DNA from: Tissierellia bacterium
GTDB lineage: Bacteria; Bacillota; Clostridia; Tissierellales; Tepidimicrobiaceae
DNA: 51,385 bases
Reading direction: 5' to 3'
Assembly: GCA_012735215.1 (NCBI GenBank)
Contig: JAAYHX010000012.1
Span: forward strand, 1-51,385
Of this stretch, positions 1 to 51,385 are shown one piece after another; position 1 is the first letter of the stretch, and each line of letters starts with the position of its first letter. The translations under genes and the position numbers were made by a program. Under the pieces are notes generated by a model, which made no database searches, had not been told where the DNA came from, and worked only from the letters and a program-made list of their open reading frames with translations.

Positions 1-43
1 TCTGCTTCGATTTCGTATGCTTTTTTGGGCGGTCGCTTGATGT
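1..43 (+). repeat. DGR variable repeat (VR), 3' part
   Basis: Bases 1-43 align without gaps to 208-250. There are 33 identities and 10 mismatches. Nine mismatches (VR 4, 11, 16, 22, 23, 31, 35, 38, 39) fall on an A in the downstream copy, and one (15) is T to G. Nine of 12 template adenines differ, against one of 31 other bases. The 5' part of the VR lies outside the window. The GC-rich stretch at 27-36 occupies the place expected for the initiation-of-mutagenic-homing element. Confidence 0.9.
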
Positions 44-51
44 ATTTGTAA
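1..51 (+). CDS. DGR target protein, C-terminal end only
   Basis: Only the last 16 codons and the TAA stop are in the window, so the protein cannot be named. The frame is chosen because it aligns codon by codon with the Asn-rich reading of the template repeat downstream (VR ...SYAFLGGR against TR ...SNANLGSH). A short C-terminal extension (Leu-Met-Tyr-Leu) follows the Gly-Gly-Arg motif. In known DGRs the variable repeat encodes the ligand-binding face of a C-type-lectin-like fold at the C terminus. In a phage the target is usually a tail or receptor-binding protein; that function is inferred here from position next to a lysis module. Confidence 0.8.
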   Translation, partial: SASISYAFLGGRLMYL

Positions 52-62
52 TATGACTTTTC

Positions 63-277
63 GGGTAATGGTTAAAATTAGCATGATAGAATTACACACA
101 AAAAGTAAGAAGATTATACTAATTTGAATACTTCTCACTTACCTAATTTCAGTAGTAATTGGAATAATGCTTCTAATACTGGTACTTTCAATCTTCATGT
201 GAATAATTCTACTTCGAATTCTAATGCTAATTTGGGCAGTCACTAAATGTTTTATTTAACCAATGCAACCATTACCC
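63..277 (+). repeat. 11-base inverted repeat enclosing the TR
   Basis: GGGTAATGGTT at 63-73, just after the target gene, is the exact reverse complement of AACCATTACCC at 267-277, just after the TR. A transcript crossing the region could close into a stem enclosing the whole template. A short TGGC-ACTC-GCCA hairpin follows at 279-290. Whether the pairing has a function is inference. Confidence 0.5.
121..250 (+). repeat. DGR template repeat (TR)
   Basis: The part proven by alignment to the VR is 208-250. The segment back to about 121 is assigned because, read in the same frame, it keeps the typical TR character: an unusual density of AAT (Asn) codons, with motifs such as SNWNNASNTGTFN, ending at a TAA at 244-246. 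Asn codons AAY are favoured in TRs because random replacement of their adenines gives wide residue choice without stop codons. The exact 5' limit cannot be set while the full VR is unseen. It is presumably the RNA template for the downstream reverse transcriptase and is not itself translated. Confidence 0.85.
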
Positions 278-378
278 TGGCACTCGCCAAAACATAAAAA
301 TAATTTAAAAGTTGTACTGGTACATTTGAAAAAATGGAAGGTTTGACATTTAAAAAACATCAATAAGGATGGCATAAT

Positions 379-1437
379 ATGAAAAGATACGGAAACATAT
401 ATGACAAAATTTATGACATGGAAAATTTGAAACTTGCACACAAAAATGCAAGGAAAGATAAGTTATATTATAAAGAAGTAAAGATGGTTGATGCTGATGA
501 AGAATATTATCTTTCACAAATTCAAGAAATGCTTAAAAATGAAACTTATGAAGTTAGTGATTATGTAATATCAATTATAAATGATAAAGGTAAAGAAAGA
601 GAACTTTGTAAACTTCCCTATTATCCTGACAGAATAATTCAATGGGCAATTATGTTACAAATTGAATTTGTTTTCATTGAAGTATTTACTGACTTCACTT
701 GTGCATCTATAAAAGGAAGGGGAATTCATAAAGCATCAGGATTAATTAGTAAATATATGAATGATGTATATGGAACACAATATTGTTTGAAAATTGATGT
801 TAGTAAATTTTATCCAAATATAGACCATGACATTTTGAAGTTTTTATTAAGAAAAAAGTTTAAAGATAAAAAATTACTTGAATTATTAGATAAGATTATT
901 GACAGTACACCAGGTAATAAGGGTGTACCTATAGGATCTTATCTCTCACAATTCCTTGCAAATTTCTATTTAGCATATTTTGACCATTGGTTAAAAGAAA
1001 AGATGAAAGTTAAATATGTGGTCAGGTACATGGATGATATTGTAATATTACATCATTCTAAAAAATTCCTTCACTCATTAAAAAGAGAAATAGACAGATA
1101 TTTATGGAAAGAATTAAGATTAAAAGTTAAAGATAATTAGCAGGTATTCCCCACTGGAATCAGAGGTATTGATTTTGTGGGGTATCGTCATTTTTATGGG
1201 TTTAAATTGTTAAGGAAATCAACTTGTAAAAGATTTAAAAGACAAATGTTAAAAATAAGAAAGAAGTGTGAAGAAGGAAAAAAATTAACTTATTCTGAAT
1301 GGTGTTCTGCAAATTCATATAAAGGTTGGTTAATATGGTGTGATAGTTACAGGCTTTCTGAAAAATATATTACACCAATTCAAAAATATTTAGATGATTA
1401 TTACATTACAGAAATTAAAGAAAGGAAGGTTGCTTGA
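379..1437 (+). pseudogene. DGR-type reverse transcriptase interrupted by one in-frame amber codon
   Basis: This reading frame of 353 codons encodes a group-II-intron/DGR-like reverse transcriptase. Motif A is near residue 140 (KIDVSKFYPNID), the DGR-type Ser-Gln motif is at 190-191 (GSYLSQ), and the catalytic YMDD is at 217-220. Codon 254 is TAG at 1138-1140. The frame continues after it with QVFPTGIRGIDFVGY and a basic thumb region to the TGA at 1435. Family members have KDNWQVF here, so TGG to TAG explains the stop. The first 253 residues hold the catalytic site but lack the thumb. The start ATG at 379 has AAGGAT nine bases upstream. Either the element is recently inactivated or the amber is read through; I favour inactivation. 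No avd-like accessory gene lies between the VR and the RT. Confidence 0.85.
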
Positions 1438-1438
1438 T

Positions 1439-1699
1439 ATGAAGGATATGGGAATTGTTTATGGTAGTGCTTCACAAGCTGTTCCATTAATTATTGGAAA
1501 AGACACTGTTTATGAACACACTGACATTGAACAGGTATTTGAAGATCAAGAAGGAAATCCAGTTGATAATTTATACAGGTTTCATGAAATCCAATATGAC
1601 AAAGATGAATATATTAAAATTATAACTGAAAGAAGTAAAACTACAGAAATGACTTTGGACACACTTTTAACTGAAATACTTCCAAGTCTAATGTTATAA
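1439..1699 (+). CDS. Small phage protein of unknown function
   Basis: This 86-residue acidic protein starts one base after the reverse transcriptase stop, with GGAAGG as ribosome site at 1423. The ATG at 1439 is preferred over an in-frame one at 1394, which would lie inside the RT gene. No known domain is recognised. Its position between the DGR and the lysis genes, and the size of the next gene, suggest a minor tail or assembly protein of the phage. It does not look like the helical-bundle DGR accessory protein Avd, so I do not assign that role. Confidence 0.6.
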   Translation: MKDMGIVYGSASQAVPLIIGKDTVYEHTDIEQVFEDQEGNPVDNLYRFHEIQYDKDEYIKIITERSKTTEMTLDTLLTEILPSLML

Positions 1700-1717
1700 G
1701 AAAGGTGGTGATAAATA

Positions 1718-1888
1718 ATGAGTGCATTTATAGCAAGAATGATTTCAAATGAAGCAAAGATTTCCCTTGAAAAAGGAAAAGCAAAATATAAAGCTTATTT
1801 TGTAAACACATCATTATATTTGAACTGGAAATCAGAAGTTGACACCATCCTTGAAACTGATGGTTATGCAGAAGTAATTGTTAAGTAA
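1718..1888 (+). CDS. 56-residue phage protein
   Basis: This short gene begins at an ATG preceded by AAGGTGG at 1702-1708 and ends with TAA at 1886. The product is a basic, Lys-rich 56-residue protein (starts MSAFIARMISNEAK, ends EVIVK) without a membrane segment. It sits in a tight row with the gene before it (18-base gap) and is closed by a strong terminator directly after, as expected for the last gene of a late tail transcript. Function unknown. Confidence 0.6.
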   Translation: MSAFIARMISNEAKISLEKGKAKYKAYFVNTSLYLNWKSEVDTILETDGYAEVIVK

Positions 1889-1911
1889 TACAAATCTATT
1901 AAAACATAATA

Positions 1912-1960
1912 AAAACCCCTATATGACCATTATATGAGTTGTCAGATAGGGGTTTTCTGT
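1912..1960 (+). terminator. Rho-independent terminator
   Basis: An 11-base-pair stem (AAAACCCCTAT at 1912-1922 with ATAGGGGTTTT at 1946-1956) has a weak inner TGAC/GTCA pairing. It separates the DGR/tail part from the lysis genes and may work in both directions. Confidence 0.75.
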
Positions 1961-1988
1961 ATTCCATAAGTAAAAGGGGTGATGTCTG

Positions 1989-2282
1989 ATGACCATTGAA
2001 GTTGCACTTGTAATTTCAATTATATCTGTTGTATTTGGAATTTGGTCAGGGGTAACAAACATCAAAAGGAATGAAAAAAATGACACTAAAGCTGATGCAA
2101 CAGAATTAACAACTGTAATTGTCAAATTAGAAAATATAGGGAATGACATTTCTGAAATTAAAAATGATATGAGAAATGTAAAAGATGATATGAAAGACCT
2201 GAATGTTCGTTTGGTAAAAATGGAACAGCAAGTGAAAGTTTTAAACAAGACTGTATTCAAGGATGGTGCTTCCCATGAGTAG
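1989..2282 (+). CDS. Phage lysis-module membrane/coiled-coil protein (XhlA-like)
   Basis: This 97-residue protein has one N-terminal membrane segment (about residues 5-21) followed by a long heptad-rich coil (residues 40-88, LENIGNDISEIKNDM...). The layout matches the XhlA/hemolysin-type proteins encoded just before holins in Firmicute phages, where they assist the holin and endolysin. AAGGGGTG at 1974 provides the ribosome site. The assignment rests on architecture and context, not on a recognised motif. Confidence 0.55.
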   Translation: MTIEVALVISIISVVFGIWSGVTNIKRNEKNDTKADATELTTVIVKLENIGNDISEIKNDMRNVKDDMKDLNVRLVKMEQQVKVLNKTVFKDGASHE

Positions 2283-2511
2283 AAGATCAATAAGAAAAAA
2301 GAAGAATAGATTTTCTAAATTTATTGTTGCACTGATAATCCTATTAAATATTCTTTTCACTGGTGCTGTTTTATATGTATTCTTAAAAACAGGAAGTGAA
2401 CCAATGACCCTGGTGGGATGTTGGTTTGCTTTTACAACGGGTGAATTATGGATGCTTTCGAGTATTAAAAAGTCCAAAGTAAAAAAGGAAGGTGAAGATT
2501 ATGAAAATTAA
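2275..2511 (+). CDS. Small phage membrane protein
   Basis: This 78-residue protein overlaps the previous gene by eight bases. The ATG at 2275 (MSRRSIRKKK) is preferred to an upstream in-frame GTG-type start because the overlap is then a normal coupled one. The N terminus is strongly basic, one clear membrane helix spans about residues 15-37, and a second weaker hydrophobic stretch follows near 45-60. It probably belongs to the holin group of the lysis cassette; function unproven. Confidence 0.55.
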   Translation: MSRRSIRKKKNRFSKFIVALIILLNILFTGAVLYVFLKTGSEPMTLVGCWFAFTTGELWMLSSIKKSKVKKEGEDYEN

Positions 2512-2734
2512 TTGGAAACAGAAATTGACAAGCAGAAAATTTTGGGCAGCAGTCATTGGGTTTATCACTGCATTATTAGTTGCATTTGGTGTTGATGATT
2601 TAACTATTGAACAAGTTGTTGCACTTATAACAGCAGCTTCAACACTAATTGCTTATATTATAGGTGAAGGAATGGTTGATGCTGCAAGAGTTAATTCTCA
2701 AAATAAAGGTGATGATATAAATGAAAATAATTAA
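2501..2734 (+). CDS. Phage holin
   Basis: This 77-residue protein carries two membrane helices (about residues 13-30 and 38-56) separated by a short acidic turn (GVDDLT). The basic start, MKINWKQKLTSRKFW, is typical of small Firmicute holins. Holins form pores in the cytoplasmic membrane that let the endolysin reach the wall. The ATG at 2501 is chosen because AAGGAAGGTG lies at 2485-2494. It overlaps both neighbours (11 and 14 bases), so the lysis genes are translationally coupled. Confidence 0.75.
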   Translation: MKINWKQKLTSRKFWAAVIGFITALLVAFGVDDLTIEQVVALITAASTLIAYIIGEGMVDAARVNSQNKGDDINENN

Positions 2735-3677
2735 AAATCTTGTATCAACATCAAAATATAACATAAAATGTCCATATTCAATGAATGCAGAATTCATTGT
2801 TGTTCATAACACAGCTAATGATGCAAGTGCAAAAAATGAAATTGCTTATATGATTGGAAATAATAATCAAGTATCATTCCACTATGCAATTGATGATAAA
2901 GAAATTGTCCAAGGTATTCCTGAAAACAGAAACACTTGGAATGCAGGGGATGGTGGAAGTGGAAAAGGTAACAGAAAAGGATTATCCATTGAAATTTGTT
3001 ATTCCAAATCAGGTGGAAATAAATTCATTGAAGCTGAAAAATTAGCTGCAAAGTTTATTGCTTTTAAATTAAAAGAAAAGGGTTGGGATATAAGTAAAGT
3101 AATGAAACATCAAGATTTTAGCAAGAAGTATTGTCCACATAGAACCCTTGATATGGGATGGCAAAGATTTTTGAACATGGTACAATCAGAACTTAATTTA
3201 TTAAATAAACCTTCAACTGGATCATCAACTGAAAAAATTTTATATAGAGTTCAAACAGGTGCATTTAGTAAGAAGTCAAATGCAGATGCATTGCTTGCAA
3301 AAGTAAAAGCAGCAGGATTTGACACTTATATGGTTCAATCTAAAGATGGACTTTATAAAGTTCAAGTTGGTGCTTACAGTGTGAAATCAAATGCTGATGC
3401 TATGGCTAAAAAATTGAAAGCAAAAGGTTTCAATGTTTACATTACAACTGAATCAGGTTCACCAGTTACTTCTTCACCTGCACCAAAGAAAACATTGAAG
3501 GTTGGAAGTAAAGTAAAAGTCAAACCAGGTGCAAAAACTTATACTGGTGGAAACCTTTCAAGTTTTGTTTACAATACTGTTTATGATGTCATTCAGATCA
3601 GTGGAAACAGGGTTGTAATTGGTAAAGTAAAAGCAGTAACAGCAGCAATCCACAAAGATAATTTACTTGTTCAGTAA
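2721..3677 (+). CDS. Endolysin: N-acetylmuramoyl-L-alanine amidase with two SPOR repeats
   Basis: This 318-residue protein cuts the amide bond between muramic acid and the peptide stem. Residues 20-160 form an Amidase_2 domain with zinc-ligand motifs IVVHNTAND near residue 28 and KHQDFSKKYCPHR near 133. Two SPOR-type repeats follow (about 171-205 and 209-245, each starting YRVQ/YKVQ TGA/VGA F/Y S), which in this family bind denuded glycan. An SH3-like tail ends the protein at about 258-318. It starts inside the holin gene (14-base overlap) and is the last phage gene before host DNA. No signal peptide is seen, so export depends on the holin. Confidence 0.9.
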   Translation: MKIIKNLVSTSKYNIKCPYSMNAEFIVVHNTANDASAKNEIAYMIGNNNQVSFHYAIDDKEIVQGIPENRNTWNAGDGGSGKGNRKGLSIEICYSKSGGNKFIEAEKLAAKFIAFKLKEKGWDISKVMKHQDFSKKYCPHRTLDMGWQRFLNMVQSELNLLNKPSTGSSTEKILYRVQTGAFSKKSNADALLAKVKAAGFDTYMVQSKDGLYKVQVGAYSVKSNADAMAKKLKAKGFNVYITTESGSPVTSSPAPKKTLKVGSKVKVKPGAKTYTGGNLSSFVYNTVYDVIQISGNRVVIGKVKAVTAAIHKDNLLVQ

Positions 3678-3704
3678 TGAAATATCTGTTACTATTGTGT
3701 TACT

Positions 3705-3729
3705 AATGCATGTGATTTTATGCATTTTT
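3705..3729 (+). terminator. Terminator after the endolysin gene
   Basis: AATGCAT (3705-3711) and ATGCATT (3720-3726) form a seven-pair stem with an eight-base loop, running into a short T tract. It closes the phage late transcript. The prophage attachment site must lie near here, between 3678 and the fba promoter, but no direct repeat can be shown without the left end. Confidence 0.55.
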
Positions 3730-3755
3730 ACAGTTCATTAAAATTGAACAAACCC

Positions 3756-3785
3756 TTGAACTATAAGGAATATCAGGGGTATAAT
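3756..3785 (+). promoter_or_regulatory. Sigma-A promoter for fba
   Basis: TTGAAC at 3756-3761, an 18-base spacer and TATAAT at 3780-3785 lie 115 bases before the fba start codon. It is the best promoter in the spacer and marks where host sequence has certainly resumed. Confidence 0.6.
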
Positions 3786-3899
3786 TTTGAACATATCTAT
3801 GATATAATAAAAACTATAATTGATACTGTCTTGTCAATAGGATAATCTAACAGGTAGAGCTGATAAGAGGAGTAAATATAATAAAAGGAGGAAGGACAG

Positions 3900-4751
3900 A
3901 TGTTAGTTACAGGAAAAGAACTATTGGATCATGCTAATAAGCATGGCTATGCAGTTGGAGCCTTTAATGTAAACAATATGGAGATAGTACAGGCTATCAT
4001 TGAAGCGGCAGAAGAGACTAATTCTCCAGTTATACTTCAAGCTAGCCAGGGTGGAATTAAGTATGCAGGAGTTGAGTATATAGCACAATTGGGGAAGGTG
4101 GCTGCTGAAAAGGCAAAGGTTCCAGTAGCGCTGCACTTGGACCATGGTACTGATTTTCAACAGATAATGCTGTGCATAAGACATGGATTTACATCAGTTA
4201 TGATTGACGGTTCAAAATATCCATTAAAGGAAAACATAGATATAACAAAGAAGGTAGTGGAAGTTGCTCATGCTGTAGGTGTATCTGTAGAAGCAGAATT
4301 AGGTAAAATTGGTGGTACAGAGGATGACATAACAGTAGATGAAAGGGAAGCAACTTTTACAGATCCTGATGAAGCAAAACTATTTGTAGATGAAACAGGT
4401 GTTGATTCCTTAGCTGTAGCTGTAGGTACTGCTCATGGAGTCTACAAGGGAGAACCCAAAATAGACTTTGAAAGGATAAGAACTATTAAGAAATTGGTAG
4501 GTATACCCTTGGTACTACATGGCTCTAGTGGTGTGCCTGCAGAAGCTATAAAGAAGGCAGTGGAAGCTGGAATCAACAAGATCAACATAGATACAGACTT
4601 GAGAATAGCCTTTACAAAAGCTATGAAGGAATTCCTAAGGGATAATCCAGACAATATAGACCCAAGAAAGATACTTAATCCAGCAAGGGAAGCAATGAAG
4701 GAAGTCATCATAGAGAAGATGCATTTATTTGGTTCCAGTGGAAGAGCTTAA
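3900..4751 (+). CDS. fba: Class II fructose-bisphosphate aldolase
   Basis: The protein reversibly cleaves fructose 1,6-bisphosphate to DHAP and glyceraldehyde 3-phosphate in the cytoplasm. At 283 residues it has the normal length for the bacterial class IIB family. HLDHG at 79-83 supplies the catalytic Asp and a zinc His. Further zinc His residues are in TAHGVYKG near 178 and LHGSSGVP near 206, and NIDTDLR binds substrate phosphate. AAAGGAGGAAGG stands directly before the ATG. The transaldolase-like gene follows after 26 bases, and FBPase genes come next, so the cluster serves glycolysis and gluconeogenesis. Confidence 0.97.
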
Positions 4752-4777
4752 ATAAAAACAAAGGAGTTGCAGGTATA

Positions 4778-5422
4778 ATGAAGTTGTTTATTGATACGGC
4801 TAATGTTGATGAAATAAGGGAAGTAAGTGAGTGGGGAGTATTATCGGGAGTAACCACCAACCCCTCCCTTATTGCTAAGGAAGGCAGGGACTTTAAGGAA
4901 GTAATCAAGGAGATTGTAGAAATAGTAGATGGACCTATAAGTGCTGAGGTTATATCCCTTGATAAGGATGGGATGATTAAAGAAGCAAGAGAACTAGCTA
5001 GGATACATAGAAATATTGTAATAAAGATCCCCATGACTACAGAAGGCCTAAAGGCTGTTAGTGTATTGTCCCATGAGGGTATTAGGACCAATGTTACTTT
5101 GGTATTTTCAGCTAATCAAGCCCTGCTTGCAGCAAGGGCTGGTGCCACTTATGTAAGCCCCTTCCTAGGAAGGCTTGATGATGTTGGCAATGAAGGAATG
5201 GATATAGTTCAAGATATAGTTCATGTGTTTGGAATACACAATATATATACTGAGATAATTGCAGCAAGCATAAGAACTCCCATCCACGTAATAGAGGCAG
5301 CAAAAGCGGGAGCTCATATTGCTACCATACCCTACAAGGTATTTAAACAGATGGCCAACCACCCATTAACAGATATAGGAATAGAGAGATTCCTTAAGGA
5401 TTGGGAAGGACTTAACAAATAG
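4778..5422 (+). CDS. fsa: Transaldolase-like protein (TalC / fructose-6-phosphate aldolase family)
   Basis: This 214-residue protein is the short TalC/Fsa form of the transaldolase family. It starts [15 protein letters not shown], has the substrate loop [11 protein letters not shown], and carries the Schiff-base Lys in NIVIKIPMT near residue 83. It either transfers a dihydroxyacetone unit in the pentose phosphate pathway or acts as an aldolase on fructose 6-phosphate; sequence alone does not separate the two. It is in one transcript with fba (26-base gap, AAAGGAG before the ATG) and is followed by a terminator. The same order is found in Bacillus (fbaA-ywjH). Confidence 0.92.
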
Positions 5423-5447
5423 CAAGCTTTAGGCTTGCTTTTTTTAT
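5421..5447 (+). terminator. Terminator after the aldolase operon
   Basis: AGCAAGC (5421-5427) pairs with GCTTGCT (5433-5439), followed by a run of Ts. Confidence 0.85.
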
Positions 5448-5475
5448 TTAACATTTGCTCCATTTGTCCTATAAT
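5447..5475 (+). promoter_or_regulatory. Sigma-A promoter for the first glpX
   Basis: TTTAAC at 5447-5452, a 17-base spacer and TATAAT at 5470-5475 lie 30 bases before the ATG. Confidence 0.6.
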
Positions 5476-5505
5476 AGAAATAGAAAAATTAAGGAGAGGT
5501 GGAGT

Positions 5506-6495
5506 ATGGATAGAGATTTGGCTTTATCGCTGGTGAGAGTAACGGAAATAGCTGCCATAATATCAGGTAGATATATGGGTAGAGGAGACAAGATAGGGGC
5601 AGACCAAGCAGCAGTAGACGGAATGAGGGCTGCTTTTCAGCTGGTGAAGACTAAAGGAGAGGTTGTAATTGGAGAAGGGGAGTTGGATGAAGCTCCTATG
5701 CTCTACATAGGAGAGGAAATAGGAAGAGATCTTAATGTGGAAGCAGATATTGCAGTAGATCCCCTTGATGGCACCACCCTAGTGGCAAAGGGACTTCCCA
5801 ATGCCATGTCAGTTATAGCCATGGCTCCAAGAGGATGCCTACTTAAGGCTCCAGATACCTATATGAAGAAGATAGCTGTAGGGCCAAGGGCTAGGGGTGC
5901 AATTAACATTGATGCTTCCCTAGAGGAAAACCTACACAAGGTGGCAAGGGCTCTCAACAAGAAGATATCTGACTTGACAGTTATAATCCAGGACAGGGAA
6001 AGGCATAAGGAATTAATTCAAGAGGTAAGAAGGATTGGTGCTAGGATCAAGCTCTTTGCGGAAGGCGACGTGGCAGCAGCCATTGCAACCTGTTTTGAAG
6101 ATACAGGGGTGGATATAATGCTAAACATAGGGGGAGCTCCAGAAGGAGTTATTGCAGCTGCAGCTATAAAGTGTATGGGAGGAGACTTCCAGGGCAAGTT
6201 GATGCCATCTAGCAAGGAGGAAATGGATAGATGCAGACAACTTGGTTGGACAGATGAAAGGCTAAGTCAGAATATGTCCATAGAAGATCTAGTCAAGGGA
6301 GAAGATGTATTTTTTGCAGCTACGGGAATATCTGATGGGGATCTATTAAAGGGAGTAGTATATTATGAGAACAAGATAGCAAAAACCCACTCGGTGGTTA
6401 TGAGAGCCAAAACGGGCACCATAAGATTTATTGAAGCCTACCACAGATTAAATAAAAACGATATATTGGTAGAACTATTGAGAAAACACAGGTAA
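5506..6495 (+). CDS. glpX: Class II fructose-1,6-bisphosphatase, copy 1
   Basis: The protein hydrolyses fructose 1,6-bisphosphate to fructose 6-phosphate, the committed step of gluconeogenesis. This 329-residue member of the GlpX family has the metal-binding motif DPLDGTT near residue 85, GEGELDEAP near 55 and the GGAPEG loop near 205. The ATG at 5506 (MDRDLALSLVRV) is chosen over an ORF extension to 5455, because AAGGAGAGGTGG precedes it and the start matches copy 2. A close paralog follows 68 bases downstream. The protein has a slightly longer C terminus than copy 2. Confidence 0.95.
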   Translation: MDRDLALSLVRVTEIAAIISGRYMGRGDKIGADQAAVDGMRAAFQLVKTKGEVVIGEGELDEAPMLYIGEEIGRDLNVEADIAVDPLDGTTLVAKGLPNAMSVIAMAPRGCLLKAPDTYMKKIAVGPRARGAINIDASLEENLHKVARALNKKISDLTVIIQDRERHKELIQEVRRIGARIKLFAEGDVAAAIATCFEDTGVDIMLNIGGAPEGVIAAAAIKCMGGDFQGKLMPSSKEEMDRCRQLGWTDERLSQNMSIEDLVKGEDVFFAATGISDGDLLKGVVYYENKIAKTHSVVMRAKTGTIRFIEAYHRLNKNDILVELLRKHR

Positions 6496-6563
6496 ATATG
6501 ATATACTAGTTAGTGCGTGTTGGAAATATAGTATATAATAAACCACATTGAGGGGGGCTTTAT

Positions 6564-7535
6564 ATGGATAGAAATTTGGCTCTAAACCTAGTTAGGGTTA
6601 CGGAGGCGGCAGCCTTGGAAAGTGCCCGTCATCTAGGAAGAGGAGATAAAAACTTGGCTGATGGGGCTGCTGTAAATGGCATGAGAAAGATGTTTGATAC
6701 CCTTACCATTGACGGGGTTGTAGTCATTGGTGAAGGGGAAATGGATGAAGCTCCAATGCTATACATTGGGGAGCAAATAGGTAAGGCCACTCCAGGAAGT
6801 GTAAAAGTAGATATTGCAGTAGACCCATTAGATGGAACTACTGCTGTGGCTCAAGGAAAGGCCAATGCCATATCTGTAGTTGCTGTAGCACCAAGAGGAT
6901 GTTTACTTCATGCACCAGACATGTATATGAATAAGATAGCTGTAGGGCCAAAGGTAAAAGGAAAGGTCCATTTGGATATGCCTATAGAAGAGATCATAAG
7001 AAATACAGCAGAGGCTCTAAACAAGAGCGTATCTGATATTACTGTTACCATGCTTGACAGACCAAGGCATGAAAAATTGATGGAAGAGGTTAGAAAGGCT
7101 GGAGCAAGGATCAAGCTGTTCAAAGATGGGGACGTGGCAGCAGCTATTGCAACCTGTTTTGAGAATTCAGGGGTTGACATACTAATGGGAATAGGAGGAG
7201 CTCCAGAAGGAGTTCTTGCAGCAGCTGCTATTAAGTGTCTAGGAGGAGATTTCCAAGGAAGACTCCATCCATCTAGTGAAGAGGAAGTTGTAAGATGTAA
7301 GAATATGGGCATTGATTGTGTGGATAAGATATTTACCTTGGATGACTTGGTCAAAGGAAATGAAGTCATGTTTGCTGCTACAGGAGTTACTGATGGAGAG
7401 CTGTTAAAGGGAGTAGTTTATTACGAAAACAACAGGGCAAAAACCTATTCTGTAGTTATGAGGGCGGAAACGGGAACAGTTAGATTTATCGAGTCCATAC
7501 ACAGACTGGATAAAAAACCCGAGTATGCAAAATAA
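6564..7535 (+). CDS. glpX: Class II fructose-1,6-bisphosphatase, copy 2
   Basis: This second GlpX of 323 residues has the same motif order as the upstream gene (GEGEMDEAP, DPLDGTT, GGAPEG) and the same MDRxLAL start. The copies differ throughout, including in the connecting segments and third codon positions, so this is an old duplication. Copy 2 has AVNG and FTLDDL segments not present in copy 1. AGGGGGG stands before the ATG and a TATAAT-like box at 6534 suggests it may also have its own promoter. No residue of the catalytic motifs is lost in either copy. Confidence 0.95.
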   Translation: MDRNLALNLVRVTEAAALESARHLGRGDKNLADGAAVNGMRKMFDTLTIDGVVVIGEGEMDEAPMLYIGEQIGKATPGSVKVDIAVDPLDGTTAVAQGKANAISVVAVAPRGCLLHAPDMYMNKIAVGPKVKGKVHLDMPIEEIIRNTAEALNKSVSDITVTMLDRPRHEKLMEEVRKAGARIKLFKDGDVAAAIATCFENSGVDILMGIGGAPEGVLAAAAIKCLGGDFQGRLHPSSEEEVVRCKNMGIDCVDKIFTLDDLVKGNEVMFAATGVTDGELLKGVVYYENNRAKTYSVVMRAETGTVRFIESIHRLDKKPEYAK

Positions 7536-7660
7536 TATTATTGACTATTTTAGGCAATAATGATAATATTAATTGGAAACTTACCTATCAGACATTTCTT
7601 TTTGTATCCCAGTATGGTTGTAGATTGCAAAAGAAGAGGCTTTTTTATAGCACATATATA

Positions 7661-7690
7661 CTGCTTAAAATCCTTTTGGGTTTTAAGCAG
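7661..7690 (+). promoter_or_regulatory. Hairpin in the rho leader
   Basis: CTGCTTAAAATCC (7661-7673) pairs with GGTTTTAAGCAG (7679-7690), leaving one bulged base and a five-base loop. It is not followed by a T tract, so it is not an ordinary intrinsic terminator. It ends 20 bases before the rho ribosome site (GGAGGTG at 7711). The 187-base gap between glpX and rho otherwise holds no convincing gene. Confidence 0.5.
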
Positions 7691-7722
7691 GTAAGCCGTG
7701 CTTATTTTATGGAGGTGAAAAG

Positions 7723-9132
7723 GTGGATTCGGAATTATTAGAAGGTAAGAAGCTAGATGATCTAAGGGTTATTGCAAAGACTTTAGGCATAAAAGGCGTA
7801 AGCAAGTACAGAAAAAGCGAACTGATCGATTTGATTTTGCAGACGGCAAAGGGTGACAATGATGAACAGGTTGACCCTATAGATGAAGAAGTAGAAGAAA
7901 TAGAAAATGACCAACATATAGAGGAAATTAAGGAGCCCCTGAATGATATTCAGATAAGCGATGACGAAATTGAAAAGATGCCAGAAAAGGTTACAGAAGA
8001 GTTGGAACAGATGGATAACATAAATGCAGCAGAAGGGATACTGGAAATACATCAAGATGGATATGGATTTTTAAGGTCGGATAATTACCTGTCAGGAGAT
8101 AATGATGTGTATGTGTCTCCTTCACAGATTAGAAGGTTTAAGTTGAAGACTGGGGATTTAGTATATGGGATTACACGTCCAGCTAAATCCGGTGAGAAAT
8201 ATAACGCTTTATTATATGTAAAGAGCGTTAATGGAATGGATCCAGAAACCTGTCTTACACGTCCTGATTTTGATAGTTTAACACCCATTTATCCAATGGA
8301 AAGAATATCCTTAGAAACTACGCCCAATAATCTTTCCACAAGGATTATTGATTTAATAGCACCTATTGGAAAAGGGCAAAGGGGAATGATAGTATCTCCT
8401 CCCAAAGCAGGAAAAACAACCCTTCTTAAAGCTGTTGCCAATGCCATATCTCAAAACCATCCTGAAATAGAGATAATAGTTCTTCTCATAGATGAAAGAC
8501 CAGAGGAAGTTACAGATATGAAGAGGTCTGTAAAGGGAGATGTTGTCTATTCAACCTTTGATGAGCTGCCAAACCATCACACCAAGGTTGCAGAAATTGT
8601 CCTTGAGAGGGCTAAAAGGTTGGTAGAGCATGGCAAGGATGTGGTCATATTACTAGATAGTATCACCCGTCTTGCAAGGGCTTATAACTTGACCATTCCA
8701 GCAACAGGAAGAACCCTTTCAGGGGGTCTGGACCCAGGAGCTTTACATAAGCCAAAGAGGTTTTTTGGGGCTGCTAGGAATCTAGAGGAGGGTGGAAGCT
8801 TAACAATTCTTGCAACTGCCCTAGTGGAAACTGGAAGCAGGATGGATGATGTTATATTTGAGGAGTTTAAGGGTACAGGTAATATGGAGATACATTTGGA
8901 CAGGAAGCTTTCAGAAAAGAGGATCTTCCCAGCCTTGGATATCAACAAATCTGGAACTAGAAGAGAGGACTTGTTGTTAAATCAAGAAGAATTGGAGACC
9001 ATCTGGGGTATAAGAAAGGCTTTAGGCAATGCTCCAACCCAAGAAGTTACCGAGGCAATAATTGATAATCTACTACAAACTAAAACAAATGAAGAATTTA
9101 TTAAACATATGAGAAATAAAATTTGGTATTAG
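7723..9132 (+). CDS. rho: Transcription termination factor Rho
   Basis: This RNA-dependent hexameric ATPase ends transcripts at unstructured C-rich RNA. The GTG start at 7723 follows GGAGGTG. Of 469 residues, 1-45 form the SAP-like Rho N domain, 48-105 are an acidic insertion rich in Glu and Asp, and 107-180 hold the cold-shock RNA-binding fold ([15 protein letters not shown]). The rest is the ATPase, with Walker A PPKAGKTT near 226 and Walker [11 protein letters not shown] near 309. The acidic linker is longer than in E. coli Rho, a common feature of Firmicute proteins. rpmE follows as in Bacillus. Confidence 0.97.
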
Positions 9133-9161
9133 TTGAAATTATTTTACAACTATGCTATAAT
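9133..9161 (+). promoter_or_regulatory. Sigma-A promoter for rpmE
   Basis: TTGAAA at 9133-9138 begins at the base after the rho stop codon. A 17-base spacer and TATAAT at 9156-9161 follow, 35 bases before the rpmE start. Confidence 0.7.
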
Positions 9162-9195
9162 TAATTGGTCAAAATTGTATTGTGAGGTGAAAAAG

Positions 9196-9396
9196 ATGAA
9201 GAAGGACATTCATCCAGAATATCATGAAGCAACAGTAAAATGTGCGTGTGGAAATACATTTAAAGTTGGATCAACTAAGGAAGAGCTAAAGGTAGAAATT
9301 TGTTCTGAATGCCATCCTTTCTATACAGGTCAACAAAAGACTGTTGAACGTGGTGGACGTGTAGAAAGATTTAAGAAAAAATATGGGTTGGATTAA
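9196..9396 (+). CDS. rpmE: Ribosomal protein L31, zinc-binding type
   Basis: This 66-residue large-subunit protein is of the C+ type. Cys pairs CAC near residues 15-17 and CSEC near 36-39 form the zinc site, and the family tail [16 protein letters not shown] is present. The ATG at 9196 ([12 protein letters not shown]) is chosen because GAGGTG precedes it and L31 proteins start MK(x)DIHP; the longer ORF from 9133 would read through the promoter. A hairpin terminator follows. Confidence 0.96.
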
Positions 9397-9408
9397 TTGC
9401 ATAATCAT

Positions 9409-9445
9409 AGGTTAGATGCCTTGAGCAACTAACCTTTAATTTTTA
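9409..9445 (+). terminator. Terminator after rpmE
   Basis: AGGTTAG (9409-9415) pairs with CTAACCT (9429-9435), followed by TTAATTTTTA. Confidence 0.65.
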
Positions 9446-9478
9446 TACAAATTGCTCTAAATTGAAGGGGCTGATCAA

Positions 9479-10429
9479 GTGAAAATTAAGGATATAAATA
9501 GGACCCCGAAACATATAACTACTATTGGAGGTCAGGCTTTAATAGAAGGAATACTTATGAGAGGGCCAAGGGATGTGGCCATTGCAGTCAGAAAGCCTGA
9601 TAATGATATAGAACTTAAGAAAGTTAAACTAAATACTTTAGCTATGAGACACAAGGTTTTTAGGTTGCCTTTGATTAGAGGACTGGTAGGCCTAGTAGAG
9701 TCCTTGGCCTTTGGCATGAAGGCCCTTATGTACTCGGCAGAGTTTTTTGATGTGGAAGAGGAAAGGAAAAAACCTTCTATATTCGAAAGGATATTTAAGG
9801 ATAAGGCTGAAGAGGCGGAAATAGCCTTTACCCTTATAGCCTCTCTATTCCTAGCCATAGGGCTATTCATTATACTGCCTACCTTTTTGACCAATTTATT
9901 GAAGGAGAGGATTGATAACTCTTTTCTGTTAAATCTGGTGGAAGGCATAATAAGGATAGCCTTGTTCTTGATATATGTGATTTCAGTCTCCAAAATGGAT
10001 GAAATAGAGAGGGTTTTCGAATACCACGGAGCTGAACATAAGACTATCCACTGCTATGAAAATGGGGAGGAACTAACCGTAGAAAATGTAAAAAAATATC
10101 CTATTCTACATCCCAGATGTGGAACTAGCTTCCTGTTTATGGTAATGATTGTCAGTATTCTCCTTCTTTCCTTTTTTGGTTGGCCAAATCCACTACAAAG
10201 GTTTTTAATCAGGCTTATCATGCTTCCCGTTGTTGCAGGTGTTTCCTATGAGATAAATAGACTGATTGGAAAAAGCAGCTCAAAGTTGGCCTACTGTATT
10301 TCTTATCCGGGACTAATGCTTCAAAAGCTTGCTACTGTTAAGGAGCCAGATGAAAGCCAGATAGAAGTGGCTATAGAAGCTTTAAGGGCTGTTTTGACAG
10401 GGAATAAGGAGGAAGACCTTTGGAGATAA
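9479..10429 (+). CDS. DUF1385 family membrane protein (YqhQ-like)
   Basis: This 316-residue protein starts at GTG 9479, after GAAGGGG. The family signature IGGQALIEGILMRGP lies at the N terminus and EYHGAEHKTIHCYE near residue 181. Hydrophobic segments near 115-140, 150-170 and 215-260 indicate several membrane spans. The family is widespread in Firmicutes and often sits before prmC/prfA, as here, but its biochemical role is not established. Its end overlaps prmC by ten bases, so the two are co-translated. Confidence 0.9.
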   Translation: MKIKDINRTPKHITTIGGQALIEGILMRGPRDVAIAVRKPDNDIELKKVKLNTLAMRHKVFRLPLIRGLVGLVESLAFGMKALMYSAEFFDVEEERKKPSIFERIFKDKAEEAEIAFTLIASLFLAIGLFIILPTFLTNLLKERIDNSFLLNLVEGIIRIALFLIYVISVSKMDEIERVFEYHGAEHKTIHCYENGEELTVENVKKYPILHPRCGTSFLFMVMIVSILLLSFFGWPNPLQRFLIRLIMLPVVAGVSYEINRLIGKSSSKLAYCISYPGLMLQKLATVKEPDESQIEVAIEALRAVLTGNKEEDLWR

Positions 10430-11271
10430 ATGAGCTTTTAAAAATAGGTGTAGACAGAATAAAGGGTAGACAGTATGGTAATCCTGTACTGGAGGCTACC
10501 CTTTTGTTGGGTAAACTATTGAATGTGGATAAGGTATATATTTATACCCATGGTAGGGAACAGGTGCCAGAAGAAATTGTGGAAAAGTATATGGAAGCCA
10601 TTGAAAAAAGAAGTAAAGGATATCCAATTCAATATATAATAAAAGAAAGGGAATTCATGGATCTTAACTTCTATATAGAAGAGGGGGTTCTAATCCCTAG
10701 GCCGGATACGGAAATAATAGTAGAGTATATATTAGAGTATATAGATAGAAAACACCTACAGGAGCAGCTATATGTACTAGATATAGGCATAGGAAGTGGT
10801 GCCATAGGACTAAGTATTGCTTATCACAGGAAGAATACTTATGTATACGGAGTGGATATAAGCCCTCAAGCCCTAAAGGTGGCTAGTATAAATAGGAATA
10901 GATTTGGGCTAGAAAATGTAAAAATAATAGAAAGTGATTTGTTTGAAAATATAAGTAATGATATTAGGTTTCACATAATAGTCTCAAACCCACCCTATAT
11001 ACCCACTGAAGATATCAACTCCTTGCAGGAGGAAGTAAAGAATTACGAGCCTAGACTTGCCCTTGATGGTGGAAAAGAAGGCATGGACTATTATAGGAAG
11101 ATAATTCCTGAGAGCAAGAAGTTTCTTAGAGAAGATGGGCTACTAATATTTGAAATAGGCTATGATCAGGGGCCTCAGGTTAAGGGTATAATGATAGAAG
11201 AGGGATTTAAGGATATAGAAATCTTAAAGGATTTACAGGGTTTAGATAGGGCTGTTCTTGGTATAAGATAG
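10420..11271 (+). CDS. prmC: Peptide chain release factor N5-glutamine methyltransferase
   Basis: The protein uses SAM to methylate the Gln of the GGQ motif in release factors RF1 and RF2. Of 283 residues, the N-terminal helical domain is followed by the SAM-binding DIGIGSGAIGLSIA near 121 and the NPPY motif at about 190-193, which holds the target Gln. A TTG start at 10420 is inferred because AAGGAGG ends eight bases upstream inside the DUF1385 gene; no ATG or GTG fits better. Its substrate RF1 (prfA) is 1.2 kb downstream, with a chromate transporter pair inserted between. Confidence 0.95.
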   Translation: MEINELLKIGVDRIKGRQYGNPVLEATLLLGKLLNVDKVYIYTHGREQVPEEIVEKYMEAIEKRSKGYPIQYIIKEREFMDLNFYIEEGVLIPRPDTEIIVEYILEYIDRKHLQEQLYVLDIGIGSGAIGLSIAYHRKNTYVYGVDISPQALKVASINRNRFGLENVKIIESDLFENISNDIRFHIIVSNPPYIPTEDINSLQEEVKNYEPRLALDGGKEGMDYYRKIIPESKKFLREDGLLIFEIGYDQGPQVKGIMIEEGFKDIEILKDLQGLDRAVLGIR

Positions 11272-11289
11272 TTAGAAGGAGCTGAAGAC

Positions 11290-11811
11290 ATGTCCAATAT
11301 ACTGAAACTATTCCTTTCCTTTTTTAAGATAGGAGCTTTTAGCTTTGGTGGAGGATATGCAATGCTTCCCCTGATGAAGGAAACGGTAATAGATATTCAT
11401 GGCTGGATGACCAATTCGGAGTTCATAGATATTCTAGCCATATCGGAAATGACCCCAGGACCTATTGCCATAAACATGGCTACCTTTTTAGGCTACAGGG
11501 TATCTGGCATATTAGGTTCTATAGTGGCTACTTTATCTGTGATACTGCCATCCTTTATAGTCATGAGTTTAATATTCTATTTTGTAAATAAGTTTAAGAA
11601 CTCCCCTTATTCGGATTATTTCTTTAGGGGGATAAGGCCCATAGTACTGGGGCTTATTGCTTCTGCTGCCATATCCGTTGCAATGGATGCCTATGTAGAT
11701 TTAAAATCTGTAATTATAAGCCTCATTATATTCTACCTAGTGGCTTTCAAGAAGTTAAATGCCATATATGCAATTATACTGGCAGGACTAATGGGATTGA
11801 TGGTGTATTAA
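11290..11811 (+). CDS. Chromate transporter family, half 1
   Basis: This 173-residue membrane protein covers one CHR domain: FGGGYAMLPLMKE at residues 18-30 and the PGPIAINMATFLGY motif near 58, followed by three or four membrane helices. Many bacteria fuse two such domains in one ChrA of about 400 residues, whereas Firmicutes often have short pairs that probably act as heteromers. AAGGAGCTG precedes the ATG. The second half begins after 14 bases. Chromate is the named substrate of the family; the real cargo here is unknown. Confidence 0.88.
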   Translation: MSNILKLFLSFFKIGAFSFGGGYAMLPLMKETVIDIHGWMTNSEFIDILAISEMTPGPIAINMATFLGYRVSGILGSIVATLSVILPSFIVMSLIFYFVNKFKNSPYSDYFFRGIRPIVLGLIASAAISVAMDAYVDLKSVIISLIIFYLVAFKKLNAIYAIILAGLMGLMVY

Positions 11812-11825
11812 GGTAGGTGAAACAA

Positions 11826-12368
11826 GTGCTTTTAGATATGTTTATGACTTTCTTTAAAGTAGGTGCATTTACAATTGGCGGCGGATATGCTATGATCCCC
11901 ATTATCCAAGAGGAAGTGGTGGAGAAAAAGAGTTGGATAGAGGAAGAAGAGTTTTTGGATATTATAGCTGTGGCCCAAGGTTCTCCTGGACCTGTTGCTA
12001 TCAATACTAGCATATTTGTGGGCTATAGATTAAAAGGCTTAAGAGGAGCCATTACATGTATGTTGGCAACTGCCCTGCCATCCTTTTTAATAATACTGTT
12101 GATTGCCATGGTATTCTTCCAGCATAGGAACAATCCAGTTGTTGAGAAGGTATTTTTTGGCATAAGGCCTGCAGTGGTGGCTTTGATTGGGTCAGCTGTC
12201 TATAAGATGTATAGGTCTTCAAGGATTAAGGGCATGAGGCTTTTGATAGCCATCTTGTCAACAGCCATAATAGTGTTTACAAACATAAGTCCAATATATC
12301 TCATATTGGCAGGGGGCATTGGAGCTATACTATACTATAGAAATAAGGAAAGGGATGTGCAATCCTAG
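11826..12368 (+). CDS. Chromate transporter family, half 2
   Basis: This second short CHR-domain protein has 180 residues. IGGGYAMIPIIQEE lies near residue 15 and SPGPVAINTSIFVGY near 53, with membrane helices to the C terminus. The GTG at 11826 is preferred over a GTG at 11817, because AGGTAGGTGA (11811-11820) then serves as the ribosome site instead of overlapping the start, and the resulting N terminus matches that of half 1. Diverged from half 1 but colinear with it, consistent with an ancient tandem duplication. Confidence 0.88.
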   Translation: MLLDMFMTFFKVGAFTIGGGYAMIPIIQEEVVEKKSWIEEEEFLDIIAVAQGSPGPVAINTSIFVGYRLKGLRGAITCMLATALPSFLIILLIAMVFFQHRNNPVVEKVFFGIRPAVVALIGSAVYKMYRSSRIKGMRLLIAILSTAIIVFTNISPIYLILAGGIGAILYYRNKERDVQS

Positions 12369-12456
12369 CAATAGATTTTTATAAATACTTCATGTATAAT
12401 ATATGGAGATTGTGATATAAGATGTAAACTTGTTAATCCACGAAGGGAGGCAAAAC

Positions 12457-13524
12457 ATGCTTGACAAATTGTCCTTTATTGAGAATAAATACGAAGAGCT
12501 TAGTAAGAAGATAATAGATCCTGAAGTCATAGCAAATACTTCAGAATGGCAAAAACTAGCTAAAGAACATGCTGATATTGAACCTATAGTAATGAAGTAT
12601 AGGGAATATATGAAGGTTAAGAATACCTTAGAGGAAGATAAAGAGATTTTGAAGGAAAAGCTAGATGATGAAATGAGGGAGCTGCTAAAGGACGAAGTGG
12701 CTGAACACGAGGAAGCTCTACAAAGACTGGAAGAGGAGTTAAAGATACTACTACTTCCAAAGGATCCAAATGATGAAAAGAACGTTATCGTGGAAATAAG
12801 GGCAGGAGCTGGTGGAGATGAGGCTGGCCTATTTGCTGGAGATCTATTCAGAATGTATTCCAGATATGCAGAAAGACAGGGCTGGAAAGTGGAAGTCATG
12901 AGCTCTAACAGCCAGGGAGTAGGTGGATTTAAAGAAGTCATTTTCATGATAAAGGGAAAAGGAGCCTACAGTAAGCTAAAATATGAATCAGGAGTACACA
13001 GAGTACAAAGGGTACCTATAACAGAATCCAGTGGTAGAATTCACACTTCTACAGCAACAGTAGCAGTGCTTCCTGAAGCTGAGGACATAGATATTGAGAT
13101 AAATCCAAATGACATTAGGGTTGACGTATTCCGTTCGTCAGGCCATGGTGGTCAAAGTGTTAACACTACAGACTCAGCTGTAAGGATTACTCATATTCCA
13201 TCAGGTATGGTAGTTTCCTGCCAGGATGAAAAGTCCCAGCTTAAGAATAAGGAAAAGGCCTTGAAGATATTGAAGACTAGACTATATGATAAGATGCTTA
13301 CCGAACAACAGGATGAGATAGCTCAGGCTAGAAGGAGCCAAGTGGGCTCAGGAGACAGATCAGAAAGAATTAGGACCTATAACTTCCCACAAGGAAGGAT
13401 AACTGATCACAGAATCAATAAGACTATCCATCAGCTAGAGGCATTCCTAGATGGAGATCTAGATGAGATGATAGAAACCCTTATTACCACAGACCAAGCT
13501 GAAAAACTAAAACAAGTAGGATAA
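12457..13524 (+). CDS. prfA: Peptide chain release factor 1
   Basis: RF1 recognises UAA and UAG and triggers peptide release on the ribosome. This 355-residue protein has the GGQ motif at 231-233 ([10 protein letters not shown]) and a PxT-type codon-recognition loop near 187 (VPITESSGR). The ATG at 12457 follows GAAGGGAGG; the ORF extension to 12430 lacks a ribosome site and adds non-conserved residues. A convergent terminator shared with the ZIP gene follows. RF1 is the factor that would read the amber codon in the reverse transcriptase gene at 1138. Confidence 0.97.
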
Positions 13525-13556
13525 GACAAGGATAAGAGACCCTTGTCTTATTTTAT
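13521..13556. terminator. Bidirectional terminator between prfA and the ZIP gene
   Basis: ATAAGACAAGG (13521-13531) pairs with CCTTGTCTTAT (13541-13551), followed by TTTTA. The convergent genes end on either side, and the minus-strand stop codon lies inside the right arm. Confidence 0.85.
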
Positions 13557-14264
13557 ATACATAAGTATTCCTGCAATAAAGCCTAACACTATACCAAAGG
13601 ATGAAGCTCTTCCCTTGTGTAGGGATTTGGCACTGGGTATGATTTCATCGCAGATTATGTAGAGCATGGTTCCCCCTGCAAAGGATAAGCATAGGGCAAT
13701 TATGCTAGGGGAAAAGGTGCCTAAATATGCCCCTAAGAAGGCTCCAATTCCAGTAGGTATACCAATGAGCAGTGTAAGCAGTACAATTTTCAACCTAGGC
13801 TCCCTATTTATCTTCATGGGTATGGCCATGGCTATTCCTTCAGGAATATCATGGATCATCATGGCTAAGGCTAGGGTTGGACCTAGGTTTGACATGGTTA
13901 AGAAGCTAGATCCTAAGGCTAGACCTTCAGGAAAGTTGTGAGCTGCTATGCTAATACCCAAAAGGAGACTGCTTTTTATATAGGGATTTTTCGCCAGCCT
14001 ATCTATATGGTTTTCAATAAAAAGTATCATGATTATACCGATGGCTATGCCTAATACTGTAATAGCATGGCTGCCTGAGACATAATAGGATTCAGGAAGA
14101 AGATGGAAGGTAACTATGAAGAGCATAAATCCACCTGTTAAGCCTAATAGGAAGCTCATGATCCTGTTGGTGTTCTTAATAAATAAGGATAAGACTCCTC
14201 CGAGTCCAGTTCCTATGACCCCTACTAGAAAGCCAATCAGGGTTACATAAAGTATATAGTCCAT
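13548..14264 (-). CDS. ZIP family metal transporter
   Basis: This 238-residue membrane protein of the ZIP/GufA family is predicted to import zinc or another divalent cation. Two signature helices carry the metal motifs HNFPEGLALG near residue 108 and HDIPEGIAMA near 138. About eight hydrophobic segments are visible, with the His-poor loop variant common in Firmicutes. It is the only protein gene on the minus strand in the host part of the window, and it sits where Bacillus has other genes between prfA and tsaC, so it is a local insertion. GAAAGGGTGAT precedes the ATG at 14264. Confidence 0.9.
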   Translation of the reverse strand: MDYILYVTLIGFLVGVIGTGLGGVLSLFIKNTNRIMSFLLGLTGGFMLFIVTFHLLPESYYVSGSHAITVLGIAIGIIMILFIENHIDRLAKNPYIKSSLLLGISIAAHNFPEGLALGSSFLTMSNLGPTLALAMMIHDIPEGIAMAIPMKINREPRLKIVLLTLLIGIPTGIGAFLGAYLGTFSPSIIALCLSFAGGTMLYIICDEIIPSAKSLHKGRASSFGIVLGFIAGILMYIK

Positions 14265-14385
14265 AATATCACCCTTTCTAATTCTATAGATATTCTTAGG
14301 GACATATTAAAATAACTGTGTTTTAATAATTGATTTATTAATGTATAATATATATTTAGAAAAAGAGAAGAAGGTGTAAGTTACC

Positions 14386-15435
14386 ATGGAAACAAGGATT
14401 GTAAAGGTAAATAGGGATAATCCAGAAGTGGAATTAATAAAAGAGGGGGCTGAGCTGATAAAAAGTGGAAAGTTAGTGGCTTTCCCAACAGAAACTGTAT
14501 ATGGTCTTGGAGCTAACGGACTTGATGAGGAAGCTGCTTCCAAGATATTTGTAGCCAAGGGTAGACCTCAGGATAATCCCTTGATACTGCACGTGTCTTC
14601 CCTAGAGGAAGTAAAGCAACTGGTGAAATCCATCCCCAAACAAGCAGAGATAATAGCTGAAAAGTTCTGGCCTGGGCCTCTTACCATGATATTTGAAAGG
14701 AGTAGTTTAATCCCTGATGTCATAACTGCTGGACTAGATACTGTGGCCATAAGAATGCCAGACCATAAAATTGCCTTAGAGCTTATTAGGGCTAGTGGGG
14801 TGCCTATTGCTGCACCTTCTGCCAACACTTCTGGCAGACCTAGTCCTACCATAGCCCAGCATGTAATTGAGGATCTGTATGGGAAAATTGATATGATAAT
14901 AGATGGGGGAGCTACAGGAGTTGGCTTAGAGTCTACTGTTTTGGATCTAACAGGAGAACTTCCAACCATCTTGAGGCCAGGAGGGGTTACACTGGAAGAT
15001 TTGAAACCTATAATCCCAGATGTAACATTGGATTTAAGTATAGTTAAGGATGAAGATAATATAATTCCAAAATCTCCAGGGCAAAAGTACAGGCATTACG
15101 CTCCTAAGGCACATATGATAGTATACTGTGGCCAGGTAGATGATATAGTTGAAGCTATTAAGAATAGAGCTAAGGAGCTTATAGAGGAAGGTAAGACAGT
15201 AGGTATCATGGCTACAGATGAGACAAAGAGCAGCTACCAGGAGGGAATGGTAGTATCTGTAGGATCTAGAAAAGATATGGGAACTATTGCCCACAATCTA
15301 TTCAATGTTTTAAGGAATTTTGATGAGAAGAAGGTTGATATAATACTTTCTGAAGGGGTAGAAATGGAAGACCTAGGAACTGCAATAATGAACAGAATGA
15401 AGAAAGCTTCCGGAGGAAATATTATATATGTATAA
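14386..15435 (+). CDS. tsaC: L-threonylcarbamoyladenylate synthase, Sua5 type
   Basis: The protein makes threonylcarbamoyl-AMP from Thr, bicarbonate and ATP for the t6A37 modification of ANN-decoding tRNAs. At 349 residues it is the long Sua5/YwlC form. Residues 10-200 are the YrdC domain (FPTETVYGLGANG, RPQDNPLILH, PSANTSGRPSPT), followed by a linker with SPGQKYRHYAPKA and a Rossmann-like Sua5 domain. AAGAAGGTG stands before the ATG. Its last eight bases run into the leader of the phosphatase gene, whose ATG is 13 bases further. Confidence 0.95.
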   Translation: METRIVKVNRDNPEVELIKEGAELIKSGKLVAFPTETVYGLGANGLDEEAASKIFVAKGRPQDNPLILHVSSLEEVKQLVKSIPKQAEIIAEKFWPGPLTMIFERSSLIPDVITAGLDTVAIRMPDHKIALELIRASGVPIAAPSANTSGRPSPTIAQHVIEDLYGKIDMIIDGGATGVGLESTVLDLTGELPTILRPGGVTLEDLKPIIPDVTLDLSIVKDEDNIIPKSPGQKYRHYAPKAHMIVYCGQVDDIVEAIKNRAKELIEEGKTVGIMATDETKSSYQEGMVVSVGSRKDMGTIAHNLFNVLRNFDEKKVDIILSEGVEMEDLGTAIMNRMKKASGGNIIYV

Positions 15436-15448
15436 GGAGAGAGCGGCT

Positions 15449-15901
15449 ATGAATATTCTTTTTGTCTGCACAGGAAACACCTGCAGAAGTCCAATGGCTG
15501 AAGCCTTGATGAAAAAGCTAGCTGAGGAAAAAGGGATTCAGGTAAATGTCAGATCAGCAGGCATTTACGCACTAGATGGGCAGAGAGCTTCTGAGGAGGC
15601 TGTTCATGTTATGGAGGAGGAGGGGATAGACATATCTGACCACAGGGCTAACCTCCTCTATAGGAACCTAGTTGAAGAGTCCCATTTGATTCTTACCATG
15701 AGCAGATCCCATAAGGAACAGCTTCTTTCAAAATATGGCTTTCTAAAGGGAAAGGTCTTTACCCTGAAGGAATATGCCTATTCAGTAGAAGAGGATATAG
15801 AAGATCCCTTTGGGAGAAGTATAAGAGCTTACCAGAAAGCTAAAAGGGAAATAAAGGATGCCCTAAAGGAAGTAATTAAAAGATTGGAAGTAGATAGATA
15901 A
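15449..15901 (+). CDS. Low molecular weight protein phosphatase (YwlE-like)
   Basis: This 150-residue phosphatase has the P-loop CTGNTCRSPMAEA at residues 7-19 and the general-acid motif EDPFGRS near 113. The Thr in CTGNTCRS (position 5 of the loop) is the residue that in B. subtilis YwlE favours phosphoarginine over phosphotyrosine, so arginine phosphatase activity is likely (inference). The ATG at 15449 with AAGGAGAG is chosen over the upstream ORF start at 15428. It lies between tsaC and rpiB exactly as ywlE does in Bacillus. Confidence 0.92.
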   Translation: MNILFVCTGNTCRSPMAEALMKKLAEEKGIQVNVRSAGIYALDGQRASEEAVHVMEEEGIDISDHRANLLYRNLVEESHLILTMSRSHKEQLLSKYGFLKGKVFTLKEYAYSVEEDIEDPFGRSIRAYQKAKREIKDALKEVIKRLEVDR

Positions 15902-15939
15902 CAAAATATGGCTTTGCCACTGAAATGGAGGTATTGTAA

Positions 15940-16383
15940 ATGAAAGTTGGATTAGGTAGTGATCATGGTGGATTTGAGTTGAAGGAGTATATTAAGGAGT
16001 ATCTTGAAGGGGAAGGTATTGAATATATAGATTATGGTACCCATTCTTTAGATTCAGTAGATTATCCAGATTATGGGGAGAAGCTTTCTAAGGCAGTTGT
16101 ATCTGGTGAAGTGGATAGAGGTATTGCTATCTGCGGTACAGGCATAGGCATTTCCATTGCTTGCAATAAGGTAAGGGGTATTAGGTGTGCCCTTTGCAGC
16201 GATACCTACTCTGCTAGAATGAGTGTAGAGCATAATAATGCAAACATCCTTGCCCTAGGAGGAAGGGTTTTAGGAAAAGATTTGGCCCTTGAAATAGTAT
16301 CAGCTTGGCTAAAGGCTAAATTTCAAGGCGGAAGACATGAAAGAAGAATTAATAAAATATCTAGCATTGAGTCAGATTTATGA
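15940..16383 (+). CDS. rpiB: Ribose-5-phosphate isomerase B
   Basis: The protein interconverts ribose 5-phosphate and ribulose 5-phosphate in the pentose phosphate pathway. This 147-residue RpiB has GSDHGGFELKE at the N terminus (substrate His/Asp), the catalytic Cys in ICGTGIGISIACNK near residue 66, and RCALCSD near 88. The active-site architecture supports RpiB over sugar isomerase LacAB. TGGAGGT stands before the ATG. upp follows after 43 bases, as in many Firmicutes. Confidence 0.96.
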   Translation: MKVGLGSDHGGFELKEYIKEYLEGEGIEYIDYGTHSLDSVDYPDYGEKLSKAVVSGEVDRGIAICGTGIGISIACNKVRGIRCALCSDTYSARMSVEHNNANILALGGRVLGKDLALEIVSAWLKAKFQGGRHERRINKISSIESDL

Positions 16384-16402
16384 TATAATTATACAGAACT
16401 GA

Positions 16403-17056
<654 letters not shown>

Positions 17057-17063
17057 ATTTTGC

Positions 17064-17093
17064 GAGCTAGCTTGCTAGCTCCTTTTATTTTTT
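17064..17093 (+). terminator. Terminator after upp
   Basis: GAGCTAGC (17064-17071) and GCTAGCTC (17074-17081) form a perfect eight-pair stem, followed by a T-rich tract. The 233 bases to the next gene contain two imperfect copies of CTAGCTGTRATA (17111 and 17186) but no gene that I can support. Confidence 0.85.
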
Positions 17094-17326
17094 AAGCAAA
17101 GTTAGATCTTCTAGCTGTAATATATAAAGCTCAGCCCTCAGCTTGTGAGATGTGGAAAGTTACACCACTGGGAAAATTGTTTTTGCTAGCTGTGATACTT
17201 AACAAATCTTTAAGTTGGAGGGTCCAATTGATTAATTCAAACTTTCTTTTCTTCTATAAAATGGATTTTACATTATATTTACTTATGATAAAATATAGAT
17301 AAATTTTTTAGAAAGGAAGATAGTAG

Positions 17327-18013
17327 ATGATATTAGGGGTCATAGGAGGTATGGGTCCTTTAGCTACTTGCAACTTTTTCGAGAAGATAATAAGGCTAAC
17401 AAGTGCAGATAGAGATCAGGAGCATATCCATGTAATAATAGATAACAATACCAACATTCCCGATAGAACTGACTTTATCCTAGGTAAAGGTGAAGACCCT
17501 AGAACGGAACTGATAAGATCAGCAATGAGATTGGAACTAGCAGGAGCAGACTATATTGCAATCCCCTGTAATACTGCTCACTACTTCTATGAGGATATAA
17601 TTAAGTTTACTAAGGCTAAAGTACTAAATATGGTGGAAGAAACTGCCATATATTTAAAGAAGAACCATAGAGAACACAAGAACTTTCTTCTTTTGGCAAC
17701 AAAAGGAACTTACAGTTCTCAAATATATAAGAAAACTTTTGAAAAGCACGGTTTGAATATAATAGTACCTGATAATGAAGACAGGGATACTATAATGGAA
17801 TGGATATATGGGGTAAAGTCCTCAGTATTTGATGTTACTGCAAAGGATTTTGAAACCCTCATTGACAAGTATAATCACAATAAGGATATACCAGCAATAT
17901 TGGGATGTACTGAACTTTCCACCTTAGCTGAAATAATTGGCTTATCTGCAGAATATGTGGATCCCCTCTTGATTCTTGCTCAAAGATGTGTAGAAATATA
18001 TTCAGAATATTAG
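17327..18013 (+). CDS. Aspartate/glutamate racemase family protein
   Basis: This 228-residue protein belongs to the PLP-independent Asp/Glu racemase family. It has the glycine-rich start GVIGGMGPLAT and the two catalytic Cys residues in IPCNTAHYF near residue 84 and LGCTELS near 192. That pair of Cys is expected for an active racemase. The closest named group is aspartate racemase, but RacX-type broad-specificity amino acid racemases look alike, so the substrate is left open. AAAGGAAG stands before the ATG. It forms a single-gene unit between upp and the glycan genes. Confidence 0.88.
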   Translation: MILGVIGGMGPLATCNFFEKIIRLTSADRDQEHIHVIIDNNTNIPDRTDFILGKGEDPRTELIRSAMRLELAGADYIAIPCNTAHYFYEDIIKFTKAKVLNMVEETAIYLKKNHREHKNFLLLATKGTYSSQIYKKTFEKHGLNIIVPDNEDRDTIMEWIYGVKSSVFDVTAKDFETLIDKYNHNKDIPAILGCTELSTLAEIIGLSAEYVDPLLILAQRCVEIYSEY

Positions 18014-18030
18014 TTAGGCTCTCAAATCCT

Positions 18031-18106
18031 TCCCTAGGTAGGGGTAGGGCGACTTATTTATAAGGCAGATACTATCCTTATGCAGGTGGAGGATTTTTAG
18101 CATCCT
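18031..18106 (+). other. Three consecutive small hairpins before the glycosyltransferase gene
   Basis: The 196-base gap after the racemase holds CCCT/AGGG (18032-18035 with 18040-18043), ATAAGG/CCTTAT (18060-18065 with 18076-18081) and AGGAT/ATCCT (18090-18094 with 18102-18106). They could be a structured leader or the racemase terminator region. No known riboswitch core was recognised. Confidence 0.35.
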
Positions 18107-18209
18107 ACTACTTATTTACATCTCCTTCATTGACTAATTTAAGAGAATAATATAAAATTTTAGAGAACAAACTAGTAATGTTAAGTCAACATCAAGGGGA
18201 GAAGAAAAC

Positions 18210-19253
18210 ATGGAAAATATACTCATTCCATTTGGAGTAGCAGTAGCAATATCCTTATTAGCTACACCTATGGTAAGAAAATTGGCTTTTAAAGTAAAAG
18301 CTATAGATATACCTAAAGATGATAGGAGAGTCCACAAAAAGCCTATGCCTTTGCTAGGCGGATTGGCAATCTATGTTGCTTTTGTGTTATCAAGCTTTAT
18401 TTTCCTACCTATGGGGGATACCCTCCTTTCCATAATAGTAGGAGGAACTTTAATACTGATTTCTGGAATAATTGATGATATAAAGGGCTTAAGTCCTAAG
18501 GGGAAGCTTATATTCCAGATAGGGGCAGCTCTTGTTTTAATATTTGGGGATGTGAAAATTGAAGTCCTAACCAACCCTTTCAGCAGCACCAATGAAGTTA
18601 TATCTCTAAACGGTTTGTCCATACCACTAACTATATTCTGGATAGTTGGAGTTACCAACACATTGAATCTAATAGATGGACTGGATGGTTTAGCAGCGGG
18701 AGTTTCCTCTATAGCTAGCCTATCCTTTATGCTGGTAGCCAGCAAGTTTAACTATACCTCTATAGCCATTATCTCAGCTATAGTTGCAGGATCTACTCTA
18801 GGTTTTTTACCTTATAATTTCCATCCTGCCAAGATATTCATGGGAGATACAGGGGCCTTGTTGTTAGGATTTCTCTTGGCTGCCATTTCCATAGAAGGGG
18901 TTATGAAGTCTGTGGCTACTATAGCAGTGATAGTTCCCATAATAATACTGGGACTTCCCATATTCGATACTACTTTTGCCATATTTAGGAGGTTCCTCAA
19001 TGGCAAGTCTATTGCAGAAGCTGACAAGGGCCACCTACACCATAGATTGTTAGAGAGGGGCTTTTCCCAGATAAAGACCGTATTGATTTTATATGGGATT
19101 AGCTTTGCCTTCAGCTTTATAGCAATTCTAATATCAGAGGCTAATAGTAAGAGGGCGGTAATGATTTCTATAATAATGTTTTTAATAACCATAGTATTGG
19201 CATTGAAGATGGGGTTAATAAGCGGTAAAGGAGACGATAAATGTGAAAATTAA
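18210..19253 (+). CDS. WecA/TagO/MraY-family UDP-GlcNAc-1-phosphate transferase
   Basis: This 347-residue membrane protein has about ten hydrophobic segments. It likely transfers GlcNAc-1-phosphate from UDP-GlcNAc to undecaprenyl phosphate, the first step of wall teichoic acid or similar envelope polymer synthesis. Visible family motifs are DDRRVHKKPMPLLGG near residue 36, NLIDGLDGLAAG near 152, MGDTGALLLGF near 210 and HLHHRLLERG near 275. The position upstream of a UDP-GlcNAc 2-epimerase (11-base overlap) supports polymer linkage synthesis over peptidoglycan MraY. AAGGGGAG stands before the ATG. Confidence 0.9.
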   Translation: MENILIPFGVAVAISLLATPMVRKLAFKVKAIDIPKDDRRVHKKPMPLLGGLAIYVAFVLSSFIFLPMGDTLLSIIVGGTLILISGIIDDIKGLSPKGKLIFQIGAALVLIFGDVKIEVLTNPFSSTNEVISLNGLSIPLTIFWIVGVTNTLNLIDGLDGLAAGVSSIASLSFMLVASKFNYTSIAIISAIVAGSTLGFLPYNFHPAKIFMGDTGALLLGFLLAAISIEGVMKSVATIAVIVPIIILGLPIFDTTFAIFRRFLNGKSIAEADKGHLHHRLLERGFSQIKTVLILYGISFAFSFIAILISEANSKRAVMISIIMFLITIVLALKMGLISGKGDDKCEN

Positions 19254-20367
19254 GGTAATGACAGTATTTGGAACAAGGCCAGAAGGAATCAAGATGGCTC
19301 CTATAATAAAGGTAATGGAAAGGGTTCCAGAGATAGAAAATACCATATGTGTTACAGCCCAGCATAGGGAAATGCTAGATCAGGTACTTAACCTATTTGA
19401 TATAGATCCAGATTATGATTTAAACATATTTAAACCTGGACAAACCCTTACTGAGATTACCATGAGAGCATTGGAAGGTTTGGAAGAAGTCATTAAAAAG
19501 GTACAGCCTGACATTCTTCTTGTTCAAGGGGATACTACTACAGTATTTTCGGGGGCTCTAGCAGCCTTTTATCAAAAGGTCAAGGTTGGCCATGTGGAAG
19601 CAGGCTTAAGGTCTGGCAATTTATACTCTCCTTATCCTGAAGAAGCCAATAGAATGCTTACAGGCATCCTTGCTGACTTCCACTTTGCTCCTACACAGAC
19701 CAATAAAGATAACCTTTTAAGGGAGGGATATCCTGAAGAAAAGATCTTTATTACGGGAAATACTGTTATAGATGCTCTTAAATATGCAGTAAAAGATGAC
19801 TATGAATTTGACTTACCTCTACTAAATCAAATTGATTTTAAGGAGAAAAAGGTAATTCTTCTTACATCCCATAGAAGGGAAAACATTGGAAAGCCAATGG
19901 AAAACATATTCTCTGCAGTAAGGGATATTACTTTAAAACATGAAAATGTGGATGTGGTCTTCCCAATTCATCTGAACCCAAGGGTAAGGGAAATAGCCTA
20001 TAGAGTCTTTGAAGGAAATAACAGAGTCCACTTAATAGAGCCTTTAGACTATGAACCTTTTACCAATCTAATGGCTAGAGTACATCTTGTGGTTACGGAC
20101 TCAGGTGGTCTGCAGGAAGAGGCCCCAAGCCTTGGTAAGCCAGTATTGGTGATCAGGGAGGAAACAGAAAGGCCAGAAGGCATAGAAGCAGGGACTGCAA
20201 AGCTAGTAGGGACAAGCTATGACAAGATATATGATGAGATGGACCTATTGCTTTCCAATCAAGAGGAATACAACAAGATGGCCAATGCAGTTAATCCTTA
20301 TGGAGATGGAAAGGCTTCTGAAAGGATTGTAGACATAATATTAAAACATGGGGTAAACAGGAAGTAA
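19243..20367 (+). CDS. wecB: UDP-N-acetylglucosamine 2-epimerase, non-hydrolysing
   Basis: The protein converts UDP-GlcNAc to UDP-ManNAc for wall polymer linkage units. This 374-residue WecB/MnaA has FGTRPEGIKMAP at the N terminus, HVEAGLRSGN near 113, LTSHRRENIGKP near 205 and TDSGGLQEEAP near 286, all family signatures. The GTG start at 19243 lies inside the end of the previous gene and follows AAAGGAGACG. The coupled arrangement means both products are made in step. A nine-pair terminator follows at once. Confidence 0.95.
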   Translation: MKIKVMTVFGTRPEGIKMAPIIKVMERVPEIENTICVTAQHREMLDQVLNLFDIDPDYDLNIFKPGQTLTEITMRALEGLEEVIKKVQPDILLVQGDTTTVFSGALAAFYQKVKVGHVEAGLRSGNLYSPYPEEANRMLTGILADFHFAPTQTNKDNLLREGYPEEKIFITGNTVIDALKYAVKDDYEFDLPLLNQIDFKEKKVILLTSHRRENIGKPMENIFSAVRDITLKHENVDVVFPIHLNPRVREIAYRVFEGNNRVHLIEPLDYEPFTNLMARVHLVVTDSGGLQEEAPSLGKPVLVIREETERPEGIEAGTAKLVGTSYDKIYDEMDLLLSNQEEYNKMANAVNPYGDGKASERIVDIILKHGVNRK

Positions 20368-20398
20368 AGTGTAGATTTAATTCTACACTTTTTTTATT
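20367..20398 (+). terminator. Terminator after wecB
   Basis: AAGTGTAGA (20367-20375) pairs with TCTACACTT (20382-20390), followed by seven Ts. The stem begins in the stop codon. Confidence 0.9.
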
Positions 20399-20435
20399 TT
20401 GTTGTTTGACTTCTACCCTCCACCTATATTGTATA

Positions 20436-20464
20436 TTGACATGCATATAAAGAATTGTTATAAT
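20436..20464 (+). promoter_or_regulatory. Perfect-consensus sigma-A promoter for a non-coding transcript
   Basis: TTGACA at 20436-20441, exactly 17 bases, and TATAAT at 20459-20464. It is the only full-consensus match I noticed in the window, yet no protein gene follows within 500 bases. Expected transcription start is about 20471. Confidence 0.8.
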
Positions 20465-20470
20465 AATAAC

Positions 20471-20599
20471 AAGCTTTTGGTTAACAGTGGCGGCCCTGTA
20501 GTGAGAAGGGCTCTTGTTATGAGTAAAACTATTTTTATTGACAAATATGTGATTTATATAAAAGTTGCTATATCAATTATATCAGGTCAACTTTTTAAA
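20471..20599 (+). ncRNA. Putative small RNA of about 130 nt upstream of the atp operon
   Basis: The transcript would start from the consensus promoter and end at a hairpin (AAAAGTTG at 20560-20567 with CAACTTTT at 20588-20595, T-rich end). Inside it, GCCCT (20493-20497) pairs with AGGGC (20507-20511). ATAACAAG (20466-20473) pairs with CTTGTTAT (20513-20520), although the left arm begins before the expected start. A 67-codon ORF in the interval lacks a ribosome site. I recognise no known RNA family; 6S RNA is longer and differently folded. Confidence 0.5.
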
Positions 20600-21033
20600 T
20601 AGGTAAGTCTAATTGAGATAGTTGTCGAATTAGCATGAAAATATGTTAAAGATTTAACCATAATATAGATTTTTTAGGTTTTTTGGCTACTGGAGATCAT
20701 TACCAAATTAATAACAGCTAGGGAGATGTCAAAATACAAAATATAGGACTAAATTGCTAGACATGAAAATCCCATATTTTAGGGGCTTTTTGTATTTTGT
20801 CCTAAAATAAAAATAATTATAATATCTATAGTAAAAAACTATTATAGCAGAATAATATAAGTATGTTATAATACTACCAATATTACATACTAATTATCTT
20901 ATATACTAATTACATATTAATCCTGTTTGCTTTTTCAATTTTCAGAAATGGTTTGCAATTGCTATGAACTTGATATATATTATATGGTAAATAATTATTA
21001 ATTTGCCACAAATATACTAGCTGGAGTGTTCAT
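20600..21033 (+). other. Gene-free spacer before the atp operon
   Basis: This AT-rich stretch has no supported gene. It holds a GTTAAA-GA-TTTAAC palindrome near 20644-20657, a long hairpin (12-pair stem CAAAATACAAAA at 20730-20741 with TTTTGTATTTTG at 20788-20799) and the probable atp promoter. TAGGAC (20744-20749) can also pair with GTCCTA, which overlaps the base of the right arm, giving a competing fold. Confidence 0.6.
20953..20981 (+). promoter_or_regulatory. Probable atp operon promoter
   Basis: TTGCAA at 20953-20958, a 17-base spacer and TATATT at 20976-20981 lie 53 bases before the first atp gene. Confidence 0.5.
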
Positions 21034-21240
21034 ATGGGGAAAAAGGATAATAGGGATATATTCAAGAATATATCCTTAATAACACAGATCGGTTTATCTA
21101 TGATCATGCCCATAATAATTGGGGTGTATGTTGGTGGTTTTATAGATCAAAAAGTTGGAACTCAAATGGTATTTAGACTTATCTTTATTCTATTAGGTGT
21201 GGCAGCAGCATTTTTGAACCTTTTTAAATTGACTAAATAG
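21034..21240 (+). CDS. atpZ: AtpZ/AtpI family protein
   Basis: This 68-residue protein has two membrane helices (about residues 14-36 and 46-64) joined by GGFIDQKVGT. It is the small AtpZ-type protein that heads many Na+- or H+-ATP synthase operons in anaerobes. It probably aids c-ring assembly or forms a small cation channel with AtpI; its role is known mainly by association. GGAG stands ten bases before the ATG. Confidence 0.85.
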   Translation: MGKKDNRDIFKNISLITQIGLSMIMPIIIGVYVGGFIDQKVGTQMVFRLIFILLGVAAAFLNLFKLTK

Positions 21241-21254
21241 GACAAGGTCAGGAA

Positions 21255-21656
21255 GTGAATAAGAAAATGTACGATGATGACAAGCTATCATATACAATAA
21301 TAAAAAGAACTTTAGTATATGCTTTAATTATTGTTGGAATAATTTTAGTAGGCTTTAAGGAACCAAAACCTTTAGTACTAGGTTTCATATTTGGCACAAG
21401 TATAGGTATATTAGGGTTCAGACTTTTAGAACTGACCATAAAGAAATCTTTGACCATGACTCCAAGGCGAGCCTCCATGTATTCCATGGGCCAATATCTA
21501 ATAAGGTATTTCATATATGCTATAGTTCTAGTGATTGCAGTTTTAGCAGATTATATAAATTTTCTCACTACCGTTCTAGGCCTATCTATGATCAAGATAG
21601 TAATAATTACTTACACTGTTTACGATAGCATTGTAAACATTTTTAATAAAAAGTAA
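21255..21656 (+). CDS. atpI: ATP synthase subunit I
   Basis: This 133-residue protein has four hydrophobic segments. It is the AtpI-type accessory protein that in other bacteria assists assembly of the c-ring. The GTG at 21255 has only a weak ribosome site; an ATG at 21267 (MYDDDKLSYT) with AGGAAG upstream is an equally good start and would give 129 residues. It lies 14 bases after atpZ and 71 bases before atpB. Confidence 0.8.
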   Translation: MNKKMYDDDKLSYTIIKRTLVYALIIVGIILVGFKEPKPLVLGFIFGTSIGILGFRLLELTIKKSLTMTPRRASMYSMGQYLIRYFIYAIVLVIAVLADYINFLTTVLGLSMIKIVIITYTVYDSIVNIFNKK

Positions 21657-21727
21657 CTCAATGATTTAATAAGTAATTATTAGTTTCTCAATTATTTTGC
21701 AATTAGTTATAGAAAGGAGGGGAAAAG

Positions 21728-22399
21728 GTGTTTGAGATAACGCTAAATCTAGCTGGTAAAGAAATAGTGATTCCAGAAACCATTGTAAATGTATATATAG
21801 TAGCGATTATACTTATTATATTTGCAGTAGTTGTCAATCGGAAGATAAAGAAAACCAATCCAAATGATATTCCTTCAGGCCTTCTCAATGTTGTGGAAGT
21901 GGCCGTTGAACTTGTGCAAACTCTTGTCAAGCAAAATATGGGAGAGAAGCAGATTTGGTTTACTCCCTATATATTCACTCTTGCATCGTTCTTGTTAGTG
22001 TCTAATCTATTCGGATTACTAGGATTTACACCACCAACATCAGATTATAATGTTACCTTATCATTAGCTTTAATTACATTCACATTAACCCAGTTCTATG
22101 GTATTAAAAATAATGGTATTGGAGGGTATTTAAAAGGATTCTTTGATCCCTTACCATTTTTACTACCACTAAATATCTTAGGAGAATTGGCAAATCCAAT
22201 ATCTCTGTCATTCCGTCTCTTTGGTAATATCTTAAGTGGGGTAATCATCATGTCCCTAATATACAATGCTCTAGGGCTAATATCCCCTTTGATAACGCCA
22301 GTTCTTCATGCATACTTTGATGTTTTTGCAGGCATATTACAAACATTCATATTTTCAATGTTAACCATGATATTTATAGGTGGTAATTTTGATAATTAA
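21728..22399 (+). CDS. atpB: F1Fo ATP synthase subunit a
   Basis: Membrane stator subunit that forms the ion path to the c-ring. Of 223 residues, about five membrane helices are visible. The essential Arg is in ISLSFRLFGNILSG near residue 163, and PTSDYNVTLSLALITF near 102 is the usual helix-3 motif. The GTG start at 21728 follows AAAGGAGGGG. Together with the c subunit it should set ion specificity; subunit a alone does not decide it. Confidence 0.95.
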   Translation: MFEITLNLAGKEIVIPETIVNVYIVAIILIIFAVVVNRKIKKTNPNDIPSGLLNVVEVAVELVQTLVKQNMGEKQIWFTPYIFTLASFLLVSNLFGLLGFTPPTSDYNVTLSLALITFTLTQFYGIKNNGIGGYLKGFFDPLPFLLPLNILGELANPISLSFRLFGNILSGVIIMSLIYNALGLISPLITPVLHAYFDVFAGILQTFIFSMLTMIFIGGNFDN

Positions 22400-22505
22400 T
22401 AAATTGATTGATGTATTGTATAGTTTAAAATGTCAATGCCCTAGTATAGACCGGGGCTTAAGGCATTTCAGTATAGAAATACTAATTTAAGATCAACAAT
22501 TTTGA

Positions 22506-22805
<300 letters not shown>

Positions 22806-22864
22806 TTGAGAGGATCCCAATAGTTGGGATTCCTCCTTACCCCTTATAAAAAGGAGGCTTAGAT

Positions 22865-23371
22865 ATGCAAATAAGGGTTATACCAGAACTGAAGTTTGTA
22901 ATATTACAACTTGTAGCTACCGGGATTTTATTTATTGTACTTTGGAAGCTATTATACAATCCAGTTTCTAGAATGCTTGAGCAGAGAAAGGAAAGGATAC
23001 AGGAAAACATTACTAACGCTGAGGGCTATAAGGAAGAAGCCTTAAGGCTTAAAGAAGAATATGAAATGAAAATAGCTCAAGCTAGAAAGGAAGCTCAGGA
23101 TATTATAGAAAGTGGAAGAAAAAGAGGAGAAGAGATTAAGGAAAATATAGTTGCTGAAGCTAGAGATGAAGCAAAGAACATAATTGAAAGGGCTAAAAGA
23201 GAAATTGAGGCAGAAAAAGAAAAGGCCTTATTAGAGATAAAGAACCAATCAGCAGATATGGCTCTACTTATTGCTTCAAGAATAATTGAAGAGGAAATAG
23301 GTCAAGAGAAACATCAAAAATTGATAGATAAATTTATTGATGAGGTAGGGAGTCAAAAATGGCAGATTTAG
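22865..23371 (+). CDS. atpF: F1Fo ATP synthase subunit b
   Basis: This 168-residue peripheral stalk protein has one N-terminal membrane helix (about residues 9-28, VILQLVATGILFIVLWKLLY) followed by a long charged coil that reaches to F1. It overlaps atpH by 13 bases. AAAAAGGAGG stands before the ATG. Only one b gene is present, so the stalk is a homodimer. Confidence 0.95.
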   Translation: MQIRVIPELKFVILQLVATGILFIVLWKLLYNPVSRMLEQRKERIQENITNAEGYKEEALRLKEEYEMKIAQARKEAQDIIESGRKRGEEIKENIVAEARDEAKNIIERAKREIEAEKEKALLEIKNQSADMALLIASRIIEEEIGQEKHQKLIDKFIDEVGSQKWQI

Positions 23372-23895
23372 TAAGCAAAAGGTATGCGTTAGCCTTGTTT
23401 GAAGCTGGTATGGAGTTGGATAAAATAAATGTGTTTAAAGATGACCTATTGAAAGTTGTTGATGTGTTAGAGATGGAAGAGGGCTTGCAAAAGGTTTTAT
23501 TCCATCCAAAGGTAAAAAAGGATGAGAAAAAGGAGTTAGTAGATTCTATCTTTGGCAAACTGGTTTGTGATGAAATGCTAAACTTCTTATATACTCTTAT
23601 TGATAAGAGAAGGGAAAAATTAACTTTACAAATCAAGAAGGAATTTGAAAAACTCTATAACGAACATGAAAATACTATTGATGTTGTAGCAATAACATCT
23701 GTGGAAATGGACCATCAACTAAAGGAAAAGCTTAAATTGTCTTTACAAAACAGGTTAAACAAGAAGGTTAATCTGGAGAATGTTGTTGATAAGGATATAG
23801 TTGGCGGAGTACTTTTAAAGATTGAAAATAAGATTATAGACGGAACTATAAAAGGACAATTAAAAGAAATTGAAAGAGTAATAAAAGGTGCATAA
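23359..23895 (+). CDS. atpH: F1Fo ATP synthase subunit delta
   Basis: This 178-residue subunit links the peripheral stalk to F1. The N-terminal helical bundle starts VSKRYALALFEAG, and the C terminus has the typical VDKDIVGGVLLKIENKIIDGTIKGQL. The ATG at 23359 lies inside atpF, so the two are translationally coupled. Confidence 0.94.
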   Translation: MADLVSKRYALALFEAGMELDKINVFKDDLLKVVDVLEMEEGLQKVLFHPKVKKDEKKELVDSIFGKLVCDEMLNFLYTLIDKRREKLTLQIKKEFEKLYNEHENTIDVVAITSVEMDHQLKEKLKLSLQNRLNKKVNLENVVDKDIVGGVLLKIENKIIDGTIKGQLKEIERVIKGA

Positions 23896-23918
23896 CTATG
23901 GAAAGCTGAGGTGAAAAA

Positions 23919-25421
23919 ATGGAGTTAAGACCAGAAGAGATTAGTTCTGTTATTAAAGAACAGATTAAAAGATATGAGAAAAAGTTAGATATGGTTGACG
24001 TAGGCACAGTCCTTACAGTAGGTGATGGTATAGCCAGGATCCATGGCCTGGAAGGGTGTATGGCCAATGAGCTAGTTGAATTTCCAGGAGAAGTCTATGG
24101 AATGGCTCTTAACTTGGAAGAGGATAATGTGGGCTGTGTATTACTAGGTTCTGATAAGAATATAAAAGAAGGGGATTTGGTAAAAAGAACCAACAGAATA
24201 GTTGAAGTTCCTGTTGGTGAAGTAATGATTGGCAGGGTTGTAAACGCTTTAGGACAGCCAATAGATGGTAAGGGACCTATTAATGCAACCAAGTTTAGGC
24301 CTATCGAGAGAATTGCTCCAGGGGTAATTACCAGGGAGTCTGTAAATCAACCCCTTCAAACTGGAATTAAATCCATTGACTCCATGTTCCCAATTGGTAG
24401 GGGACAAAGGGAGCTTATCATTGGCGATAGGCAAACTGGGAAAACTGCCATAGCTATAGATACTATAATTAATCAAAGAGATCAAGATGTTATATGTATC
24501 TATGTAGCAATTGGTCAGAAGAGGTCTACAGTTGCACAAATTGTTGATGTATTGGAAAAACATGGAGCTATGGACTATACAATAGTGGTTTCAGCTACAG
24601 CTAGTGAAACTGCTCCGCTGCAATATATTGCACCTTATGCAGGGGTAAGCATGGCTGAAGAATTCATGGATAATGGAAAGGATGTCCTTATAGTATATGA
24701 TGACCTATCTAAGCATGCTGCTGCCTATAGGTCCATGTCACTGCTGCTTAGAAGACCACCTGGACGTGAAGCATATCCAGGAGACGTATTTTATCTACAT
24801 TCAAGGCTGCTAGAGAGATCAGCTAAGTTAAATAAGGATTACGGTGGAGGATCTATAACTGCACTGCCAATTGTAGAAACACAGGCAGGAGATATTTCCG
24901 CATATATACCTACAAATGTCATCTCAATTACTGACGGACAAATATTCCTTGAAACAGACTTATTCTTTGCAGGATTTAGACCAGCTATCAATACAGGTTT
25001 ATCCGTATCCAGAGTTGGTGGAGCAGCTCAGATAAAGGCTATAAAAAAAGTAGCTGGAAGTTTGAAGCTTGAGCTTGCTCAATATAGGGATTTAGCTGCC
25101 TTTGCTCAGTTTGGTTCTGAACTGGATAAGGAAACAAAGGCCCAATTAGAGCAAGGGGAAAGAATAATGGAAATACTAAAGCAGCCTCAGTACAGTCCAG
25201 TTAGGGTAGAATATCAGGTTATTATATTCTATGTAGCTATCAATAAGTACCTATTGGATATACCGGTAAACAGGATAAGACAGTTTGAAAAGGAACTCTT
25301 GCAGTTTGTTGATAACAACTATCCAGAGATAGTTGAATCCATCAAGGAAACTAAGGATATAACAGAAGAGACAGAAAAGAAGATTATTGAAGCAGTTGAA
25401 GAGTTTAAGAAAAACTTTTAA
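23919..25421 (+). CDS. atpA: F1Fo ATP synthase subunit alpha
   Basis: This 500-residue, nucleotide-binding but non-catalytic F1 subunit has Walker A GDRQTGKT at 169-176, the alpha signature [20 protein letters not shown] near 283 and the arginine-finger region [12 protein letters not shown] near 360. Length and motifs are standard. GCTGAGGTG stands before the ATG. Confidence 0.97.
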
Positions 25422-25448
25422 TATTCCCTAGAATATGGGGGTGATTAT

Positions 25449-27726
<2,278 letters not shown>

Positions 27727-27728
27727 TT

Positions 27729-28133
27729 ATGGGATTTAAGCTAGAGGTAGTGACTCCTGACCGGGCTTTCTTCTCAGATGAAGTGGATATGGTAATATTA
27801 AGGGGGATAGACGGAGACTTTGCAGTTTTAAAGGATAGGGCTCCTTTCATCACTCCCTTGAGTATTGGACAAATAAGGATAAAAAAGGATAACAAGGAAA
27901 TGGTAGCTGCCATGTCAGGTGGGTACGTTTCTGTAACTAAGGAAAAAACTACTGTTGTCACTGATTCTGCAGAATGGCCTGAAGAAATAGATGTGGAAAG
28001 AGCAGAAGAAGCTAAGAAAAGAGCTGAAAAGAGATTAAATGGAAATAAAGAAGGCATAGACCTACTTAGGGCTGAACTAGCTTTTAGGCGTGCTGCGAAT
28101 AGATTGGAAGTTGCTAAAAAGTATAAAGATTAA
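27729..28133 (+). CDS. atpC: F1Fo ATP synthase subunit epsilon
   Basis: This 134-residue subunit begins two bases after the atpD stop. The N-terminal beta-barrel (LEVVTPDRAFFSDEVDMV) and a C-terminal helical hairpin (about residues 85-130) are complete, so ATPase inhibition by the extended helix form is possible. The last gene of the operon, it is followed by a large terminator hairpin. Confidence 0.95.
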   Translation: MGFKLEVVTPDRAFFSDEVDMVILRGIDGDFAVLKDRAPFITPLSIGQIRIKKDNKEMVAAMSGGYVSVTKEKTTVVTDSAEWPEEIDVERAEEAKKRAEKRLNGNKEGIDLLRAELAFRRAANRLEVAKKYKD

Positions 28134-28166
28134 TAGCTAAAAGTTTAGTCTTATATGTATAAAAGG

Positions 28167-28211
28167 TACCCTTTCTTGGTAATACTTTTACCAAAGGAAA
28201 GGGTATTTTTT
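28167..28211 (+). terminator. Terminator of the atp operon
   Basis: TACCCTTTC pairs with GAAAGGGTA, and inside this TTGGTAA pairs with TTACCAA, ending in six Ts. Confidence 0.9.
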
Positions 28212-28290
28212 CTGATAAAAATGTTTTGTCCCCCTTTACATTTTTATCACAAATGCCCTTTCCCTTAATAATCTTATGGAGGTAAGGGGT

Positions 28291-29088
28291 ATGAAATTGT
28301 ATAAAAAAATAATACTACTTGGAATCATTATAGTTTTATTAATTCCAATTCTAGGACTTAAGTCTCAAAATAAAGACAAGCTGGAACTGATGATGGAAAT
28401 GCTCCATGATGCTAATGCTTCTTTTATAGAAGGAGATATCAGTTTAGGTGGGACACTTTTGGATCAAGATCTGGATATAAAGGAGTTAGAAGAAATAGGA
28501 GACTCTATTAAAGAACAGCTTGGTATTAAGGGCACCCTTCTAGAAGGCCAATTAGTTAACCTGGACCAGCTAAAGGAGGGCTACTATTCCAAAGAGTATA
28601 TAGAGGATGGGAACTTCAATCAAGTGATGATTCAGGGAATGGACCATAGGGATAATTTTATCACTATTAGTCTTTCCTCCTATGCAGTTGAAGGTCAATC
28701 AGGAGAGACATCTTTATACATCAATTTAATAAATAGTGAACAATTTATAGAAAATAATGATATAATAGTAGAGGTGGAAAAGATTTTTGAAAAATATAAT
28801 AAACCGATAAATGTTACCAGTTGCATTGTGGGCAGTATTAGTGGTAATATAGACATGGAAACAAACAAGAAAAAGATATTAGAGATTGCAAATAGTGTTA
28901 AAGGAAAAGTTGTAGAAAAGTATGAAGAGGATGGAATAGTAAGCTACTCAATATTTAGCCCATTGATCGAGGAATATATCTACACAGGTGACAAAAAGAT
29001 GAATTTGAATATTGCTTTGAGACATAGTGACATAGAAGATGAAACTTATATCTTGATAGGAACACCTATAATAACTATTGGCTATTAG
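28291..29088 (+). CDS. YwmB-like exported protein
   Basis: This 265-residue protein has an uncleaved signal anchor or signal peptide (residues 5-24, [18 protein letters not shown]) and an extracytoplasmic domain. Size, N-terminal layout and position directly before murA match the YwmB family, whose function is unknown but which is restricted to Firmicutes and linked to murA. The ATG at 28291 after GGAGGTAAGGGG is preferred over the ORF start at 28276. murA follows after 16 bases. Confidence 0.75.
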
Positions 29089-29104
29089 AAGCAGGAGGGA
29101 TAAG

Positions 29105-30355
29105 ATGAACAAATTTTTGGTGGAAAAGAGTCCGCCTCTAAGAGGAAATGTAAGAATAAGTGGAGCAAAGAATTCAGCCTTGCCAATTTTGGCAGCGTCT
29201 TTATTAGGTACTGAGGATATTATATTGGAAGATGTTCCCCAGCTAAAAGATGTGGAAGTAATGTGTGAAGTACTGTCCTCATTAGGAGCTAAGGTGGAAT
29301 TTTTGGATAAAGGAGTTATTAAGATAAATTCCAAGGACATTAACAATTATGAGACCCCCTATGAGTTAATGAGTAAGATGAGGGCTTCTTTTTTGGTCAT
29401 GGGACCTTTATTGACCAGGCTTGGAAAAACTAAAACCTCCTTACCAGGAGGCTGTGCAATTGGTACTAGACCAATTGATTTGCATTTAAAGGGATTTAGA
29501 GCCTTAGGGGCTGAAATAGATGTGGACCATGGATATATTGGTGCATATGCTGACAAGTTGGTTGGAGACAGAATCTACTTAGACTTTCCCAGTGTAGGAG
29601 CAACTGAGAATATTATGATGGCTGCTGTTATGGCAGAAGGAGAAACCATTATAGATAATGCTGCTATGGAACCTGAAATAGTAGACTTGGCGAACTTCTT
29701 GAATAAGATGGGAGCTCAGATCAAGGGAGTAGGAACCAGCAGTATCAAGATAATAGGAGTTAAGGAATTAGGGGGAGCAACCCATTCCATCATTCCAGAC
29801 AGGATAGAAGCTGGAACCTTCATGGTAGCAGCTGCAATTACAAAGGGAGATGTAATTGTTGAAAATGTAATCACAAGCCATATTAAGCCTGTTATTGCAA
29901 AGCTTAGAGAATCTGGATGTGAAGTGTGGGAGGAAGAAGATAAGGTTAGAGTTATAGGCACAGAGGACTTAAAAGCAGTAGATATCAAGACCTTACCCTA
30001 TCCAGGATTTCCTACAGATATGCAGGCTCAGTTTATGGCCCTTATGAGTGTTGCTAAAGGGACAAGTGTCATTATTGAAACTGTTTTTGAAAATAGATTT
30101 ATGCATGTAGATGAGCTTAAGAGAATGGGAGCAGATATTAAGATTGATGGCAGATCAGCAATTCTTCAAGGTACTGATAGCCTTATGTCAGCTCCAGTAA
30201 AGGCAACAGACTTAAGAGCAGGAGCTGCTTTGGTTTTAGCCGGACTTATAGCTGATGGAGTTACTGAGATTAGTGATATATATCACATTGATAGAGGATA
30301 TGAGGATATGGAGCAGAAGTTTGCTCAGCTAGGTGCAAAGATATATAGAGTGTAA
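29105..30355 (+). CDS. murA: UDP-N-acetylglucosamine 1-carboxyvinyltransferase
   Basis: The protein transfers enolpyruvate from PEP to UDP-GlcNAc, the committed step of peptidoglycan synthesis. This 416-residue protein has [10 protein letters not shown] near residue 20 and the catalytic Cys117 in [10 protein letters not shown]. Because the Cys is kept, fosfomycin should be able to react with it (family knowledge). GGAGGGAT precedes the ATG at 29105; the upstream extension would run into ywmB. Bacillus has two murA genes; only this one is in the window. Confidence 0.97.
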
Positions 30356-30387
30356 TCATAAGCTTATAATTTAATAAAATGCTTGTT

Positions 30388-30418
30388 AAAAGAGTTGGCC
30401 AATGCTAACTCTTTTTTA
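30388..30418 (+). terminator. Terminator after murA
   Basis: AAAAGAGTT (30388-30396) pairs with AACTCTTTT (30407-30415), followed by more Ts. Confidence 0.9.
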
Positions 30419-30439
30419 GTTTCACAGCCTATTTACTTG

Positions 30440-30468
30440 TTATATTTTCCTCTTGTCCTGCATAGTAT
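30440..30468 (+). promoter_or_regulatory. Sigma-E-type promoter for spoIID
   Basis: TTATATT at 30440-30446, a 14-base spacer and CATAGTAT at 30461-30468 match the mother-cell sigma-E consensus (KMATATT, N14, CATACAMT) at 6 of 7 and 6 of 8 positions. They lie 30 bases before the spoIID start. Confidence 0.6.
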
Positions 30469-30498
30469 ATTGTATATGCAAGTCAAGAGGAGGACGAC

Positions 30499-31524
30499 AT
30501 GAAAAAGTTCATGATATACGCAAGTATATTGTTGATAATCAGCGTCATAGTGCCCACCATAATCGTTAAGACTTTAGACTTTGTTCCAAAGGAAGGGAAT
30601 AAAAGGGATAAGGAAGATAAGAAAATAGAAGAGGAAGCAAAAGAGGTGGAGTTTGACGGAACTATAGACATCTACAATACTAGAACTCAAGAAGTTGTTG
30701 AAATGCCCCTTGAAGAATATATAAAGGGGGTTGTTGCAGCAGAGATGCCTGCTGAATTCCATATTGAGGCTTTGAAGGCTCAGGCTATTGCTAGCAGGAC
30801 CTATGCATTAAACAGGCTTCTTAAGTATCCTGAAGGCAATCCGGGCCATCCTGAGGCTCCACTTTGTACAGGCGTCCACTGCCAAGCCTACCTTAGCCTA
30901 GAGGAATTAAACAAGGTCCATGCTGCAAATTGGCAGGAAAAGTATTGGGGAAAAATTGAAGAAGCTGTTGAGTCTACTAAGGGAATGGTTTTATACTACG
31001 AGGATCAGGTTATTGAAGCCTTATACCATTCAACCAGTGGAGGTATGACAGAGGATGCCATTAATGTCTTTAATGTGGACCTGCCCTATTTAAAATCTGT
31101 AGAGAGCCGATATGAAGAGGATGCACCAAAATACAAGTCCATAGTGTCTATGACTGTTGATGAATTTGTAGATAAGCTAAATTCTAAGTATAAAGGAGCA
31201 GATATAAATAAAGACAACCTTACAGATAAGGTAAAGCTAGTGGAGAAGACTGAAAGCGGCAGGGTTAAGAAGATTGCCATAGATGGCACCGTAGTAGATG
31301 GTAGAGAGATACGTGAACTATTTCAGTTAAACTCTACTAATTTTAAGATATATTACAATCCCAACAATGGCATTATCGATATAGAGACTATAGGATATGG
31401 GCATGGGGTAGGTATGAGCCAGTGGGGTGCTAATGGATTGGCCAAAAACGGCAAGAATTATGAAGAGATACTCAAACATTATTATACAGGGGTAACAATT
31501 GGATACTGGAAAGGCAATAAATAA
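30499..31524 (+). CDS. spoIID: Stage II sporulation protein D
   Basis: This 341-residue lytic transglycosylase of the engulfment complex acts in the space between mother cell and forespore. It has an N-terminal membrane anchor (residues 5-24), the family start of the catalytic domain (YIKGVVAAEMPAEFHIEALKAQAIASRTY; Glu near residue 83), and GYGHGVGMSQWGA near 295. AGGAGGACGAC stands before the ATG. It is preceded by a sigma-E promoter and followed by its own terminator. Confidence 0.95.
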   Translation: MKKFMIYASILLIISVIVPTIIVKTLDFVPKEGNKRDKEDKKIEEEAKEVEFDGTIDIYNTRTQEVVEMPLEEYIKGVVAAEMPAEFHIEALKAQAIASRTYALNRLLKYPEGNPGHPEAPLCTGVHCQAYLSLEELNKVHAANWQEKYWGKIEEAVESTKGMVLYYEDQVIEALYHSTSGGMTEDAINVFNVDLPYLKSVESRYEEDAPKYKSIVSMTVDEFVDKLNSKYKGADINKDNLTDKVKLVEKTESGRVKKIAIDGTVVDGREIRELFQLNSTNFKIYYNPNNGIIDIETIGYGHGVGMSQWGANGLAKNGKNYEEILKHYYTGVTIGYWKGNK

Positions 31525-31548
31525 CAGGCTGAAAGGCCTGTATTTTTT
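31524..31548 (+). terminator. Terminator after spoIID
   Basis: ACAGGC (31524-31529) pairs with GCCTGT (31536-31541), followed by ATTTTTT. Confidence 0.8.
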
Positions 31549-31620
31549 ATTTTTGAAATTTTTTCATAGCATGTATTAAATAGTCAAATGTGGCAATACT
31601 AACTAATGGAGGTGGGGGAT

Positions 31621-32373
31621 TTGAGAGAGAAGCTGACTAGGCTTATTGAAAAGGACGGATTCTATATTATCTTATTCATTTGCGTATGCATCGTAGCAAC
31701 TGCAGCTGTTATCACTTCTAAGGGAAATTTAAAAGAAGAAAAGAAGCAAGCAGAGAAGGTAGAAGAAGAGCTGATCATAGTGGAGGATGATTTGGAATCA
31801 GAGGAAACTTCAGGACTAGCCAAGGTGGAAGATAAGGAAGTTGTAGATGCAGAGAAGACAGATGCAGAAAAGAAATCTTCTGAGGAGGCAGAAGTGAAGG
31901 ACAACACTAAAGAAACACAGGAGCAGGAGACGGTTCCAGTATCTAAGACCTTTGATGATCCTTTTAAGATGATCGCCCCTGTTGCTGGGAATCTAGGTAC
32001 AGAATATACCCAGGATACTTTGATCTACTCTGAAACCTTAGAAGAATGGACGGCCCACAAGGGCATAGACATTATGGCTGCAGAAGGAACCCAGGTTTTG
32101 GCTGCTCTATCTGGTACAGTTCAAGAAATATATGATGATCCTCTATGGGGAAAAGTAATAATAATAGACCACGGCAATGATCTTTTAACAAAATATGCCA
32201 ATCTATCTGAAGAGGTATCCGTAAAGGAAGGAGCTAAAGTCAACCAAGGGGATGTGATAGGAAGAGTTGGCAGAACAGCTGATATTGAGATGCTTATGGA
32301 TCCCCATATTCATTTTGAAGTAATTGAAAATGGCATAAGTGTAAACCCAAGTAAATATTTATCTGCCTTTTAG
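31621..32373 (+). CDS. spoIIQ: M23 peptidase family protein, SpoIIQ-like
   Basis: This 250-residue bitopic protein has one membrane helix (about residues 15-33), an acidic, Glu- and Lys-rich linker (34-110) and a LytM/M23 domain. SpoIIQ joins SpoIIIAH across the engulfing membranes. The metal motifs HKGID and HIHFE are both intact, so unlike the degenerate B. subtilis protein this one could be an active endopeptidase, as reported for clostridial SpoIIQ. The TTG start at 31621 fits GGAGGTGGGGG better than the ATG at 31606, which lies in that ribosome site. GGCAATACTA at 31592 matches a sigma-F -10 box, but lies very close to the start. Confidence 0.85.
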   Translation: MREKLTRLIEKDGFYIILFICVCIVATAAVITSKGNLKEEKKQAEKVEEELIIVEDDLESEETSGLAKVEDKEVVDAEKTDAEKKSSEEAEVKDNTKETQEQETVPVSKTFDDPFKMIAPVAGNLGTEYTQDTLIYSETLEEWTAHKGIDIMAAEGTQVLAALSGTVQEIYDDPLWGKVIIIDHGNDLLTKYANLSEEVSVKEGAKVNQGDVIGRVGRTADIEMLMDPHIHFEVIENGISVNPSKYLSAF

Positions 32374-32466
32374 AATCAAACTAATATAGTTGTTCTAACA
32401 GGCACCAATATCGCATAAGTATTTAGAAAGACTAAAACCCAATAAAGTCCAAAGGGGGTAGACTAG

Positions 32467-32721
32467 TTGAAAGATTATATAGAAGAAAGAGCATTGGAGA
32501 TCGCAAAATACATAATAAGTGAAAAGGCTACTGTTAGGCAAGCAGCGGGTGTTTTTGGTGTGAGTAAAAGTACAGTCCACAAAGATGTTACTGAACGTCT
32601 CCCCAAGATAAACCCTCTTATAGCTGCTATGGTAAAACAAGTATTAGACAAAAATAAGGCTGAAAGGCATATTAGAGGGGGAAAAGCAACTAAGTTAAAA
32701 TATAAGGCAATTAACGATTAA
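32467..32721 (+). CDS. spoIIID: Sporulation transcriptional regulator SpoIIID
   Basis: This 84-residue helix-turn-helix protein controls mother-cell genes after engulfment. The HTH is ATVRQAAGVFGVSKSTVHKDV (residues 21-41), and a basic C-terminal tail contacts DNA. The TTG start at 32467 follows AAAGGGGGT. The order spoIIID-mbl-flhO-flhP is conserved with Bacillus. Confidence 0.96.
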   Translation: MKDYIEERALEIAKYIISEKATVRQAAGVFGVSKSTVHKDVTERLPKINPLIAAMVKQVLDKNKAERHIRGGKATKLKYKAIND

Positions 32722-32765
32722 AGGTCCAACTAGAAGGGTCTACCTTCTTTTGGACCTTTAAATTG
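32719..32765 (+). terminator. Hairpin after spoIIID
   Basis: AAAGGTCCA (32720-32728) pairs with TGGACCTTT (32751-32759), and inside it AGAAGG (32732-32737) pairs with CCTTCT (32743-32748). The T tract is weak, so termination may be partial. Confidence 0.6.
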
Positions 32766-32902
32766 TTTTCAAAGCTTATTAATGAAACCCCTCTGGATTA
32801 ATATTCAATTGAAGAAAAATATTGGATTTTATGCTATATTATTATAAACTATATATGGTATAATTTATAATTGTATAGAAGAAGTTAAGGGGGCGATTTT
32901 GA

Positions 32903-33943
32903 TTGGGCATACTAGGTGGCTTTAGAACAGATATGGGCATAGATCTAGGTACTGCAAGTGTACTTGTATATTTAAAGGGACAAGGAATAGTTATGAACGA
33001 ACCTTCAGTAGTAGCAATCGATAAGAATACAAACAAGTTATTGGCTGTGGGAGAAGAAGCAAAGAAAATGCTTGGTAGAACCCCCGGCAATATAGTAGCG
33101 ATTAGGCCCATGAGAGACGGTGTGATTTCAGATTTTGAAATTACCGAGAGGATGTTAAAATACTTTTTCAACAAGGCATTAGGGAAAACTTTTTTTAAAC
33201 CAAGGACTGTAATATGTGTTCCCAGTGGAGTTACTGAGGTAGAAAAAAGAGCAGTTCTTGAAGCCAGCAGAAATGCAGGGGCCAGCAAGACTTATTTGAT
33301 TGAAGAGCCTATTGCAGCTGCCATTGGTGCTGGAATAGATATTACTCAGCCAAATGGTAATATGGTTATAGATGTAGGTGGTGGCACTACAGATGTGGCT
33401 GTAATTTCCCTAGGAGGCATAGTTATAAGCCAATCTATTAAGGTAGCAGGAGATGAATGCAACGAGGCTATTATCAGATATATACGCAAAAAGCACAATA
33501 TGATGATAGGTGAGAGAACAGCAGAAGAATTGAAGATGAATATTGGAACTGCTTATCCTGTTGAAAAGGAAGCATATATGGAAGTAAGGGGAAGGAACCT
33601 GATGACAGGTCTTCCAAGAACCATTAAGGTTTCATCTAGCGAGATGCTGGAAGCTTTAGAGGAGACTGTATCTCAAATTGTAGAAACTGTTCACCAAGTC
33701 CTTGAAAGGACCCCTCCTGAGTTGGCGGCTGACATTGGCGATCAAGGTATATACATGACTGGTGGAGGTTCCCTATTAAATGGATTATCTACCCTTATTT
33801 CAAAGAGAACGGGTATTGACACCTTTGTAGTGGAAGACCCAGTTGGTGCGGTAGCAGTAGGTACAGGTAGAGCTCTGGATTGGCTTAGGTATTTAGACTC
33901 AGATTCAGTAGATTCTGATACACTTAGGTCAAATTATCGCTAA
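32903..33943 (+). CDS. mbl: MreB/Mbl family rod-shape protein
   Basis: This 346-residue bacterial actin forms membrane-bound filaments that guide cell-wall synthesis. Phosphate loop 1 is GIDLGTASVLVYL near residue 12, phosphate loop 2 is VIDVGGGTTDVAVISLGG near 156, and the adenosine motif is MTGGGSLLNGL near 286. Placement between spoIIID and flgF/flgG identifies it with Bacillus mbl and not mreB. TTG start after AAGGGGG. Its stop codon is the first three bases of a sigma-D -35 box. Confidence 0.93.
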   Translation: MGILGGFRTDMGIDLGTASVLVYLKGQGIVMNEPSVVAIDKNTNKLLAVGEEAKKMLGRTPGNIVAIRPMRDGVISDFEITERMLKYFFNKALGKTFFKPRTVICVPSGVTEVEKRAVLEASRNAGASKTYLIEEPIAAAIGAGIDITQPNGNMVIDVGGGTTDVAVISLGGIVISQSIKVAGDECNEAIIRYIRKKHNMMIGERTAEELKMNIGTAYPVEKEAYMEVRGRNLMTGLPRTIKVSSSEMLEALEETVSQIVETVHQVLERTPPELAADIGDQGIYMTGGGSLLNGLSTLISKRTGIDTFVVEDPVGAVAVGTGRALDWLRYLDSDSVDSDTLRSNYR

Positions 33944-33967
33944 AGATATTATTAGGGAAGCCGATAT
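33941..33967 (+). promoter_or_regulatory. Sigma-D (flagellar) promoter for flgF-flgG
   Basis: TAAA at 33941-33944, a 15-base spacer and GCCGATAT at 33960-33967 match the sigma-28/sigma-D consensus exactly. The -35 box uses the TAA stop of mbl. Confidence 0.85.
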
Positions 33968-34002
33968 AAATATGTAGAAAAAGTTAGGGAGGGAACAAGC
34001 AA

Positions 34003-35043
34003 GTGAACCGTGGCTTATATATTGGTGCTAGTTCCATGATTGCCAATCAACAGAGACTAGACATAGTGGCTAACAACCTAGCCAATGTAAATACTAGTGG
34101 TTATAAGAAGGATTTTGCTCTATTGGAATCCTTTCCCGAAAAGCTCTTGCGTAAAATAAATGCAAGGGTTAGTTCTGGTAGCCAACAACCAAACCAATTT
34201 ACCTTCCAACAGGAAGGACAAGCTTATATAGCTTCTACCAACAATGGGTATTTTGTAGTAAGAAGTCCTTTTGGAATTAGCTATGTAAAGGAGATTAAGT
34301 TTACAGTAGATGATGAGGGATATTTAAAGACCTTTTATAGAGATGGTACTGAGGATTTGAAAACTGACAATGAATGCTATGTGTGCAATAGACAAGGAAC
34401 TCCCCTTCAGGGAGCAGGGAACCTAGAGCAGCTATTACAGCAGAACATATACTATCCTCCTTCCAATGTAATAGGAACCATGAGTGCAGGAGTAAACTTT
34501 CAGAAGATAGTTACTGACTTTTCCTTTGGAGATCTCATTGAAACAGGAAATAAACTTGATGTGGCTTTGAACCAATCAGGATTTTTCAGGGTAGTAGACG
34601 AGGAAGGTAATCAGTACTATACAAGGGATGGATCCTTTACTATAAATGGACAGGGAGCCCTAATTACATCTACAGGTGAATTTGTTCAAGGTGTAAATGG
34701 GACCATCTATATTAATGGTGAGGATGTGCAGATTACCAGAAATGGAACAGTTATAGTTGATGGAAACGTAGTTGGACGACTTGACATAGTTGATATAGGA
34801 AATAGAGAATTTCTAAGGAAAGTAGGCCATAGTCTGTACCAGATGGCAGAAGGAGAAGAGGCAGAAGAAATTCCCTATGAGGGAGAAGTGCTTCAGGGAT
34901 ATCTAGAAGGTTCCAATGTAAACCCAATAGATGAAATGGTGGAAATGATAACACTGCTTAGGGAGTTTGAAGCATCCCAGAAGATTATTAGGGTACAGGA
35001 TGAAATGCTAGAAAAAGCTGTAAATCAAATAGGTAAGGTATAG
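34003..35043 (+). CDS. flgF: Flagellar rod protein FlgF-like (FlhO)
   Basis: This 346-residue rod/hook-family protein starts with the conserved N-terminal motif LDIVANNLANVNTSGYKKD and ends with the family helix EFEASQKIIRVQDEMLEKAVNQIG. Such proteins polymerise into the axial rod outside the membrane and are exported without a signal peptide. GTG start at 34003. It is about 80 residues longer than FlgG, with an inserted mid-domain (residues 60-180). In B. subtilis the counterpart flhO lies at the same place and is also sigma-D dependent. Confidence 0.88.
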   Translation: MNRGLYIGASSMIANQQRLDIVANNLANVNTSGYKKDFALLESFPEKLLRKINARVSSGSQQPNQFTFQQEGQAYIASTNNGYFVVRSPFGISYVKEIKFTVDDEGYLKTFYRDGTEDLKTDNECYVCNRQGTPLQGAGNLEQLLQQNIYYPPSNVIGTMSAGVNFQKIVTDFSFGDLIETGNKLDVALNQSGFFRVVDEEGNQYYTRDGSFTINGQGALITSTGEFVQGVNGTIYINGEDVQITRNGTVIVDGNVVGRLDIVDIGNREFLRKVGHSLYQMAEGEEAEEIPYEGEVLQGYLEGSNVNPIDEMVEMITLLREFEASQKIIRVQDEMLEKAVNQIGKV

Positions 35044-35054
35044 GAGGTTAATCT

Positions 35055-35849
35055 ATGAGAGCGTTATGGACTGCTGCAACTGGCATGAGGGCACAACAGT
35101 TGAATATTGATACTATAGCAAACAACCTTTCCAATGTGAATACTACCTCATACAAGTCTCAAAGGATGGAATTTAAGGATCTGCTCTATGTGACCCTAAA
35201 GAGCAATAACAGATATGATGAAGAAGATAGTCCTACAAACTTGGAGGTAGGCCATGGAGTTTTGCCTACAGCCACCAGTCGTAATTTTGAAAATGGCAGC
35301 CTAATAGAAACTGAAGGTGAATTTGATGTTGCCATTGATGGAAGTGGATTTTTTGCAGTAAGGATTCCTAATGGAGATATAAGATATACAAGAGATGGAA
35401 GTTTCAAGTTAAGTGCTGAAGCTGGTGGGAGCAGGCTAGTTACTTCCGAAGGCTATTTGGTTCTAGACGAAAACGATAATCAAATATTCATAAGAGATGG
35501 TATTACTGACATTATAATTGATGAGTTAGGATATATTAGAGGACTAGATGAAAATCAGGAGACCGTTAATATAGCAAGGCTAAAGCTTGTAAATTTTACT
35601 AATCCTAATGGTCTATTATCAACAGGATCCAACCTATATAGTGCTACTGCAGCCTCAGGAGCGGAAATTCCTATAGCTGCAGACCAAATGGAATCCAGAA
35701 TAATTCAAGGATATTTGGAGGCCTCCAATGTTAAGATAGTAGATGAAATGGTAAAGATGATTACAGCCCAAAGAGCCTATGAAATAAATTCTAAAACAAT
35801 ACAGACCTCCGATGATATGATGCAGATAGTAAACAACCTTAAGAGATAA
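35055..35849 (+). CDS. flgG: Flagellar distal rod protein FlgG (FlhP)
   Basis: This 264-residue rod protein has MRALWTAATGMRAQQLNIDT at the N terminus, ANNLSNVNTTSYK, and MVKMITAQRAYEINSKTIQ at the C terminus. It forms the distal rod joining the hook. AGGAGG stands before the ATG, and only 11 bases separate it from flgF. The length is that of typical FlgG. Confidence 0.94.
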   Translation: MRALWTAATGMRAQQLNIDTIANNLSNVNTTSYKSQRMEFKDLLYVTLKSNNRYDEEDSPTNLEVGHGVLPTATSRNFENGSLIETEGEFDVAIDGSGFFAVRIPNGDIRYTRDGSFKLSAEAGGSRLVTSEGYLVLDENDNQIFIRDGITDIIIDELGYIRGLDENQETVNIARLKLVNFTNPNGLLSTGSNLYSATAASGAEIPIAADQMESRIIQGYLEASNVKIVDEMVKMITAQRAYEINSKTIQTSDDMMQIVNNLKR

Positions 35850-35861
35850 TGAGGTGCTAGT

Positions 35862-36179
35862 ATGGATATAAGCAATTATCTTGGAATAAATAATGATCCA
35901 TCCATATTGGAAAAGCAAATCGAGTTGGCAAAGAAGGACAAGGAAGATGAAGCTTTAAAAGAGGTATGCCGACAGTTTGAGTCTATCTTTTTAAGCATGA
36001 TGTTAAAGCAGATGAGAAGGACTGTTCCTGATGGTGGATTAATTGAGAAGTCCCTAGGGACAGAAATATTTGAGGAAATGTATATAGATGAATTAAGTGA
36101 AGAGGCTACAAAAAATGATAGCCTAGGTATTGCTAAGATGTTATATGAGCAGTTTACAAAGGGATACGTAAGCTGGTAA
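35862..36179 (+). CDS. Rod-binding protein, FlgJ N-terminal domain only
   Basis: This 105-residue protein has the rod-binding domain of FlgJ (CRQFESIFLSMMLKQMRRTVP, residues 36-56). It lacks the muramidase domain found in proteobacterial FlgJ. It caps the growing rod. It starts 12 bases after flgG, with TGAGGTG as ribosome site, and is the last gene of this operon. Confidence 0.9.
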   Translation: MDISNYLGINNDPSILEKQIELAKKDKEDEALKEVCRQFESIFLSMMLKQMRRTVPDGGLIEKSLGTEIFEEMYIDELSEEATKNDSLGIAKMLYEQFTKGYVSW

Positions 36180-36193
36180 ATTATGATTATAAA

Positions 36194-36232
36194 AGCTCCT
36201 TTAACTGTTAATAATACTAACAGTAAAAGGAG
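36194..36232 (+). promoter_or_regulatory. Hairpin masking the ribosome site of the small peptide gene
   Basis: CTCCTTT (36197-36203) pairs with AAAGGAG (36226-36232), and inside it ACTGTTA pairs with TAACAGT. The right arm contains the Shine-Dalgarno sequence of the 26-codon ORF. It may equally be the end structure of the flagellar transcript. Confidence 0.5.
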
Positions 36233-36239
36233 TGATTTT

Positions 36240-36320
36240 ATGTTAATAAGAAGGATAATATATTTGTTGATTGCAATTATAGCTACTATTTTCACAGTAA
36301 TATTCATGATCAATTACTAA
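36240..36320 (+). CDS. Possible 26-residue membrane peptide
   Basis: A short frame starting at ATG 36240 after a strong AAAAGGAG site encodes a 26-residue peptide. It is two Arg residues followed by an almost wholly hydrophobic helix (IIYLLIAIIATIFTVIFMI) and a short polar tail. The ribosome site, basic start and single membrane helix resemble known small membrane peptides. Nothing shows translation directly, and it could be chance in AT-rich DNA. A strong terminator follows ten bases later. Confidence 0.45.
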   Translation: MLIRRIIYLLIAIIATIFTVIFMINY

Positions 36321-36330
36321 TAAGTACACA

Positions 36331-36366
36331 AAAAGAGCTATTGGAAATTTTTCCAATAGCTCTTTT
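36331..36366. terminator. Strong bidirectional terminator
   Basis: A perfect 17-pair stem (36331-36347 with 36350-36366) with a two-base loop and a T-rich right end. Confidence 0.8.
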
Positions 36367-36461
36367 CAATTCCTCATAGGTAATCTAGTAAATCTTCCTC
36401 ATTGGATTCGCGAAAAACATAAAGTTTGGATGTTTCAATTCCTTATAGGTAGTCAGTAAAT
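36363..36461 (-). CRISPR. Orphan CRISPR remnant: two repeats, one 38-base spacer
   Basis: Two near-identical copies of a 30/31-base sequence lie at 36363-36393 and 36432-36461, separated by 38 unrelated bases. The cores read TTTCAATTCCTCATAGGTA and TTTCAATTCCTTATAGGTA, and both end AGTAAAT. Read on the minus strand the repeat ends GGAATTGAAAC, the 3' end typical of clostridial type I-B repeats with the ATTGAAAC crRNA handle. Repeat and spacer length are both in the normal range. The copy at 36363 has one extra base and a mutated terminal base, so the unit looks decayed. No cas gene is in the window. Confidence 0.7.
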
Positions 36462-36500
36462 AAAAAGTCTTTATACCTGAAATTATTATTTTACTATAAA

Positions 36501-36535
36501 ATAAAAAAAGAAGAATTGAATCCGCAATCCTTCTT
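36501..36535 (-). terminator. Terminator downstream of tRNA-Pro
   Basis: On the minus strand AAGAAGGATT pairs with AATTCTTCTT (one G-U), followed by a run of Ts (+ coordinates 36526-36535 and 36508-36517). Confidence 0.75.
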
Positions 36536-36542
36536 TCTATAA

Positions 36543-36619
36543 TGGTCGGGGTGAGAGGATTTGAACCTCCGACCTCATGGTCCCAAACCACGCGCGCTCC
36601 CAAACTGCGCCACACCCCG
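36543..36619 (-). tRNA. tRNA-Pro, anticodon UGG
   Basis: A full cloverleaf is visible on the minus strand. The acceptor stem is CGGGGTG/CACCCCG, the D arm is GCGC...GCGC, the anticodon stem is CGTGG/CCATG with loop TTTGGGA (anticodon TGG), the T arm is GGAGG-TTCGAAT-CCTCT, and the discriminator A is followed by an encoded CCA. Length 77 bases. It can read all CCN codons with a modified U34. Confidence 0.95.
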
Positions 36620-36659
36620 TTGTTAGCTTGTTTTCTTCTGTTCTCCCGCCGACTATTTT

Positions 36660-36688
36660 AGTATAAACTATATCCAGTATAAAAGCAA
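36660..36688 (-). promoter_or_regulatory. Promoter of tRNA-Pro
   Basis: On the minus strand TTGCTT (36688-36683), 17 bases, and TATACT (36665-36660) lie 40 bases before the tRNA. Confidence 0.6.
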
Positions 36689-36835
36689 CGGACTAAAATC
36701 GTGAAAAATCCTTAATAATTTAACTTATTATTACATATCAGCATAATTCTCAATGATTCGAACTAAATCTAGCTAATTAATATTTTTTTGTTAGCCTTTA
36801 TTTATCCCTTAATTAGTTAAAAAACCCTAGATGTG

Positions 36836-36864
36836 TTGACGGGCAGGAATTGTTATGTTAAAAT
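36836..36864 (+). promoter_or_regulatory. Promoter of the metK riboswitch transcript
   Basis: TTGACG at 36836-36841, 17 bases, and TAAAAT at 36859-36864. The 147 bases between the tRNA promoter and this one are AT-rich and hold nothing I can support. Confidence 0.7.
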
Positions 36865-36893
36865 AAAAGGCAAAATTAATAAAAATCTTGATG

Positions 36894-36993
36894 CCTTATC
36901 AAGAGTGGTGGAGGGAATGGGCCCAGTGAAACCCGGCAACCTGTTTTATACAAGGTGCTAAATCCCACAGAATCTAGATTCTGAAAGATGAGG
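36894..36993 (+). promoter_or_regulatory. SAM-I (S-box) riboswitch aptamer
   Basis: The S-box core is present: AAGAGTGGTGGAGGGA, GGGCCCAGTGAAACCCGGCAACC, GGTGCTAAATCCCA, and CAGAATCTAGATTCTG followed by GAAAGATGAGG. P1 is CCTTATC (36894-36900) with GATGAGG (36987-36993). AGGTA (36991-36995) can pair with TACCT (37003-37007) as antiterminator. SAM binding stabilises P1 and frees the terminator, shutting off metK. Confidence 0.97.
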
Positions 36994-37003
36994 TAGACCA
37001 TAT

Positions 37004-37030
37004 ACCTTTTCCTTTTGGAAGAGGTTTTTT
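37004..37030 (+). terminator. Riboswitch-controlled terminator
   Basis: ACCTTTTCC (37004-37012) pairs with GGAAGAGGT (37017-37025, one G-U), followed by six Ts. Its left arm overlaps the antiterminator partner of the SAM aptamer. Confidence 0.9.
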
Positions 37031-37107
37031 GTTATTATTCTAAAATTTTCAAGGAATAATAAACAATAAATGGAAATAAATAGATTCATTATAAAAGGAG
37101 GAAAATT

Positions 37108-38289
37108 ATGGAGAGAAGATTTTTCACATCAGAATCTGTGACTGAAGGCCATCCAGATAAAATATGTGACGCTATTTCTGATGCAATATTGGATGAAATA
37201 CTAGCTAAGGATCCAGACGCAAGGGTAGCTTGTGAAACTACTGCTACAACTGGTTTGGTACTTGTGACAGGCGAGATTACCACCAGTTGCTATGTAGATA
37301 TCCCTAAGGTAGTAAGAAGGACAGTGGAGGAAATAGGATATACAAGAGCTAAATATGGCTTTGATGCAGATACTTGTGCTGTACTTACATCTATCAATGA
37401 GCAATCAACAGATATTGCCCTAGGAGTAGATAAGTCATTGGAACATAAGGAAAATGGTGAAGATGAGTATGACAAGATCGGAGCAGGGGATCAGGGAATG
37501 ATGTTTGGTTTTGCATGTACTGAAACAGAAGAGCTAATGCCCCTTCCCATATCTCTAGCTCACAAATTGGCTAGACGCCTAGCAGATGTTAGAAAAAATG
37601 GCACTTTAGACTATCTAAGACCAGATGGAAAAACTCAGGTTACAGTAGAATACAGGGATGGCAAGCCCTTTAGATTAGAAAATATAGTAGTTTCCACACA
37701 ACACAGCCCTGATGTGGACTTAGCCACCATCAGAAGAGATATAATGGAACATGTAATATTAAAGATAGTTCCACCAGAAATGTTAGACGATGAAACTAAG
37801 TACTATATTAATCCTACAGGTAGATTTGTAATTGGCGGGCCAATGGGAGATGCTGGTTTAACAGGGAGAAAGATCATTGTTGACACCTATGGTGGATATG
37901 TAAGACATGGTGGTGGAGCTTTCTCAGGTAAGGACCCAACAAAGGTGGACAGATCAGCTGCCTATGCTGCTAGATATGTGGCTAAAAATATAGTAGCCGC
38001 TGGCTTAGCAGATAAGTGTGAAATAGGAATTGCTTATGCTATTGGTGTAGCAAAGCCCCTTTCACTATATGTAGATACCTACGGAACTGGCAAGATTTCC
38101 GATGATAAGATAGAAGAACTAGTTCGCAAGCACTTTGACTTAAGACCTGCAGCAATCATAAAGAATCTAGATCTACAAAGACCAATTTATAGGCCATTGG
38201 CTGCCTATGGCCATTTTGGTAGAGATGATTTAGATCTACCTTGGGAAAGAACTGATAAGGCAGATATATTGAGAAAAGAGATAGAATAA
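37108..38289 (+). CDS. metK: S-adenosylmethionine synthetase
   Basis: The protein makes SAM from methionine and ATP. At 393 residues it has the standard length. [22 protein letters not shown] is at the N terminus, [12 protein letters not shown] near 128 and [19 protein letters not shown] near 270, the metal and phosphate motifs of the family. AAAGGAGG stands before the ATG. Controlled by the S-box riboswitch just upstream, so its own product represses it. Confidence 0.98.
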
Positions 38290-38342
38290 GTCCATTTAAG
38301 GCTTGATATATAAAGATTAAATATGCCAGAAATTAAGAATAC

Positions 38343-38390
38343 AAAAAGGGAGTCAGATGGTATTTCCATATGGCTTCCTTTTTGTTTTGG
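38343..38390 (+). terminator. Terminator after metK
   Basis: AAAAAGGGAG (38343-38352) pairs with CTTCCTTTTT (38374-38383, one G-U), continuing through an inner ATGG/CCAT stem; a T-rich end follows. Confidence 0.85.
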
Positions 38391-38432
38391 ATAGTATTAT
38401 TGGTTATTACGATTTTCAATTTAGCTTAAGTA

Positions 38433-38551
38433 CATATTGGCAAAGATCGAGCCTTCGGCTCCAAGATTTGTGAAATATCAAGGCTTGGGAAATCGATTTG
38501 CGTAACCGCTAATCAAATCTTTTCGAGTCGGCTCTCATCTTTGCCAATATG
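38433..38551. repeat. 119-base inverted-repeat element with 15-base perfect ends
   Basis: CATATTGGCAAAGAT at 38433-38447 is the exact reverse complement of ATCTTTGCCAATATG at 38537-38551. Within it, a GAGCC-TTC-GGCTC hairpin lies on the left, and GATTTG and CAAATC pair further in, so almost the whole element can fold. No ORF is present and no target-site duplication is obvious. It looks like a small dispersed intergenic repeat (MITE- or REP-like) or a structured RNA. Confidence 0.6.
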
Positions 38552-38797
38552 CTTATTGTTCAAACATATGGCCAAGTGGTAAACATCAGTTTCAAATTTC
38601 TATTATACTAGTCTTTATTAAAACTCATCCACAATCCCTAAGAAGAATTTTCCAAGTTCCCCATCTAATGTGATTCATTTCATAAAAATCCACCTATGAA
38701 TCCATAAAAGTCTGCTTTTTTCTTTTTCTTATCTTCAATTTATCATTAAAGTACCTAGGGAATTCAGGAAGGCGCCTTCCACATAGGAGGAAGAAAA
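38552..38797 (+). other. Spacer before the sigma factor gene with a ribosome-site palindrome
   Basis: There is no gene here. A perfect 14-base palindrome, GGAAGGCGCCTTCC, lies at 38767-38780. Its right half (CTTCC) can alternatively pair with GGAAG at 38788-38792, part of the sigma factor's ribosome site, so two exclusive folds are possible. Confidence 0.5.
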
Positions 38798-39349
38798 GTG
38801 TATAAGGAAATTAAGAAACTGGTGGAACTAAGCAGAAAGGGAGATGTAAAGGCAAAGGAAGAGCTTTTAAGAAGGTTACATCCCCTAGTAATAGCCTCCA
38901 TCAGAAGGTATTATAACAAGGTTCAGGAATACGATGATCTGATTCAGGATGGATATGAAATCATACTAAAATGCCTCCAAGACTATGATGCCAAAAAAGA
39001 TGTTCACTTTCTAGGATATGTGAAGACCATGCTCAGGTACTGTTATTTAAATAAGCATAGGCAAAAACAGTTACTATCCTTAAATGAGCCAGTAATGGGT
39101 GGTGAAATAGGTGATTTTATCCCAGATGATAGGGATGAAATAGGTCAAATAATTGAATATGAAGATAGGATGAACCTTTACAAGGGGCTTAACCTGCTTA
39201 CAGACAAGCAGAAGCAAATAATAATAGACTTCTATGTTCACAAGCTATCCATTAGCCAAATTGCTGAAAAGATGGACATATCCTACAGGACGGTAGTTAA
39301 CATTAAAAGTTCTGCCATAAAAAAGTTAAAAAGCTCCATGGTAAAATAA
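38798..39349 (+). CDS. Sigma-70 family sigma factor, small type
   Basis: This 183-residue protein has a region-2-like N-terminal half (EYDDLIQDGYEIILKCLQDYD, residues 44-64, the core-binding helix) and a region-4 helix-turn-helix near the end (LSISQIAEKMDISYRTVVNIKSSAIKKLK). It lacks region 3 and a full region 1. It resembles the small helix-turn-helix sigma factors common in Clostridia and is not a housekeeping factor. GTG start after AGGAGGAAG. Three small DUF/YvrJ genes follow in the same direction. Confidence 0.88.
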   Translation: MYKEIKKLVELSRKGDVKAKEELLRRLHPLVIASIRRYYNKVQEYDDLIQDGYEIILKCLQDYDAKKDVHFLGYVKTMLRYCYLNKHRQKQLLSLNEPVMGGEIGDFIPDDRDEIGQIIEYEDRMNLYKGLNLLTDKQKQIIIDFYVHKLSISQIAEKMDISYRTVVNIKSSAIKKLKSSMVK

Positions 39350-39389
39350 GAGTTCTTCTTCTATATAAGGAATAGAAGGAGGTGATAGC

Positions 39390-39614
39390 ATGGCAGTTAA
39401 AGATGTTAAGGACAATGTAAGACTAAAACTTGAATTTGATGGAGGTCTTGATGGCAACCGTCAAATAATTAAGTCAAAGATTTTCACAAAGATCAAACCA
39501 GAAGTAGCAAGCGATGACCTATACCAAGTAGCCCAGTCTCTAGCAGGCCTTCAAACCATGCCTTTGTATAAGGTGAAAAGGCTGGAAGAAGTAGAATTAG
39601 TAGAAGAAATATAA
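39390..39614 (+). CDS. DUF1659 family protein
   Basis: This 74-residue protein matches DUF1659: conserved KSKIFTKIKPEVASDDLYQVAQSLAGLQ and a C-terminal strand rich in Val and Glu. Function is unknown. It is nearly always found beside DUF2922, as here (32-base gap). GAAGGAGGTG stands before the ATG. Confidence 0.88.
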   Translation: MAVKDVKDNVRLKLEFDGGLDGNRQIIKSKIFTKIKPEVASDDLYQVAQSLAGLQTMPLYKVKRLEEVELVEEI

Positions 39615-39646
39615 TCCTTTAGTAATATGGAAAAGGAGGTGAGCAG

Positions 39647-39865
39647 ATGAACAGATCAGTACTGGAGATGGAGTTTTTGGACTCAGCCGGCAAGAAGTTT
39701 AAGATAACCATAGATGAACCAAGAAACGACCTAACCGAACAGGAAGTTAGGGATGCTATGAATGAAATAGTCCAAAAGGATGTGTTTTACTCCTCCACAG
39801 GGGACCTAGTAGCCCTATCAGGAGCTAGATATATAACAACTACTGTGGAAGAGTTGGAAATTTAG
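39647..39865 (+). CDS. DUF2922 family protein
   Basis: This 72-residue protein matches DUF2922: LEMEFLDSAGKKFKITIDEPR at residues 5-25 and the end SGARYITTTVEELEI. It and the DUF1659 protein probably share a beta-rich fold and may form a pair; no activity is known. AAAGGAGGTG stands before the ATG. Confidence 0.88.
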   Translation: MNRSVLEMEFLDSAGKKFKITIDEPRNDLTEQEVRDAMNEIVQKDVFYSSTGDLVALSGARYITTTVEELEI

Positions 39866-39899
39866 AAGGATCAAATAAATATTAAGGTGGAGATGCTCT

Positions 39900-40043
39900 A
39901 TGGAAGAGATATATTCCCATATAGCTAATTTAGGCTTTCCAATAGTCATATCCATATATCTATTGGTTCGCATAGAAGGAAAGCTAAATCAGCTAACAGA
40001 GAGTATAAATGAGCTGGCAAGAGTAATTTCCAGCATGAAATAG
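39900..40043 (+). CDS. YvrJ family small membrane protein
   Basis: This 47-residue protein has an N-terminal membrane helix (IANLGFPIVISIYLLVRIE) followed by a short amphipathic helix (LNQLTESINELARVISSM). This is the YvrJ family pattern, whose members lie beside small sigma factors in Bacillus and Clostridia. AAGGTGGAG stands before the ATG. It completes the sigma factor cluster and ends 17 bases before the LexA-controlled promoter. Confidence 0.85.
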   Translation: MEEIYSHIANLGFPIVISIYLLVRIEGKLNQLTESINELARVISSMK

Positions 40044-40060
40044 TTTAGCAGAACCCCTTC

Positions 40061-40089
40061 TTGACACAGAACATATGTTCTGTTACAAT
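40061..40089 (+). promoter_or_regulatory. Sigma-A promoter with embedded LexA-type operator
   Basis: TTGACA at 40061-40066, exactly 17 bases, and TACAAT at 40084-40089. The spacer is filled by the perfect 18-base palindrome ACAGAACATATGTTCTGT (40066-40083). Its core GAACATATGTTC fits the Gram-positive LexA box (CGAACRNRYGTTYG). LexA bound here would block RNA polymerase until DNA damage. Confidence 0.8.
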
Positions 40090-40108
40090 AGGTCAAGGAG
40101 GGGTTTTT

Positions 40109-40672
40109 ATGGAATTAGAGAAGATAATATCAGAAAGGATAATAGCTATTTTACCAGTTTATCTGTCCATGAAGGGTAACTGTTCTGTTATCATCACCCT
40201 AAAGGGAGGGACCTATCAGGTCCATAAAACTGTCAGAACCATATTGAAACAGATGACCCGATACTTTTTAATGGATCTAAATCATATAAGGCGCTATTAT
40301 GGCAATCTGCTCAATGTGAAAAATCTTACTCCCATTCCTTTTAATAGGGATAATATATTCATTCCTGTAAAGGTGAGAAGACCCTTAGCTAGAAATGATG
40401 GCTCTATTGGGTATATTAATATAGATTCCATTAAAAAGGTATCAGAAGCTAATGGAAAGACTAAGATACTGCTAATCAACAACAATACCATAGATTGCTT
40501 AAACTCAATGGAAACTGTAAACAAGCATATTAAAAATGGAAATATAGTAAAAAATCTAATAAAAGAGAAGGAATATGCCTACATCTGTGAAGAGTATGAC
40601 AGGCCTGCTACCAAGGGAGATGTGGTGATGATAATAAATGAACTCCTTAGAATCAGGGAAACCATTAAATGA
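40109..40672 (+). CDS. SOS-controlled protein, possibly ComK-like
   Basis: This 187-residue protein starts at ATG 40109 after AAGGAGGGG; the longer ORF start at 40061 lies in the promoter. The central part, LTPIPFNRDNIFIPVKVRRPLARNDGSIGYINIDSIKKV then KILLINNNTIDCLNSMETVNKHIKNGN, resembles in layout the ComK competence regulator family: PI-N-IFxP, a Trp/Tyr-Ile segment, then an F/I-N-N-x-I-x-S-x-x-T/I run. The likeness is weak and I treat the name as a hypothesis. Operon partners recD2 and comF fit a DNA-uptake or repair theme. Confidence 0.55.
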   Translation: MELEKIISERIIAILPVYLSMKGNCSVIITLKGGTYQVHKTVRTILKQMTRYFLMDLNHIRRYYGNLLNVKNLTPIPFNRDNIFIPVKVRRPLARNDGSIGYINIDSIKKVSEANGKTKILLINNNTIDCLNSMETVNKHIKNGNIVKNLIKEKEYAYICEEYDRPATKGDVVMIINELLRIRETIK

Positions 40673-40726
40673 GGAAGCTAAGTGTGGTATAATTTTATTG
40701 AAGTAATTAGTGAAGGAGAGTCCAAT

Positions 40727-42937
40727 TTGTTAACCATAGAAGGCATAGTTAAGGACATAGTATTTAGGAATGAACTGAATAGCTATACTGTTGCAAGGCT
40801 GGAGACGGAGGATGGAGAGGCCACCATTGTGGGGGAAATACCCTTTATAAATCTGGGAGAAACCCTCAAAGTGGAGGGAGAGTGGATATACCACCCAAGA
40901 TACGGAGAGCAGTTAAAGATAAGTACCGTGTCCATGGTAGTTCCTTCTACCATAAATGGCATAGAAAGGTATCTGTCATCAGGCCTTATACCCTACATAG
41001 GACCTAAGACTGCTAGGAAGATAGTGGAAAGATTTGGGCTGGATACCATGGACATAATCCAGTACAATCCAGAGAAGCTGAAGGAGATAGAGGGAATAGG
41101 GGACAAAAAGCTGGAAAAGATTGTAACAGCCTATAGGGAACAGGGGGAGATAAGGGATATAATGATCTTCCTACAGCAGTATGGCATCAGTCCAAACCAT
41201 GGCATGAGGATATATAAAAAGTACGGCAAGGACACCATAAACATACTATCCCAAAATCCCTACAAGCTATCGGAGGACATATACGGCATAGGATTTAAGA
41301 AGGCAGATAAGATTGCAGAGAATATGGGCATAAGCAAGAATTCTCCCCATAGGATCCAGGGAGGAATAAGATATGTACTAAATAGCTATGCAGCCAACGG
41401 CCATTCCTATGTGCCCCTAGGAGAGCTGACAGAAGAGACTGTAGACCTGCTGGGGGTAGAAGCTGATAGGATCCATGAGTCCATTAGGGATTTGGTCATG
41501 AAGGGGGTAATCCATGCCCTGACAGTAGATGAGGATATAAGGGTATACTACACTCCCTACCATGTGGCAGAAAACAATGTGGCAAAGAAGATAGTGGAAC
41601 TGTCTAAGGCAGAGCTTATGGACTTGGAAACAGATGTGGATGAGATGATAAAGTCCATAGAGGAAGAGGATAAGATAGAATTTGCCTATAAGCAGATAGA
41701 AGCTATTAAGGAATCCATAAATAATGGGGTGGTGGTAATAACAGGAGGGCCAGGCACTGGAAAGACCACCATCATTAATGCCATCATAAAGATCTTCCAG
41801 GAGGAAGGCTTGAAGGTAAACCTGGCTGCACCTACTGGGAGGGCTGCCAAGAGGATGACAGAGGCAACTGGAGTGGAGGCTAAGACTATCCACCGCCTGT
41901 TGGAATACTCTTATATGGATGAGGAAATGGTCTTTGGCTTGGATGAGGATAAACCCTTGGATACGGATCTATTGATAGTGGATGAAGCCTCTATGGTGGA
42001 TATACTGCTCATGAACAGTTTACTTAAGTCCCTTGTACCAGGGACCAGACTCATACTGGTGGGAGATGTGGACCAGCTTCCTTCTGTAGGAGCGGGGAAC
42101 GTACTAAGGGATATAATAAACAGCCAAGGGGTAAAGGTGGTGGAATTAGACGAGATATTTCGCCAGGCTAAGGAAAGCCTTATAGTTGTTAACGCCCACC
42201 GTATTAATAAAGGTTTATATCCAATACTCAATAAGGGAAGTGATTTTTTCTTCATCAAGGAGGAAAATCCCAGCCAGATATTGAATACAATACTTGAACT
42301 GTGTAAGGATAGGCTGCCCTCCTACTATGGGGTAGATTCAGTTAAGGATATACAGGTGCTGACCCCCATGAAAAAGGGGGATGTGGGCTTGAACTCACTA
42401 AACAAGCACCTGCAAGAAATACTAAATCCTAAAGGACCGCATAAGAAAGAAAATCAAATAGGTGAAGAGATATTCAGGGTAGGAGATAAGGTCATGCAGA
42501 TTAAGAACAACTACTCCATTGAGTGGGAAGTTATTGAAGATGGTATGGTTACTGAAAGGGGTGAAGGGGTATTTAATGGGGACTTAGGCACCATAATGGA
42601 TATGGATGAAGAAGACAGGATACTTAAGGTGCTCTTTGATGAGGGCAAGGAAGTGGAGTATAGCTTTGACCAGCTAGATGAGCTGAAACTTTCCTACGCT
42701 ATCACCATCCACAAGAGTCAAGGCAGCGAGTTCCCCATAGTGGTAATGCCTATATTCAATGGACCGCCAATGCTTTTAACCAGAAATCTACTATACACTG
42801 CCATAACCAGGGCTAAGAAATTAGTGGTCTTGGTAGGTGATGAAAAATATCTCCACAGTATGATTAGAAATAACCGTATAGACAGGAGATATTCAAGCTT
42901 AGACTATAAGATAAATAATATGCTTAATATGTATTAA
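40727..42937 (+). CDS. recD2: RecD2-type DNA helicase (RecD-like SF1)
   Basis: This 736-residue ATP-dependent 5'-3' helicase acts outside RecBCD in Firmicutes and protects against DNA damage. An N-terminal domain (1-75) is followed by helix-hairpin-helix repeats (IGPKTARKIVERFG, IEGIGDKKLEKI, YGIGFKKADKI), Walker A GGPGTGKT at 340-347, Walker B LLIVDEASMVD near 424 and the C-terminal SAITIHKSQGSEFP-type motif. The TTG start at 40727 follows AAGGAGAG; the upstream GTG at 40682 lacks a site. It lies in the LexA-controlled unit. Confidence 0.95.
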   Translation: MLTIEGIVKDIVFRNELNSYTVARLETEDGEATIVGEIPFINLGETLKVEGEWIYHPRYGEQLKISTVSMVVPSTINGIERYLSSGLIPYIGPKTARKIVERFGLDTMDIIQYNPEKLKEIEGIGDKKLEKIVTAYREQGEIRDIMIFLQQYGISPNHGMRIYKKYGKDTINILSQNPYKLSEDIYGIGFKKADKIAENMGISKNSPHRIQGGIRYVLNSYAANGHSYVPLGELTEETVDLLGVEADRIHESIRDLVMKGVIHALTVDEDIRVYYTPYHVAENNVAKKIVELSKAELMDLETDVDEMIKSIEEEDKIEFAYKQIEAIKESINNGVVVITGGPGTGKTTIINAIIKIFQEEGLKVNLAAPTGRAAKRMTEATGVEAKTIHRLLEYSYMDEEMVFGLDEDKPLDTDLLIVDEASMVDILLMNSLLKSLVPGTRLILVGDVDQLPSVGAGNVLRDIINSQGVKVVELDEIFRQAKESLIVVNAHRINKGLYPILNKGSDFFFIKEENPSQILNTILELCKDRLPSYYGVDSVKDIQVLTPMKKGDVGLNSLNKHLQEILNPKGPHKKENQIGEEIFRVGDKVMQIKNNYSIEWEVIEDGMVTERGEGVFNGDLGTIMDMDEEDRILKVLFDEGKEVEYSFDQLDELKLSYAITIHKSQGSEFPIVVMPIFNGPPMLLTRNLLYTAITRAKKLVVLVGDEKYLHSMIRNNRIDRRYSSLDYKINNMLNMY

Positions 42938-42946
42938 GGGGGAAGT

Positions 42947-43609
42947 ATGGGACTTATTAAGGATTTAGGAAATCTACTATTTCCAGAAGACCTGTGCCTT
43001 TTCTGCAGGGATAATGAAGGTATAGATAAAGAGTATATATGCAGAAGTTGTAAGGAGCAGGTAGAATTCTTACATAAGGAAGTGGATCTGGACAGCCCCT
43101 ATGTTGAAAAGGCCTATTATTCAGTTTTTTACAATAGATTCCTCAAGGACCATATTCACGATTTTAAATACAGTGGAAAAAGCTACCTATATAAGGCCTT
43201 TGGTCATATGCTGCTTTCCACTATAGCTTACTACAATTTAGAGGATGAAATCCACTTAATTTCCTACGTGCCCATGCACAGGAGGAAGGAAGCCTTAAGG
43301 GGCTACAACCAAGCCCGCCTTCTAGCAGAATACTTGGCCAAGGAGTTGGACAAGCCCCTTTTAAAGAAGAACCTGATAAAGATAAGGCATACTAAAGATC
43401 AAAACAAGCTAGGCAAGCTGGGAAGGCAGACTAACTTAATAGATTCTTTTAAAGCGGTGGATTCTTACCAATTTGAAGGTAAAAAAATACTCCTGATTGA
43501 CGATATTATTACTACAGGAGCAACTATCAGGGAATGCGGAAAAGTGCTTATAGAAAAGGGAGCAAGGGAAGTCTATGGGCTAGCTATTACTTCAAGCAAG
43601 AAGTTTTAA
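42947..43609 (+). CDS. comF: ComF family phosphoribosyltransferase-like protein
   Basis: This 220-residue protein has an N-terminal zinc ribbon (CLFC and CRSC, residues 15-36), the PRTase core ILLIDDIITTGATIREC near 183, and the hood YNQARLLAEYLA near 115. ComF is needed for DNA uptake during transformation and has a DNA-related role elsewhere. It lies nine bases after recD2 with GGGGGAAG as ribosome site. Confidence 0.93.
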   Translation: MGLIKDLGNLLFPEDLCLFCRDNEGIDKEYICRSCKEQVEFLHKEVDLDSPYVEKAYYSVFYNRFLKDHIHDFKYSGKSYLYKAFGHMLLSTIAYYNLEDEIHLISYVPMHRRKEALRGYNQARLLAEYLAKELDKPLLKKNLIKIRHTKDQNKLGKLGRQTNLIDSFKAVDSYQFEGKKILLIDDIITTGATIRECGKVLIEKGAREVYGLAITSSKKF

Positions 43610-43620
43610 GGGGTGAGACT

Positions 43621-44031
43621 ATGAATTTAAAAAACTGTATCCGATGTGGTAGAGTATATGCCTATGATGGGTTTAGTATCTGCCAACAGTGCAGAAGGGA
43701 TGATGAGGAGGACTTTAGAAAGGTAAAGGAGTATTTGAATGAAAACCCTGGCGCCAATGTGGCAGAAGTGTCAGAAGTAACGGGAGTAGATGCAAAGAAG
43801 ATAATCCAGTTTCTCAAGGATGGCAGGCTGGAAGTTAGGGATGAAAACAACTTGCTTTTAGACTGCGAAAGGTGTGGTAAGCCTATAAGGACAGGCAGGT
43901 TCTGTGAAAAGTGTTCTTTGGAAATGCAAAGGGAACTAAATCAAGCTATAAGTAGAAAAGATCCAAATAACATCCCCAGTGGCAAGATTAAGGAAAGAAT
44001 GAGAATAGCTGATAAATACAGGAAGAGATAG
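43621..44031 (+). CDS. Flagellar-region protein YvyF (TIGR03826-like)
   Basis: This 136-residue protein has two zinc ribbons (CIRCGRVY..CQQC near the start, and CERCGKPI..CEKC near residue 80-100) around a winged-helix-like middle (VAEVSEVTGVDAKKIIQFLKDG). This is the YvyF layout, found between comF and flgM in Bacillus exactly as here. Function is unknown. The ATG at 43621 after AAGGGGTGAG is preferred; the ORF start at 43534 lies in comF. Confidence 0.88.
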   Translation: MNLKNCIRCGRVYAYDGFSICQQCRRDDEEDFRKVKEYLNENPGANVAEVSEVTGVDAKKIIQFLKDGRLEVRDENNLLLDCERCGKPIRTGRFCEKCSLEMQRELNQAISRKDPNNIPSGKIKERMRIADKYRKR

Positions 44032-44046
44032 GAAGCTAAAAAATAT

Positions 44047-44073
44047 TAAAGTATCACCCTGTTTTTCCGATAA
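44047..44073 (+). promoter_or_regulatory. Sigma-D promoter for flgM and the late flagellar operon
   Basis: TAAA at 44047-44050, 15 bases, and TCCGATAA at 44066-44073 lie 35 bases before flgM. Seven of eight -10 positions fit the GCCGATAA consensus. Confidence 0.8.
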
Positions 44074-44108
44074 TAGTATTGAGTAAGGGAAAATGGGGTG
44101 ACTTTTTT

Positions 44109-44393
44109 ATGAAGATTAATAAAACGGAAAATGTTATGGGGATTTATATGAATAATATGGTTAACAAGATGAGAGATAAGAAAGCAAGTGTTGGGAAGAA
44201 GGATGGATTGGACTTTTCAGAAAAGGCTAAGGATTTCCAATTTGCCTTGGAGAAGTTAAAGAACCTGCCTGATGTGAGAGCAGATAAGGTAGAAAGCCTA
44301 AAGAAGCAAGTACAGGCAGGCACCTATAATGTTGAAGGAAGAAAGATTGCTGAAAAGATGCTGGATAGCATTGGCTTTGATAAGAGAATATAA
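44109..44393 (+). CDS. flgM: Anti-sigma-28 factor FlgM
   Basis: This 94-residue protein binds and holds sigma-D until the hook is complete and FlgM is exported. The C-terminal sigma-binding part (VRADKVESLKKQVQAGTYNVEGRKIAEKML, residues 61-90) is conserved. The ATG at 44109 with GGGGTGA is chosen over an upstream extension. Because its own promoter is sigma-D dependent, it forms a feedback loop. Confidence 0.93.
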   Translation: MKINKTENVMGIYMNNMVNKMRDKKASVGKKDGLDFSEKAKDFQFALEKLKNLPDVRADKVESLKKQVQAGTYNVEGRKIAEKMLDSIGFDKRI

Positions 44394-44405
44394 TGAGGTG
44401 AAAAC

Positions 44406-44876
44406 ATGACCTTTAAGGATGAACTTGTGGAAATACTACAGGCTGAGTTGGAGTGCCTTGAGGCTATAAAGGAATTATCCTATGCGAAAACTGATCTGGT
44501 AATCAAAAATCAGGTAGAGGAATTGGAAGAGATTACCAACAAGGAAGTAGAACTTATAAACCAAGTGGCCAATCTGGAAAGAGATAGGCTTAATCTATTC
44601 AATACTTGGGGAGTTGATGTAAACCTTTCCCTTTCCGATATAATAGATAAAATTCCTGAGGATAAAGAGGACTTGCTGGAACTAGCTGACCAACTCAAGA
44701 ACCTTCTTAAGGATATACAAGTAAGGAACAACATGAATAGAGAACTTATAGAAGACAATATACAATGGGTTGAATTCAACATGAACATGATTACCCAAGC
44801 TGCAACCCCTGCCACCTATGACAAGAAGAATAAGGATTCTAAGGCAGGAAGGACTATCTTTGATAGGAAGGTGTAG
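44406..44876 (+). CDS. flgN: Flagellar chaperone FlgN
   Basis: This 156-residue, mostly helical protein binds FlgK and FlgL before export. Long heptad helices span residues 5-60 and 85-125, with a flexible Lys-rich tail. Low sequence conservation is normal for the family; position between flgM and flgK decides the name. It starts 12 bases after flgM with TGAGGTG as ribosome site. Confidence 0.88.
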   Translation: MTFKDELVEILQAELECLEAIKELSYAKTDLVIKNQVEELEEITNKEVELINQVANLERDRLNLFNTWGVDVNLSLSDIIDKIPEDKEDLLELADQLKNLLKDIQVRNNMNRELIEDNIQWVEFNMNMITQAATPATYDKKNKDSKAGRTIFDRKV

Positions 44877-44878
44877 AC

Positions 44879-46402
44879 ATGAGTTTTGGAGGACTATATA
44901 TTTCCATATCAGGCATATATGCCAACAAGAAATCCCTAGATACCTTATCCCACAATATAGCAAATGCTAACAACAAGAACTATGTTAGGCAGAGTGCTAT
45001 TCATGGAGAAAGCCGATATACAACAAATGTTCAAGCAAGATTTCAAAAAGGAACAGGCGTCGACGTTCAACAGATCAGGCAGATAAGGGACGAGTTTTTA
45101 GACTTGAGGATTAGAAACGAAAATGCCCTTTACGGGTACTATAGCACTAAATCTGAGATGCTTGGGGAAATTGAGGCCATATTCAATGAGATGACTACAA
45201 GTGGATTGCAAAATGTAATGGATGATTTCTGGAATGCCTGGGAAGAACTTTATAAGGAACCAGACAGCCTAACCATAAGGGGACTGCTTCATGAAACTGC
45301 CGTTGCCTTTACTACAACCATTAACCACATAAACACTCAGCTGAACAATCTGCAATTTGACTTAAATAAGGAAATGATCAACAGGGCAGAAGAGATAAAT
45401 GGATTGCTGGAGGACATAGTTCAGCTAAACAAGATTATCCGAAAGGCCGACGGTTATGGATCTAACATGTCTCCAAATGACTTTTTGGATGATTTAAATG
45501 GGAAGCTGGATAGGCTTTCTGAGCTAATCCCCATTAAATACTATCATAACCAACATGGGGATGTAGTGGTAACCTTGAATGGAAGGGACCTAATCAACGA
45601 AGACTACTACAATCCTTTAAAAATAGAGATAGACTACAAGAATCATGGGCAGGTACACTGGTCTGACACAGGAGAGCTGATAGACCTAGCGGGGCAAGGA
45701 GAGCTAGGGGGCCACATTGATGCAAGGGACAAGATATTACCTGAATACAGAGATAGACTGAATATACTGGTAGGGACCTTAGCTTCAGTCATCAATGCCA
45801 TCCATAGAAATGGACATACCCTAGAAGATGTACCTGCAACAGGACTTGATTTCTTTAAGTTTGATATTAAGAATCCTTCAGCTTCTATTAAAGTTAATCC
45901 AGAATTAGGAGATTTTGATAAAATAGCAACCTCTTTAACAGGGGCTAGAGGAGATGGAGAAATAGCCAGGGCCATACTAAGCTTAAGAAATGTAGACCTG
46001 CTGGATAAGTTTGATGCATACTTGGATGCAAGCGGCGTAAGATACGTCCATGAAGATATAGAAAACTGGATAGGCAGCTTAACTACCATAGATAATGTTG
46101 ATGAGGATATAATTGATTCATTAAAGGCCTTAGGTTTATCTTTAACTACAGATGAGTACTATAAAGAGCTGATCTTAGACTTAAGCCTAGAAAGGGAAGA
46201 GGCTATTCAGATGGCCAACAACCAGGATATATTGATAAGGCAGCTGGACCAAAGAAGGCAGGAGATATCAGCTGTATCCTTAGATGAAGAGATGGCCAAC
46301 ATGATAAAGTATCAGCATTCCTATGTGGCTAACAGTAGGGTTGTAAATGCAATAGATGAGATGCTTGAGAAGATAATAAATGGCATAGGAGTAACTAGAT
46401 AA
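44879..46402 (+). CDS. flgK: Flagellar hook-associated protein FlgK, copy 1
   Basis: This 507-residue hook-filament junction protein (HAP1) has the rod/hook N-terminal motif SLDTLSHNIANANNKNYVRQ and the C-terminal SLDEEMANMIKYQHSYVANSRVVNAIDEML. It starts two bases after flgN. A second flgK follows 39 bases downstream. Its middle differs strongly from copy 2, so the pair is old. Confidence 0.93.
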   Translation: MSFGGLYISISGIYANKKSLDTLSHNIANANNKNYVRQSAIHGESRYTTNVQARFQKGTGVDVQQIRQIRDEFLDLRIRNENALYGYYSTKSEMLGEIEAIFNEMTTSGLQNVMDDFWNAWEELYKEPDSLTIRGLLHETAVAFTTTINHINTQLNNLQFDLNKEMINRAEEINGLLEDIVQLNKIIRKADGYGSNMSPNDFLDDLNGKLDRLSELIPIKYYHNQHGDVVVTLNGRDLINEDYYNPLKIEIDYKNHGQVHWSDTGELIDLAGQGELGGHIDARDKILPEYRDRLNILVGTLASVINAIHRNGHTLEDVPATGLDFFKFDIKNPSASIKVNPELGDFDKIATSLTGARGDGEIARAILSLRNVDLLDKFDAYLDASGVRYVHEDIENWIGSLTTIDNVDEDIIDSLKALGLSLTTDEYYKELILDLSLEREEAIQMANNQDILIRQLDQRRQEISAVSLDEEMANMIKYQHSYVANSRVVNAIDEMLEKIINGIGVTR

Positions 46403-46441
46403 GCATACACGGGGTAAATTTTCCGGAGGGAGTGAATAAAT

Positions 46442-47854
46442 ATGGATTTTGGATTTAATTCAGCTGTACAAGGATTGCTTGCAAGCCAAAAATCCCTTTA
46501 TGTTACAAGCCACAACATAAGTAACACAAACACCAAAGGATACACAAGGCAGCAAGCCCTTCAGGAAGCAACTCTTCCTCAGCTGTTTCCTAATATAGGC
46601 TATTTAGGTACAGGTACCCAGATATATGATATAATTAGAATAAGAGATTCCTATGTGGACTTTAAGTATTGGAACGAAAATGCCCACCTGGGGGAATGGT
46701 CCATAAAGAGGGAAACTCTTCTTGAAATAGAAAAACTATTTGGAGAACCATCCAATTCAAGCTTTAGGAAGTACTTGGATGATTTTTATACGTCTTTGGA
46801 GAAGCTCAGCACCAACCCTTCGGATATCTCCTATAGGGAACCGGTGGTGGAAACTGCAATAGCCTTGACAAAGCACATAAACGAAACTGCAGCTAGGCTT
46901 TTGGAACTAAGGGAAGATACCAGGTTTGCTATAGAGGCAAGGGAAAAGAACATAAACAGCATTGCAGAACAGATAGCTTCCCTAAATAGGCAGATCTACT
47001 CCATGGAGCTGGATGGAAGGAAGGCCAACGATCTTAGGGACAAGAGGGAACTATTGGTAGATGAGTTATCTAAGATAGTAAATGTGAGAGTAAATGAATC
47101 AAGTGATGGGAAATATACCGTAAGCATAAGCGGTATTTCTATTGTTGACCATTTTGTTGCAAACAAAGTCAATATGAAAGAGGATACCAATGGAAATATA
47201 GTTTTCCAGTGGGAAAATGGCAGCCAAGTAAAACTAATATCTGGCCAGTTAAAAGGGCTGCTAGATCTATACAATGGGGATGGGGTAAACAACGCATACC
47301 GTGGCATTCCCTATTACCAAAAAAGGCTAAATGAGTTTGCAAAGGAATTTGCTGAAGGATTTAATATACAGCATAGTCAAGGATTTAAGTTGGACTCTAC
47401 TGAAAATGGTGGAGATTTCTTCACCTTTGATGAATTCAATCCTGCAGCCACTATAACAGTAGCTGGAGATATATTAAATGATTTAAAGAACATAGCGGCA
47501 GCAGCCAACAGCGGGGGCAGTGCAGAGGATAATGGCAATCTACTTGCCCTATTAGAACAGAGAAATACTGGGGATGGTTTTGAATTCAACAGCAGCCCCG
47601 ATGACTATATAAAATCCATTATATCCAACTTTTCAGTAGACAGCACACAGGCCAAGAGGATGAATGAAACCCAGGAGGTAATCCTGCAAAATATTGAGTC
47701 TAAGAGAAACTCCATATCAGGAGTATCCTTAGATGAAGAAATGGCTAATATGATCAGATTCCAAAATACCTATGTGGCGGCCGCAAGGATGATAACCACT
47801 ATGGATGAAATATTAGAAGTGACCATAAATAGATTGGGACTAGTAGGAAGATAG
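46442..47854 (+). CDS. flgK: Flagellar hook-associated protein FlgK, copy 2
   Basis: This second HAP1 protein has 470 residues. The N terminus is SQKSLYVTSHNISNTNTKGYTRQ, and the C-terminal helix is SGVSLDEEMANMIRFQNTYVAAARMITTMDEIL. It is closer in sequence to usual Bacillus/Clostridium FlgK than copy 1 (LGTGTQIYDIIRIRDSYVDFKY). GGAGGGAG stands before the ATG. Both copies are intact. Confidence 0.93.
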   Translation: MDFGFNSAVQGLLASQKSLYVTSHNISNTNTKGYTRQQALQEATLPQLFPNIGYLGTGTQIYDIIRIRDSYVDFKYWNENAHLGEWSIKRETLLEIEKLFGEPSNSSFRKYLDDFYTSLEKLSTNPSDISYREPVVETAIALTKHINETAARLLELREDTRFAIEAREKNINSIAEQIASLNRQIYSMELDGRKANDLRDKRELLVDELSKIVNVRVNESSDGKYTVSISGISIVDHFVANKVNMKEDTNGNIVFQWENGSQVKLISGQLKGLLDLYNGDGVNNAYRGIPYYQKRLNEFAKEFAEGFNIQHSQGFKLDSTENGGDFFTFDEFNPAATITVAGDILNDLKNIAAAANSGGSAEDNGNLLALLEQRNTGDGFEFNSSPDDYIKSIISNFSVDSTQAKRMNETQEVILQNIESKRNSISGVSLDEEMANMIRFQNTYVAAARMITTMDEILEVTINRLGLVGR

Positions 47855-47889
47855 TTTATATACAATTGAAACTGTAGAGGTGAAATATT

Positions 47890-48834
47890 ATGCGTATTAC
47901 CAACAATATGCTCATAAACAACATGGTATATAACCTTAACCAAAATTTAAAAACCATGGAAAATCTCCAATATCAGCTGGCAACAGGAAAGAAATTCAGA
48001 GTACCATCAGATGATCCTATTGGAGCCAGTAAGAGTCTAAAATTTAGTACAGATATATCTAAGCTGACTCAGTATAAGAGAAATGCAGAAGATGCCATGT
48101 CCTGGCTAGATGATACAGAAGCGGCCATGGCAGAGATAAACCAAGTGCTTAAAAGGGCTTATGAGCTATCAGTTCAAACGGCAAATGGAACCTATGAGGG
48201 AGAGGACCTGATAATGGTCCGAGAGGAGATAGAACAGCTAAAGGAACATCTTTTGCAAATAGCCAATACAACCTATGCCGGTAGGCACATATTTAATGGA
48301 TATAATACGGACAAGCCATTACTGATCAAAGATAATGGAGAAATAGTATACAATACGGAACTTAAACAGGATGAGATATTCCAATACAATGTGGGTTTAG
48401 CTGAAAAGATAGAAATAAATACTATAGGAATTAAGGTATTTGGAGTAGTACAAGCTGGTAACTATGAATACGATGTTGATGTTAACAATCCATCTACTAA
48501 GCCAGCCTTAATTGATGTTTTGGATAGATTTTCACAGGCCCTAGCAGCTGACGATGACTCAGAGATCCAAAAAACCATATCAAATTTACAAGCCAGCATG
48601 GAACAGCTCTTGTCTGTAAGAGCAGAAGTAGGAGCTAAGATGAACAGGCTGGAACTTACAACCAAGAAATTAGATTCTCAAATAAATAATGTTACGGAGC
48701 TCTTGTCCCATAATGAGGATGTAGATGTAACCGAAGCCATTATGAACTTAAGCATGGCACAAAATGTATATGTATCCAGTTTAATGACTGGAGCAAAGAT
48801 AATACAACCAACTTTGGCACAGTTCTTAGGTTAA
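47890..48834 (+). CDS. flgL: Flagellar hook-associated protein FlgL
   Basis: This 314-residue HAP3 has the flagellin-like N-terminal part MRITNNMLINNMVYNLNQN and ATGKKFRVPSDDPIGASKSL, and a C-terminal helix DVTEAIMNLSMAQNVYVSSL. It links FlgK to the filament. AGAGGTG stands before the ATG. Confidence 0.95.
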   Translation: MRITNNMLINNMVYNLNQNLKTMENLQYQLATGKKFRVPSDDPIGASKSLKFSTDISKLTQYKRNAEDAMSWLDDTEAAMAEINQVLKRAYELSVQTANGTYEGEDLIMVREEIEQLKEHLLQIANTTYAGRHIFNGYNTDKPLLIKDNGEIVYNTELKQDEIFQYNVGLAEKIEINTIGIKVFGVVQAGNYEYDVDVNNPSTKPALIDVLDRFSQALAADDDSEIQKTISNLQASMEQLLSVRAEVGAKMNRLELTTKKLDSQINNVTELLSHNEDVDVTEAIMNLSMAQNVYVSSLMTGAKIIQPTLAQFLG

Positions 48835-48837
48835 TAA

Positions 48838-48855
48838 GGCAGGGTAAAACCTGCC
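48838..48855 (+). other. Hairpin between flgL and fliW
   Basis: GGCAGG (48838-48843) pairs with CCTGCC (48850-48855) with a six-base loop and no T tract. It may be a processing site or stabiliser within the operon RNA. Confidence 0.45.
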
Positions 48856-48885
48856 GAACGTATTTTACAGAGAGGTGGAAAAATA

Positions 48886-49329
48886 ATGAAATTGGACACC
48901 AGGAATTTTGGAGTAATAGATATAGATGAAGAGAAGGTTATTTACTTTCCAGAAGGAATTCCAGGCTTTGAAGAGGAGAGAAAATTTGTTATCATTAATA
49001 ATGAAGATGAGGAAAACCCCTTCAACTGGCTACAATCAATAACCAATCCTGACCTTGCCTTTGTAATAATAGATCCCTTTTTCATTTTCCCAGAATATGT
49101 AGTAGACTTACCAGAAACGGTACAAAATAAACTGAAGATAAAAGATGAAAAGGATGTAGCTGTATATTCTATTGTGGTGGTACCTGAGGACTTGAGGAAG
49201 ATGACTACCAATTTGCTAGGACCGATAATAGTAAACATAAGAGAGCGTTTAGGCAAGCAGGTTATATTGGATGATCCTAGGTATACTACTAAGCACTATA
49301 TATTTGCTCAAGAAGATAGGGGTGAGTAA
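48886..49329 (+). CDS. fliW: Flagellar assembly factor FliW
   Basis: This 147-residue FliW binds flagellin and, when free, binds CsrA and relieves its block of flagellin translation. Conserved segments are FPEGIPGFEEERKFVI near residue 24 and FNWLQSITNPDLAFVIIDP near 46. csrA follows after two bases. AGAGGTGG stands before the ATG. Confidence 0.96.
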   Translation: MKLDTRNFGVIDIDEEKVIYFPEGIPGFEEERKFVIINNEDEENPFNWLQSITNPDLAFVIIDPFFIFPEYVVDLPETVQNKLKIKDEKDVAVYSIVVVPEDLRKMTTNLLGPIIVNIRERLGKQVILDDPRYTTKHYIFAQEDRGE

Positions 49330-49331
49330 AC

Positions 49332-49562
49332 ATGCTGATACTTACGAGAAAAAAAGGGGAATCAATTATTATAAATGGAACTATTGAAGTGAAGATAATG
49401 GATGTAGAGGAGGGCAAGGTAAGTATTGGCATAGAAGCTCCCAGAGATGTTGATATCTTCCGCAAAGAGCTATATGAATCCATACAAGAGGAAAATGTCA
49501 AAGCAGCAAAACAGCATATAGATATCCATGAGGTGAATCAGCTTTTAAAGAGAAATAAGTAG
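49332..49562 (+). CDS. csrA: Carbon storage regulator CsrA
   Basis: This 76-residue RNA-binding homodimer has the conserved start MLILTRKKGESIIING and GKVSIGIEAPRDVDIFRKELYE with the RNA-binding Arg. It recognises GGA in hairpin loops. In B. subtilis it represses flagellin translation and is countered by FliW; both partners and a fitting target site are in this window. Confidence 0.97.
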   Translation: MLILTRKKGESIIINGTIEVKIMDVEEGKVSIGIEAPRDVDIFRKELYESIQEENVKAAKQHIDIHEVNQLLKRNK

Positions 49563-49578
49563 GATAGGGGGAATAGTC

Positions 49579-51174
49579 TTGCTGAGCAATTTGCCAACAG
49601 ATCAAATTAGCAATGATTGCTGGAAAATACTCATTATTGATGATGACAACTTCATTCACAAGGTAATAGAAGAATCATTAAAGGACTACGTATTTGAAGG
49701 AAGGCCACTAGAAATACTACAGGCCTATACCAGTCAGGAAGCCTTAAGGATCTTGTCTCAAAACAAGGATATAGCTTTAATCCTGCTGGATGTGTATATT
49801 GGAAGTGAAGCCATTGGTCTGAAACTGGCTAAGTACATAAGGGAGATAGTTGGAAATTCCTTGGTTCGAATAATCCTTATGACCAGTTCTATAGACAACA
49901 CCTTAAGAAAGGAAGCAGTAGTCAACTACGATATAAATGGATATGAGTATAAAAAGGATTTAATGTCCAAAAAGCTCCATACTGTTGTAACATCATCCCT
50001 AAGGTATTATAGGGATATACTACACATGTATAACAACAAAAAGGCTATGGAAGAGATAGCCACAACTTCTAGCCAGCTATTTGGGAAAGAATCAATAGAG
50101 GATTTTTTTGAGACTACCCTTTATCATCTCAACTATGTAATAAACCTGTATGAGGATAATTATGGCTTTGATGTGAGTAGCTTGGCAGCGGTAAAAGCTA
50201 ATGGAGATAATCATTTTCGTGTTGTATCTGGATTTGGCAAATACCAATCTGCCATCCACAGTCCCCTAGAAGATGTTTTATCTGATGGAGATTATGGTCT
50301 AATTAAAGATGCAGGGACAAGCAATAATTGTATAATATCAGAAGATAATTTTGTTTCCTGCTATAACAGCTCCAGTGGAGTGGAAGCAGTAGTGTTTTTA
50401 GAAATGGATAACAAGGGGGAAAATCATGTAAACTATGATATATTAAAGGTTTTTCACAGAAACATAGCCGCCTCCTTTGAAAAGCTGTGTATAAACATGG
50501 AAATAGAAGAAACTCAAAGGGAAATCCTATATATCCTTGGGGAACTAACAGAAGCAAAATCAGAGGAAACAGGAAACCATGTACTAAGAGTATCAAAATA
50601 TGCTAAGATTTTGGCTGAAAAGTATGGACTTTCTAAAAGAGATGTAATGTTGGTAACCATGGCAGCCCCTATCCATGATATTGGCAAGATAGCAATATCA
50701 GACAGCATTCTCTTAAAACCTTGTAGCCTAACCCCTAGCGAATGGGAAATAGTCAAATCCCATACAACTATTGGGTACAACATATTGAAAAACTCAAATA
50801 GGGATCTGTTAAAATCAGCAGCTATAATAGCCCATCAGCACCATGAAAGATATGATGGCAAGGGCTATCCTCAAGGCCTCAAGGGGGAGGAAATACATAT
50901 CTTTGGTAGAATAGTAGCTGTGGCAGACGTTTTTGATGCCTTAGGCTCACCAAGGGTATATAAAAAACCTTGGGTATTGAATGATATACTAGCCTATTTC
51001 AAAGAAGAAAGAGGAAAGCACTTTGATCCAAAGCTGGTTGACATACTCTTTGAAAACATAGGTGAATTTTTGGAGATAAAAGAAAAATTTTCCGATGAAA
51101 ACATTAAAGTTATTGAACAAGTATCCGATAATACATTTGATAGCAATACCTTTTATGGCAAGGATGCCAAATAA
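49579..51174 (+). CDS. Response regulator with DUF3369 and HD-GYP phosphodiesterase domains
   Basis: This 531-residue protein has three parts. Residues 15-135 are a receiver domain (IIDDDNF, phospho-accepting Asp in LILLDVYIGS near 72). Residues 150-320 are a DUF3369 sensor segment. Residues 330-510 are HD-GYP, with HDIGKIAI, HHERYDGKGYPQGLKG and DVFDALGSPRVYKKPW, all metal ligands intact. It should hydrolyse c-di-GMP on phosphorylation. TTG start at 49579 after TAGGGGGAA. Its 3' end contains the flagellin promoter. Confidence 0.92.
   Translation: MLSNLPTDQISNDCWKILIIDDDNFIHKVIEESLKDYVFEGRPLEILQAYTSQEALRILSQNKDIALILLDVYIGSEAIGLKLAKYIREIVGNSLVRIILMTSSIDNTLRKEAVVNYDINGYEYKKDLMSKKLHTVVTSSLRYYRDILHMYNNKKAMEEIATTSSQLFGKESIEDFFETTLYHLNYVINLYEDNYGFDVSSLAAVKANGDNHFRVVSGFGKYQSAIHSPLEDVLSDGDYGLIKDAGTSNNCIISEDNFVSCYNSSSGVEAVVFLEMDNKGENHVNYDILKVFHRNIAASFEKLCINMEIEETQREILYILGELTEAKSEETGNHVLRVSKYAKILAEKYGLSKRDVMLVTMAAPIHDIGKIAISDSILLKPCSLTPSEWEIVKSHTTIGYNILKNSNRDLLKSAAIIAHQHHERYDGKGYPQGLKGEEIHIFGRIVAVADVFDALGSPRVYKKPWVLNDILAYFKEERGKHFDPKLVDILFENIGEFLEIKEKFSDENIKVIEQVSDNTFDSNTFYGKDAK
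51105..51131 (+). promoter_or_regulatory. Sigma-D promoter of flagellin, inside the HD-GYP gene
   Basis: TAAA at 51105-51108, 15 bases, and TCCGATAA at 51124-51131 have the same boxes and spacing as the flgM promoter at 44047. The expected start is near 51138, giving a leader of about 58 bases. Confidence 0.75.
51156..51169 (+). promoter_or_regulatory. CsrA-type binding hairpin in the flagellin leader
   Basis: TGGCA-AGGA-TGCCA: a five-pair stem presents AGGA in a four-base loop, the ideal CsrA site. A second AGGA lies in the ribosome site at 51182-51185. Confidence 0.7.
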
Positions 51175-51195
51175 AAATTCAAGGAGGAATAAGGA

Positions 51196-51385
51196 ATGAG
51201 AATTAACAACAACCTAATGGCAATGAATGCCAACAGAAGACTAGGAGTTAACAACTCCCAACTAGGAAAATCTTTAGAAAAGCTATCATCAGGCTATAGA
51301 ATCAACAGAGCAGGAGACGACGCAGCAGGACTATCCATCTCAGAAAAGATGAGAGCACAAATCAGAGGTCTAAACATGGCTTCAA
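51196..51385 (+). CDS. hag: Flagellin, N-terminal part
   Basis: The first 63 codons are in the window. The start [37 protein letters not shown] and [14 protein letters not shown] are the conserved D0/D1 segment of flagellins. AAGGAGG stands before the ATG at 51196. It follows the HD-GYP gene by 21 bases and is read from a promoter inside it. The gene runs out of the window. Confidence 0.96.

Follow-up and report, generated by a model that had tools for sequence, protein, structure and literature searches.

Relation to described retroelements

Diversity-generating retroelements (DGRs) have been catalogued in numbers exceeding 30,000, and clades 1, 4 and 6 among them are described as phage DGRs, mostly with tail proteins as targets (Roux et al., 2021, PMC8144416). 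For the element of Bordetella phage BPP-1, a GC-rich hairpin is described within about 4-34 bp downstream of its variable repeat (VR) (PMC3240598). The spacer RNA of that phage is reported to fold, to recruit the bRT-Avd complex and to prime cDNA synthesis, with termination of reverse transcription ascribed to a motif that the avd mRNA carries within its 3′ end (PMC12875486).

The DNA analysed here, referred to as the window, is a 51,385 nt stretch of a Tissierellia bacterium and begins with an element that can be compared with both groups; every feature of the element and its prophage described below lies on the plus strand. Like the phage DGRs of gut bacteria, it is phage-borne, has a tail-protein target, shows adenine-specific differences between VR and template repeat (TR) and has a reverse transcriptase (RT) gene nearby, but it differs from these in that its RT gene carries a premature stop and only the end of the VR is assembled. 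With BPP-1 it shares the order target, TR, spacer RNA and RT as well as the same type of 3′ difference between the repeats (IMH/IMH*, where IMH denotes initiation of mutagenic homing). However, unlike in BPP-1, no avd is present between VR and TR, which are separated by a gap of only 68 nt. The Avd-like Pfam family, which we take to be PF05635, was not detected among eight ORFs of the window and ten ORFs of three relatives, the rest of the phage being missing from the sequence. The hairpin of BPP-1 also lacks a counterpart of that kind, as no perfect stem of at least 5 bp with a loop of 3-10 nt was found in the interval running from 5 nt ahead of the VR end to 75 nt beyond it. A further possible difference from BPP-1 is a long-range helix that encloses the TR here. 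As to its kind, the element is an ordinary DGR, and what is worth following is this helix together with its tie to the RT-17 RNA. With high confidence, it is a DGR of phage type at the edge of a prophage, with a truncated RT, which most likely no longer diversifies its target.

The VR/TR repeat pair

A preliminary description of the window had reported an ungapped alignment of bases 1-43 with 208-250, with nine of ten mismatches at adenines of the downstream copy and one difference among 31 other positions. Realignment gave the same result, with the adenine mismatches at positions 4, 11, 16, 22, 23, 31, 35, 38 and 39 and the single non-adenine mismatch at position 15. The hypergeometric probability of at least nine of ten mismatches falling on the 12 adenines among 43 positions is 3.6e-6. 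When both strands of the entire window were scanned, the runner-up matched at 20 of 31 non-adenine positions, as against 30 of 31 at the pair itself. The homology stops at base 43 of the upstream and base 250 of the downstream copy. Positions 1-43 represent the last 43 nt of the VR, while the TR extends from about 112 to 250, its part at 208-250 being defined by the direct match to the VR and that at 112-207 by alignment with the TRs of relatives. Translated in frame the TR reads DYTNLNTSHLPNFSSNWNNASNTGTFNLHVNNSTSNSNANLGSH, and it is AAT-rich, as the preliminary description had expected of a template repeat. It ends 128 nt before the RT gene.

Relatives were collected by a search with the RT, which gave 33 loci in bacterial and archaeal genomes together with the best 80 of 111 in viral contigs (loci are numbered with the prefix L). 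All but one of these 113 (L106, a match of 50 residues) were scanned for paired repeats in the sequence preceding the RT, and an adenine-specific pair was present in 97 of the 112. Summed over these 97 loci, 2161 of 3318 adenines were changed and 48 of 7913 other bases, the latter being a lower bound since the counted pairs had been selected by a filter (at least eight adenine changes and at most four others). Over the last 43 nt, the rate of non-adenine mismatch is 26 in 1838 in the relatives compared with 1 in 31 in the window. The relatives have the same order of target gene, VR, TR and RT as the window, with repeat pairs of approximately 140-150 nt in most of the closer ones and of at least 100 nt in 59. 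When the last 15 nt are excluded, the VR base found at TR adenines is G in 935 cases, A in 844, T in 328 and C in 199. There are 27 pairs of loci with TRs at least 97% identical; their VRs are identical in four and differ in 23, at 8 to 25 adenine positions and 0 to 4 others. The adenine-specific pairs, together with loci that have the same TR but different VRs, identify the family as DGRs that have been recently active in the relatives, and the DGR reading of the preliminary description is upheld by them. No adenine-specific pair was obtained for 15 relatives; in nine of these the sequence before the RT is shorter than 450 nt (L075, L081, L095, L096, L103, L131, L133, L145, L155), while six lack a pair despite having more (L093, L104, L119, L150, L178, L182).

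The similarity of the two copies could also be thought to arise by chance, or from a duplicated gene end lying beside the RT of a group II intron or retron. Only 43 nt can be aligned in the window and the RT does match the group II RT model TIGR04416, RTs of introns and retrons sharing the RT fold and the RVT_1 domain with it. However, this match of 108.2 bits is far under the cut-off of 300, with the RT as a whole lying far below the curated cut-offs for such enzymes, the mismatch pattern has the low probability given above, and adenine-specific pairs occur throughout the family. A reading without a DGR is refuted by these pairs of the relatives and can be regarded as next to impossible. In the DGR, the VR is a record of earlier rounds of diversification.

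Homing motif and target gene

A difference between IMH and IMH* at the 3′ ends of the repeats is known from BPP-1. Comparison of the VR and TR ends of 59 relatives places a probable IMH at 34-43, at the end of the VR. Among the 59 longer pairs, 48 have a VR that closes with CG[CG][CT]T[GA]ATGT, and in 45 of these 48 the TR carries CA[CG] where the VR has an arginine codon (the exceptions being L084, L111 and L134). The other 11 longer pairs were compared by eye, and ten of them (all but L105) also have an arginine codon opposite CA[CG]. From this recurrence, the arginine codon opposite CA[CG] was taken as an IMH/IMH* difference, rather than a product of mutagenesis. As positions 35, 38 and 39 sit within this fixed difference, only six of the nine adenine mismatches serve as evidence of retrohoming; the view that the adenine mismatches are the mark of mutagenic retrohoming thus stands for six of them and has to be given up for three. 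Without these three positions, six of seven mismatches within 34 positions are at adenines (P 1.4e-4).

The VR forms the 3′ end of a protein-coding frame, which closes with a stop codon at 49-51. This is the 3′ end of the target gene, a tail fibre gene, at 1-51, which reads SASISYAFLGGRLMYL and the remainder of which lies beyond the contig edge. Its C-terminus, of the type RLM[YF]L, is shared with the target proteins of the six relatives viewed, and the whole target genes of three relatives match the tail protein family phrog_5302. In L109, the target is preceded by genes of a contractile-tail baseplate, among them those for a sheath initiator and Mu gp48. On the question of a C-type lectin fold in the target, an AlphaFold model of the C-terminus in a relative was poor (pLDDT 35.7), and the best PDB match of the target profile was the DGR variable protein TaqVP (5VF4), this being weak (E-value 0.29). 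With a working RT, the RNA of the TR would be copied with misreading of its adenines, and the cDNA would take the place of the VR with which the upstream tail fibre gene ends, so that the receptor-binding tip of the fibre would vary. The repeats, their adenine-specific differences, the gene order, the RT family, the RNA element and the conserved pairing are observed directly; the retrohoming mechanism is transferred from BPP-1, and the receptor-binding role of the target is a presumed one.

The reverse transcriptase gene and its premature stop

The preliminary description had an RT gene following the repeats. Such a gene is indeed present at 379-1140 (RVT_1, E-value 8.6e-20; phrog_1423, E-value 1.1e-94), but it is interrupted by an in-frame TAG at 1138-1140, which had gone unmentioned. 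The predicted product is 253 amino acids long, and with the stop at codon 253 of about 350 approximately the last quarter of the RT is removed. Beyond the stop the frame stays open for 98 codons (1141-1437) and encodes the conserved but unjoined C-terminal part of the RT, matching positions 358-449 of phrog_1423 (E-value 5e-21). Identity to the RT of L074 is 205 of 253 residues before the stop and 83 of 98 after it, with third codon positions 63% and 62% identical, respectively.

The nearest solved chain to the RT, as its best PDB match, is 8ub7_A, a chain of DGR type named only "Reverse transcriptase" in its entry and presumably the bRT of BPP-1. This match, the match to phrog_1423 and the repeat pairs of relatives with such an RT place the enzyme in the DGR family. 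In an alignment made with the RT of L109, the lost part corresponds to residues of this chain from about 249 onward, which comprise motif 7 and the thumb. An RT deprived of this part should not work. Since the region matching the C-terminus of the solved chain is lost, the element is most likely unable to diversify its target.

Among the relatives, the RT frame has 305-414 codons in 101 of 112; shorter frames are found in L137, which ends at 247 codons, and in L103 and L158, which run off their contigs. Where the window has its stop, an aromatic codon (W or Y) is found in 106 of the 112, and the other six comprise a histidine codon (L130), a contig end (L158) and four with matches ending elsewhere. 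No stop at the place of 1138-1140 was seen in any of the 112 that is readable there. An altered genetic code was considered for the window and rejected: TAG terminates tal, rho, prmC and other conserved genes of the window and is therefore an ordinary stop here. Read in the standard code, early or internal in-frame stops occur in the RTs of eight relatives (L144, L146, L147, L151, L152, L154, L155, L156); with the protein conserved, these perhaps belong to phages that recode a stop codon.

The stop is either recent, with the element silenced, or an error of sequencing or assembly near the contig edge. In the latter case, or if the stop were present in only part of the population, the DGR would still be active. 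The 98 open codons past the stop, as conserved as the part before it, fit such an error, as they would also fit a very recent stop or readthrough, the relatives look recently active, and a break of the assembly inside the VR would be expected if the VR differed between cells. Against this, no near-identical copy was present among the matches listed, the best being 81% identical (very near records were possibly omitted from them), and nothing was found that points to a sequence error. An active DGR is therefore considered a tenable though rather doubtful reading. A natural stop which is partly read through, or a C-terminal piece started near 1177, would give an RT that is made at low level or in two pieces. 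Both pieces are conserved and an ORF does begin with GTG at 1177, but a stop at this place was seen in 0 of 112 relatives, TAG is ordinary in the window, and a start near 1177 would skip conserved residues between 1141 and 1176; such an RT appears highly improbable. Barring an assembly error or readthrough at the stop, this copy of the DGR is thus probably inactive.

RT-17 RNA and the helix enclosing the TR

In the spacer between TR and RT, positions 273-360 match the RT-17 RNA (Rfam RF03020), narrowly passing its gathering score (41.8 bits against 40.4) and spanning the full model (positions 1-95 of 95). The RNA reportedly goes back to Weinberg et al. in 2017. In 20 relatives chosen by size, it was found in 17, each time directly upstream of the RT, and was not found above threshold in L099, L107 and L137. 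It follows a detected TR in 16 of the 17, with L075 having too little upstream sequence. Of 291 genomes of the class, six had an RT-17 match with an E-value of at most 0.001, and among these only the match of the genome studied here was above the cut-off. One of the others, L190, has an adenine-specific pair with changes at 15 of 28 adenines and 0 of 87 other bases; the remaining four genomes showed no pair in the orientation scanned, minus-strand loci having been kept in their given orientation. No paper treating the RT-17 RNA together with a reverse transcriptase was found in a partial coverage of the literature; the helix may already have been reported elsewhere.

Compared with the Rfam model, the RT-17 RNA of the TR-RT spacer is extended at its 5′ side by pairing with a sequence located before the TR. 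The 3′ strand of this helix, AACCATTACCC at 267-277, lies at the 5′ edge of RT-17 and is the exact complement of the 5′ strand, GGGTAATGGTT at 63-73 between the target gene and the TR, so that a helix of 11 bp is placed around the TR. The predicted fold of 55-378 contains this helix (z -3.31, with 0 of 100 shuffled sequences as stable). Relatives have helices at the corresponding place with other letters, examples being GGGCAATGG with CCATTGCCC, GGGCAACCAA with TTGGTTGCCC and GGCGGCAGA with TCTGCCGCC. In all, 38 loci (the window included) have a helix score of at least 23, representing 27 distinct helices, a number of different paired sequences that would be hard to explain without conserved pairing.

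The mean score of the best helix over 77 loci was 21.9, in comparison with 16.6 for swapped partners and 16.1 for shuffled sequence. When the 3′ strand was pinned to the start of RT-17, with identical flanks collapsed, close relatives kept and 56 of 98 loci set aside as having no strict start motif, at least 8 bp were formed in 24 of 33 loci, as against 10.7% of swapped pairs. Of 93 loci, 35 reached a score of at least 23 beside the TR, compared with one in a control segment taken from the target gene and two within the RT gene (Wilcoxon tests, 4e-14 and 2.5e-10, respectively). With one locus per cluster of 85% RT identity (68 kept, 66 testable), the counts were 23 versus one and two (Wilcoxon 5e-10 and 6e-7); all of these P values are too small, as the loci are still related. 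The other 58 of the 93 loci were below 23 beside the TR, and L148, L149, L157, L160 and L161 showed no convincing helix there. Seven loci with a start motif of Bacteroidetes type (L091, L094, L099, L163, L165, L168, L175), the first three of which are from Elizabethkingia and Chryseobacterium, have only 4-5 bp at this place, and each has a helix of 8 or 9 bp elsewhere beside its TR.

The helix might instead serve target recognition, with the spacer RNA pairing to DNA just downstream of the VR. The 5′ strand directly follows the target gene here and in many relatives, and in the window no perfect hairpin with a stem of at least 5 bp was found after the VR in the interval scanned. A distinction is possible at the 27 loci where the scored VR lies at least 200 nt away. 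Here the better helix is beside the VR in six, but it is beside the TR in 19, with two tied (related loci being counted separately), and most of the remote VRs are seen without the 5′ strand. Recognition of the target is consequently an unlikely role. As the better helix mostly stays with the TR where the VR is remote, it was taken as part of the template RNA, and conservation of pairing under changing letters suggests that it is probably a scaffold of that RNA in this type of DGR.

The helix 63-73/267-277 and RT-17 would accordingly hold the RNA of the TR (about 112-250) within a larger folded RNA. By analogy with the spacer RNA of BPP-1, we infer that RT-17 may be the part that recruits the RT and primes synthesis, while the 5′ helix strand could signal where copying stops. 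We tentatively suggest that a long-range helix of approximately 9-13 bp, which surrounds all of the TR and adjoins RT-17, might together with RT-17 load the RT, set the start and end of copying and take the place of Avd, although the odds are somewhat against so full a role.

Contig edge and prophage genes

The window comprises the entire contig C1 of a genome with 25 contigs and 1.89 Mb. Base 1 is the contig edge, for which reason the 5′ part of the VR is unreadable, and the DGR sits at the point where the incompletely assembled prophage is cut off. The break falls within the VR, where an assembler would be expected to fail if the sample contained a mixture of VR variants.

Searches of the whole genome and of its contig ends did not recover the remaining parts of the target gene and the phage. 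No VR was revealed when the TR (110-250) was compared without gaps to 46 terminal stretches of contigs C2-C25, overhangs past contig edges being left unscored; the highest agreement was 53 of 96 non-adenine positions, with the top value in each of the other stretches ranging from 43 to 50. The target protein of L109 matched only the TR itself in the whole genome, and the baseplate protein of L113 had no match there, an empty result which in this search shows little. The upstream ORFs of relatives gave six weak tblastn lines (24-33% identity) on three stretches at contig ends. An 18-bp match at C2:2297 was taken as chance, its stretch reading as ordinary chromosomal genes in translation.

Downstream of the RT, a small phage gene at 1439-1699 matches the profile phrog_18126 of unknown function. 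It directly follows the RT in the window as well as in the six relatives viewed (L074, L109, L110, L112, L113 and L121), and may either serve the DGR as an accessory or just be the neighbouring gene of the phage. The same prophage has a holin-like gene at 2501-2734 (phrog_297, E-value 2.1e-10) and an amidase endolysin with a SPOR domain at 2721-3677 (Amidase_2, E-value 3.2e-16; SPOR, E-value 8.5e-18). The endolysin gene is the last recognisable gene of the prophage and, as read from translations, chromosomal genes follow, with an fba-like gene at 3900. Two similar tandem genes at 5455-6495 and 6564-7535, whose translations resemble class II fructose-1,6-bisphosphatases (glpX), stand after fba and a transaldolase-like gene.

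In the wider group, 25 of 61 genomes (the present one included) have some match to the RT. The best of these besides its own is 56% identical, and phages, rather than descent within the host lineage, therefore probably account for the spread of the gene.

Significance

The DGR itself is one of very many known, and its truncated RT makes it a possible example of a recently silenced DGR of a prophage. Its possible importance lies in the helix, which ties RT-17 to the template RNAs of these elements. If this is true, RT-17 would acquire a role, that of forming the spacer portion of the template RNAs of DGRs, and a helix kept while its letters change would provide a testable model of how the template is held in DGRs in which no avd is detected.
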